In this document: piece by piece, positions 1 to 43,927 of the stretch
Position numbering within the stretch: position 1 is the stretch's first letter
How the letters are laid out: each line of letters opens with the position of its first letter
Assembly (NCBI GenBank): GCA_019112785.1
Contig: DXIQ01000049.1
Span: 1 to 43,927, forward strand
Origin: Candidatus Blautia stercorigallinarum
GTDB taxonomy: Bacteria; Bacillota; Clostridia; Lachnospirales; Lachnospiraceae
DNA length: 43,927 nucleotides
Direction of reading: 5' to 3'
Translations under genes and position numbers: made by a program
Notes under the pieces: generated by a model
Seen by the model: only the letters and a program-made list of their open reading frames with translations
What the model was told of the DNA's origin: nothing
The model's database searches: none

Positions 1-309
1 CGGGGAAAAGTAACCAGTCATCCCTGTGCTTACGGAGTTTTCTGCTGTGCCGCCGGGATCCCTCTGGAGGATTCTATGGCAGCCTTTCTTTATGCCCAGA
101 CCTCTGCTATGGTCACAAACTGTGTAAAGACCATTCCTCTGAGCCAGTCAGAGGGACAGAAGATCCTTCTCTCCCTCCACCAGGTTCTGGAAGAAGTTCT
201 TTTTCTTGTGACTACAGCGGGAGAAGAAATGTTCTGCGCTTCTGCCCCCGGCTTTGACCTGCGGGCGATCCAGCATGAAAGTCTGTATTCCCGGCTGTAT
301 ATGTCCTGA
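1..309 (+). CDS. ureF: Urease accessory protein UreF, C-terminal part (5' truncated by window edge)
   Basis: The frame is open from base 1 and ends with TGA at 307-309, so the start lies outside the window. The visible residues include the HPCAYGVFCCAAG stretch, the conserved UreF segment (usually HPVAYGVxxAAxG), followed by a helical region. UreF is a cytoplasmic chaperone that joins UreD and UreG on apo-urease and gates GTP-dependent nickel delivery. The order ureF-ureG-ureD is typical, so the structural genes ureABC and ureE are expected just upstream. An internal ATG at 76 would give only 77 residues and would cut the conserved block, so it is not the real start. Confidence 0.9.
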   Translation, partial: RGKVTSHPCAYGVFCCAAGIPLEDSMAAFLYAQTSAMVTNCVKTIPLSQSEGQKILLSLHQVLEEVLFLVTTAGEEMFCASAPGFDLRAIQHESLYSRLYMS

Positions 310-331
310 TACAGGGATATTCCTGTGTCAG
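306..331. repeat. Imperfect 26-bp palindrome at the end of ureF
   Basis: CTGATACAGG at 306-315 faces CCTGTGTCAG at 322-331 around GATATT, with wobble pairs only. It overlaps the ureF stop codon and is not followed by a T tract. It is probably an RNA hairpin separating ureF from ureG (processing or partial attenuation). No function can be assigned. Confidence 0.4.
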
Positions 332-435
332 ACTTTCCTGTCCGCCTCTGCGGACTCCTTTATGCATGAAAGACCCGGACCTCTTCTCCTTTCGGCCGGG
401 CTCTCATAGTAAACATAGAAAGAAGGAACACAATT

Positions 436-1044
436 ATGTCTTATGTAAAAATCGGCGTAGCCGGCCCTGTCGGTTCCGGTAAGACCGCTCTCATAGAAGC
501 CCTTACCCGGCGCATGGCCAAAGATTACAGTATCGGTGTTATCACCAATGATATCTATACCAAAGAGGATGCGGAATTCCTGGCGAAAAACAGTATCATG
601 CCTCTGGAAAGGATCACCGGCGTGGAAACCGGCGGCTGTCCTCACACAGCGATCCGGGAAGACGCTTCCATGAATCTGGAAGCTGTAGAAGAAATGGCGG
701 AAAAATTTCCGGATATTGAGCTGTTTTTCATAGAAAGCGGCGGAGACAACCTTTCCGCTACCTTCTCCCCGGAACTGGCTGACGCCACCATCTTTGTCAT
801 TGATGTGGCAGAAGGCGACAAGATCCCCAGAAAAGGAGGTCCCGGGATCACCCGTTCCGATCTGCTGGTGATCAATAAGATCGACCTGGCTCCCTATGTA
901 GGGGCAAGCCTGGAAGTTATGGAAAGAGATTCCAAAAAAATGCGTGGCGACCGTCCTTTCCTGTTCACGAACATCCGCAGCGGCGAACATGTGGATCAGG
1001 TAGTGGAATGGATCAAGAAAAACGTACTTTTGGAGGGAATGTAA
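436..1044 (+). CDS. ureG: Urease accessory GTPase UreG
   Basis: The 202-residue product has the full length of the SIMIBI-class GTPase UreG. The P-loop GPVGSGKT lies at residues 10-17. The [17 protein letters not shown] block contains the Cys-Pro-His motif that binds nickel between the two protomers, and ESGGDN and NKIDLAP follow in the expected order. UreG uses GTP hydrolysis to insert nickel into urease together with UreF and UreD. A purine-rich AGAAAGAAGGA lies before the ATG. The stop codon overlaps the ureD start, indicating translational coupling. The 126-nt spacer after ureF carries the palindrome listed separately. Confidence 0.96.
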
Positions 1045-1844
1045 TGCCAGAAGAAAAAAATCCCTATGGAAAAGTCTCCCGCTTTTCCATTACCGCCGGT
1101 ACCCGGGAGGGCCAGACCATACTGGAAGACTTTTCCTATACTTCTCCCTTTAAGATCATGCAGCCCTTTCCCCTGAAAGGCGGCGGGATCCAGGTCATGA
1201 TGCTGGCTGCTTCTCCCGGGATCATGGCGGGAGATCTCCAGGAATTTTCTTTTCATATAAAAGAAGGCGCCAGGACCGAATTTATCTCCCAGTCCTACGA
1301 TAAGGTCCATTATATGGAAGAAGGAAAGGCCGGCAGACATACCTCTGTTTTCGTAGAGAAAGGGGGCACCTTTTTCTTCCATCCTCAGCCTATGATCCCT
1401 TTTAAAGGCTCTGCCTTTGAAAATACCATGGAGATCCGGCTGGAGGATGAAAGCTCCCGGTTCTTTATGAGTGAGATCCTTTCCTGCGGACGATACGCCA
1501 GAGGAGAAAAATTTGCCTATCGTTTCTACCACAATCTGGTCCGGATCTACAGAAAAGGAAAACTGATCTACCGGGACAATACCCGGTATGATCCTGTACT
1601 TTTCTCTATGGACAGTATGGGAATGTATGAGTCCTATACTCATCTGGCCTGTATCTTCCTTACTCCGCCAGAAGATCCTGAAAGCTTTGTATCCAAAGTT
1701 ACAGATTTTCTGGAAAATACTTCGGATATCACCGGAGGTATTACCCGGCTGCCCCAGGGAGACCTGGCAGTCCGCATCCTGGGAAGACGTGGACAGGTGC
1801 TGGAAGAATTATCTCAAAAAATCCTGCTGTGCAGCGGCCTATAA
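1044..1844 (+). CDS. ureD: Urease accessory protein UreD (UreH)
   Basis: The 266-residue product is of UreD size and holds the family landmarks: PFKIMQPFP, ASPGIMAGD and a late SxxKVHYM-type segment. UreD binds apo-urease first and forms the scaffold on which UreF and UreG assemble for nickel loading. The ATG at 1044 was chosen because it overlaps the ureG stop (TAATG) and follows GGAGGG at 1032-1037; a longer frame from 1008 would only overlap ureG. It is the last gene of the urease operon: an intrinsic terminator begins inside its last codons. Confidence 0.94.
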   Translation: MPEEKNPYGKVSRFSITAGTREGQTILEDFSYTSPFKIMQPFPLKGGGIQVMMLAASPGIMAGDLQEFSFHIKEGARTEFISQSYDKVHYMEEGKAGRHTSVFVEKGGTFFFHPQPMIPFKGSAFENTMEIRLEDESSRFFMSEILSCGRYARGEKFAYRFYHNLVRIYRKGKLIYRDNTRYDPVLFSMDSMGMYESYTHLACIFLTPPEDPESFVSKVTDFLENTSDITGGITRLPQGDLAVRILGRRGQVLEELSQKILLCSGL

Positions 1845-1866
1845 AGGCTGAGGCACAGCATTTTTT
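1825..1866 (+). terminator. Intrinsic terminator of the urease operon
   Basis: TGCTGTGC at 1825-1832 pairs with GCACAGCA at 1853-1860, with an inner GCC/GGC helix, and is directly followed by TTTTTT at 1861-1866. The 5' arm lies in the last ureD codons. Confidence 0.85.
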
Positions 1867-1875
1867 CTTTTTCTC

Positions 1876-1904
1876 TTGACATCCCTTCTATACCTTCATA
1901 TAAT
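1876..1904 (+). promoter_or_regulatory. Consensus sigma-A promoter of the marR-MFS operon
   Basis: TTGACA at 1876-1881 and TATAAT at 1899-1904 are both perfect consensus hexamers with a 17-bp spacer. They lie 65 bp before the marR ATG. Such a strong promoter fits a repressor-controlled efflux operon. Confidence 0.88.
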
Positions 1905-1934
1905 TATCTCAAATAATTACTAAAGATAATTATT
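1901..1934. promoter_or_regulatory. Probable MarR operator (overlapping AT-rich inverted repeats)
   Basis: TAATTATC at 1901-1908 is repeated inverted as GATAATTA at 1925-1932, and AATAATTA at 1912-1919 is inverted as TAATTATT at 1927-1934. The cluster starts in the -10 box and covers the transcription start, the usual place for MarR autorepression. Assignment to the adjacent MarR protein is inference. Confidence 0.6.
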
Positions 1935-1968
1935 TATGGTAATCAAATTCAGAAAGGAGGAATAACAC

Positions 1969-2451
1969 ATGGAAATATCTGATGTAAAGGAGTTTCTCTC
2001 TGCCTGCCAGGAAGCCAAGCGCATTACGGAACTGATGCCTCCTCTTCCCAAAGGGATGTCTCCCAGGCATATCTATGTGATCGACGCAGTGTTTCAGTTA
2101 AGTCAGTGCCAGGAACAGGTGATGGTCAGCGATGTAAGTAAACTGCTGGGCGTTACCAGGCCAAGTATCACCAAAGTGATCCAGGAACTGGAAAAGCTGA
2201 AGGTTCTCACCAAAATTCCTGACCAGGAAGACAAAAGGATCGTTCACATAGCTCTGACGCCTTTAGGGCAGAAATACTATGATTTTTATGTAGGAGGATA
2301 TCACTCCTGGCTGGCGAGTAATTTCCAGAACATTTCTCCGGAAGATCTCTCTGCAGCCGCAAATACCATTCACCGGGTACTGGAGATCATGAAAAATCTG
2401 GATATTACCGCCCACAAGGAAAAAAGAAAGGAAATAGAAGAAAATGAATGA
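1969..2451 (+). CDS. MarR-family transcriptional regulator
   Basis: The 160-residue product has the MarR layout: an N-terminal dimerisation helix, a winged helix-turn-helix at about residues 38-110 with recognition helix RPSITKVIQELEK, a wing at DKRIVHIALT, and C-terminal dimerisation helices. MarR proteins bind palindromic operators as dimers and release them when they bind small aromatic ligands. AAAGGAGG lies 9 bases before the ATG. The stop overlaps the start of the downstream MFS pump (shared ATGA), so the pair is co-translated, and it most likely represses its own operon through the operator at 1901-1934. The ligand is not predictable. Confidence 0.9.
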   Translation: MEISDVKEFLSACQEAKRITELMPPLPKGMSPRHIYVIDAVFQLSQCQEQVMVSDVSKLLGVTRPSITKVIQELEKLKVLTKIPDQEDKRIVHIALTPLGQKYYDFYVGGYHSWLASNFQNISPEDLSAAANTIHRVLEIMKNLDITAHKEKRKEIEENE

Positions 2452-3856
2452 ATCAGAAAAGAAAATTGATGCGAAGCTGATCTTTTCCATCATTGCCGCA
2501 GGGATCATGTCCTTCTCCGGCGTAGTAGTGGAAACTGCCATGAATGTTACCTTCCCTACTCTGATGGAAGAATTCGGCATCGGAACTTCTACCGTGCAGT
2601 GGATCACTACCGGATACCTTCTTATTCTGGCTATGATCATACCTGCATCTTCTTATTTGAAAAAACGCTTTACCTTAAAGAAATTATTTGTCACTGCCAT
2701 CTGCCTGTTCCTGATCGGAACCATAATGGCTGCTGTTACCCCGGTATTTTCCCTCCTGCTTCTGGGCCGTCTGATCCAGGGTGTGGGAACAGGTATCGCC
2801 CTGCCTCTGATGTTTAATATCGTACTGGAACAGGTTCCTGCCGAAAAACTGGGACTGATGATGGGAATTGCCTCCCTGATCACAGCCATGGCTCCTGCTG
2901 TAGGACCTTCCGTTGGAGGTATGTTAGTAAGCAATTTCGGATGGAGAATGATCTTCATCTCTCTGATCCCATTGCTCCTGCTCTCCTTTTTCCTGGGAGT
3001 TTTTTCTATCCGTCAGGTAACAGAAACAGAAAAAATTTCTTTCCAGTGGCTGGACTACATATTTCTGGCTGCAGGCTTCGCCTGCTTTATCTTTGCCACC
3101 AGTACAGCCTCAGGCGCAGGATGGATCAGCGTCCAGGTACTGGGACTTCTGGCAGCCAGCATTATCTGTATCGCGATATTCTGTCTGAAATGTAAAAAAA
3201 GCGAAACACCCCTGATCGATATCCGGGTATTTTGCTGCATTCCTTTCAGCCTCAGTGTACTGGTCCTTGTTTTCATTCAGTTTATCTGTCTGGGACTTGG
3301 ATTCCTGATCCCCAACTATGCCCAGCTTGTACTTGGTGAAGAAGCCTTCCTGGCAGGGTGCCTTCTCCTTCCCGGCTGTATCATCGGCGCTATCCTCTCT
3401 CCTATAAGCGGCAGGATCCTGGACCGTTTCGGAGCAAAGAAGCCTATCCTTTCCGGTAACTTCTGTATTATCCTGGCAACGGTATGCTTCAGTATCTTTG
3501 CTTTACGGCTGAACATTGGAACCTTTATCGTATTCTATATATTCTTTGCCTTCGGTCAGGGCTTCTCTGTAGGAAACACCATGACCAACGGCTTAAAACA
3601 GCTGACTCCGGAGTTAAATCCTGACGGAAACGCAGTGATCAATACCCTTCAGCAGCTGGCAGGCGCCATTGGCACCTCCATTATCACCACCATAGTAGCG
3701 GCCTCCCAGGCAAAGCTTCCTGACGATCTGGCAACAGCCACTGCCCAGGGTACTCAGTATTCCTTCTATCTTCTGGCAGTGCTAGCTGTAGCTGTGATCT
3801 GCTGCTCTTTAGGCGTCTTTGCACTTACCGGAAAAAAGAAGAAGCTGTCGCATTAA
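2444..3856 (+). CDS. MFS drug:H+ antiporter, DHA2 (14-TM, EmrB/QacA) family
   Basis: The 470-residue product consists almost wholly of hydrophobic segments, about fourteen, consistent with the DHA2 family. It carries a motif A-like loop between TM2 and TM3 (LKKRFTLKKLFV), the motif B-like GRLIQGVGTGIALPL and the antiporter motif C GPSVGGML in TM5. Related pumps export lipophilic drugs or bile-acid-like compounds in exchange for protons across the cytoplasmic membrane. It overlaps marR by 8 nt and has no promoter of its own, so export is probably induced when the MarR protein binds its ligand. The substrate is unknown. No clear terminator follows before the convergent neighbour. Confidence 0.9.
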   Translation: MNESEKKIDAKLIFSIIAAGIMSFSGVVVETAMNVTFPTLMEEFGIGTSTVQWITTGYLLILAMIIPASSYLKKRFTLKKLFVTAICLFLIGTIMAAVTPVFSLLLLGRLIQGVGTGIALPLMFNIVLEQVPAEKLGLMMGIASLITAMAPAVGPSVGGMLVSNFGWRMIFISLIPLLLLSFFLGVFSIRQVTETEKISFQWLDYIFLAAGFACFIFATSTASGAGWISVQVLGLLAASIICIAIFCLKCKKSETPLIDIRVFCCIPFSLSVLVLVFIQFICLGLGFLIPNYAQLVLGEEAFLAGCLLLPGCIIGAILSPISGRILDRFGAKKPILSGNFCIILATVCFSIFALRLNIGTFIVFYIFFAFGQGFSVGNTMTNGLKQLTPELNPDGNAVINTLQQLAGAIGTSIITTIVAASQAKLPDDLATATAQGTQYSFYLLAVLAVAVICCSLGVFALTGKKKKLSH

Positions 3857-3913
3857 TCATGATTGAGAATATTTAGTGCAACAGCTCCGTAGCTTTGTCT
3901 GATCATTCTGAGA

Positions 3914-4678
3914 TTACAGAAAGAATGAGGACAATAAGATACAGATTCCCATGAGAATGGGCTGATGAAGTACATATACCCAGATGGTTTTCCTTCCGAT
4001 AACTGACAGTAAAGGGATCCGGACGCTTAGTAAGCTCCGGATTCCTTTGCTTTTCATAAGAACAGGATACAAAAACCATCCTGTCCAGTACAGGAAGATC
4101 CAGGGCAGCACAGGAAAGTAATCACTGGAATAAAATCCCGGTCCCGGAAATCCCAGAATTGTGAAAATACCGGAGTACAATCCATCCGGGAGACGCAAGA
4201 TTTCTCCCCCTATCTGGAGATAGCCGTTCTGAATATGATAAGTCAGAGCAAACAGTATCAGACAGATCCCGGCTCCCAGAAGAGGCGGGATCTTTTCTCC
4301 TGATTTTGAAAAAGGAATGGTCAGTAACACCCCGCATCCAATAAAATTAAGGATACCGAAAAGGATCACTTCATCCGGGATAGCCAGCCAGGTCACAGCG
4401 GTGATCAGCAGGCCCAGACCATTAAGGAGCAGACCTCTTTTCAGACTGTTGGCAGCTCCGAATCTCCAGGAAAAACCGGAGATCAGGATAAAACTCCAGC
4501 AGATCCCCTGCTGCCAGAGGAAAGAAGCGGTCGATCCCAGCCAGTCAGGGTTCTGCCCGTATATAACAAAAATATCATAAGAAAAATGATAAAGGACCAT
4601 GTTGATCAGGGCAAGACCCCGCAGAGCATCTACAAGGTAATATCTGGTCTTGGTTTTTCCCGTTACAGACTCTGTCAT
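3914..4678 (-). CDS. DUF1624 / heparan-alpha-glucosaminide N-acetyltransferase-like membrane protein
   Basis: The 254-residue protein starts with the family signature YYLVDALRGLALINMVLYHF, where Arg-Gly sits at the start of TM1 and His near its end. About seven more hydrophobic helices follow. This is the catalytic-domain fold of the HGSNAT/YeiB-like acyltransferases, thought to move acetyl groups across the membrane onto sugars; the bacterial substrates are largely unknown. GGAG lies a few bases before the ATG. It follows the GH13 glucosidase gene by 84 nt on the same strand and may be co-transcribed. It converges on the MFS gene with only 57 nt between the stops. Confidence 0.8.
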   Translation of the reverse strand: MTESVTGKTKTRYYLVDALRGLALINMVLYHFSYDIFVIYGQNPDWLGSTASFLWQQGICWSFILISGFSWRFGAANSLKRGLLLNGLGLLITAVTWLAIPDEVILFGILNFIGCGVLLTIPFSKSGEKIPPLLGAGICLILFALTYHIQNGYLQIGGEILRLPDGLYSGIFTILGFPGPGFYSSDYFPVLPWIFLYWTGWFLYPVLMKSKGIRSLLSVRIPLLSVIGRKTIWVYVLHQPILMGICILLSSFFL

Positions 4679-4762
4679 TTTTTCACTCCTATACCAAACT
4701 GTTTTTCAAAAACTGGTTTCCCGCTCAAATAGATTTTCTCTTCAGCCTCTGTATCCCCTTCT

Positions 4763-6424
4763 CTATCTGATATAAACAGCTGCTTCCCAGGGAGCAAAAG
4801 CCCGGCTCTCCAATGGCTTCTCCGGATAGTTTCCGATGAGGAATTTTGTCTTTTCTTTCTCCCATTCTTCCGGCATTGTAAAAGCAGCTTCCTGGTCCGA
4901 AAAATTCAGCACTACAAACATTTTCTGGTCCTGATCATTCCTCTCGTAAATATATAGCTGCTGATTATCCGGCTCATATTCTTTAAAATCCCCGTATACC
5001 GCAATAAGATTCTCTTTTCTCATACGGATCAGCTTCTGCATGTAATGAAAGATAGAATCCTCGTCTGCCAGAGCTTCTTTTACATTGATCTCTTTGTAGT
5101 TGGGATTTACCTTCAACCAGGGAGTTCCGGTGGTAAAACCGCCGTTTTCCTCATCACTCCACTGCATAGGAGTTCTGGCATTGTCTCTTGCCCGGTAGCG
5201 GATACCGTCTAAGAGTTTCTCGGGATCTTCCCCGCCCTTTATGACTCTTTCTTTCCAGCAGTTGTGGATCTCCACATCATCATAGTCTTCAATAGAGTCA
5301 AAAGAAACATTGGTCATGCCAATCTCTTCTCCCTGATAGATGTAAGGAGTCCCCTGCATAGTCATCAGCATAGTATAAAGGAGCTTCTGGCTCTCTTTCC
5401 GGTATTCCCTGTCATTGCCTCTTCTGGAAACGGTTCTTGGCTGGTCATGATTGGTCCAGTAAAGGCTGTTCCATGCCTTTCCGTTCATGGCCACCTGCCA
5501 TTTACTGAGGACTGCCTTTAATTCCGGCAGAGGCACTTTCCGATAAGCCCATCTCTCCCCGTCTACGGTATCCAGGTCATCATGCTCAAACTGGAAGACC
5601 ATGTTCAGCTCATGGGTATCCTTCCCTGCATATTTGAGAGCCTCATCCAGAGGGACATCGGACATTTCCCCTACGGTCATAATATCGTATCTGGAAAGGA
5701 CCTCCCGGTTCATCTCATGGAAAAACTCGTGGATCCTGGGTCCGTTCTGATAATTTTCCGCTCCGATCCTTCCCTTCCTGGGGATCCCGTCAGGAAGTCC
5801 CGGAACCTTGGAGTAAAGGTTTGCCACGTCCATTCGGAATCCGTCGCAGCCCATATCCAGCCAGAACTTCATCATATCATAGATCTCATAGCGCACCTTC
5901 TCATTTTCCCAGTTCAGATCCGGCTGCTTTCTGGTAAACAGATGAAGATAATACTGTCCTGTAGTCTCATCAAATTCCCAGGCAGGGCCGGAAAAATAAG
6001 AAGTCCAGTTGTTAGGCTCCTTACCATCTTTGGGATCTCTCCAGATGTAATAGTCCCTGTAAGGATTGTCCTTGGATTTTCTGGACTCCACAAACCAGGG
6101 ATGCTCATCTGAAGTATGATTTACCACCAGGTCCATGACCAGCTTCATACCTCTTTCGTGAATCCCCGTCAGCAGAGTTTTAAAATCCTCCATAGTGCCG
6201 AACTCATCCATGATATCCCGGTAGTCGGAAATATCATAGCCATTGTCGTCATTAGGGGATTTGTAACAGGGAGACAGCCAGATCACATCAATGCCCAGTT
6301 CCTTCAGATAGTCCAGCTTACTGATGATCCCGGGCAGATCTCCGATCCCGTCTCCGTTGGAATCCATAAAGCTGCGGGGGTAAATCTGATATACCACCGC
6401 CTCTTTCCACCATGCTCTTTCCAT
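4763..6424 (-). CDS. malL: Oligo-1,6-glucosidase / alpha-glucosidase, GH13
   Basis: The 553 residues match the usual length of GH13 subfamily 31 enzymes. The four conserved regions are present: DLVVNHTS (residues 98-105), GFRMDV with nucleophile Asp199, the acid/base Glu253 in VGEMSD, and TNHDQPR with Asp327. Val200, directly after the nucleophile, is the residue type linked to alpha-1,6 preference (alpha-1,4 enzymes often have Thr). The product should hydrolyse isomaltose-type and starch-derived oligosaccharides in the cytoplasm, as no signal peptide is visible. GGAGG precedes the ATG. No sugar transporter is adjacent, so substrate uptake must be encoded elsewhere. Trehalose-6-phosphate hydrolase is a related but less likely alternative. 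Confidence 0.9.
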   Translation of the reverse strand: MERAWWKEAVVYQIYPRSFMDSNGDGIGDLPGIISKLDYLKELGIDVIWLSPCYKSPNDDNGYDISDYRDIMDEFGTMEDFKTLLTGIHERGMKLVMDLVVNHTSDEHPWFVESRKSKDNPYRDYYIWRDPKDGKEPNNWTSYFSGPAWEFDETTGQYYLHLFTRKQPDLNWENEKVRYEIYDMMKFWLDMGCDGFRMDVANLYSKVPGLPDGIPRKGRIGAENYQNGPRIHEFFHEMNREVLSRYDIMTVGEMSDVPLDEALKYAGKDTHELNMVFQFEHDDLDTVDGERWAYRKVPLPELKAVLSKWQVAMNGKAWNSLYWTNHDQPRTVSRRGNDREYRKESQKLLYTMLMTMQGTPYIYQGEEIGMTNVSFDSIEDYDDVEIHNCWKERVIKGGEDPEKLLDGIRYRARDNARTPMQWSDEENGGFTTGTPWLKVNPNYKEINVKEALADEDSIFHYMQKLIRMRKENLIAVYGDFKEYEPDNQQLYIYERNDQDQKMFVVLNFSDQEAAFTMPEEWEKEKTKFLIGNYPEKPLESRAFAPWEAAVYIR

Positions 6425-6453
6425 AGTGTTGTACCTCCGTTGTCATTAATATG

Positions 6454-6483
6454 ATGTCAGGGTAGACCTTTTGACCCTGATAT
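6454..6483 (-). terminator. Hairpin after alaX (weak terminator or processing site)
   Basis: TCAGGGT at 6457-6463 and ACCCTGA at 6474-6480 form a stem, extendable by three pairs with one wobble, starting at the alaX stop codon on the minus strand. No clear U tract follows, so termination before the glucosidase gene would be partial. Confidence 0.4.
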
Positions 6484-7664
6484 CATAAATTTTGTATAAA
6501 CTCTTTGAGTGCCTGCTCTTCTCCGTGGAGAGACCCCTGTATCATAGGGGGCCGTCCGCCGCCCTTTCCCTGGAAACGGGCGTTCAGTTTCTTTCCGGCG
6601 TCCTGTATATCCCGGGATCTGCTTCCCAGCACATACTGGTAGCCTTCTTCATCACTTCCAACAAAAACTCCGGCAAATCCTTCTGTCATATCCATAGCCG
6701 CATTGACAAAATTTCTTCTGGCCCCTGCATCCAGCTCTTCAACAAAAAGAAAGATACTTTTTCCCGGATCTGTCTTAGCCTGGTTTCCTGCTTCTTCCAG
6801 GCAGAGATCCACATACCTCTGCTGAAGGTTTTTGATCTTTTCTTTCTGACGGTTTACTTCCTGTCCCAGGCGTTCCACCGCCTGAGCTGTGTCCTCCTGC
6901 TTTGCAGAAAGCAGATTGGAGATCTTCACCACATTTCGTTCTTTCATCCGGTAATCCGAAAGAGCCCGGAATCCGCAGAGCATAGATACCCGCATGCCGC
7001 CTTTATAATGGATAGCGCCTACGATCTTGATCAGGCCTATGCTCCCGGTTTCTTTTACATGGGGAGCACAGCAGGCGCAGCTGTCATACCCGGGGATCTG
7101 AACGATCCGCACCTGGCCTTCAATCTCGATCTTGCTTCTGTATGTAATATTTTTTAATTCTTCTTCACTTGGATACAGGACCACTACCGGGATATTCTCC
7201 GCCACCGCCTGGTTGGCTTCCATCTCGATCTGTTCCAGATCCTCCTGGGTGAGAACCCCGTCATAGTCCATAGTAACTTCTTCGGCTCCCAGATGAAAGC
7301 CTACGTTATGATATCCGAAATGCCGGTTTACCAGCCCGGATACGATATGCTCTCCCGTATGCTGCTGCATCTTGGAAAACCGTTCCTCAAAGTCCAGTTT
7401 CCCTTTGATCTCCTCTCCTTCTTTTACGGGAGAAGTAATATAGTGAAAAACTATCCCATCCTTTTCCTGGACATCTGTCACAGGGATCTCTCGGCCGTCT
7501 TCTGTATAAAAAAAGCCAGTATCGGCGCTCTGTCCTCCTCCTTCGGGGAAAAAGGCAGTTCTCGTAAGAACTGCCTGATAACTTTCCCCTGATCCGGTAC
7601 AGGACAATACCCTGGCCTGAAATTCTTTTGTATAACTGTCTTTATAAAAAAGTTTTTCTGTCAT
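6483..7664 (-). CDS. alaX: AlaX-type alanyl-tRNA editing protein with DHHA1 domain
   Basis: The 393-residue product lacks the aminoacylation core of alanyl-tRNA synthetase but keeps its editing half. It has an N-terminal beta-barrel with FFPEGGGQ (residues 38-45), the zinc-binding HxxxH of the editing site (His102, His106), the second metal pair Cys198/His202 in CACCAPH, a coiled coil at about 250-290, and a C-terminal DHHA1 region with GGGRPPMIQG. It should hydrolyse Ser- or Gly-tRNA(Ala) in trans, as the long AlaX type. Its ATG overlaps the homoserine dehydrogenase stop (ATGA), and the ribosome binding site GGAGG lies inside that gene, so translation is coupled. Confidence 0.92.
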   Translation of the reverse strand: MTEKLFYKDSYTKEFQARVLSCTGSGESYQAVLTRTAFFPEGGGQSADTGFFYTEDGREIPVTDVQEKDGIVFHYITSPVKEGEEIKGKLDFEERFSKMQQHTGEHIVSGLVNRHFGYHNVGFHLGAEEVTMDYDGVLTQEDLEQIEMEANQAVAENIPVVVLYPSEEELKNITYRSKIEIEGQVRIVQIPGYDSCACCAPHVKETGSIGLIKIVGAIHYKGGMRVSMLCGFRALSDYRMKERNVVKISNLLSAKQEDTAQAVERLGQEVNRQKEKIKNLQQRYVDLCLEEAGNQAKTDPGKSIFLFVEELDAGARRNFVNAAMDMTEGFAGVFVGSDEEGYQYVLGSRSRDIQDAGKKLNARFQGKGGGRPPMIQGSLHGEEQALKEFIQNL

Positions 7665-8959
7665 CTTTCGCCTCCGTATACCCGGATCACAGAAGATACT
7701 TTATGTACCGCATTCAATCCTTCCACGATCATCATAGCGTCATTAAAGTTTCCTTCTCTTACCTTGGATGTTACGACTACGATCTCCGCCAGATCCCCGT
7801 CTTTGTGCTTCTGGATCATCTGGGCAATGCTTACATTATTATTTCCCAGCACACTGGCGATCCCCGCCAGCACACCGGGGCGGTCATCTACATGAAGGCG
7901 CATAAAGAAACGGCTTTCAATATCTTCCGCCTCTTTCACAGGGATGTTCTTATAGCAGGTGCAGCTGATCCTTCCGGTACAGTTGAAGAGAATATTCCGC
8001 ACAATATCGAATACATCTCCCACTATGGCGCTGGCCGTGGGCATCTCCCCGGCTCCTCTTCCATAGAACATGGCATCTCCTACTGCGTCGCCTTTCACGA
8101 AAACCGCGTTATAAGAATCATTTACCGTAGCCAGAGGATGATCCTGAGGAACCAGCATAGGCTGGACCCGCACCTCAATACCGGAGTCTGTATTTCTTGC
8201 CAGACCCATAAGTTTGATCACACAGCCCAGCTCTCTGGCATAGCGGATGTCCTTTGCGGAAATATGCGTGATCCCCTCTGTGATCACAGCCTCAAAAGTC
8301 ACTCTGGAATTAAAGGCAATGGAGGCCAGGATGGCCATCTTTCTTCCTGCATCCAGTCCCTGGATATCCGCAGTAGGATCTGCCTCTGCATAGCCCAGTC
8401 TGGTAGCCAGAGCCAGAGCCTCCGCAAATTCCATGCCCTCCTGAGTCATTTTCGTAAGGATAAAGTTGGTAGTACCGTTGACGATACCCACCACCTCTGA
8501 CAGATGATTTCCTGCCAGACACTGTTTCAGAGGCCGGATAATAGGGATGCCGCCGGCTACCGCTGCCTCAAATAAAAAGTCCCGGCCATTTTCAGCCGCA
8601 CAGTCCAACACTTCCTGTCCATGGGAAGCCACCAGGTCTTTGTTGGCTGTCACCACATGCTTTCCGGATTTTAATGCCTCCAGCATATAAGTTTTGGCCG
8701 GTTCGATACCGCCCATAACTTCTATTACGATCTCAATGGATTCGTCCTCCAGGATTTCTTTCCAGTTATTGGTCAGAAGTTCCGGCTCTTCGATCTTGGC
8801 CGCTGCCTTTTTCAGATTCCGGACCAGGATCTTTTTGATCTCCACCCTGGCTCCGATCTTGTCTTCCATGTCCTCCTGCTGCATTTTCAGGACTTTGTAC
8901 ACGCCGGTACCTACTGTTCCAAGACCCAGAAGGGCCACATTAATCACTTTTTTGCTCAT
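7661..8959 (-). CDS. hom: Homoserine dehydrogenase with ACT domain
   Basis: The 432-residue enzyme has an N-terminal Rossmann motif GLGTVG (residues 11-16), TANKDLVA for the catalytic region, GIVNGTTNFILTKM, the ADPTADIQGLDAGRK block that binds substrate, and a C-terminal ACT domain from about residue 350. It reduces aspartate semialdehyde to homoserine with NAD(P)H, the branch point to threonine and methionine. The ACT domain suggests feedback control, probably by threonine. The start overlaps the end of the PHP gene by 20 nt and the stop overlaps alaX by 4 nt. A co-transcribed homoserine kinase or threonine synthase is absent. Confidence 0.95.
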   Translation of the reverse strand: MSKKVINVALLGLGTVGTGVYKVLKMQQEDMEDKIGARVEIKKILVRNLKKAAAKIEEPELLTNNWKEILEDESIEIVIEVMGGIEPAKTYMLEALKSGKHVVTANKDLVASHGQEVLDCAAENGRDFLFEAAVAGGIPIIRPLKQCLAGNHLSEVVGIVNGTTNFILTKMTQEGMEFAEALALATRLGYAEADPTADIQGLDAGRKMAILASIAFNSRVTFEAVITEGITHISAKDIRYARELGCVIKLMGLARNTDSGIEVRVQPMLVPQDHPLATVNDSYNAVFVKGDAVGDAMFYGRGAGEMPTASAIVGDVFDIVRNILFNCTGRISCTCYKNIPVKEAEDIESRFFMRLHVDDRPGVLAGIASVLGNNNVSIAQMIQKHKDGDLAEIVVVTSKVREGNFNDAMMIVEGLNAVHKVSSVIRVYGGER

Positions 8960-9764
8960 TCTTTTCTTCCTTTTTTACTTCTACTCTTTCTACATACCCC
9001 TTCTTCAGCTTATTGCTCCTGCTCAGGGCTTTGCTCCAGCCCCCTACTTTGTTATACACCCAGAAGGAACGGGAAAAAAGTCCCTTTGCCTTTCCCATTT
9101 TTTCTTTGGTAGTATTGGTATAGATCGAACCGCCGCACTCCATAGGAGTTCCCTTTATGATATGGGCGATCAGATCAGACTCACAGGTCACATCATCAGG
9201 GATCTCTGTATAAGCCAGACCGATGCAGTCTGACTTATGGGCATCGCTTCCTCCGGTTCCCGGAAGGCCGTACTGTTTGGCTATGGCTTTCGCTTTATCA
9301 TTTACTGACTGTGGCTCACAGGCATTAAAAATCTCCATAAAATCAAATTCCTTCAGGATATCCGGATTCCGCTGATAGGCCTTGGCATTCATAAAACTCA
9401 TGTATTTTTCCCCGCAGGGATGGGCCGGTCCCAGAATGCCGCCGTAATTGTGGACGATAGGGATCAGCATCTGCACCGGGATCCCCCGAAGCTCCAGAAG
9501 ACGGAGCTTTATGGTCTCCGGCATGATCACCAGGATATGTCCGGCGTCCAGAGTATCATACTCGATCCCTTTCAGTACCAGAAAATCCTGATACTTGTCA
9601 CCTTTAATATTTTTCTTCCAATACCGGTATCCCCCATAAGAATCGTGATCTGTCACCAGCATACCGCCGAATCCCTGATTCCGCAGCATACGGATATACT
9701 GTTCAATAGGTACTTTTCCATCCGGGGAACCCTCCCGTGTATGGCAATGCATATCAATCTTCAC
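8940..9764 (-). CDS. PHP-domain metal-dependent phosphoesterase
   Basis: The 274-residue protein opens with MKIDMHCHTREGSPDG, giving the HxH metal ligands at His6 and His8. Further PHP motifs are TDHDSYGG, HNYGGILGPAHPCGE and GGSDAHKSD, which supply the remaining ligands of a trinuclear site. Such stand-alone PHP proteins hydrolyse small phosphoesters such as nucleotides or phosphosugars; the substrate cannot be told. The last 30 residues are Lys/Glu-rich and probably disordered. AGGAGAGG lies before the ATG. It sits between the SseB-like gene and hom in a compact operon. Confidence 0.85.
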   Translation of the reverse strand: MKIDMHCHTREGSPDGKVPIEQYIRMLRNQGFGGMLVTDHDSYGGYRYWKKNIKGDKYQDFLVLKGIEYDTLDAGHILVIMPETIKLRLLELRGIPVQMLIPIVHNYGGILGPAHPCGEKYMSFMNAKAYQRNPDILKEFDFMEIFNACEPQSVNDKAKAIAKQYGLPGTGGSDAHKSDCIGLAYTEIPDDVTCESDLIAHIIKGTPMECGGSIYTNTTKEKMGKAKGLFSRSFWVYNKVGGWSKALSRSNKLKKGYVERVEVKKEEKNEQKSD

Positions 9765-9807
9765 GACAACCTCTCCTTTCCTGATCAGATACTCAGAAAA
9801 TGTCCGG

Positions 9808-10593
9808 CTACTTGCCGAATCGCTGTCTCAGTCCCTGGATCTTTTCTTTTGGGATGATCAGATTAAATCCCTGTGGATTGATGATGACCCCTTTTGCCAC
9901 GGGGATCAGCACCTTCTCCAGGTTATCAAAGCCTACCAGCAGGGCCTGAAGCTTTTTCTCTTTATCAAATTTCCGAAATTCTTCCGCATCTGTAAATAAA
10001 GGCTGATAGATATCTCCCTGATTATTTTTAATATAGGGCACCTGGACATTTTTCGGATCCTGTCCGTTTTCCGGTCTCTGCACCGCCATCAGATATCTGC
10101 TCCTGACGGTATTTGCGGCTACCTCTTCCTCCAGCTCCGGAAGATTCTGTTTTTCTTCATTTGCCCCTCCTCTGCGCAGCTCCTGCATAAAATAAATGCC
10201 GGATAACTGAAGCTGAGGATTGAATAACGGCTGTTTCTCTTTAGGCAGGGAGGAAAAATCCGGTTTCTTTACAATTTCTTCCAGCTCCAGCTCTGTCCCT
10301 TCCCGGTCCTTTTCATAGAATACCACAGCATTTACCCCCAGGGTATACAAAGTGGTATAGAAGCTTAAATAGCTTTTATTTTCAACTTTGATAGCGGCAA
10401 CAGGATTTTTCTTGTCTGTAAGAGGTTTTACCGCCTTCTCCAGATCTTCCTTGCTCTCGAAGACCCATACCTGGTCATTAAAGCTTTCCGGATCACAGAC
10501 CACATAGGGCAGCCTGGTAGCCCTGGAAAGAATGGTATAAACTTCTCCCAGCGTCTGTATTTTTCTGATCAGTTCTTTTCTGTTATCATCCAT
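9808..10593 (-). CDS. SseB N-terminal-domain protein
   Basis: The 261-residue soluble protein resembles SseB-type proteins: an N-terminal domain of about 120 residues containing YVVCDPESFNDQVWVFES, and a second domain with QPLFTDAEEFRKF and LLVGFDNLEKVLIP near residues 200-240, followed by an IINPQGFNLIIP segment. Firmicute members are widespread but their biochemical role is unknown. AGGAG precedes the ATG at a good distance. It is the first gene of the sseB-like, PHP, hom, alaX series and has a plausible promoter at 10632-10660. Confidence 0.75.
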   Translation of the reverse strand: MDDNRKELIRKIQTLGEVYTILSRATRLPYVVCDPESFNDQVWVFESKEDLEKAVKPLTDKKNPVAAIKVENKSYLSFYTTLYTLGVNAVVFYEKDREGTELELEEIVKKPDFSSLPKEKQPLFNPQLQLSGIYFMQELRRGGANEEKQNLPELEEEVAANTVRSRYLMAVQRPENGQDPKNVQVPYIKNNQGDIYQPLFTDAEEFRKFDKEKKLQALLVGFDNLEKVLIPVAKGVIINPQGFNLIIPKEKIQGLRQRFGK

Positions 10594-10631
10594 TTTGTTT
10601 CTCCTAATATGTTCATCTTTCTTACGTGTCT

Positions 10632-10660
10632 AGTATACACCTTTTTCCCTTATTTGTCCC
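10632..10660 (-). promoter_or_regulatory. Probable promoter of the SseB-PHP-hom-alaX operon
   Basis: On the minus strand GGGACA (10660-10655) and TATACT (10637-10632) are separated by 17 bp, ending 38 bp before the SseB-like start codon. The -35 box is only a 4/6 match. Confidence 0.5.
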
Positions 10661-10666
10661 TGGAAA

Positions 10667-11206
10667 TCAGGAAAAAAACAGAAGGCTGAAAAAGGCCACT
10701 TCTCCCTGGCACCAGTAGGGCATGCTGCATTCTTCGGCCAGTTTATCCACCTGAACACAGTAGGCGGAAAGGCAGGAGGCCACTCTCTTTGGAAAGCGGC
10801 AGGGGTTTCCTTCCTTCTTTTCACATCTCTCGCAGATCTGGCAGGGCCCCGCCATAGCCGGGAGAAAATCTTCCAGCTTGCCGGAAAGCTGATCGATCAG
10901 TCCCCAGGTCATCTGATTATGCCGGTGCTTGATAACTCTGGTCTCCCGGTCATCTGTAATATCTTTTACAGGAGTAACCGTCTGGAGTACCAGCACCCGT
11001 TTAAATTTTCTGGTCTTCTCTTCCATTTCCTCAGGAGTCCCGCATTCCGGTGGACATGAATAGTTATTCCCATAATTTCCGCAATAATTTATCTCACAGT
11101 ACTTTCTCAGAGAATGATCAAACTGGATCTTCTTAGCAGAAAGTATTTCGCAATTGTCAAATCCTGCTTCTTTTGCTTCTCTTAACAGATCTTCTTCCTG
11201 TATCAT
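10667..11206 (-). CDS. DUF2284 predicted metal-binding protein
   Basis: The 179-residue protein is rich in cysteine. The conserved block CGNYGNNYSCPPECG lies at about residues 42-56, and a second group, CQICERCEKKEGNPCRFP with a later Cys pair, lies in the C-terminal third. This pattern is that of the DUF2284 family, thought to bind metal or an Fe-S cluster; its reaction is unknown. The C-terminus ends in a short hydrophobic run. GGAGG lies before the ATG. It follows the anchored membrane protein gene by 110 nt on the same strand, and the gap contains an 11-bp inverted repeat. Confidence 0.8.
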   Translation of the reverse strand: MIQEEDLLREAKEAGFDNCEILSAKKIQFDHSLRKYCEINYCGNYGNNYSCPPECGTPEEMEEKTRKFKRVLVLQTVTPVKDITDDRETRVIKHRHNQMTWGLIDQLSGKLEDFLPAMAGPCQICERCEKKEGNPCRFPKRVASCLSAYCVQVDKLAEECSMPYWCQGEVAFFSLLFFS

Positions 11207-11251
11207 TTTCTGTTTCCTCCCTGAATTATTAAGCTGCCGTCTGAATATCTC

Positions 11252-11300
11252 AGAACTGTTCCATCAGCATGTTCCCCATCTTAATTAACGGAACAGTTCT
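11252..11300. repeat. Perfect 11-bp inverted repeat in the gap before the DUF2284 gene
   Basis: AGAACTGTTCC at 11252-11262 is exactly inverted as GGAACAGTTCT at 11290-11300, with a 27-nt loop. No T tract follows on either strand. It could be a protein-binding site or an RNA hairpin in the leader of the DUF2284 gene. Confidence 0.5.
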
Positions 11301-11315
11301 AGCATTCTATAATGT

Positions 11316-12194
11316 TTATTGCGACAGCCCTACACGAAATCCGTATTCTACAGTTCCCTGTTCCCACTGGCCCTGCACCAGATATACAGAGCCGGGCTTG
11401 GCGGTAAACTCCAGATTTCCTTTTTCATTTTTTGTCACTTCCACATCTGTTCCATCCGGAATCTGGTCAGTACTGTCCTGGTACTGTCCCAGAAGGGTCT
11501 CATCCCATACCAGAAGTTTTACATTCCCGGGCACTTCATCAAACTCCAGTTCCATGGTCATAGGTTCTGAAATTTTCTTCACTTCCACCGGCTCTGTCTG
11601 GAGAACATGGGCCGCGTCTGTAGTAACCGACTGGCTTTCCCCGCTTTCATCTGTATAGGTCCAGGTATAGCCAAGAGGATCCGGGATCATCACCGTCGCA
11701 GCTGCCAGTTCATCGGTATAACACACATTCAGATGAGGCAGCTCTGCGGGATCCTTTTCTACAAAAAGTTCCTCCAGATAGTGTCCGTATTTATCAATAT
11801 ATTCCTGGTTGGACTGCTGGGTTCTTTCCATTTTTGTGATCCCGTTGTACTGGGCAGGATAAGACTCAGCGATAACGCCGTTTCCCCAGATATTCAGCAC
11901 ATCTCCGCTGTTCAGGTCTTCCTGGGTGATCTTTTTCCCATCCTCATCATAGAGTTCTCCCTCCGGTATATTTCCGTCAAAAGGGTATTCATCTGTTAAA
12001 TTTACAAAAATACTGTTTCCATCCTCTTTCTTTAAATAAACGGCCTTCAGGGCATATTCCCCCTGGATCTGGGTCTCCTCCTGGGGCTTCTCTGAAGAAA
12101 ATTGATTTTTCAGCATATTGGCCGCCACCAAAATGACCAGTGTCACCAGCAGTACGCCAATATAGACAATAGGACTTGTATTATTATTTCTCAT
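11316..12194 (-). CDS. Hypothetical N-terminally anchored membrane protein
   Basis: The 292-residue protein has a short basic N-terminus, one hydrophobic helix (about residues 8-26, PIVYIGVLLVTLVILVAANML), and a long acidic, polar ectodomain without repeats. It is probably a type II anchored or lipid-free secreted-side protein. I recognise no catalytic motif. The ATG at 12194 has a weak AGG 5 bases upstream; a GTG four codons earlier (12206) is possible. The right end of the TnpB element lies directly upstream, so the original promoter may have been displaced, and expression may depend on the element. Homology to a known family was not recognised. Confidence 0.65.
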   Translation of the reverse strand: MRNNNTSPIVYIGVLLVTLVILVAANMLKNQFSSEKPQEETQIQGEYALKAVYLKKEDGNSIFVNLTDEYPFDGNIPEGELYDEDGKKITQEDLNSGDVLNIWGNGVIAESYPAQYNGITKMERTQQSNQEYIDKYGHYLEELFVEKDPAELPHLNVCYTDELAAATVMIPDPLGYTWTYTDESGESQSVTTDAAHVLQTEPVEVKKISEPMTMELEFDEVPGNVKLLVWDETLLGQYQDSTDQIPDGTDVEVTKNEKGNLEFTAKPGSVYLVQGQWEQGTVEYGFRVGLSQ

Positions 12195-12206
12195 AAGACC
12201 TGCCAC

Positions 12207-12385
12207 TCAAAATATGTTTAAATATACTTAAACGCATCGAGAAATTGAAGCCCTTGCGGATGCTTCTTACTGTTTCAATGTGTATGCTTTGACGATTGCA
12301 GGCAATACGCTACTCACAAGTTCTTGTACACTCCACAGTCGTAAATTCCCGAAATAGCCTTCGGTACACACTTACGTTTGCTTGA
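12207..12385 (-). ncRNA. Candidate omega RNA (reRNA) region downstream of tnpB
   Basis: In TnpB systems the guide RNA is transcribed from the 3' end of tnpB through the right end of the element. This 179-nt segment follows the tnpB stop on the same strand, has no open frame of note, and includes the hairpin GAAGC...GCTTC (12266-12247) close to the presumed end. A perfect-looking AT palindrome GTTTAAATATACTTAAAC lies at 12216-12233. The guide would be the flank beyond the end, near the start of the membrane-protein gene. Assignment rests on family knowledge and position. Confidence 0.4.
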
Positions 12386-13545
12386 TTATGCAACCTCGTA
12401 AGTTACAGCATCTCTAAGATTAAGACTTGAATTAAAATCCCTATCTTCCATGTAGCCACATGAACAGCGATATATTCTGTCGGAAAGTTTTAAGTCTTTC
12501 TTGATACTTCCACAACAATGGCACATCTTAGAAGATGGATACCATCTATTTACAATTCTTAATCCAATACCATTATCATCACATTTTGCTTTTAACTTTG
12601 TTCTAAATTCATAAAATTTCTGTGACGCAACAGCTTTCGACAGATGTCTGTTCTTCATCATGCCTGATACATTCAAATCTTCAATTGCTATATAAGACGG
12701 TTTGGTTTTCACTATCTCTGCTATAGTCTTATTGATGTAATCAGTACGGATGCTGTCTATCTTATGATAAAGTCTCTGTACTTTCAGCTTTTGTTTTTGT
12801 ATATTCTTCTGAGTGGACTCTCCTTTCTTTAAATTCTCATACTTGCGTGAAAGACGTCTTTGTTCTCTACGCAGTTGTTTTTCCAATCTCCTTACTCTTA
12901 CCGACTTATTGATGTTCTTATAGGTTTTACCATTTGAAACAATCGCAAAATCTTTTAGACCTAAGTCTATTCCAATGCCCTCATTGTTATTCTTAGTAAT
13001 TTGAATATTGGGAATTTCAACAAGGACAGATACGTAATATCTTCCTGCTTTAATGGATACCGTACCACTTTTAATTTTCCATCCATCCTTAGTCGTTGGG
13101 ATATAGCCTTTTTCTTTCAGGCGTACCCATCCCAAAGCCGGAATCTTAATTCTATGTCTTTCACAATAACAATCCTTTGGGTTATTTTTAACGAAATACA
13201 TTCTTACATCAGACTTGCCTTTCTTTTTGAACTTCGGAAAAGCGCTTTGATGTTTGAAAAACCTTATGAATGCTGTACATCCATTTTCAATAGATTTCTT
13301 TACAGCTTTTGAATACACTTCTTTTATCCATGCTTTATCAGGATGATTGGGGATATATTCACGATTAAGCCATACGCTGAAACTCTTACCAGTCATAAAT
13401 TTCTTACCTTCATCATACAATGCTTTGTTATGACTAAGATAGAAATTATAAACGTATCTACAAGTACCAATCGTCTTATCAATCTTGATTTTTGCTCGAC
13501 TGTCGGATTGATTTCCGTCTTGAAGTTCTTTAGCAATTTCCTCAT
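12386..13545 (-). pseudogene. tnpB: TnpB RNA-guided nuclease, frameshifted near the N-terminus
   Basis: The main frame has the RuvC triad: Asp in GIDLGLKD, Glu in IAIEDLN and Asp in EDRDFNSSLN. The zinc ribbon CHCCG...CSCGY is also present. The N-terminus is split over two frames: from the ATG at 13545 one frame encodes MRKLLKNFKTEINPTVEQK, a typical TnpB start, and the other continues with IKIDKTIGTCRYVYNFYLSHNK. One extra A in the A5 run (T5 at 13489-13493 on the plus strand) would join them into a 386-residue protein of normal size. So the gene is broken by a 1-nt deletion, or is rescued by slippage on the A run, or contains a sequencing error. Without the N-terminus, binding to the guide RNA would be impaired. 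Confidence 0.85.
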
Positions 13546-13693
13546 CTCCTACTCATTTTCTGCCTTTAAGGATACCATAATCTTCTGCCTGACACAACGG
13601 GAAGAATTCTTCCAAAAGCAGATATACATATAAAAAAGATGAATGGCTAAATTCCTTAAATCCCAAATCCAGCTATACCTTTTTAGAGTAGAT

Positions 13694-13727
13694 ACGGTTG
13701 ATTTCATAATTTTCTAAATTCAACCGT
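13694..13727. repeat. Hairpin near the left end of the TnpB element
   Basis: ACGGTTGA at 13694-13701 is inverted as TCAACCGT at 13720-13727, with TTT/AAA extending the stem inward. Subterminal hairpins like this are the ends recognised by Y1 transposases of the IS200/IS605 family, which is why I place the left end here. Confidence 0.45.
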
Positions 13728-13736
13728 TTGCGGGCT

Positions 13737-13772
13737 ATTAAAAAACAGCCTCGAAAGAAGCTGTTTTTTAAT
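13737..13772. terminator. Bidirectional intrinsic terminator
   Basis: ATTAAAAAACAGC at 13737-13749 pairs perfectly with GCTGTTTTTTAAT at 13760-13772, giving A/T tracts on both sides. It can stop transcription from the fumB side (minus) or any plus-strand transcript. Confidence 0.75.
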
Positions 13773-13803
13773 CTGACTTTTCAAGAAACCTGTTAAAATT
13801 GTC

Positions 13804-13822
13804 AAAAAGCCTTTTGGGCTCT
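13804..13822 (-). terminator. Terminator at the fumB stop codon
   Basis: On the minus strand GAGCC-CAAA-AGGC followed by TTTTTG forms a short stem whose 5' arm overlaps the fumB TAG stop. With the stronger hairpin at 13737-13772 it closes the urocanate-to-pyruvate operon. Confidence 0.6.
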
Positions 13823-14360
13823 ATTTTTTTAAAACTTCTTCATATAAATTATTTCCCTGGGGATCGATGACCACGATCACCGGAAGATTTTCCACCTCCA
13901 GTTTCCGGATAGCCTCTGTTCCCAGATCCTCATAAGCGATCACTTCCGCCTTTTTTATACACTTAGAAAGAAGTGCGCCTGCACCTCCCACAGCGGCAAA
14001 AAAGACAGCGCCGTTGCGGACAATGGCCTCTGTGACCTCCGGTTTTCTCTTGCCTTTTCCGATCATCCCCGTAAGGCCCAGATCCAGAAGTCTGGGCGTA
14101 TATTTGTCCATACGGCTGGCTGTGGTAGGTCCTGCTGAACCGATAGGCCTGCCCTCTCTTGCCGGGGTGGGGCCCATATAATAGATCACATTGCCCTCCA
14201 GCTCAATAGGAAGCTTTTCTCCCCGGTCCAGAGCCTGGGACATCCGCAGATGGGCCGCATCTCTGGCTGTATAAATGGTTCCTGTAATATAAACATAATC
14301 CCCTGCTCTCAGAGTCTTAACCTCTTCCCGATCTAAAGGGGCTTTCAGATATCTGTCCAT
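13821..14360 (-). CDS. fumB: Class I fumarase-type hydratase beta subunit (probable mesaconase beta)
   Basis: The 179-residue protein is the C-terminal half of a two-subunit class I fumarase. It shows YITGTIYTARDAAHLRM, the GPTPAREGRPIGSAGPTTASRMD substrate-binding block and the GKGKR motif. With the alpha subunit it forms an oxygen-sensitive 4Fe-4S hydratase. Class I enzymes of this type hydrate mesaconate to (S)-citramalate as well as fumarate. The position directly after methylaspartate ammonia-lyase points to mesaconase as its role here; that is inference. It starts 21 nt after fumA and is the last gene of the 14-gene series, followed by two terminators. Confidence 0.88.
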   Translation of the reverse strand: MDRYLKAPLDREEVKTLRAGDYVYITGTIYTARDAAHLRMSQALDRGEKLPIELEGNVIYYMGPTPAREGRPIGSAGPTTASRMDKYTPRLLDLGLTGMIGKGKRKPEVTEAIVRNGAVFFAAVGGAGALLSKCIKKAEVIAYEDLGTEAIRKLEVENLPVIVVIDPQGNNLYEEVLKK

Positions 14361-14381
14361 GTTCCTTCCTCCTGTTCATCT

Positions 14382-15227
14382 TTAGATGGTCCGCACAATA
14401 TGGCGATTTACATGGCAGCACATATTTACTGCTACCGGAAGTCCCGCAATATGAGTGGCATAAGTATTGATGTTCACTGCCAGGGCAGTTGTGTCTCCGC
14501 CCAGGCCGGCAGGTCCCAGACCGATCTCATTGATCTTTGCAAGGAGTTCCTCCTCCATCTCTCTGATATGAGGCAGGGGAGAATGGACGCCGATCTCTCT
14601 GGTCAGGGCTTTTTTCGCCAGGATAGCAGCTTTTTCAAAAGTGCCCCCGATACCAACGCCTACTACTACAGGAGGACAGGCATTTGGCCCGGCTTCCTTT
14701 ACGGTATTGATAATAGCCTCTTTCACCCCTTCTGCGCCGTCTGCCGGCTTCAGCATCCATATCTTACTCATATTCTCGCTTCCGAATCCCTTTGGAGCCA
14801 GTGTGATCTCCACCTGATCTCCGGGAACGATCTCATAATGGATCACTGCAGGAGTATTATCTTTGGTATTTACTCTTAAAAGAGGATCGCCTACCACGGA
14901 TTTTCTCAGATATCCTTCTTCATATCCCTGACGTACCCCTTCATTTACAGCCTCTTCTACACTGCCGCCCGCAAAGTGTACCTCCTGGCCGATCTTCAAA
15001 AATACTACCGCCATACCTGTATCCTGACAGATAGGGATCATGTCCTTTCCCGCAATATCCAGGTTTTCCAGCAGCTGCCCCAATATCTGTTTTGCCAGGG
15101 GTTTGGACTCCTTCTCATAAGCCTCCCTCATAGCCTTTTCCATATCCGGAGCCAGATAATGATTGGCCTGGATACACATTTCTTTAATGTTTTCTGTAAG
15201 CAGACGGGTGTTTACGTCTCTAACCAT
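14382..15227 (-). CDS. fumA: Class I fumarase-type hydratase alpha subunit (probable mesaconase alpha)
   Basis: The 281-residue protein carries the Fe-S half of a heterodimeric class I fumarase. Three conserved cysteine sites are visible: in CIQANHYL, in PICQDTGMAVVF and in NACPPVVVGVGIGGTFE. These would hold a 4Fe-4S cluster whose free iron binds the substrate hydroxyl. The ATG at 15227 was preferred because GGAGG lies 11 bases upstream; an in-frame ATG six codons earlier (15245) has no ribosome binding site. In this operon the likely reaction is mesaconate + water to (S)-citramalate, the step between ammonia loss and citramalate cleavage. Confidence 0.88.
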   Translation of the reverse strand: MVRDVNTRLLTENIKEMCIQANHYLAPDMEKAMREAYEKESKPLAKQILGQLLENLDIAGKDMIPICQDTGMAVVFLKIGQEVHFAGGSVEEAVNEGVRQGYEEGYLRKSVVGDPLLRVNTKDNTPAVIHYEIVPGDQVEITLAPKGFGSENMSKIWMLKPADGAEGVKEAIINTVKEAGPNACPPVVVGVGIGGTFEKAAILAKKALTREIGVHSPLPHIREMEEELLAKINEIGLGPAGLGGDTTALAVNINTYATHIAGLPVAVNMCCHVNRHIVRTI

Positions 15228-15249
15228 GTCTCTTCTTTCCTCCATTTTT

Positions 15250-16194
15250 CTAACTTCTGTGAAGCTGACGGTTCAGGTCGATCCGGTTCAGATCATGGAT
15301 ATCCTCTGTCCGGTTGCTTCCGATCAGACCGATCAGCATATAATATCCCGTGGCAGGATCCTGGGGATAATCTTTGATCAAAGTAAACTCTTCAATCTTT
15401 CCCGTACTGGATATATGCATTCTGGGTCCCAGACATTCCATAACATGATCTCCGATCTGTACATGATTCTCGTCATAGTAAGAAACCGGAAGGTCTTTTT
15501 TTACCGCTTCACGTACCTGCTCTTCAAGCCAGTGCAGATCCACCGAAGGCTTTTCTTCAAAAAGCAGCACAAAACCATGGCGCACATCTGAACGGGGACC
15601 GTCCTGGGCATATCCTTCTCCCATAAAATAAACACACAGATCCTCCAGGGTGTGGGCCATCTTTCTGTATGCCACAGATTTATGCACGATCCTGGCAATA
15701 TTCTCCGGTAAAGGTCCGAACATATTTGGTCTGGTGATAATGATCTCCTCACCGATCCCTACCAGGAGATCTGCGTTTCTTTTCAGAAAGGGATGGATCA
15801 GTTCAAAATGTTCCACGATCACCATTTTACCATATCCGGCAGCCTCCAGGATCGCTTCTGCCAGCACATGCATCTGGGTAAAAGCAGATTCAAAACGGAT
15901 ATCCAGATGATAGGTATGGGGAGAAAAAGGATCTGACAGATCTTCATGAAGCAGAGGCAGGGGGCGGATATTTACCCCCTCATCATCATTGGTCAGATCC
16001 AGACCCGGAAACATTCCTTTGATCAGCAGGCTTTTTCCTGCTCCCGCATCACCGATGATCCCGATGATATGATCAAAAGGACTGAGATACATCTGGCTCA
16101 GCTGCATTCCCAGATCTGCCATACGGCGGTTTCCTCTGGGGGCAAAATAAAAACTGTACAGGTTGCTGTCCTGCATTTGTCTTGAATATGCCAT
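15250..16194 (-). CDS. P-loop protein of unknown function in the methylaspartate operon
   Basis: The 314-residue protein has a Walker A motif GDAGAGKS at residues 48-55 in IIGIIGDAGAGKSLLIKGMFPG, and then no clear partner motifs that I can place. A central part (about residues 105-170) has HVLAEAILEAAGYGKMVIVEHFELIHPFL and HKSVAYRKMAHTLEDL, resembling an AlaRS second-additional-domain-like region. My recollection is that related proteins carry that label in databases, but this is not a functional proof. It lies between mal and fumA, so a role as chaperone, reactivator or regulator of the pathway enzymes is possible. AAAGGA precedes the ATG. Confidence 0.7.
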   Translation of the reverse strand: MAYSRQMQDSNLYSFYFAPRGNRRMADLGMQLSQMYLSPFDHIIGIIGDAGAGKSLLIKGMFPGLDLTNDDEGVNIRPLPLLHEDLSDPFSPHTYHLDIRFESAFTQMHVLAEAILEAAGYGKMVIVEHFELIHPFLKRNADLLVGIGEEIIITRPNMFGPLPENIARIVHKSVAYRKMAHTLEDLCVYFMGEGYAQDGPRSDVRHGFVLLFEEKPSVDLHWLEEQVREAVKKDLPVSYYDENHVQIGDHVMECLGPRMHISSTGKIEEFTLIKDYPQDPATGYYMLIGLIGSNRTEDIHDLNRIDLNRQLHRS

Positions 16195-16226
16195 AAATTT
16201 TTCCTTTCAGATTAAAGTTCAGAAGA

Positions 16227-16264
16227 CCAGACACGCTTTTAGGATCCTTCTGCAAGCGGTCTGG
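16227..16264 (-). other. Hairpin between mal and the P-loop gene
   Basis: CCAGAC...CGC at 16227-16236 pairs with GCGGTCTGG at 16256-16264, with one bulged base and an inner AGGATCCT palindrome. No T tract follows, so it looks like an RNA processing or stability hairpin inside the 124-nt gap. Confidence 0.45.
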
Positions 16265-16318
16265 CCTTCCATATTTCAGGAATGCCAAAGCATCCCTGCT
16301 ACAGTGCATATGTCAGTT

Positions 16319-17569
16319 TTACCGGCATTTTCCTGCTTTTCTCAGAGCAAGTATCCTCTCCATCTCATTGTAAACAATCATGTAGCCTTCGTCAACACCC
16401 ATGCCCGGCTTTGCCAGGATCTGGTCCGGCTTTGTAGCCATAGCACAGTTTACGCATACCTGGGCGGAACGGTCTGTCTCATTGCAGGTTCCTCCCTGAT
16501 AAGCGCCGAATCCCTTTTCCTTGCAGTAAAGAACAGCTTCCACAATATTATTGATTCCTCCCAGGTCAGGAGTCTTGATCTGGGCCATATGCCCTGCCTT
16601 ATTGTCTGCAAAATATTTTACATCTTCCAGAGTATTGCACCACTCATCGGCAACCAGTTCTACATGAATACCTCTTCTGTCTACTTCTTCTCTCAGACCT
16701 TTCAGACAGAGCATCTGTTTTTCTCTTTCCTCTGCATCCATGGGGCCTTCGATCCTTAAATGGAAAGGCTTGGCCGCTTCCTCCAGCTCTGCCAGATAAT
16801 CCGCCATAGCCGGGTAATTGTCTACGCCGAAGATTGCCCCGATAGTTCCATATACATCAATATGGAAAATCGGCATATAGCTCTCGTCATGACGAAGTTT
16901 CAGCACACGGTCCCTAAGCCAGCCCACATAATCTTTCAGGATCTCTCCATGCTCTCCCAGCTTGGTCTGCACATTATTGATCAGGGCATGAGGCATAACA
17001 GCCGCGCCTTTTAAGATCATCTTATCCGCATTATCATAGCGGCTGTCTCCGGACTGGGTGAAGATAGGAATAGGCTCTTCTGAAACTGTTGTGCCGTACT
17101 CATCTGCCACCACTTCACACATAAGACGCTTTGTGGATTTTGCCACAGCATCCAGGATCGCCTGGCTCACGCCATAGCGGATAGCTGTATGGAGCCTCTT
17201 ACCGTCTACCTGGATATTCTCCAGCATTTCACACAGGCCCTTAAAGCTGTCCGCTTCCCGGCCCACTAGCTCCGGTTTAATATATTTTTCAATAATAGGA
17301 ATAAAATCTTCTGCCAGAAACAGCGGGTCGCGGCCCCCTGCTCCTGAATACTGGACAGCCGCACAGTCACCCCAGGCAATCTGTCCGTCTTCCAGGATCA
17401 GCATAACAGAAATGGCTTCTCCGGCCTGCCTTACAGACTTAAATCCGGGAGTCACCGTTTCTCCAAAATAAGCCGCCCCGTCAGATACGGCACCTTTTTT
17501 AATAGCTCTCTGATCGTCAAAGAAAAATCCGGTTCTGGCTTTAGAACACACAAGATCTACTATTTTCAT
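16319..17569 (-). CDS. mal: Methylaspartate ammonia-lyase
   Basis: The 416-residue enzyme of the enolase superfamily converts (2S,3S)-3-methylaspartate to mesaconate and ammonia. It resembles the Clostridium tetanomorphum enzyme from its first residues (MKIVDLVC...FFFDDQRAIKKGA). The Mg2+ ligands are Asp238 (HIDVYG), Glu274 (IEGPMD) and Asp308 (VADEW). The catalytic base is Lys332 in QIKTPDLGG, and His194 lies in PHALINNV. The ATG at 17569 follows AAGGAG with good spacing; the frame is open 37 codons further upstream, but that part lies in the structured leader and is unlike the family. The 884-nt gap before it separates it from glmE and may control it. Confidence 0.97.
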   Translation of the reverse strand: MKIVDLVCSKARTGFFFDDQRAIKKGAVSDGAAYFGETVTPGFKSVRQAGEAISVMLILEDGQIAWGDCAAVQYSGAGGRDPLFLAEDFIPIIEKYIKPELVGREADSFKGLCEMLENIQVDGKRLHTAIRYGVSQAILDAVAKSTKRLMCEVVADEYGTTVSEEPIPIFTQSGDSRYDNADKMILKGAAVMPHALINNVQTKLGEHGEILKDYVGWLRDRVLKLRHDESYMPIFHIDVYGTIGAIFGVDNYPAMADYLAELEEAAKPFHLRIEGPMDAEEREKQMLCLKGLREEVDRRGIHVELVADEWCNTLEDVKYFADNKAGHMAQIKTPDLGGINNIVEAVLYCKEKGFGAYQGGTCNETDRSAQVCVNCAMATKPDQILAKPGMGVDEGYMIVYNEMERILALRKAGKCR

Positions 17570-17608
17570 TTTTTTCTCCTTTTTTGGGGAGCCGGAAGGG
17601 GATTTGGA

Positions 17609-17874
17609 GGGGAATGAGTGAGCAGTCCCTCGGAAAAAGGTTGGAAGCCTTCGAAGACGCCAGGGCCTTTTCTTGCTCAAAACCGTTTTCCATTCGCAGA
17701 AAAGACCCTGGTGTCTTCTTCAGCGGTTCTCAGTGCTTAAAGAGGGACTGGGATTCAGGTGTGCTTCCCATGGCTCCTCAGGCCTCCAACTAGGTTCCGG
17801 CGGCTCCGCAAAAGATTGCCGCCTGCCCATCCTGCCGGTGCTTTCCGGCTCCGGTAAGTTACAGTTGATTAAAT
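17609..17874 (-). ncRNA. Candidate structured RNA element, copy 1 (mal-proximal)
   Basis: On the transcribed strand this copy can form three helices. A 9-bp helix pairs CAGTCCCTC (17750-17742) with GAGGGACTG (17631-17623). Within it, a 21-position hairpin pairs 17718-17698 with 17673-17653 (one mismatch) around a loop containing AAAACGGTTTT. Upstream, GGCGGC (17823-17818) pairs with GCCGCC (17804-17799). Sequence conserved with copy 2 includes GGCGGCAATCTTTTG, TGAGGAGC, CCTGAATCCCAGT and AAGCACT. It ends about 40 nt before the mal start. I recognise no known riboswitch or ribozyme consensus. Confidence 0.6.
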
Positions 17875-17978
17875 TTACGATATTTAAATGGATATTGTTC
17901 AAATTTTTCAGTTTTTTAATTGTGCTCTGGCGCTTTATGCGCTGCCTGTTTCGCTTTTACAAAATGTTTTGGAGAGAG

Positions 17979-18247
17979 GGAAAATAAATGTTCAGTTCCT
18001 CTGAAAGATATCGTAAGCCTCCGAAGACACCAGGGTCTTTTCTTGCTCAAAACCGTTTTTAATTCTCAGAAAAGACCCTGATGTCTTCTCCTGCTTTTCC
18101 AAGTGCTTGAAAAGGAACTGGGATTCAGGTACTTTTCTCAAGCTCCTCAGATCTCCAAAAGCGGCTCCAGCAGCTTCTCAAAAGATTGCCGCCTACCCCA
18201 CCCAACCAAAACTTATTCAGCTCTGGTTAAGCTACAGTTGATTAAAT
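17979..18247 (-). ncRNA. Candidate structured RNA element, copy 2 (glmE-proximal)
   Basis: This copy differs from copy 1 at many positions but keeps the same helices. The outer helix is CAGTTCCTT (18120-18112) with GAGGAACTG (18001-17993): one C-G pair of copy 1 is U-A here and another is U-G. The long hairpin pairs 18088-18068 with 18043-18023 at all 21 positions, counting one G-U. The third helix is GGCGGC (18193-18188) with GCTGCT (18174-18169), where two G-C pairs become G-U. Such changes support an RNA that functions as a fold. Orientation and offset (370 nt) match copy 1, so the two form a tandem pair. Confidence 0.6.
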
Positions 18248-18323
18248 CTGCACTCCTGCAGATCTGAAGCCGCAATTTCTTCCTGTTTGACTCACACCGG
18301 AGCAAAACCTATATCCCAGCCCC

Positions 18324-18394
18324 GGGGGGCCTGGTGGTGGAGATCAGGCGAATTTTAAAACGCTTTTGAGCCTGAACCCACCGTCTGGCACCCC
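18324..18394 (-). other. Third structured domain downstream of glmE
   Basis: GCCTGA...CCACC-type pairing joins 18336-18349 with 18370-18382 (GGTGG and TCAGGC arms). An outer GC-rich helix of 7 of 8 pairs joins 18324-18331 with 18387-18394. There is no U tract, so it is not a standard terminator. It could protect the 3' end of the upstream hut-cit-glm message or be part of a larger RNA with the tandem elements. Confidence 0.45.
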
Positions 18395-18453
18395 AGGGCT
18401 GAACACAGCACTTCCAGCCGTAAGTCAGTCCCCAGGAAACTGCCCCCTCAGAC

Positions 18454-19902
18454 TCACTTCGGCTTACCTACCAGCCTTCCTTTGCTGATAGCATACACAT
18501 CATCAATAACCATCTGGAAGGAGGCTTTTCTCTTTTCCATTTTCGCTCTGTGCTCGATCTTATTTCTGTTATAATTGATCAGTTCTTTTGGCAGCGGCAC
18601 ATGAGCAGGATTCAGATACCGCACTGCGCCTTCAAAGTCACGGGCAGGAAGCATCTTTCCATAATTGTATTTGCTTGGGGCAAATGGAATGTCGATGACT
18701 CCAGCCTTTACTGCACGGATGGCTCCAAGGGCCAGATCCCCTTTGCCCAGTTCAAAACTCTTGTCTACAATCGCTCTGGTCTCTTCTTTGATAATAGCTT
18801 TCTCCAGCTCCAGAGCAGAGCTTTTCAGCTCCTGGTCTGCCAGCAGAGAAATTGCCTGTTTTGTACAGCGAAGTCCCTGGGCGTTGGCCTCCATGGTAGG
18901 CACGCCAATAGCCTCGTGAGGTGTTTTTACAATAACCTTTGTGGCTTTTGCCAGAGCTGCCACAGAACTTCCCCAGGAAATTACTGCGAAGGCTTTTGCC
19001 TCGTCCTGGGGGAATCCGCCCATCCACTGATGAAGAACAGTAGTCACTGTCACATCTTCATAGCCGTACTGTTCCAGATATTCTTCTGTCAGTTCTTCCA
19101 GAACACGGAGTGCTGCTACATCCTGTACCAGATTTCCGCACTGTCCGTATCCCACGGTAATGTTTTTTACCCCCTGCTCTGCTGCCAGCATGGCCTCTAT
19201 GATAGCCACCGCATTAGACATCGACGGGGGAACCAGAGTTCCCGTAAGAGGCCCGTAAGGCTCCCGGTTAATGGATACTCCTGCCTCTTCATAGATCCCG
19301 GTAAGACGGTCTACGTACTGCCAGTCATAGATCGTCCTTTCCAGGGGAACGTCTTTGGCATAAGGGATATTATAGGAGATCCCCCCGCCTTCATAGCTGG
19401 TAAATCCTCCTGCATAACAGATCTCTGTTAAAAGCCGGGCGTCCGGAGTGCCGTGGCGGACCTGTACGGGAATATCCAGATTTTCAATGATCTGACGGCA
19501 GCCGTAGACTCCATGGTTTACCGCCGGGAAACCATTGAGCATAGACTTCCTGGTATGTATGGACTCTTTGATCCCGTTTTCCGCTTCTTCATAGCGGTTC
19601 TGCCTGGTATAAGAATCAATTGTAGTAGGAAGCAGATCTGCTTCCCCTTTATCCTGGAGATACTGGAGCAGCTTAATATGCTCATCGATGAGAGCCACTC
19701 CGGCTCTTGGCTGTATCAGGGTCTTCCGTTCTTTTTTCGCCGCAGCCAGTTTTCTTGAAAAACTTTTTGATTCTGGCATACTTTTGTGATACTCAATAGA
19801 TTCGTCAAAATCTACATCTTTGCCCGTAGGCCATTGTCCCAGAATTTCTTTTCGGATTTCGTAAAATTCGTCATCCGACAGCTTCTTATTCATTATGTCC
19901 AT
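18454..19902 (-). CDS. glmE: Glutamate mutase epsilon (catalytic) subunit
   Basis: The 482-residue protein is the large subunit of coenzyme B12-dependent glutamate mutase, which rearranges L-glutamate to (2S,3S)-3-methylaspartate. The three arginines that grip the substrate carboxylates in the Clostridium cochlearium enzyme (Arg66, Arg100, Arg149) fall at exactly these numbers when the ATG at 19902 is used, which supports this start. Further family segments are [29 protein letters not shown] and [15 protein letters not shown]. It overlaps glmL by 17 nt, and AAGGAG lies inside that gene. Adenosylcobalamin is required, but no B12 synthesis or uptake gene lies in the window. Confidence 0.97.
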
Positions 19903-21274
19903 AATCAGCGATCTCCTTCTTCATTATTTCCAGGGCAGCCACAGGGTAATACTGAGAAAGCAGACCCATGGCTGCCAGAATATACTTTTCATCAACCAGT
20001 ATCTTCGCTCTTTCCGGTCTTAAAGAATTTGGCATCTGAGGATCATAAAGAGCCTTTGCGGCAATCTCCCTGACCTTCTCCCCGTGGATCAAGGCGCCTC
20101 CTGTAGCCACCACATATTTTACCTTCCTTAAATCCTTTCCGGACTGAAGGAAGGTCAGACCGGCAGGAGTATAGACCTGTTCCAGAATTCCTGCATGGCG
20201 GGAAACCGCCGTCTGTACTGCCCCGCAGGCCAGAGCAAAGTCCATATGCCGCATCTCTTCATTGTCCGGTATATAATCTGTATGACTGCCGAGGAAATCC
20301 ACCAGTTCCGGTATCCGTTTCCGGGGAATTCCTGAGAGAAGGGAAAGTTTCCGGTCTCCCACAGCTTCCAGGATCCCGTGAACGCTGTAGCGCATTCCGA
20401 TATCCCCTTCTACGCTTCTTTTTGCATAGGGTTCCTGAAGCCCTTTCATCACAGTTCCCACATTCGCCGGATTTCCTTCCGCAACCGAATACACATCTGT
20501 AGTAGCTCCTCCCAGATCTACCCCGACCAGTTCTCCCAGACCCGGATGATCCTCCCATCCCTCTGCCAGAAGCTCCATTGCCTCCATCATAGCGGAAGGA
20601 GTAGGCATGATGATCCCCGATACCAGATCCGCGGCTTTGGAAAGTCCTTTGCCCTGTACGATCCTTTTTAAAAAGATCTCCCGGATCTGTTTCTGAGCAG
20701 GGATCACATTCAGCTCTCCCAGTCTGGGCATTACGTTCTCACATACAAAAGTACTCCGGCCTTTCAGGATCTCCTGGCACTGATCCGCGGCATTGCGGTT
20801 TCCTGCGATCACAATGGGGCAGTCGTAACTCAAAGCAGACAGCACCTGGGCGTTATACAGGATATTTTCTGTATTTCCTCCGTCAGTGCCTCCTGTAAGA
20901 AGGATAATATCCGGATGATATTCTTCAATTTCTTTGAAGTCACCTTTTGTCAGTTGAAAGGAATAGGTCTTCCACACCTTGGCTCCGGCGCCCAGGGAAG
21001 CCTCCCTGGAGGCCTGAGCGGTAAGATCCGGCACCAGACCGATAGAGATCATCTTCAGTCCCCCCGCCGCGCTGGAACAGGCATACCGCTCTTCAAAATC
21101 TAGAGGACCTGTTTCTTTTTCCAGGATCTCCAGCCCATGGTCCAGGCCTTCGTTAATATCTGTCTCCACTGTAGTATAGACAGCAGCCGTACCCAGGATC
21201 CTGCAGTCTTCCACATCTACAGCCGTCACTTTTGTATTGGTACTTCCAAAATCCACCAACAGGATTGGTTTCAT
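19886..21274 (-). CDS. glmL: Glutamate mutase-associated ATPase GlmL (MutL)
   Basis: This ASKHA-fold ATPase of about 462 residues has phosphate-binding segments [16 protein letters not shown] near the N-terminus and [14 protein letters not shown] in the middle, plus LTGGTDGGN and [10 protein letters not shown]. Known GlmL/MutL proteins lie between glmS and glmE and are thought to reactivate the mutase by exchanging damaged cobalamin, as the diol dehydratase reactivases do. The ATG at 21274 fits the family start [11 protein letters not shown]; a GTG three codons upstream (21283) is possible. It lies between glmS and glmE as expected, overlapping the latter. Confidence 0.94.
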
Positions 21275-21291
21275 TTTCTTCACCGCCTTGC

Positions 21292-21726
21292 TTATCCTTC
21301 TTCTGCTTCCGGTTTCTGTATCCCAAAGTCTTCATATAAAGCCGCGATAGTAGTTTCCGGAGCGGTTCCCGGTCCGAATACCCGGTCAAAGCCCATAGCT
21401 TTAAAACGCTTTTCCACCTCATTAAAGGGCTGCTTTCCTACAACAATATTACCTCCCACGTAGAGAAGGATCCCTTTTAATCCGGCCTCATCACATTTAT
21501 CCCGCAGTCCCCGGCAATCCAGTTCTCCGTGTCCGTACAGAGAAGATACCAGGATCGCATCTGCCGCGGTCTCAATGGCGGCGGAAATATATTCTTCCTG
21601 GGACACCATAACTCCCAGATTGATCACTTCAAATCCTGCGTCTTCAAAAGCATGCTGGAGTATGGTGTTTCCCACCGCATGGACATCTGCGCCTATGACG
21701 CCGATCACCAGTTTTTTCTTATCCAC
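21292..21726 (-). CDS. glmS: Glutamate mutase sigma subunit (B12-binding)
   Basis: The 144-residue protein is the small cobalamin-binding subunit. The DxHxxG motif is present as Asp14-Val-His16-Ala-Val-Gly; His16 replaces dimethylbenzimidazole as lower cobalt ligand. The partner motifs [10 protein letters not shown] and YVGGNIVVG, which form the base of the cofactor pocket, follow as in the Rossmann-like B12 fold. The start is GTG at 21726, seven bases after GGGAGAGG. With GlmE it forms the active E2S2 mutase. It opens the glmSLE group, 59 nt after citF on the same strand. Confidence 0.97.
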
Positions 21727-21785
21727 TGTAAAACCTCTCCCTTCACATTTCCTGTTTTTTATGTTTCTGCCACATGATATTCCTT

Positions 21786-23195
21786 TTACCCTGGTATCAC
21801 ATTATTGATCGTATCCAGCAAAGTACCGTCACGGTATAGGACCTTAGCCACGACTCTGTCCCCCATTTTCACAGAGCGGGGAACACCGGCGATCTCCTCC
21901 GCCATTTCCTTCAATTCCCGGATATCCCGGACAGGAAGACCTGCTTTTATCAATTTTTCTCTCAGTTCCTTCTGTCTGGGATTCACGGCAATACCTCTCT
22001 GGGTAACGATCACGTCCACCGTCTCTCCGGGAGTGGATTTACAGAGGACCTGATCTACGATAAGCGGCAGCCTGGCTCTTATCAGCGGCGCCACGATAAT
22101 AGCAAGTTTGGAACCTGCCGCCGTGTCGCTGTGTCCTCCCGATCCTCCCATTATGTAGCCGTTGGAATCTGTATGCACATTTACATGAAAGTCCAGATCC
22201 ACCTGAGTAGCTCCCAGGATCACCACATCCAGACTGTCCACCGCCGCGCTTTTTGCCGCCGGCGAAGCATAACGCATAGCCGAGATTTCCCGGTGTTTCG
22301 GGTTCTCCCGGATAGATTCGATTGCTTTCAGGTCAAAACACTGAACGTCCAGAATTGTGTCAAAGAATCCTTTATTTGCCATATCCACCATATATCCGGT
22401 AATGCCGCCCATGCAGAAACTGCCTTTAATGCGGTCCCGTTCCATCATCTCTTCCACATATTTTGCCACAGCCAGAGAAGCACCCCCTGCTCCTGTCTGG
22501 AAAGAAAAGCCATCTTTTAAATAACCGGAAGACCGCACCACCTGAGCTGCCAATCCTGCGATCCGCAGGCCTACCGGATCTCTGGTGATCTTTGTGGTTC
22601 CGGAAACAATCCTGGCTGGATCTCCGATCTGAGGCACCTGGACTACATAGTCCACATAGCCTTCTTCAATGGACACGTCCCTGAGAGGATAGGGAACCAG
22701 ATAGTCTGTGACTGCCACTACCTTTTTTGCATACATAGCATCCGAAAAGGCATAACCAAGAGATCCGCAGGCAGAAGGTCCGTACTTTCCGCTGAGATTT
22801 CCCATAGGATCTGCACAGGGCGCCGCCAGAAAAGCAATGTCGATCTTGGACGCTCCCCTTTCCATATCTCCTGCCCGGCCTCCATGGGTGCGGAAGATCA
22901 CCGGTTTTTCCATGATCCCCTGAGAAATGGCTTTTCCTACCTTTCCTCCCATATAGTTACATTCGATCTGGGTCACCACCCCGTTTTTAATGTGTTCAAT
23001 GAGAGGTTCATGAATATCAAAAATCGAGCTGGCATTTACGGTCAGATCCCGGACTCCCATTTCTGCCGCAGCTTCCAGCACCATATTCAGTACATAATCT
23101 CCGTTGCGCATATGATGATGGAAAGAGATAGTCATCCCGTCTTTCAATCCGGCCTTTTCTACCGCTTCCCGGATGGTTCCGATCAGTTTACTCAT
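21786..23195 (-). CDS. citF: Citrate/citramalate lyase alpha subunit (CoA/ACP-transferase)
   Basis: The 469-residue protein belongs to the CitF family of acetyl-ACP:citrate ACP transferases, shown by [40 protein letters not shown] and [22 protein letters not shown]. It swaps acetyl for the hydroxy-acid on the carrier-protein thioester. Embedded between glutamate-mutase and histidine-catabolism genes, the substrate is most likely (S)-citramalate and not citrate, which is the next metabolite after mesaconase. The start overlaps citE by 4 nt (ATGA), with GGAGG inside citE. No citrate transporter is in the window. Confidence 0.92.
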
Positions 23196-24067
23196 CTGCA
23201 GCCACCTCCATATATCGCCTTTTCCATTTCCAGCACCTGCATAGCCCGCTTTACAATAGGCGCATCGATCATCTTCCCCCGAAGAGAAATGACCCCTTTG
23301 CCCTGACGTTTGCCTTCTTCAATGGCCTCCATGACGTCGTGAGCATATTCGATCTCTGCCTCTGTAGGAGAAAATACTTCATTGACAATGTCCACATGCC
23401 GGGGGGAGATCACTGCTTTCCCGGCAAATCCCAGACTCTTGGCAAACTCCGTATCCTTTCTCAGGCCTTCCATATCCTCCACATCGGTAAAAGGCGTGTC
23501 ATAAGCCTCTATGCCCCAGGCTCTGGCCGCGCATACCAGGCGGGTCCTGGCATAGAAGATCTCCTGTCCTTCTTTTGTTCTCTTACAGTGAAGATCTGCG
23601 GTAAGATCTTCGCCTCCCAGAAACAGTCCCGCCACCCGGGGATCTGCGGAAGCGATCTCAAAGGCTTTTTCTACCCCAAGAGCAGTCTCGATCAGAGGAA
23701 GGATCTTCACACTGCCCTGGCAAAGACCATTCTGCTCTTCCACCTGGGCCATATAAGCGGAAACCTCCCGGATCATCTGGCCGCCGCTTACTTTCGCGGG
23801 CATGATCATATCCGGCTTCAGAGGGATCACAGCTTCCAGGTCTTCTTTCCAGAACTCTGTATCTGTAGGATTGATCCGGACCACCACCTGGCACTGAGTG
23901 TAAGACTGATATTTCAGGGCATTTCGCACCAGGATCCTGGCAGCATCTTTCTCATCAGGAGATACGGCGTCTTCCAGGTCAAAGATGATGGTATCTGCCC
24001 CCAGAGTATCTCCGTTTATCAGCATATTCGGGGTATTCCCCGGCAAAAACAACATGGTCCTCCTCAT
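23192..24067 (-). CDS. citE: Citrate/citramalate lyase beta subunit
   Basis: The 291-residue protein is a CitE-type TIM-barrel lyase: MRRTMLFLPGNTPNML at the start, FDLEDAVSPDEKDAAR carrying the Mg2+ ligand, VVRINPTDTEF, PLIETALGVEKAFEIA and FLGGEDLTADL. It cleaves the hydroxyacyl-ACP thioester into acetyl-ACP and a keto acid, here pyruvate if citramalyl-ACP is the substrate. It overlaps citD by 4 nt and citF by 4 nt, so the three subunits are translated together in the order D-E-F, the usual order of citrate-lyase operons. Confidence 0.94.
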   Translation of the reverse strand: MRRTMLFLPGNTPNMLINGDTLGADTIIFDLEDAVSPDEKDAARILVRNALKYQSYTQCQVVVRINPTDTEFWKEDLEAVIPLKPDMIMPAKVSGGQMIREVSAYMAQVEEQNGLCQGSVKILPLIETALGVEKAFEIASADPRVAGLFLGGEDLTADLHCKRTKEGQEIFYARTRLVCAARAWGIEAYDTPFTDVEDMEGLRKDTEFAKSLGFAGKAVISPRHVDIVNEVFSPTEAEIEYAHDVMEAIEEGKRQGKGVISLRGKMIDAPIVKRAMQVLEMEKAIYGGGCR

Positions 24068-24336
24068 TCTTTTACCACGCCCCCTCTTTTCAGCGCGGTC
24101 TCCATACGGGCCCGTATCACACAGTCTAAAGCGCCTTTGTCCTGAATAAAAATTTTCCCTGTAGAAACCCCAAATTCCTTTAACGTATCCAGGACGGTTC
24201 CCCGGATGGCGTCCATATACTGATTTGCTACCACGGAATCGATCTCCAGTATCAGTTCCGTATCCTCCGGCTCTACCTGGATAAACAGGTCGCTGGACTC
24301 CAGAGTCCCTGCTACTGCATTTTTTAGAATCTTCAC
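24064..24336 (-). CDS. citD: Citrate/citramalate lyase gamma subunit (acyl carrier protein)
   Basis: The 90-residue carrier protein of the lyase has GTLESSD, in which Ser14 (first Ser) is the attachment site of the 2'-(5''-phosphoribosyl)-3'-dephospho-CoA group, at the same number as in enterobacterial CitD. The GTG at 24336 was chosen because GGAGG lies six bases upstream; a TTG frame eight codons further upstream would lengthen the conserved start. The prosthetic group would be made and loaded by the CitXG protein at 35.7 kb and acetylated by CitC at 37.2 kb. Two small gaps link it to fchA and citE. Confidence 0.93.
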   Translation of the reverse strand: MKILKNAVAGTLESSDLFIQVEPEDTELILEIDSVVANQYMDAIRGTVLDTLKEFGVSTGKIFIQDKGALDCVIRARMETALKRGGVVKE

Positions 24337-24363
24337 AGGTCTCCTCCTTTCCTTCCCCAAAAC

Positions 24364-24996
24364 TTATCTGGCCGCGCTTCTGGAAACCTGGGCCTGTGCC
24401 AGGATCTTCCTTTCCATCTCTATTGCCTTATCTTCCAGTTCGGCCACTTCTTTCCCAATACTTTCTACATATTCCGGATCCTTTATAGATTCCAGATTGA
24501 TCTTTACATTAAATCCGGCCCCAAGAACAGCCGTTCTGGCCATCATAGTCGCTACAAGAGCATCTGTCACCGCAGTTTTATTTCCTTTTGCCACCATAAT
24601 CTCCGCATAAGGCAGGATACCGCAGGCAGCCTTTGCCACAGACAAAGGTACTGCTACCGCTGCCTTCAGCCCATTCTGCATAGCCTCTGTTCTGGCGGCT
24701 TTTTCCTCCTCTGTATCCTTTGGAAGAGTCAGGGCCTGCATATACTGGTCGAAAGATTCACTGTCTCTTTTAATATCATCCAGAAGCTGATCCCGGACCG
24801 GCCTCATAGCTTCAATGGCCGCCTTCATCTCCTCTTCCGCATCTGCGTATTTTTTCTTTCCGATAGTCAGACCTGCCACCATCTCCGTAAGGGCTGCCGC
24901 CAGAGAACCAGCGAGGGCGGAAATACTTCCGCCCCCTGGTACTGGTTCATTAGAGGCTGTCTGCATGGCAAACTGTTGAATTGTCATATTTTTCAT
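24364..24996 (-). CDS. fchA: Formiminotetrahydrofolate cyclodeaminase / methenyl-THF cyclohydrolase family
   Basis: The 210-residue all-helical protein has EPVPGGGSISALAGSLAAALTEMVAGLT (residues 17-44), the PGGGS loop of the FTCD C-terminal domain, and GKKKYADAEEE. It should convert 5-formimino-THF to 5,10-methenyl-THF and ammonia, returning the one-carbon unit of histidine to folate. In mammals this domain is fused to the formiminotransferase; here the two are separate adjacent genes with 35 nt between them. AGAGG precedes the ATG. Cyclohydrolase activity is the alternative for family members found outside hut loci. Confidence 0.9.
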   Translation of the reverse strand: MKNMTIQQFAMQTASNEPVPGGGSISALAGSLAAALTEMVAGLTIGKKKYADAEEEMKAAIEAMRPVRDQLLDDIKRDSESFDQYMQALTLPKDTEEEKAARTEAMQNGLKAAVAVPLSVAKAACGILPYAEIMVAKGNKTAVTDALVATMMARTAVLGAGFNVKINLESIKDPEYVESIGKEVAELEDKAIEMERKILAQAQVSRSAAR

Positions 24997-25031
24997 GGCA
25001 TATACCTCTTATTTATTTTTTCATACATATA

Positions 25032-25922
25032 TTACAGTCTTGTCTCTAATACCTGTTTGGATTCAAAACCTTCCAGTCCTAAATAGTATTCCGCACAGTC
25101 TACCAGGGCCTGAAGGGGGATCAGTCCTACCACTTCACTTCCCAGTACATTGACGCCGTAGCGTCTTGCTTCCATACGTACTGTTTCAAATACTGTATAA
25201 ACAGAAGTCTTGGTATAATCTGTCAGATTCATGGATACCTGAGCAATATTCCGGTCTTCCAGCATAACGCCCATAGCCTTGCAGTAACGGAAGCCGCCTT
25301 TGATGTGACGGATCTTATCTGCGATCTTCTTTGCGATCTCCAGATTGGAGGTATCCAGGTTGATATTGTAAGCGATCAGAGGCATTCTGGCGCCGATGGC
25401 TGTAACGCCTCCTGTAGGATGGATAGTATCCGGACCAAAATCCGGTTTCCACATAGGATCTTTCATCTTCTCTGCCATGCCTTCAAACTGGCCCTGGCGG
25501 ATTTTTGCCAGATTTTCTCTGTGAGGAGCTGTAGCAGATTTTTCATAGAGGAAGAATGGCTGTCCGAATTTTTCAGAAGCTTCCTTGGCAACTGCTTTTG
25601 CCAGGGCATCTGCCTCTTCAACTGTTGCGTTCCGAATAGGAATAAAAGGAACTACGTCCACACAGCCCATACGCGGGTGCTGTCCCTGGTGTTTTGTCAT
25701 ATCGATAAGCTCTACTGCCTTTCCGATAGCCGCAACCATCGCCTGTCCCAAAGGCTCCGGCTCTCCGATAACGGTTACAACACTTCTGTTATGGTCTTCG
25801 TCAGAGCTGTAGTCCAGAAGCTTTACCCCTTCTACATTCCGGAAGCAATCGACGATCTTCTCGATTTTTTCTTTGTCTCTTCCTTCACTGAAATTTGGTA
25901 CGCATTCAATAATCTTATCCAT
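25032..25922 (-). CDS. ftcD: Glutamate formiminotransferase
   Basis: The 296-residue protein matches the N-terminal formiminotransferase half of mammalian FTCD: MDKIIECVPNFSEGRD, HQGQHPRMG with the catalytic His82, and PDFGP with GVTAIGARMPLIAYNINL. It moves the formimino group from N-formimino-L-glutamate to THF, releasing glutamate for the mutase. This makes the histidine and methylaspartate halves of the operon continuous. AAGGAG lies before the ATG, 38 nt after hutI. A gene for formiminoglutamase (hutG) or deiminase (hutF) is not present, so this is the only route to glutamate visible. Confidence 0.96.
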   Translation of the reverse strand: MDKIIECVPNFSEGRDKEKIEKIVDCFRNVEGVKLLDYSSDEDHNRSVVTVIGEPEPLGQAMVAAIGKAVELIDMTKHQGQHPRMGCVDVVPFIPIRNATVEEADALAKAVAKEASEKFGQPFFLYEKSATAPHRENLAKIRQGQFEGMAEKMKDPMWKPDFGPDTIHPTGGVTAIGARMPLIAYNINLDTSNLEIAKKIADKIRHIKGGFRYCKAMGVMLEDRNIAQVSMNLTDYTKTSVYTVFETVRMEARRYGVNVLGSEVVGLIPLQALVDCAEYYLGLEGFESKQVLETRL

Positions 25923-25960
25923 GGTCCTGTTCTCCTTTATCTCTTATGCTATTCCATATT

Positions 25961-27217
25961 TTATATCCATTCTTTGTGGTAAACGGTTTCACCCTTCTTT
26001 ATTACAGTTTCAACCAGATTGATCCCTGTATGGTAAGGCAGATAATAGATGGAGGGATATTTGAGGAATACAATATCCGCCTGTTTTCCCGGTTCAATAC
26101 TGCCGATCCTGTCTGCCCGGTCCACAGCTGCCGCCCCGTTAATGGTCAGAGCTGTGATCACTTCTTCTACAGACATGTTCATGTAAATACAGCCCAGAGC
26201 GACCAGCAGAGGGATAGAATTGGTAAAGCAGCTTCCCGGGTTCAGATCAGAAGCAAGGGCTACCGCGCAGCCTTCATCGATCATTTTTCTTCCCGGAGCA
26301 TATTCCTCTTTCAGGCAGAAAGCCGTAGCTGGAAGGAGTGTACTGATCACTCCCGCTTCCTTCATCTGCCGGATCCCTTCCTCAGAGGCCTTCAACAGAT
26401 GGTCTGCAGACACCGCACCCACTCTGGCGGCCAGCTGGGCGCCTCCCAGAGGATACATCTCATCTGCATGGATCTTCAGCTTAAATCCCATCTCTTTTGC
26501 CTTTGTCAGATAATATTCTGAGTCTTCAATATTAAAAACTCCCTGCTCCGTAAAAATATCTGCAAATTCCGCCAGATCTTCTTCCCGGACTTTCGGCATG
26601 ACATTGCGGAGCATCTCATCCAGGAACTCCCGCTCTTTCCCCTTCCACTGGGGAAGGACACTGTGAGGTCCCAGAAAGGTCCTTACAATGTCTACCGGAT
26701 GTTCTTCGTCCAGTTTTTTCATAACACGAAGCTGTTTCAGCTCTGTGTCACAATCCATACCGTAGCCGCTTTTTCCTTCTACGGTAGTAACTCCAAACTC
26801 CAGCATACGGTTCAGACGATCCCGTCCGGCTTCTTTCAGCTCCTCTTCTGAAGCATTCCGGGTGGGAGTCACGGTAGCGTTAATGCCCCCGCCTCTTTCC
26901 ATAATGGACATGTAGCTGTCCCCTTTTAATCTCCAGGAAAATTCATCTGCCCGATATCCTCCGAAGATAAAGTGGGTATGAGAATCTACAAACCCGGGAA
27001 GGACAGTTTTCCCAGAAGCGTCCAGGACTTCATATTCTTCCATGTTGATCTTCTGATCCAATTCTTCCGTGGTCCCTGTTTCTACGATCTTATCCCCATG
27101 GATCAGCACTCCCCCGTCCCGGATCAGTCCGATATCTGCCATTTCCTTTCCGAATTTCGGTGCCTTTCCCCGGCAGGTAACCAGTTCAGAGGCATGACGT
27201 ATATATCTTTTTTTCAT
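25961..27217 (-). CDS. hutI: Imidazolonepropionase
   Basis: The 418-residue amidohydrolase has the metal-binding DSHTHFIFGG (His80 and His82 in the numbering used here), a long central barrel with GKSGYGMD and KIHADEMYPLGGAQLA, and ALASDLNPGSCFTNSIPLL, typical of HutI. It opens the ring of 4-imidazolone-5-propanoate to give N-formimino-L-glutamate. The ATG at 27217 follows AGGAG by seven bases; a TTG start eight codons upstream (27241) lacks support. It begins 28 nt after hutU and precedes ftcD, matching pathway order. Confidence 0.96.
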   Translation of the reverse strand: MKKRYIRHASELVTCRGKAPKFGKEMADIGLIRDGGVLIHGDKIVETGTTEELDQKINMEEYEVLDASGKTVLPGFVDSHTHFIFGGYRADEFSWRLKGDSYMSIMERGGGINATVTPTRNASEEELKEAGRDRLNRMLEFGVTTVEGKSGYGMDCDTELKQLRVMKKLDEEHPVDIVRTFLGPHSVLPQWKGKEREFLDEMLRNVMPKVREEDLAEFADIFTEQGVFNIEDSEYYLTKAKEMGFKLKIHADEMYPLGGAQLAARVGAVSADHLLKASEEGIRQMKEAGVISTLLPATAFCLKEEYAPGRKMIDEGCAVALASDLNPGSCFTNSIPLLVALGCIYMNMSVEEVITALTINGAAAVDRADRIGSIEPGKQADIVFLKYPSIYYLPYHTGINLVETVIKKGETVYHKEWI

Positions 27218-27245
27218 TTTCCGACTCCTGTTATGCAGCAACAGC

Positions 27246-29291
27246 TTAGTGATGTTTGTGATGGTGAACTTCCGGAACTACATCTTTGCATACTCTCTCG
27301 ATCAGCTCTTCGCTGGCCAGATAAGGCATGGTGATATAATCCTGTCCGTTTCTCTTCTGATTGTATTCAGCCACAGTCTCGATGGAATGTTCACATCTGC
27401 CCCAGCTTCTTCTGGAAACGCCGATCATTGTATCCCATGGGATAGCGGCATTGATGATCTCATCTACTCTCTCGCTGCCGTCCAGTACCAGTCCGAATCC
27501 GCCGTTGATAGCTTTGCTGATACCTACGCCGCCGCCGTTATGGAGAGCTACCAGGCTCATGCCTCTGGCTGCGTTTCCTGCATAGCACTGTACAGCCATA
27601 TCAGCGGTAATGTTAGAGCCATCATAAATATTGGAAGTCTCTCTGTATGGAGAATCTGTTCCGCCGGTATCGTGATGATCCCGTCCCAGCATAACCGGTC
27701 CGATCTCTCCGTTTCTCACCATTTCATTAAATTTCAGGGCGATATCTCTTCTTCCTAAAGCATCCTGATACAAGATACGGCACTGGGTTCCCACAACCAG
27801 TTTATTTTTCTCTGCGTCACGGATCCAGATATAGTTATCTCTGTCCTGACTTCTTCTGTTAGGATCGATCACTTCCATAGCCGCATGGTCGGTCTTTCTC
27901 AGATCCTCCGGTTTACCGCTTAAGCAGCACCAGCGGAAAGGTCCGTATCCGTAATCAAAAAGTTCCGGTCCAAGGATATCCTCTACATAAGACGGGAAGA
28001 TAAATCCTTCACTGGTATCTTCACCGTTCTTGGCGATATCTTTTGCTCCTGCGTCAAATACGGCCTTCATAAAGCTGTTGCCGTAATCAAAGAAGTAAGC
28101 GCCTCTCTCTACCAGCGTTTTGATCAGATGATAATGTTTGATCAGTGTCTGGTCTACCAGTTCGCAGAAACGATCCTTGTCATTTGCCAGCATTTCGGTT
28201 CTCTCTTCAAAGGTAAGTCCCTGTGGGCAGTAACCGCCGTCATAAGGCACATGACAGGAGGTCTGGTCAGACAGCAGTTCGATCTTAATATTGTTATCCA
28301 CTGCATACTGAAGGAGATCCACAATATTGCCATGGTAGGCAATAGAGATTGTCTCTTTCCTGTCCATATATTCTTTCGCTACCCGGAAAGCCTCTGCCGC
28401 GTCTTCGATCACCAGACTTACCCAGCCCTGATCATGACGGGTCTTGATCCTGGAAGCGTCTACTTCCGCAATGATACCTACGCCGCCGGCAATCTCAACA
28501 GCTTTTGGCTGAGCGCCGCTCATGCCGCCAAGTCCGCTGGTAACAAAAAGATGCCCTGCCAGATCTCCGTCCTGAGGTACGCCCAGGAACTTACGTCCTG
28601 CATTCAGGATAGTATTGAAAGTGCCATGAACGATTCCCTGGGGACCGATATACATCCATCCGCCGGCTGTCATCTGTCCGTAGGAAGAACAGCCCATAGC
28701 GGTAGCTTTTGCCCAGTCTTCCGGATTGTCAAACATACCCACCATAAGGCCGTTAGTAACAATAACTCTGGGGCTGGACTCATGAGATTTAAACAGTCCC
28801 ATAGGATGTCCGCTCATCATAACCAGTGTATGATGATGGGTCAGCTTCTCCAGATATTTCTTGATCAGCTGATACTGCATCCAGTTCTGGCATACCTGTC
28901 CGGTCTCCCCATAGGTAACCAGTTCATAAGGATAAAGGGCCACTTCATGATCCAGATTATTATCGATCATAACCTGGAAAGCCTTTCCTTCGATACATTC
29001 TCCCTTATATTCATCAATAGGTTTTCCGTAAATCCTCTCCTTTGGCATGAAACGGTATCCGTAAATACGGCCTCTTGTCAAAAGCTCATCTAAAAATTCG
29101 GGAGCCAACTGTTCGTGAAGTTCTTCCGGCACATATCTCAAAGCATTTGCTACTGCAAGTTTAATTTCTCTTTTATTCAGTGTCAGTTCTCTCTTCGGTG
29201 CTCTTCTTACGCCCTCTTTAAAAGTAGGGTACTCCGGAAGCACCGGATCCAGCTTAATTACCATTGCTTTTCCGATTTCCGCATTGTTCAT
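27246..29291 (-). CDS. hutU: Urocanate hydratase
   Basis: Urocanase hydrates urocanate to imidazolonepropionate using NAD+ as an electrophile. Signature blocks are VTYGETGQVCQNWMQY, SGHPMGLFKS, YIGPQGIVHGTFNT and the NAD-binding FVTSGLGGMSGAQPKA. At 681 residues it is over a hundred residues longer than the common 550-560-residue form, with much of the excess in an N-terminal region before residue 120. The clostridial long form is the likely explanation. The C-terminus is a His-rich tail (HHHKHH). AAAGGAGACG precedes the ATG. It is the first gene of the 14-gene series, so its promoter probably controls the whole pathway. hutH is not in the window. Confidence 0.96.
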   Translation of the reverse strand: MNNAEIGKAMVIKLDPVLPEYPTFKEGVRRAPKRELTLNKREIKLAVANALRYVPEELHEQLAPEFLDELLTRGRIYGYRFMPKERIYGKPIDEYKGECIEGKAFQVMIDNNLDHEVALYPYELVTYGETGQVCQNWMQYQLIKKYLEKLTHHHTLVMMSGHPMGLFKSHESSPRVIVTNGLMVGMFDNPEDWAKATAMGCSSYGQMTAGGWMYIGPQGIVHGTFNTILNAGRKFLGVPQDGDLAGHLFVTSGLGGMSGAQPKAVEIAGGVGIIAEVDASRIKTRHDQGWVSLVIEDAAEAFRVAKEYMDRKETISIAYHGNIVDLLQYAVDNNIKIELLSDQTSCHVPYDGGYCPQGLTFEERTEMLANDKDRFCELVDQTLIKHYHLIKTLVERGAYFFDYGNSFMKAVFDAGAKDIAKNGEDTSEGFIFPSYVEDILGPELFDYGYGPFRWCCLSGKPEDLRKTDHAAMEVIDPNRRSQDRDNYIWIRDAEKNKLVVGTQCRILYQDALGRRDIALKFNEMVRNGEIGPVMLGRDHHDTGGTDSPYRETSNIYDGSNITADMAVQCYAGNAARGMSLVALHNGGGVGISKAINGGFGLVLDGSERVDEIINAAIPWDTMIGVSRRSWGRCEHSIETVAEYNQKRNGQDYITMPYLASEELIERVCKDVVPEVHHHKHH

Positions 29292-29319
29292 TTTTCATCG
29301 TCTCCTTTACTTTTTTACG

Positions 29320-29364
29320 ATTGTACCATTGAGACAGTCTAAAAAACGTCTATTCCTTGTCTAT
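29320..29364 (-). promoter_or_regulatory. Probable activator-dependent promoter of the hut-cit-glm operon
   Basis: A TACAAT -10 box lies at 29325-29320 on the minus strand, about 30 bp before the hutU ATG. The region 17 bp upstream of it (CGTTTT) is a poor -35. Just beyond, ATAGAC occurs twice (29353-29348 and 29364-29359), 11 bp apart, and AGACTGTCT (29340-29332) is palindromic. A weak -35 with sites one helical turn apart suggests an activator. Confidence 0.45.
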
Positions 29365-29453
29365 TTTTTCAATCGCCCCTTGTTTTTTTAGTGATTTTTA
29401 CTTATTTTTCTTCTTTAATCTACCATAATAAAGTGATTTTACACAAAATTCTC

Positions 29454-29496
29454 AAAAAAGCAGCCATAACTCCTTTCTTGGATATATGGCTGCTTT
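29454..29496 (-). terminator. Intrinsic terminator of the GH42-GH3 operon
   Basis: AAAGCAGCCATA at 29457-29468 pairs perfectly with TATGGCTGCTTT at 29485-29496. On the minus strand the stem is followed by six T residues (29459-29454). It lies about 90 nt after the GH3 stop and insulates hutU. Confidence 0.88.
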
Positions 29497-29586
29497 AGAT
29501 TTTGTCATAATATAGATTCACTGTTTTTTAGCGTTATGCTTATTTTTGATTTTTCAGAAGCTCTGCGTATCGGGAACGTTCCTCTT

Positions 29587-31821
29587 CTAAGACCTTCTTT
29601 TTCTCCTCTGCTTTAATCTCTGATGAAAACAACACAGTTTTTCTCCCTGGAAATCCAGGCCGAATCCATAGTCATAGCAGTTTCCTTCTTCATCTATATA
29701 AGCTTCCATATCAAAGGCCACATCTTCCTGATGCTTTTCCACTGTCTCCATATCCCTGGGAAGCTGGACCGGAAGTCTCCCCTTAGGCACAGATATACCT
29801 GCAGCCATATCCAGTACAGCTCTGGTGCTGACTCCGAATTCTGCCAGCACAGCATCTGCATAAGGTTCAAATTCCCCGCACACCGTAGGATTATGCATTG
29901 TCAGGCAGACGATCACCGGCTTTTCTCCCATAGCCTTTTTCGTATGGAGCACCAGATCCAGATCTTCCTCATTGGCTGTATGTCCGGTTTTCCCCTGATA
30001 GGAACGGTTCCGGTCATTTTCCCGCCAGGTACTTCCGGCAATACTGGTCTCTCTGGCATACTTCGCTGTATAGGGGCGGTACTGAAGACTTATGGGCACA
30101 TAAGTCCCATTCTCATATCCTCCCTCTGTAAGAGGACTCTCGATAAACACCAGGGCAGCGTCGGCCTCTTCGGGACTGTCTGCCCAGATAAAATGCTTTT
30201 CCAGAAGCTCCTTGGAAACCGGCTGGATCTCCTGTTCCGGCAGCATGCCTCTGAAAAATCCCTTTCTCCCCCGGATATGCCGTTTTGGCACATAGACTCT
30301 GGTCTTTTCTTTCAGCGGCAAAACTCTTCCTTTATTCTTCAGGAGAACGATAGAATCCAGCTGGGCCTGGTAGCCGGCTTTTACATATTCCTCTGCGCCT
30401 ACAGTTTTTTTACTCTCTTCCTCCTCCAGATAAGGATTTTCAAAAAGCCCTGTGCGGAAAATATTCATCAGGATCCGCACAGCAGATTCTTCCATCCGTC
30501 TGCGCATGGTTTCTTCTCCGTACAGTTCACAGCCCATCTGATAAGCTTCCATCACCGGCTCCTTATCCTGGTTGCCGCCGAACTGGTCTACGCCGTTCAT
30601 GATGATCCGCAGATGTCTCTGGGCTACTGTCAGATCCTCCACGCCATAGCAGCGGCTTCCGAAAGCATCCAGATCCGGATCCGGGTCTCCCGTAATGTCC
30701 CAGTCCGTGCAGACCACCCCTTCATAACCATACTTTTCCCGGAGAAGATCTTTGATCATATATTCACTGTAAGAATTTCCCACATTCTCATGATTTTTCT
30801 TATCCTGATCCCAGGAAACCGTATAGTAAGGCATCACCGAAGCCGCTTTTCCGGTAGGCCCATCCAGGTGAAAAGCGCCTTCTGTAAATGGCTTCAGATG
30901 TTCCTCAAATTTTCCTCCCGGGTAAACGGCAAACTGTCCAAATGCGTAGTGGGCGTCTCTGCCTCCTTCTCCTGTTCCTCCTCCCGGCCAGTGCTTGACC
31001 ATGGCGTTGACGCTGTATTTTCCCCAGCCGTCTTCTGTGCCTTCCGTTGTCTGGAGACCGTCGCAGTAGGCTCTTGTCATCTCAACTGTCTTTTCCCGGT
31101 CCATACCCATAGTATCCTGGAAACGCATCCACCTGGGATCCGTAGCCAGATCGATCTGAGGACCAAGGGCGGTAGTGATCCCCAGGGCCCGATATTCTCT
31201 GGAAGCGATTCCGGCAAATTCTTTTACTCGCTCCGGGTCAAAAAGAGCCGCCATTCCGATCCCCTCCGGCCATTTGGAAACTTCTCCCGCACCGCTTTTA
31301 TACTCTGCCTCGCTATCTGCGGCTCCATGGCGGGGATCTGAAGAAAAATTCACCGGGATCCCGAAAGGCAGAGCTTCTGCATAAGCCTGAACAGAATTCT
31401 GCCACCGCACAGCTGTCTCTGTATCCTGATAAGTACTGACCAGCACATGGCGGATATGATCCTCTTTCAGGAATTTCTTCTGTTCATCGCTCATTTCCCA
31501 GGGATCACAGCCGCTGTCCGGGAAGTCTGTCCCTTTATAAGTTCCGGGGAAAGGACTCCCCGGCAGTCCCGGCACCATCTGATGGGAAGAATAAAGCATC
31601 AGGCCGGCGATCATCTCCACAGGAAGTCTTGCCGCCAGATCTCTGGCCCGCTCCTCATAAGGCAGTCTCCAGTCTTCGTAAGGAAGGAGCTCTCCGGTTC
31701 CCGCCAGATCCTTGAAAACACAGCCTTCCACTACAAGTACTTTATCCTCCGCGGTACCGATCCCGGGGCCCTTTTCATTTTCATATAATACATATCCCTT
31801 TTTTACTTTTCTGCTGTACAT
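29587..31821 (-). CDS. Glycoside hydrolase family 3 protein
   Basis: The 744-residue protein has a GH3 N-terminal TIM barrel (LGPQIDLATDPRWMRFQDTMG, MVKHWPGGG) and a C-terminal alpha/beta domain (QLDSIVLLKNKGRVLPL). The nucleophile Asp373 lies in CTDWD. No signal peptide is visible, so it acts in the cytoplasm. GH3 members cleave beta-linked sugars (beta-glucosidase, beta-xylosidase and others); the linkage is not predictable. The ATG at 31821 follows AAGGAGG; a longer frame upstream would run through the gap into the previous gene. The ribosome binding site lies in a strong hairpin (31827-31876). It follows the GH42 gene by 65 nt and probably uses the same promoter. Confidence 0.88.
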   Translation of the reverse strand: MYSRKVKKGYVLYENEKGPGIGTAEDKVLVVEGCVFKDLAGTGELLPYEDWRLPYEERARDLAARLPVEMIAGLMLYSSHQMVPGLPGSPFPGTYKGTDFPDSGCDPWEMSDEQKKFLKEDHIRHVLVSTYQDTETAVRWQNSVQAYAEALPFGIPVNFSSDPRHGAADSEAEYKSGAGEVSKWPEGIGMAALFDPERVKEFAGIASREYRALGITTALGPQIDLATDPRWMRFQDTMGMDREKTVEMTRAYCDGLQTTEGTEDGWGKYSVNAMVKHWPGGGTGEGGRDAHYAFGQFAVYPGGKFEEHLKPFTEGAFHLDGPTGKAASVMPYYTVSWDQDKKNHENVGNSYSEYMIKDLLREKYGYEGVVCTDWDITGDPDPDLDAFGSRCYGVEDLTVAQRHLRIIMNGVDQFGGNQDKEPVMEAYQMGCELYGEETMRRRMEESAVRILMNIFRTGLFENPYLEEEESKKTVGAEEYVKAGYQAQLDSIVLLKNKGRVLPLKEKTRVYVPKRHIRGRKGFFRGMLPEQEIQPVSKELLEKHFIWADSPEEADAALVFIESPLTEGGYENGTYVPISLQYRPYTAKYARETSIAGSTWRENDRNRSYQGKTGHTANEEDLDLVLHTKKAMGEKPVIVCLTMHNPTVCGEFEPYADAVLAEFGVSTRAVLDMAAGISVPKGRLPVQLPRDMETVEKHQEDVAFDMEAYIDEEGNCYDYGFGLDFQGEKLCCFHQRLKQRRKRRS

Positions 31822-31826
31822 AAAAA

Positions 31827-31876
31827 CCTCCTTGGCGCCATGATAAAACCTTCTGTCTATCATGTTACCAAGGAGG
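31827..31876 (-). promoter_or_regulatory. Hairpin sequestering the GH3 ribosome binding site
   Basis: CCTCCTTGG (31827-31835) and CCAAGGAGG (31868-31876) form a perfect 9-bp helix, and ATGATA/TATCAT (31840-31845, 31858-31863) a further 6-bp helix. On the minus strand the 3' arm is the AAGGAGG of GH3, followed by TTTTT and ATG. It can hide the ribosome binding site and may also terminate transcripts. Confidence 0.7.
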
Positions 31877-31886
31877 AAACTATCCG

Positions 31887-33941
31887 TCAACAGCGGCGGT
31901 AGACTTTTGTCTCATAACCTTTCAGCACTGCCTGTCCCTGTACTTTTTCTTCTGTATCCATATCTTCCACAGGTACTTTTAACACGATCCTCTGCTCTTT
32001 CGGAGAATAATTCAGTACCATAAGATACTGTTTTCCATCTTTTTCTCTCACGGAAAGTTCACAATCTTCAGGAAGTTCTGCCAGATCCTTAAAGGCTGAT
32101 AAAACTCCTGTATAGGCCAGGAAATCCCTGATATTTTCTCTGGTAAAAGTTCCTCCGAAGTGGAGAACTTTTCCCTTTCCTGCCTGATGTTCCACCAAAG
32201 CCGGACGGCCCTGATAGTAATTGGAGGAATAGGAAGCCAGCACTTTTGTCTCCGGTCCTGCTGCCAGGATATCGTTAAAGATTCCTGTTTCCACCTGTTT
32301 TCCATCCCAGTCCATGGAAACCCCATCATCAGCCGGCCCCACAAAGGTAAACTCCTCCACTGTACTTCCTGTGATATCTTTTAAAAGCCCGGGCATAACG
32401 TCCATGACACATTTTCCTGTCTCGTCTTTCAGGCCGGTACGGGCTCCCAGGATCAGGCAGCCTCCCTGCTCCACATAGCTCCGTAAAAGCTGGACTTTTT
32501 TCTCAGATAAGATCATGGGATGAGGATAAATAAGCACCGGATATTTCAGGAGTTCTTCTGTTTCCGTAGAATCCAGGAGATATACATAATCCATAGGTGT
32601 GTGGCTTAACTGGGCGCCGATAAAGATCTCCTCTTCACTGTTCCACGCCAGTCTCTGGTGCCATTTGTCCACCTGAGCGTCCCAGACATTGCTGTAGTCT
32701 CTTACCACACCGAAAGCAGCCTTGTACTCCGCTCCTGTGATCTCCCTGATCTTTTCTACCCGGTCATAGATTTTCTTTACCTCTGCCAGTTTCCGGTTGT
32801 CCCGGTTATCATAGTCCAGGATACCATGCCAGTAGATCTCTGTTCCCATAGTACAGGTACGCCATCTGAAAAAGCTTACATAATCAGCTCCATGGGCAAT
32901 ACTCTGCATGGCCCAGAGCATCATCTGCCCCGGTTTTGGAGCCGGAGCTTCCATACGGGTATTCCATCCATTGGCTCCGGACTGCTGCTCCATGATCCCG
33001 AAATGGGGGCAGATAGAACGTACTTCTGTCAGCTTATCGCTCCATCTCCTGTCATTGAGATTTTTTGAATGTTTCGGATCCTCAATGAGACAGTAGGCAA
33101 AATTAGGATAAGAATCATAAGTATAAACATCCAGGGCCGTATCCGTCATTTCATGGTTGTCCAAATTCTGGAACATACCGTTGGTGGTAATGAAATCTCC
33201 CGGCTTGATATATTTTCTTAAAATATCGCTCTGCATTTTGCAGAAGCTGATGGCGCTGTCTGATACGAAACGGATATAATCCAGCATTTCGTGAGGATTG
33301 GTAGAATTATGTATGGTCAGTCTGGGAACATAGATCTGTTCCCACTGAGTATATTCCTGATTCCAGAACACAGCGCCCCAGGCCTTATTCAGTTCTTCTA
33401 AAGTACCATATTTCTTTTTCAGAAATTCCCGGAATGCCAGAGTATCGCTGTCTGAATAAAACTCTGCGGTTTCACAGTTGATCTCATTGTCAATCTGCCA
33501 GCCAATAACACTTTTATGGGGCGCATAATGTTCCCCGAACTTTTCTACGATCCTGGCGCTAAGCTCCCGGTATACCTTGGAATTATAATTATAGTGACGG
33601 CGCATGCCGTGACGGTACTTGGCGCCGTCGATCCGGCAGTTTAATACTTCCGGATACTTGTCTGTCAGCCAGGCAGGCGGCGTAGCCGTAGGGGTTCCGA
33701 AGATCACTTTCATTTCCGTCTGAGCCACGACCTCCAGGAAATCATCAAAAAAATCAAAGGTAAACTCCCCTTCTCTCGGCTCCACCTTATTCCAGGCAAA
33801 CTCCCCGATGCGGATAGTATGAATGCCGTTTGCCAGCATCCTGTCCAGATCTTCCCTCCATAGTTTTCTGTCCCAGTGTTCCGGATAATAGCAGGTCCCC
33901 AGGGACATTTCCTTCCATTGATAGTTTTGTGCTTTTCTCAT
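31887..33941 (-). CDS. Beta-galactosidase, glycoside hydrolase family 42
   Basis: The 684-residue protein has the GH42 layout: TIM barrel starting with LGTCYYPEHWDRKLWREDLDRM, acid/base Glu153 in GWQIDNEIN, nucleophile Glu318 in HFGIMEQQSGANGW, a trimerisation domain and a small C-terminal beta domain. It should hydrolyse beta-galactosides such as lacto-oligosaccharides or plant galactans inside the cell; there is no signal peptide. GGGAGG precedes the ATG. The 198-nt gap upstream, after the HutD gene, holds its presumed promoter, but I find no convincing -35/-10 pair. No transporter or regulator lies beside it. Confidence 0.93.
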   Translation of the reverse strand: MRKAQNYQWKEMSLGTCYYPEHWDRKLWREDLDRMLANGIHTIRIGEFAWNKVEPREGEFTFDFFDDFLEVVAQTEMKVIFGTPTATPPAWLTDKYPEVLNCRIDGAKYRHGMRRHYNYNSKVYRELSARIVEKFGEHYAPHKSVIGWQIDNEINCETAEFYSDSDTLAFREFLKKKYGTLEELNKAWGAVFWNQEYTQWEQIYVPRLTIHNSTNPHEMLDYIRFVSDSAISFCKMQSDILRKYIKPGDFITTNGMFQNLDNHEMTDTALDVYTYDSYPNFAYCLIEDPKHSKNLNDRRWSDKLTEVRSICPHFGIMEQQSGANGWNTRMEAPAPKPGQMMLWAMQSIAHGADYVSFFRWRTCTMGTEIYWHGILDYDNRDNRKLAEVKKIYDRVEKIREITGAEYKAAFGVVRDYSNVWDAQVDKWHQRLAWNSEEEIFIGAQLSHTPMDYVYLLDSTETEELLKYPVLIYPHPMILSEKKVQLLRSYVEQGGCLILGARTGLKDETGKCVMDVMPGLLKDITGSTVEEFTFVGPADDGVSMDWDGKQVETGIFNDILAAGPETKVLASYSSNYYQGRPALVEHQAGKGKVLHFGGTFTRENIRDFLAYTGVLSAFKDLAELPEDCELSVREKDGKQYLMVLNYSPKEQRIVLKVPVEDMDTEEKVQGQAVLKGYETKVYRRC

Positions 33942-34139
33942 AATACCTCCCTGTCTGTTTCCCTGTTTCCTTCTTTAAGAGGAATGGAAAACTGATTGCT
34001 TTCTTCACCATAACATAAAATAAGTCTTCTGTATACATTTTTTATTCCGATAGATTTACTTGTATCATTGCTTATTATGACAGTTTTTCTTAAAGTTTCC
34101 GATTCTGCTTATTATTTATTGTCCCTTTGATTACATTAA

Positions 34140-34718
34140 TTAAAGTCCCGCCCTGCAGATCCCCAATCTGCTTTGCTTACGTGCTGCAACTTTAATTTCT
34201 GCTTTCGTATTCCACTGCCTAATCACTCCCAATTCATGTGGACCTAACTCAACATCCCCGATCAATACCGATCCCTCTCTGACGTAAATTGCCAGGAAAT
34301 TTTCGTCTTTCTCCGGCGTAACTTTCCATTCCTGCCCGATCTCCAGACACAGCGCTTCCATCCTGCCCCTAGCCCCGTTTTTCAGCATAAGATTAAAATC
34401 TACCACTTTTCCATAGCTGACCGTAGGTACTCCGCCGTCAAAGTGATCCACCTCATAGGGTTCAAGGGAAACTTTTTCTTTCGCTCCGTGGATCATATCC
34501 AGATGTCCCTGAAAGATCATCAGATACCGATCTACTCCAGGCAGACTGGTAAATTCTGATCGATCCGCTTCCACTGTGGCACTGCTGATCCGCAGCTGAA
34601 AATTTCCGGATCTGTAATCTCCATTCTCCGGATACAGATACAATTCTGTGGTATCCCCGCCGGACCATCTGGACACCTTATAGTCTTTTTCACTTCTTAC
34701 CAGGATTTTCCCATTCAT
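34140..34718 (-). CDS. hutD: HutD/Ves-family protein
   Basis: The 192-residue cupin-like protein starts with KVSRWSGGDTTELYLYPENGDY and carries FQLRISSATVEADRSEFTSLPGVDRYLMIFQG, the HutD/Ves signature. In Pseudomonas, HutD lies in hut operons and limits histidine catabolism, possibly by binding formiminoglutamate or urocanate. Here it lies 4.8 kb from hutU, at the end of the citC-citXG operon. That physical link with citramalate-lyase maturation supports a role in the same pathway. AAGGAG precedes the ATG, 49 nt after the hydrolase stop. Confidence 0.8.
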   Translation of the reverse strand: MNGKILVRSEKDYKVSRWSGGDTTELYLYPENGDYRSGNFQLRISSATVEADRSEFTSLPGVDRYLMIFQGHLDMIHGAKEKVSLEPYEVDHFDGGVPTVSYGKVVDFNLMLKNGARGRMEALCLEIGQEWKVTPEKDENFLAIYVREGSVLIGDVELGPHELGVIRQWNTKAEIKVAARKQSRLGICRAGL

Positions 34719-34767
34719 CTATACGCTCCTTCTACTCACTCTATCTCTGAGTTCTTTTATTAACCTG

Positions 34768-35724
34768 TTAGTCTTCCAGATAAAAACCCAATACCTTATT
34801 CAGATATGGACTCAATATATCATTTCCGCATCTGTAGATCTCATGTTTTGCTCCGGGTACCCGGATGAGTTTTCCCTTTGTAAGCCGGCGGATCAGTTTC
34901 TCCTGAGCTTTATTGTAGACCAGCGTATCCCTCTCTGCCTGGAAAAGCCTTACCGGCACTGCGATCTTTTTCCAGGAGCGCCCGAATATTTCCCGGGTCA
35001 TCCGGTAAGCCTCCAGCCCCCACTGATAGCTGGCCCCATTGTTCTGAAATTCAGGAGTACTCCGTCTTTTCTCATAATAATAATCAAATCTTGCTCTGGA
35101 AAGGCTGGAGCTATCCTCAAAGGTTTCATCATCCCGGAATCCATGCTGTCCCAGGGCATAGTCTTCTCCCCGTCCCAGGGAACACATAAGAAAGGAAGCT
35201 CCGTAGGCGATCACCGGAGGGATGTTTCCGGTACGGTGGAGGATCATAGGCGCATTCAGGATCCCTTTCTGAAATTTTCCGGGATTTTCCGCCAGGGTCA
35301 CGGCGGCAATGGCTCCGCCCATAGAATGTCCGAAAAGCAGCAGAGGCAGCCCCGGGTTCTCTTCCCGGACTCTTTCTGCCACATAGCTAAGGTCTTTTAC
35401 ATATCGCCAGAAACTATCTATATGCACTTTGCATGGGTCTTTCGTCAGACGATAAGAACGCCCATGGCCGCAGTGTTCCGGAATATATACAGAAAATCCT
35501 GCCTGATAGAAATACCAGGCCAGCTCCTTATATTTTTCCGCGCTCTCGCAGAAGCCATGAGAGATCAGGACCACTCCCCTGGCTTCTTTCTGATGAAGAG
35601 AAAGGCAGAAGATCTCCCTGCCTTTCTCCCTGGCGTACCAGCTTTCTCTCCCCCAGGCATCAAAGCAGGGTTCTACAAAGTTTTTCATTTCTTCCGGAAA
35701 ATTCTTTTCATTTAAAAGTTTCAA
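34768..35724 (-). CDS. Alpha/beta hydrolase, lysophospholipase/monoacylglycerol lipase-like
   Basis: The 318-residue protein is a Hydrolase_4-type alpha/beta hydrolase with HGFCESAEKY, nucleophile Ser134 in GHSMGG, acid Asp in QAERDTLV and His in PGAKHEIYR. Relatives cleave lysophospholipids, monoglycerides or small esters. The start is TTG at 35724, 1-2 nt beyond the citXG stop and six to seven bases after GGGGAG, so it depends on coupling with citXG. Its reason for lying among lyase maturation genes is unclear: it could remove an aberrant acyl group or be unrelated. A cytoplasmic location is expected. Confidence 0.8.
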   Translation of the reverse strand: MKLLNEKNFPEEMKNFVEPCFDAWGRESWYAREKGREIFCLSLHQKEARGVVLISHGFCESAEKYKELAWYFYQAGFSVYIPEHCGHGRSYRLTKDPCKVHIDSFWRYVKDLSYVAERVREENPGLPLLLFGHSMGGAIAAVTLAENPGKFQKGILNAPMILHRTGNIPPVIAYGASFLMCSLGRGEDYALGQHGFRDDETFEDSSSLSRARFDYYYEKRRSTPEFQNNGASYQWGLEAYRMTREIFGRSWKKIAVPVRLFQAERDTLVYNKAQEKLIRRLTKGKLIRVPGAKHEIYRCGNDILSPYLNKVLGFYLED

Positions 35725-35725
35725 A

Positions 35726-37162
35726 TCATTCTCCCCTTTCTATATCAAAAGTCTCGAAGGGACAGGGTATATTTCTAAGGAAATACAGGAAATAGGTCAG
35801 AGCCAGCATATCTGCGCTTCCCCCCGGGCTTATATTCTTCTTTACAAAATATGCATCTAAGTCGGGAAGCATTTCTAACTGCTTCTCATATCCTGCGGTT
35901 ATTAAAAATTCTTTCAGCCTTTCCTGTATCTTCAAAACAGTGCCATAATCAGACCGTATGATCATATTGGTATCCTCTGCAGCAGAGATATATCTGAGCA
36001 GAGTAAGAAGGCCCGCCTGGTTCATGGTACGTCCCCCCTGGCGCAGCTTCTCAAAATAAAAGATTCCCTCTTTCAGAACATGGGGAAAGCCCCTGGCCGC
36101 TTCTCCCCGGATTCCTTCTATCCCGTAACGGATATACAGTTTTTCTCCGTGAGTTTCAGGAGCTCTTTTCTTCAGTTTCTTATAGTCTTCCATCAGATTT
36201 TCCGTCATTTTCCGGGATACTTCGCCCAGGATTTCCGGAAAATCCTCATCTGCAAAATCGTTTTCCGGCCTTCCGGCCAGATATCCCGCACAACAGCAAA
36301 GGATTCCTCCGGAAAAGATCATCCCTTTATGAGGGTTAACCCCCTTTGCGGCTTCTTTCATGATCTTCTCCCCTTCCATGCCCAGGGACCTCAGTCTTTT
36401 AAAAAGCCTCGGCAGCTCTTCTCTTTCCTCTGAAAATTCTAATCCTTCTCTGGCGCAGGAAATAAAATAGGGTGTCAGCGCATAGGCGCTGTCCACAAAG
36501 GTCATCAGATCCATGTCCCGGTGAGCCCCATTATGGATCCTGTCCACAAGTCCCGGCTTTAATGTGGTGTTTACCTCATAAAGAAGGCTTTTCTGCATCA
36601 GCAGACCAATATGGGAGGCCATTCTTTCTATATAGAAGTCTTCTATCATCCGGATCTCCCGGTCAAAAACTTCTTTTGCACTGTGCCTCCTGGAACGGCT
36701 GCACAAAAAAGCAGGGCCGCCGCAGATGAGACACTTTCTTTCCGGAAATCCCAGCTCCTGTCTGGAAACTTTTCTTCCCCATCTATCCAGTACGTCAAAG
36801 TCAAAAAGTCTTCCCAAAGGATGCTTTTCTTCCGCTATGGTAAGATTTCTCTTAACTTTTTCCGGAGGCAGATTCAGCAGATAAAAGCCTTCCAGCCCTG
36901 TGTTCCCCCGGTTTTCCCTGCTTTGGAGGATTTCCCCCTGTTCTGCCTTCACCATCTGCCGGATCAGCCGGTCCCCTGTTTCAAAAAGCCATATTGCAAA
37001 AGGAAAGACCTTTACCGGTCCCGGGATATTCAGAGTAAAACTTACCAGAGAATCGCCTTTTCTGGTCAAAAGTTCTCCCTGGATCTCTCCCCTCCGTTCT
37101 CTTCCATCTAAGATTTCTTCCAGGGAAGCTTCCTGCCCCTTAATCCAAAGTTCAAGTCTCAT
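35726..37162 (-). CDS. citXG: CitX-CitG fusion, citrate lyase prosthetic group synthesis and transfer
   Basis: The 478-residue protein joins two enzymes. The N-terminal half (to about residue 175) is CitX, which attaches the phosphoribosyl-dephospho-CoA group to CitD; GRLFDFDVLDRWG (residues 117-129) and the cluster Cys144, Cys147, Cys154, His160 are visible. The rest is CitG, which makes triphosphoribosyl-dephospho-CoA from ATP and dephospho-CoA; it shows LKPGLVDRIHNGAHRDMD (201-218), NPHKGMIFSGG and SPGGSADMLA. CitXG fusions occur in other bacteria. The start overlaps citC by 11 nt. It serves the CitDEF complex encoded about 12-14 kb away. Confidence 0.92.
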   Translation of the reverse strand: MRLELWIKGQEASLEEILDGRERRGEIQGELLTRKGDSLVSFTLNIPGPVKVFPFAIWLFETGDRLIRQMVKAEQGEILQSRENRGNTGLEGFYLLNLPPEKVKRNLTIAEEKHPLGRLFDFDVLDRWGRKVSRQELGFPERKCLICGGPAFLCSRSRRHSAKEVFDREIRMIEDFYIERMASHIGLLMQKSLLYEVNTTLKPGLVDRIHNGAHRDMDLMTFVDSAYALTPYFISCAREGLEFSEEREELPRLFKRLRSLGMEGEKIMKEAAKGVNPHKGMIFSGGILCCCAGYLAGRPENDFADEDFPEILGEVSRKMTENLMEDYKKLKKRAPETHGEKLYIRYGIEGIRGEAARGFPHVLKEGIFYFEKLRQGGRTMNQAGLLTLLRYISAAEDTNMIIRSDYGTVLKIQERLKEFLITAGYEKQLEMLPDLDAYFVKKNISPGGSADMLALTYFLYFLRNIPCPFETFDIERGE

Positions 37163-38210
37163 CTGTTTTCTCCCTGTTTCTCAGTTTTTCTCTCAGCTCT
37201 TTTCCCTCACTGGAGATCAGATAGGCATAGGTGGTTTCCGGCACCAGTTCTTTCAGCCCTTTCCAGTCTCCTTCCAGAAATTTTTTGCGAACAAAGGTAG
37301 CGCTGATCACCTGATCCCCGTTCCTGCGCCGGGGAATCTCTCTTACTTCTATTCCGTACTGAGGAAGGATCTTCTTCATCTCTTCATTATATACTCTTGT
37401 AATTTCTGAAAAAGGCTCCTCCCCCACATAACGACAGTCAATATGAAAAGCTTCTTTAAAATATTTTCCGAAGATCTTCAGATCCAGCAGCACCGCCTCG
37501 CCGGAAGCTTTTGCTTTATCTTTCAGGAAATAATCCGGAAAAGTGGCATGGGAGATAAGATAATCAGAGCTTCCGTGAACGTAGACATTTTTCAGATCCC
37601 CACAGCCTTTTTTTACCAGTTCCAGTCTTACCTCTGCTGGAAATTCTGAAGCATCCTCAGTCAGCACAAAGACATGAAGGATCTCGCACTGCTTGGCCCC
37701 ATGCCTGATCAGATACCGGTGGCCTTTAGTAAAGGGATTGGCATTCATGACAATAGCGCCTGTTTTTAACGAAAAACGATCTTTATAAGGAGCGGCTTCT
37801 TTTTCCAGGTACTCTCTGATCCCGTCTTTTTTGTTTTCCATAAGGAGCATATCCCGGGTATCCATAATCGGCCAGAATCCCAGATCCTGAAAATATCCCT
37901 GATTCTCCGGCTTTGTAAACACAAACAGATGGGTGATCCCTTCTTCCCATGCATTTTTTATAAGAGAAGACACCAGTTTCACCATCAGGCCTTCCCCCTG
38001 AAACAGAGGATCCACAGCGATGCATTTCAATACATTGCCCTGCCGGGATCCGCAGGCTGCAATTTTTCCTTCCCCGGTACCCAGTATCACAGAATACTGA
38101 ACCTTTTCCTCCAGATCCAGCCCCTGCTGTGTGAGAAAGGATCTCATTTTCTCCAGTTTTCTTCCCCGAAAGGGCCGTCCTTCCTCCTGATAAAAGGTAA
38201 ATTCTTCCAT
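37152..38210 (-). CDS. citC: [Citrate lyase] acetate ligase CitC
   Basis: The 352-residue protein activates deacetyl-citrate lyase by acetylating the thiol of the CitD prosthetic group with ATP and acetate. The N-terminal 130 residues form a GNAT-like domain (VDPLFQGEGLMVKLV), followed by a nucleotidyltransferase domain with GAIVMNANPFTKGHRYLI (residues 151-168, the HxGH-like ATP site in GH) and late ISATFVRK. It is the first gene of the citC-citXG-hydrolase-hutD series and overlaps citXG by 11 nt. GAAAGGAG precedes the ATG, and a plausible promoter lies at 38240-38269. Confidence 0.94.
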   Translation of the reverse strand: MEEFTFYQEEGRPFRGRKLEKMRSFLTQQGLDLEEKVQYSVILGTGEGKIAACGSRQGNVLKCIAVDPLFQGEGLMVKLVSSLIKNAWEEGITHLFVFTKPENQGYFQDLGFWPIMDTRDMLLMENKKDGIREYLEKEAAPYKDRFSLKTGAIVMNANPFTKGHRYLIRHGAKQCEILHVFVLTEDASEFPAEVRLELVKKGCGDLKNVYVHGSSDYLISHATFPDYFLKDKAKASGEAVLLDLKIFGKYFKEAFHIDCRYVGEEPFSEITRVYNEEMKKILPQYGIEVREIPRRRNGDQVISATFVRKKFLEGDWKGLKELVPETTYAYLISSEGKELREKLRNREKTDET

Positions 38211-38239
38211 GTCTTTCTCCTTTCATCTAAACTAATATG

Positions 38240-38269
38240 ATTCTACCATATCCTGTTCCAAACAGCCAA
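38240..38269 (-). promoter_or_regulatory. Probable promoter of the citC operon
   Basis: On the minus strand TTGGCT (38269-38264) and TAGAAT (38245-38240) are 18 bp apart, with TGG just upstream of the -10 box, about 30 nt before the citC start. It lies back to back with the symporter promoter. Confidence 0.5.
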
Positions 38270-38351
38270 GCCCATATTGCCATTGCAAAGTCTTCTCTTC
38301 TGAGAAAAGCCCGGATCATACTTTTAACTTTTTGTATATGGAAAATTTTTG

Positions 38352-38380
38352 TGGACAAGACTATCTTATTAGGATATTAT
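38352..38380 (+). promoter_or_regulatory. Promoter of the AGCS symporter gene
   Basis: TGGACA at 38352-38357 and TATTAT at 38375-38380 are separated by exactly 17 bp, ending 47 nt before the symporter ATG. Confidence 0.65.
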
Positions 38381-38427
38381 AGGAAGGCAACTCTATAAAA
38401 ATATGAAAGAAAGAGAGACTGATAATC

Positions 38428-39831
38428 ATGCTGACTGATCTTATCAATGGCCTGAGCGACCTGCTCTACAGCTATATCCTGATCATCCTTCTTCTGGGAA
38501 CAGGAATTTATTTTACCTTTAGAACACGTTTCGTACAGTTCCGTCTTTTTATTGAATCCATCCGTGTAGTAGCCCAGCCCGGTGATGATGAAAACGGACT
38601 CTCCTCCTTCCAGGCCCTGATGGTATCCACCGCCTCCCGGGTGGGGACCGGAAATATAGCCGGGATCTCAACTGCCATCTGTCTGGGAGGACCAGGCGCT
38701 GTATTCTGGATGTGGCTCACCGCCATTTTAGGAAGCGCCTCTGCCTTTATTGAGAGTACGCTGGCACAGATCTATAAAAAACGGGCGGAAGACGGAAGTT
38801 CTTACGGCGGCCCTGCATACTATATCCAGGCTGCTCTCAAAAAACACTGGATCGGCGTCTTATTTGCACTGTTCCTGATCCTGACCTATATGGGCGGCTT
38901 CAACCTGGTAGCTTCTTTCAATATTGCAGACTCCTTCCGGGCTTACAGCTTTTTTGATGAATCCTCCACCCCTCTGCTTGTAGGTGTGATCCTGGCTCTG
39001 ATCTTTGCTCTGTGCATCTTTGGGGGAAGCAAACAGATTTCCAAGATCACAGAGGTGCTGGTTCCTTTTATGGGAATCTTCTATCTGGCTGTAGCTCTTT
39101 TTGTGACAGTGACCCACTATACCCTGATTCCTAAAATGTTCTCCGACATTTTCTCTAATGCCTTTGACATCCGTGCCATCTTCGGAGGATTTGCAGGTTC
39201 CTGTGTCATGAATGGTATCAAAAGAGGGCTTTTTTCCAATGAGGCCGGTGTGGGATCTGCCCCTAATGCGGCGGCCAGCGCCGCTGTATCTCATCCTGTA
39301 AAACAGGGACTGGTACAGATGCTGTCCGTATTTATTGACACCATACTGATCTGTTCCGCCACCGCCTGCCTGCTGCTGTGCTCCGGCGTAGCTCCAAGCG
39401 AGGAGCTGAAAGGCATGCCCTGGGTCCAGGCAGCCGCTTCTGAGTCTCTGGGCAGCTTCGGTACGATCTTTATCACTGTGGCCCTGTGCCTTTTCGCCTT
39501 TACCACACTGATCGGAAACTTCTATTATGCGGAAATGGGGCTGAAATACCTCTGCGGCAAAACTCCCGGAAAGACTCTTCTTAATCTTTTCCGCATCATT
39601 GCCGCCCTGATCGTACTGGCAGGATCTGTTATGGAATTCGGTCTGGTATGGAGTACTGCCGATGTGCTCATGGGCTTTATGGCCCTCATCAATCTGCCGG
39701 TTATCCTGCTCCTGGGCGGTACTGCCATCCGGTGTATGAAGGACTACATGCGACAGAAAAAAGAAGGACGTGATCCGGTATTCAAGGCTGCGGACATCGG
39801 ACTGAAAGAAAAAACAGACTTCTGGGATTAA
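38428..39831 (+). CDS. Sodium:alanine/glycine symporter, AGCS family
   Basis: The 467-residue membrane protein shows the AGCS family pattern: LLLGTGIYFTFRTRFVQFR at the start, STASRVGTGNIAGISTAICLGGPGAVFWMWLTAILGSASAFIESTLAQIYK (the family signature, residues about 69-119), and GIKRGLFSNEAGVGSAPNAAASA later. About 11 hydrophobic segments are visible. Family members import alanine, glycine or similar small amino acids with sodium. Divergent orientation from the citC operon leaves open that it feeds the amino-acid fermentation here, but a histidine or glutamate substrate would be unusual for AGCS. A terminator follows at once. Confidence 0.92.
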   Translation: MLTDLINGLSDLLYSYILIILLLGTGIYFTFRTRFVQFRLFIESIRVVAQPGDDENGLSSFQALMVSTASRVGTGNIAGISTAICLGGPGAVFWMWLTAILGSASAFIESTLAQIYKKRAEDGSSYGGPAYYIQAALKKHWIGVLFALFLILTYMGGFNLVASFNIADSFRAYSFFDESSTPLLVGVILALIFALCIFGGSKQISKITEVLVPFMGIFYLAVALFVTVTHYTLIPKMFSDIFSNAFDIRAIFGGFAGSCVMNGIKRGLFSNEAGVGSAPNAAASAAVSHPVKQGLVQMLSVFIDTILICSATACLLLCSGVAPSEELKGMPWVQAAASESLGSFGTIFITVALCLFAFTTLIGNFYYAEMGLKYLCGKTPGKTLLNLFRIIAALIVLAGSVMEFGLVWSTADVLMGFMALINLPVILLLGGTAIRCMKDYMRQKKEGRDPVFKAADIGLKEKTDFWD

Positions 39832-39883
39832 AGGAAAGACTTCCGTTTTTCTCATTCCAAGTCAAAGACCCTCGCGGAAATAA

Positions 39884-39942
39884 AAGAGCTGCTTACAGGA
39901 AATCCCACAAAACTTCAATTCCTGTAAACAGCTCTTCTTTTT
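39884..39942 (+). terminator. Terminator shared by the symporter gene and the DUF445 gene
   Basis: AAGAGCTG (39884-39891) pairs with CAGCTCTT (39929-39936), and inside TTACAGGAA (39893-39901) pairs with TTCCTGTAA (39919-39927). CTTTTT follows on the plus strand, and a shorter TTTTATTT on the minus strand, so it can act for both convergent genes. Confidence 0.88.
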
Positions 39943-40840
39943 AAAACAACAGATTCAGCAGTCCGATCACAAAGCCGATAACAGCTCCAAGATTTACCAC
40001 TGCATTTAATTCTTTTTTCATTATGCCAAGAAGCACTTCTTCCACTTCCAGCACATCCATCTGATTTACCTTTTCCTCTACGATCTGGTCGATATGGAAG
40101 CTCTCTGCCAGTTCTCCCGCTTTTTCCTCCGCCAGGCGGATATAGATCCTTTCCGCCAGCTGACGGATCCGCTCTTCTCCCAGAGGAATATTCTCAAACC
40201 ATTGGCAGATGGGGCGGCTTTCTGCCGCAGCGATCTCTCCCACCACAATAGGATGTATCTTATCTCTTCCGTTTTCCCGGATATATTCTCCTACTTTGTC
40301 GCCGATAGGCTCCGCAACTGATTTGATCAGATCATCTTTTAAAAACATGGATACCATCGTACCCTGGAACTTTTCCCTGATCTCCTTTGCTCCTTCTTCG
40401 GCAATAATCTTACCCACATCCAGCTGTTCCAGGCCATGGCTGATCTTCTCTGTAATAAAATCTTCCAAATGCCCCCGCATAGCTTCATAATCTTCCACCG
40501 TCATATACTGTTCCAGAAAAGTTTCCAGAGAGTCCTGGCTATGCTGAACCTCCTGGATGCCTTTTACCACTCCGTCCAGGATCTTATCTTTCACTTCCCC
40601 GGACAGGAGCATTTTCCGGATATCTTCTCTGGTAAGGAGCTTTTCTCCTACCGCCTTTCCCAGAGCTTTTGCCAGCCTGGGCTTCCCTTTAGGAATGATA
40701 CCCGGGGTAAAAGGAAGGGTCCGTCCTCCGATCTTCACCGGTTTTAAAGGACGGAACAACATCTTAACTGCTATATAATTGGTAAAATAACCGATCACCC
40801 CGCCGATAACCGGTCCTGCTAATATTTCGATCACACTCAT
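39941..40840 (-). CDS. DUF445 family membrane-associated protein
   Basis: The 299-residue protein starts with an N-terminal hydrophobic segment (IEILAGPVIGGVIGYFTNYIAVKMLFRP), the DUF445/YheB signature, and ends with a second one (GAVIGFVIGLLNLLF). Between them is a long charged helical region, probably coiled coil. The function is not known; both ends would lie in the membrane and the middle in the cytoplasm or outside. It follows the previous gene by 12 nt in the DUF5685-J-domain operon and ends in a shared terminator. Confidence 0.83.
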   Translation of the reverse strand: MSVIEILAGPVIGGVIGYFTNYIAVKMLFRPLKPVKIGGRTLPFTPGIIPKGKPRLAKALGKAVGEKLLTREDIRKMLLSGEVKDKILDGVVKGIQEVQHSQDSLETFLEQYMTVEDYEAMRGHLEDFITEKISHGLEQLDVGKIIAEEGAKEIREKFQGTMVSMFLKDDLIKSVAEPIGDKVGEYIRENGRDKIHPIVVGEIAAAESRPICQWFENIPLGEERIRQLAERIYIRLAEEKAGELAESFHIDQIVEEKVNQMDVLEVEEVLLGIMKKELNAVVNLGAVIGFVIGLLNLLF

Positions 40841-40852
40841 CTATCGTCCTTC

Positions 40853-41392
40853 TTATCTTCTGCCGAAAAGCTTTTCCCTAACTTGTTCCCACAGCCGGAT
40901 CAGAAAATAATCATAGGCCTGGTCAAATAAAAAAAGCGCTACCTGTCCGCCGACAACAAATACCAGCAGCAGTATGCCGGATATTTCTCCCGCAAAAAGC
41001 AGCTTTGGAAAAAGGAAAAGTGCAGGCAGATACATCAGATTAAAAATAATCAGTTTTCCAAGGATCAGCAGCAGTCTGCGGTTCTTCCAGCCTGGATGAT
41101 CTCCCAGGAAATGCCAGAGAAATTCCACACCCAGCACATAGATCCCCATCATAGCGTAAGTAATGCAGTAAAGTTTCTGAGGTGCCAGCAGCCCTCCCAG
41201 GATCAGACATCCCAGGAAAAAGGCCAGACCGTAACGGAGATCAAACTCCCGTACGATGACACCGATGAGGAAGGCGGCTGCCGCCAGGAAAAACAGGGTA
41301 TTAAAATCCAGGATGCCGCTTAGTATGATCAGCACAACGGCAAAAGCCATAAGCAGCCCGGACACCGCCATTTTTCTTGTATTTACATGCAT
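40853..41392 (-). CDS. Polytopic membrane protein of unknown function
   Basis: The 179-residue protein has about five or six hydrophobic segments (for example [20 protein letters not shown] and [16 protein letters not shown]) and a basic C-terminus (FGRR). It resembles small DUF-type integral membrane proteins such as ECF S-component-like or YbhN-unrelated forms, but I cannot name a family. The ATG at 41392 overlaps the J-domain gene by 10 nt; GGAGG lies about 11 bases upstream, inside that gene. A GTG at 41416 or a TTG at 41398 are alternatives. It sits in a four-gene operon whose partners are a chaperone-like protein and two DUF proteins. Confidence 0.75.
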
Positions 41393-42018
41393 GAACAAAG
41401 ATCTCCTCCCATACACTCACAGAGCTGATCCGCAATACAAAGATCACAGCACATATTTCCGGTACCGCAGGAAGATCCTCCGGCCCCGCCTCCGTAATAG
41501 CCGCCGCCCTGATACCGGTTGCTGTTCCACTGAAGCCGGTTTACCAGATTCGCATATTCCGGGTTTCCCGGATCCATGCTCTGGGCCTGGCGGGCCAGAT
41601 TTAAAGCATTGACATTATTTCCCATTCCCATATTTGCGCAGGCGCTGAGATAATACCACTGGGCATTCCGGTTCTGCATTCTGGAAAGCACATTCAGCGC
41701 CTGCTGATACTGCCGTGCATTAATATAATTATAGACAGCCTGGAACTGGAGATTATCTTCACTGGAAGCTGTGTTCTGGTAACTGCTGCTGTTTCCGTAG
41801 CCTTCATAGCCGCTCTGGTAGCCGCCGTCCCTTTCTTTCATGATCTGATCATAGGCTTCCTGGACTTCTTTAAACTTTTCTTCAGCCAGATCTGCCAGCG
41901 GATTGTCAACATAAGAATCCGGGTGATATTTTCTGCTCAGGTCCCGATAGGCCTTTTTAATCTCATCATTAGAGGCGTTTGGCGAAACGCCTAATACTTC
42001 ATAAGGATTATTTACCAT
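41383..42018 (-). CDS. J-domain protein with cysteine-rich C-terminus
   Basis: The 211-residue protein starts with a J domain: [37 protein letters not shown], with the HPD motif that stimulates Hsp70 ATPase. A Gly/Ser/Tyr linker (residues about 65-85) leads to a TPR-like helical part ([14 protein letters not shown]). It ends with a Gly-rich stretch and a Cys-rich tail of about 20 residues, [16 protein letters not shown] and then CSCM, which may bind metal. The start at 42018 fits the family; the frame upstream lies inside the DUF5685 gene, which it overlaps by 11 nt. The role is unknown; a membrane-associated Hsp70 co-chaperone is plausible. Confidence 0.85.
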
Positions 42019-42865
42019 TTTTTTCTTGACTCTCCTGTCTTTCTTTTTGTATTTTCTGATATTTTGTCCAGACACCTCTGTAAAGGATATTCCGCAGGAT
42101 CTCCACATCCTGGATACAGGGCAGCTTTTCAAAAGCCCCTGCGGCTTCTCCCATCATCATAATAAGCATCTGGTGTACCGTCTGTTCATACTCTTCTTCG
42201 CTTTTGCAGTTTTCTCTGGTAAGCTTCAGCGGATTATAGGCCCCTGACTCTCTGTCTTTGGGCAGATCATCATAGGCATCCATGATATAGATAAATTTTC
42301 CAAGATAAAATCCGAATCTGCGAAGATTCTCTTCCCAGAAATCTTTCCGGATCACAAAAAGCTCCTCCATCAATGCCCCGAAAGCTCCTGCCACCATATC
42401 CACATCCATAAGACCCTGTTCTTCATAAACAGCAAGCTGTCTCAGCTGCTGTTTTATGACTCTGGCCTGCCTTGGATATTCTGCGCAGATCTGGGCCGCT
42501 TTCTTCCTGAACAGATGGATTCCCGCGATCCCTGCCAGACTTTTGTCATCCTTCCAGTCATCCTCAAACTTAAAATAAGTCAGAAGGATATTCATCTTTG
42601 CCCCGTATTCCGATATATCATTCTGGATCATAGGGATCTTTTTTACCGGGTGCAGGGGGCAGTGGGAAGGAAATTCCCGATCCTCTGTTTCATAAAGAGA
42701 TGAAAGAAGGAGGATCAAAAAAGTCATATCATAGGTAAGGGTCATTCTTCCCCTAAAGCCATACTCCTCTTTCAGTGTCCGGCACAGTCCGCAGTAATAT
42801 GCCTTGTACCTGTAAAATTCTTTAACCTTCAGTTCCGGTTTATCTATCATTACATATCCAAACAT
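42008..42865 (-). CDS. DUF5685 family protein
   Basis: The 285-residue protein begins [36 protein letters not shown], the DUF5685 signature with the paired cysteines of YYCGLCR, and continues as helices with [17 protein letters not shown], a DDxxxD-like acidic segment. The acidic segment recalls isoprenoid synthases, but I do not consider that established. AAAGG lies ten bases before the ATG. It is the first gene of an operon with the J-domain protein, the membrane protein and DUF445. A TATAAT-like -10 box lies at 42952-42947, with a weak -35. Confidence 0.82.
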
Positions 42866-42904
42866 TTATACTGGACCTTTCTGCAGATATCCTGCCGCTG
42901 GAAT

Positions 42905-42933
42905 GGTGCCGGAACCTCAGTGCTCCCGGCGCC
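42905..42933. other. GC-rich inverted repeat in the DUF5685-relQ gap
   Basis: GGTGCCGG (42905-42912) faces CCGGCGCC (42926-42933), fully paired with one G-U on the plus strand and with one C-A mismatch on the minus strand. It lies in the untranslated leader of the DUF5685 gene. No T tract follows. Confidence 0.35.
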
Positions 42934-42988
42934 ATCGCATTGTCTCATTATACTATAAGTCCTTTTAAATTGCCATCTTTTCTTTCCA

Positions 42989-43017
42989 TTGACGCTGACC
43001 TTTTTTTCCGCTATACT
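42989..43017 (+). promoter_or_regulatory. Promoter of the RelQ-type gene
   Basis: TTGACG (42989-42994) and TATACT (43012-43017) are 17 bp apart and lie 55 nt before the start codon: five of six bases fit the consensus in each box. Confidence 0.75.
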
Positions 43018-43072
43018 GTTGAGAAGATTTTACCGGATTTATCCGTTTTATACGAAAGAGGTGTCAGATTCT

Positions 43073-43774
43073 ATGGAAAATAATATCAATCAGAAATTCG
43101 ATCTTCAGGACAAGCTGGATATCAGTTCTCCTGAAAAATTCATTAAAAATACCGACCACTTTAACTCTCTGATGATGAGATATCGGTGTGCGATCCGGGA
43201 GATCCGTACAAAACTGGAAGTCCTCAACGACGAATTTTCCATCAAGTACAACCGGAACCCTATTTCTTCCATCAAAAGCCGCATCAAGACTCCCCTGAGC
43301 ATCTACAACAAGCTTCAGCGCCTGGGATACGACTTTACCGAACAGAACATTGAGGAGCAGCTCAACGATGTGGCCGGTATACGTGTGATCTGTTCCTTTA
43401 TCGACGATATCTATATCATGGCAAAACTGCTGTCCGACCAGGACGATATCACCGTGCTGCGCATAAAGGATTATATCCAGAATCCCAAGGGCAACGGCTA
43501 CCGCAGCTACCACATGATCGTAGAAATCCCTGTATTCTTCGCCGAGGGAAAGACTCCCATGCGGGCGGAGATCCAGATACGTACCATTGCCATGGACTTC
43601 TGGGCCAGTCTGGAGCATCAGCTCCGTTATAAAAAAGACCTTGGCAGCAATGAACAGTATAAATTGATCAGCCGGGAATTATATGACTGCGCCTGCACCA
43701 TCACTGCCGTGGATAAACAGATGCAGAATATCAAAAACCTTATCGAGGAATACAGCGAACTTACTCCCCGATAA
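43073..43774 (+). CDS. relQ: Small alarmone synthetase, RelQ (YjbM) type GTP pyrophosphokinase
   Basis: The 233-residue protein has only the synthetase domain: SRIKTPLSIYNKLQRLG, LNDVAGIRVICSF, NPKGNGYRSYHMIV and EIQIRTIAMDFWASLEHQLRYK, followed by a C-terminal helix. It makes (p)ppGpp from ATP and GDP or GTP and lacks the hydrolase, TGS and ACT domains of long Rel proteins; its length matches RelQ/YjbM. The ATG at 43073 is preferred as the frame upstream (42989) crosses the promoter; AGAGGT lies about 12 bases before. It ends by overlapping a convergent gene by 14 nt. Confidence 0.93.
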   Translation: MENNINQKFDLQDKLDISSPEKFIKNTDHFNSLMMRYRCAIREIRTKLEVLNDEFSIKYNRNPISSIKSRIKTPLSIYNKLQRLGYDFTEQNIEEQLNDVAGIRVICSFIDDIYIMAKLLSDQDDITVLRIKDYIQNPKGNGYRSYHMIVEIPVFFAEGKTPMRAEIQIRTIAMDFWASLEHQLRYKKDLGSNEQYKLISRELYDCACTITAVDKQMQNIKNLIEEYSELTPR

Positions 43775-43927
43775 AAGCATCCAGCAGTCTCTCATTGAGG
43801 GCGTAAAATTTTCTGTGTCTATGGGGAAAATTTTCTTTGATAAGAACCAGATATGTATAATTGTATTGTCCAAATTTCTGGTTTTCTGCTGTCGAATTAT
43901 TTATCTGATAATAGTATTGCCCATTCG
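43761..43927 (-). CDS. Partial gene at the window edge (C-terminal 54 residues), unknown function
   Basis: The frame is open from the window edge to a TAA at 43763-43761 and reads as protein-like sequence: QYNYTYLVLIKENFP, RHRKFYALNERLLDAFIGE. The start lies beyond the window. It converges on relQ, and the two 3' ends overlap by 14 nt. I recognise no family from so short a fragment; codon use and amino-acid composition look coding. Confidence 0.55.
   Translation of the reverse strand, partial: NGQYYYQINNSTAENQKFGQYNYTYLVLIKENFPHRHRKFYALNERLLDAFIGE

Follow-up and report, generated by a model that had tools for sequence, protein, structure and literature searches.

Palindromic hairpin repeats of a mobile-type family, apparently domesticated between glmE and mal in Blautia

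The bcr1-bcr3 repeats of the Bacillus cereus group are described, in the part of the source available, as short, intergenic, MITE-like elements that often lie in untranslated regions or operon gaps (PMC3446304). REP and BIME palindromes of the GTAG and CGTC families are, according to the available text, extragenic, have stems of 6-13 bp and form opposite-orientation dimers in many families (PMC3733652). For the malE-malF intergenic structure of Escherichia coli, the accessible portion of the source describes an operon-gap RNA that sets the relative mRNA levels of the flanking genes (PMC5927463). The riboswitch families of Rfam 15 represent a further point of comparison.

The hairpins analysed here are located between glmE and mal of Blautia. 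As far as the available description goes, bcr1-bcr3 are a precedent for MITE-like repeats in transcribed operon gaps; likened to them by description, the present element differs in that within the genus it was found at a single operon, and in that its loop is fixed while the stems vary freely. Compared to REP and BIME elements as the available text presents them, the stems are longer (at least 21 bp), copies of the Lachnospiraceae MAG ABMPRH_301_1 feature 9-13-bp target duplications and inverted ends, and no Y1 transposase was found in the genome of the window. By eye, ABMPRH_301_1-type copies have GACG (the reverse complement of CGTC) at one foot, opposite a TGG foot; no GTAG/CGTC tag was seen by eye at the hairpin foot of the genus copies. 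The likeness to malE-malF, within what that source describes, concerns the proposed action only: no sequence relation is claimed. With riboswitches our element shares a structured leader before a metabolic gene, but it has no match at gathering score among the Rfam 15 families. An earlier description was not found in the literature searched by topic and by exact loop and end strings, where coverage of subscription papers is thin, so one possibly exists.

The window, i.e. the whole analysed stretch of 43,927 nucleotides, is one contig of the 3.3-Mb draft genome of Candidatus Blautia stercorigallinarum (G000). On its minus strand the genes are ordered hutU, hutI, ftcD, a cyclohydrolase-like gene, a citE-like gene, citF, a B12-binding gene, glmL and glmE, followed by a gap of 887 nt, mal, an ORF without family and two fumarase-type genes. 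By position, the B12-binding gene is glmS. We take the gene set to fit histidine fermentation through glutamate and methylaspartate. The ORF between mal and the fumarase-type genes (314 aa, 15250-16194, minus strand) matched no family in Pfam or NCBIfam; G018 (Candidatus Blautia stercoripullorum) and G006 share its first 30 residues without a difference. The only Rfam match of the window, RAGATH-18 (68.8 bits, 12267-12339, minus strand), lies just downstream of an IS605-type TnpB (OrfB) gene (12386-13420, minus strand), the position expected for a guide RNA of the adjoining TnpB, which it probably is.

In the glmE-mal gap, an earlier note had described a tandem pair of ~265-nt copies with an offset of 370 nt, read on the transcribed minus strand. 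The repeat search confirmed both copies: 17613-17760 matches 17983-18130 over 148 nt (82%, spacing 370), with further blocks at 17793-17828/18163-18198 (83%, spacing 370) and 17855-17874/18228-18247 (95%, spacing 373). The site was also right, since the neighbouring genes were identified by Pfam and the same place is occupied in 8 species. As a tandem pair, however, the arrangement was incompletely described: the unit is larger, and a third copy in the opposite orientation had been missed (Table 1). The two copies described before (R, long type) have a hairpin of about 130 nt and the opposite copy (F, short type) one of about 90 nt. A fuzzy loop search found a common tip GCTCAAAACCGTTTTCAATTCGC, with variants, and GGGAT beside the foot in both types, and the conserved loop comprises ~23 nt. 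Covariance-model matches cover 17645-17727 on the mal-proximal copy, 18015-18098 on the distal R copy and 18309-18407 on the F copy. Scanning of 17400-18600 for promoter and terminator consensus sequences yielded one candidate of each, both on the plus strand and not above the shuffled expectation.

Table 1 Features of the glmE-mal gap and its flanking genes in the window
Feature	Position	Strand	Basis or remarks
glmE, upstream gene	18454-19902	-	Pfam PF06368
Third copy (F: short type, opposite orientation), close to glmE stop	18306-18406	-	Loop 18348-18371
Second (distal) R copy	17979-18247	-	Arms 18023-18043 / 18068-18088, loop 18045-18067
mal leader domain: mal-proximal R (long-type) copy and closing stem	17570-17874	-	Alignment and consensus fold, 7 species
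P1 closing stem, 5' strand GGAGCCGGAA	17843-17852	-	Alignment and consensus fold
P2, 5' strand GGATGGG	17826-17832	-	Partner within 17750-17759 (CCTGAATCCC); nearly invariant, 7 species
P3 hairpin GGCGGC/GCCGCC	17799-17823	-	Folding
Long hairpin P4 of mal-proximal copy, with flanks	17618-17761	-	Repeat search, covariance model
P4 of mal-proximal copy, conserved loop and stem	Loop 17675-17697; stem between 17653-17673 and 17698-17718	-	
P1 closing stem, 3' strand TTCCGGCTCC	17588-17597	-	8 nt before GGAG of mal ribosome-binding site
GGAG of mal ribosome-binding site	17576-17579	-	Sequence
mal (methylaspartate ammonia-lyase), downstream gene	16319-17569	-	Pfam PF07476, PF05034

When folded in minus-strand sense, the mal-proximal copy reached -108 kcal/mol (z -4.2) and the distal R copy -98.6 kcal/mol (z -4.4), and for neither was any of 200 dinucleotide shuffles as good. 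The 5' halves alone (148 and 149 nt) were unexceptional (z -0.5 and -1.1), which places the folding excess with the 3' half, where the 21-bp hairpin lies. That differences between copies preserve pairing, as had been proposed, was borne out by 10 long-type R copies from 7 species of the genus: 10 of 33 pairs are double-changed, a number reached by 2 of 500 shuffles, and the covariation score of 0.275 compares to 0.143 in shuffles (0 of 500 reach it) and at most 0.116 in slid alignments. The number of further pair types was not above shuffles (136/500). For 25 copies from outside the genus, 25 of 28 pairs are double-changed and the score is 0.650 (0.166 shuffled, at most 0.130 slid), figures raised by picking these rows by eye from 35 non-redundant ones; the 10 left out were three chance matches in unrelated bacteria (L243, L268, L279) and otherwise imperfect or similar copies. 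Covariation thus exceeds chance in both sets, in agreement with the conserved structure claimed before. Some copies without inverted ends even have stems of wholly different sequence, yet near or full pairing over about 26-30 bp.

A strand test compared G-U with A-C pairs. Outside the genus, forward reading gave 72 A-C versus 17 G-T (55 copies, 95% non-redundancy) and 26 versus 12 (32 copies, 85% non-redundancy), counts dominated by shared descent; the excess of A-C over G-T corresponds to G-U being commoner on the opposite strand. Within the operon, in mRNA sense, G-U stood against A-C at 5 to 14 in forward copies and 17 to 29 in reverse copies, and fold-chosen pairs of the leader stem pointed in the opposite direction (10 versus 4). 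The forward-copy alignment of the genus comprised 10 of 11 copies, two of them short at the left end, and excluded the incomplete left arms of G018 and G006. The conserved pairing may reflect selection on RNA or, perhaps, on DNA. In line with the earlier statement that no cobalamin, glycine, T-box, THF or glutamine consensus fits, Rfam 15 gave no match at gathering score in the glmE-mal region, and matches by E-value were almost all to microRNA or other eukaryotic-type models, far below gathering scores.

Within the genus, mal is present in 19 of 20 genomes. In the 8 genomes that carry the element, the glmE-mal gap measures 392-1024 nt; in the remaining 11 its length is 25-136 nt. Allowing up to 3 mismatches, the loop was detected at 12 places in 6 of the 20 genomes, all inside this gap. 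Model R1, built from 25 copies of which none is from Blautia (18 from ABMPRH_301_1, 7 from other Lachnospiraceae), retrieved 21 copies from 8 of the 20 genomes (E 9.5e-9 to 0.0028), every one between glmE and mal, in addition to 4 weak matches elsewhere (E 0.02-0.09); 150 of 541-1791 candidates per genome were scored. Copy number in the 8 genomes is 1-5 per species, and the three copies found in the genome of the window share one site. As far as searched, the element is confined to glmE-mal within the genus, which suggests retention at this spot for shaping operon expression. In the gaps of G018 and G006 (L143, L145), forward hairpins have additional left arms that lack a right arm and are joined within the loop, as if they had arisen by template switching.

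A different distribution was observed outside the genus. The loop-pattern scan of GTDB species genomes returned at least 116 stretches; among the matches listed, non-Blautia loci are mainly from ABMPRH_301_1, some from two further Lachnospiraceae MAGs and single ones from unrelated bacteria. The pattern occurs in 6 of 397 sampled family genomes, namely three of the genus, ABMPRH_301_1 (G199) and two with one match each. ABMPRH_301_1 contains it 115 times (60 + 55 by strand). Among 86 distinct copies read there, 52 are full-length, 143 bp, with inverted ends TAGGYAATTGCGAAA, and an exact 9-13-bp target duplication lies within 1 base of the ends in 29 of these 52, compared to 2 of 2652 mismatched flank pairs. 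Every full-length dispersed copy and every close pair read comes from this one genome. Where the flank sufficed (n = 67), 3 copies fell within an ORF and 1 on the border of one; the 63 intergenic copies lie between co-directional genes (21 and 20 by sense), divergent genes (17) and convergent genes (5). The dispersed ABMPRH_301_1 copies resemble a small non-autonomous transposon. At glmE-mal, neither a target duplication nor ABMPRH_301_1-type ends were seen by eye. The MITE alternative named in the earlier note, many unrelated sites with target duplications, hence describes ABMPRH_301_1 and does not describe the genome of the window. Dispersal, inverted ends and target duplications elsewhere, together with the outside-genus model finding all 21 genus copies, indicate a mobile hairpin family.

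At E 0.001, R1 matched 7 of 397 family genomes, one of them falsely: the match in G226 (E 4e-9), a plain hairpin that lacks the loop, was rejected as a family member, demonstrating that R1 E-values favour any long hairpin and need to be read together with the loop. Weak DNA matches (L011-L013) were judged by eye to be chance. A phage origin was discarded as well, because the phage collection gave no match and the exact loop pattern was found on 0 viral contigs, as was a guide-RNA role: 15 variable stems compared with the loci read, a part of ABMPRH_301_1, gave nothing longer than 16 nt besides the copies themselves. As partner transposase, ABMPRH_301_1 offers one DDE_Tnp_1 gene that does not share the ends, and an end-pair scan of the loci read, a small part of that genome, revealed no clear transposase by eye. 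Two single loci of note are L235 of ABMPRH_301_1 (about 3250-3400), in which a foreign stretch sits inside the loop with both stem arms intact, and L175 (1518-1677, minus strand), where a Clostridiales-1 RNA (RF01699, 102 bits) directly adjoins a hairpin copy.

Copies also tend to face each other. The 18 neighbour pairs within 600 bp outside the genus, all from ABMPRH_301_1, comprise 16 convergent, 1 divergent and 1 tandem pair; 4 of the 16 are nearly abutting at 154-155 bp, and the convergent pairs may share descent. Seven wider pairs are convergent (4), tandem (2) or divergent (1). In 7 of the 8 element-bearing species of the genus, a forward copy lies near glmE and a reverse copy near mal, and G007 has a forward copy only. 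With this convergent order, forward then reverse, the two loops are mutually antisense. The predicted F-R loop duplex amounts to -19.8 to -31.2 kcal/mol in 7 species, compared to -6.6 kcal/mol (sd 2.2) when shuffled. Within-species duplexes (mean -25.7) are no better than between-species ones (-26.0), which gives no indication that the loops co-evolve.

Next to mal, P1 (GGAGCCGGA/UCCGGCUCC, shorter in G019, Blautia sp. An81) closes around the final copy in 7 species and ends 7-8 nt before GGAG. P2 and P3 are nearly invariant across these species; as P1-P3 seldom vary, they are conserved, yet unproven by covariation. Divergence of the leader is 7-35% (gaps left out), compared to 14-50% at four-fold sites of mal, and is the lower value in 21 of 21 species pairs; the closest case is G000-G001 (leader 0.298, four-fold sites 0.309 in mal and 0.306 in glmE). 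When the 34-nt end is folded alone, an exclusive CUCC/GGAG foldback of -4.6 to -5.9 kcal/mol is predicted in 6 of 7 species and is broken in G001. Speculatively, pairing of the CUCC of P1 with GGAG may act as a translational switch. In the mal tree (18 of the 19 genomes with mal), the 7 species with both F and R copies form one clade (100/99). G007 stands apart from it, beside G011, which has no element, a distribution that implies two or more changes. In its gap, G001 differs by 33% from G000 and by 7% from G017 (uncultured Blautia), while its flanking genes are closest to G000 (7-9% vs 13%), with a sharp switch at both gene borders. This looks like an exchange of the gap block between species, provided that G001, a draft in 330 contigs, is assembled correctly; such exchange weakens the argument from leader conservation.

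The reading we favour, at about an even chance of being correct, is that the hairpins are a mobile (MITE-like) palindromic family which was kept and multiplied at glmE-mal as an intercistronic RNA structure. A ligand-binding riboswitch for mal translation, in which P1 frees the ribosome-binding site and CUCC otherwise pairs with GGAG, would explain why P1 ends beside that site in all 7 species with a reverse copy, why the exclusive foldback is found in 6 of them and why P2 and P3 hardly vary. It is nevertheless improbable, considering that the same gap holds extra copies, some of them antisense, that 11 of the 19 genomes with this gene pair do without the element, and that the foldback, broken in G001, consists of four pairs and is weak evidence. 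Both orientations in one gap and the even orientation elsewhere (21 and 20) speak against the element being, at its core, a ligand-sensing leader. An origin as the riboswitch-like element proposed in the earlier note is not supported for a family dispersed at other genes, with target duplications and in both orientations, in another Lachnospiraceae genome.

Less probable than the favoured reading, but the strongest of its competitors, is passive persistence of mobile repeats without host function that arrived at glmE-mal and were duplicated there. Mobility of the family elsewhere, the variable copy number, the broken left-arm duplications in G018 and G006 and the absence of the element from G011, the sister of G007, all suit such passengers. 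Against such passengers speak their retention by every one of the 7 species that form a supported clade, pairing kept by compensatory change and a leader that diverges less than four-fold sites in every species pair, although block borrowing weakens the last point. Unlikely, though ahead of the riboswitch, is a DNA-level site, i.e. a cruciform or single-strand hairpin serving as substrate of a recombinase, transposase or DNA-binding protein, as in attC or REP. Stems that are wholly different between some copies but pair near perfectly, with few G-U pairs, are consistent with it, as are the apparent whole-gap exchange between species and the convergent pairs, which recall the REP dimers described in the available text of PMC3733652. 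No such enzyme could be linked to the element: Y1 (RAYT-type) transposase genes are present in G019 and ABMPRH_301_1, but were not found in the window's genome or in G012. A DNA-level site would also leave P1-P3 beside the mal ribosome-binding site unexplained.

Taken together, the family apparently consists of mobile palindromic (MITE/REP-like) hairpins that were domesticated at glmE-mal. On the glm-to-mal message, they would act as intercistronic RNA structure: the forward hairpin or hairpins would close off the glm segment at its 3' end, and the reverse ones, together with P1-P3, would make up the 5' leader of mal next to the ribosome-binding site of that gene. The output of mal, and of the genes downstream, relative to glmSLE could then be set by cleavage, by blocking of exonucleases or by pairing between loops. 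In this way the hairpins would determine the relative stability or translation of the glm and mal messages, uncoupling their expression. The domesticated copies may have a regulatory role, even that of a switch. A bolder proposal, which we regard as rather doubtful, is a new class of mobile two-part RNA module made of convergent hairpins with antisense loops (about 23 nt) and stems that are free in sequence as long as they pair; one lineage would have recruited a convergent pair into the glmE-mal gap, where it would serve as an intercistronic switch, and the block would move between species as a cassette.

The combination of a fixed loop on replaceable, well-paired stems with strong convergent pairing is unusual and points to a recognising factor. 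The glmE-mal gap of Blautia is a natural example in which a mobile palindromic repeat has been retained at a single operon. Some sister species carry it and others do not, and comparison of these species allows direct testing of the step from a jumping repeat to gene control.
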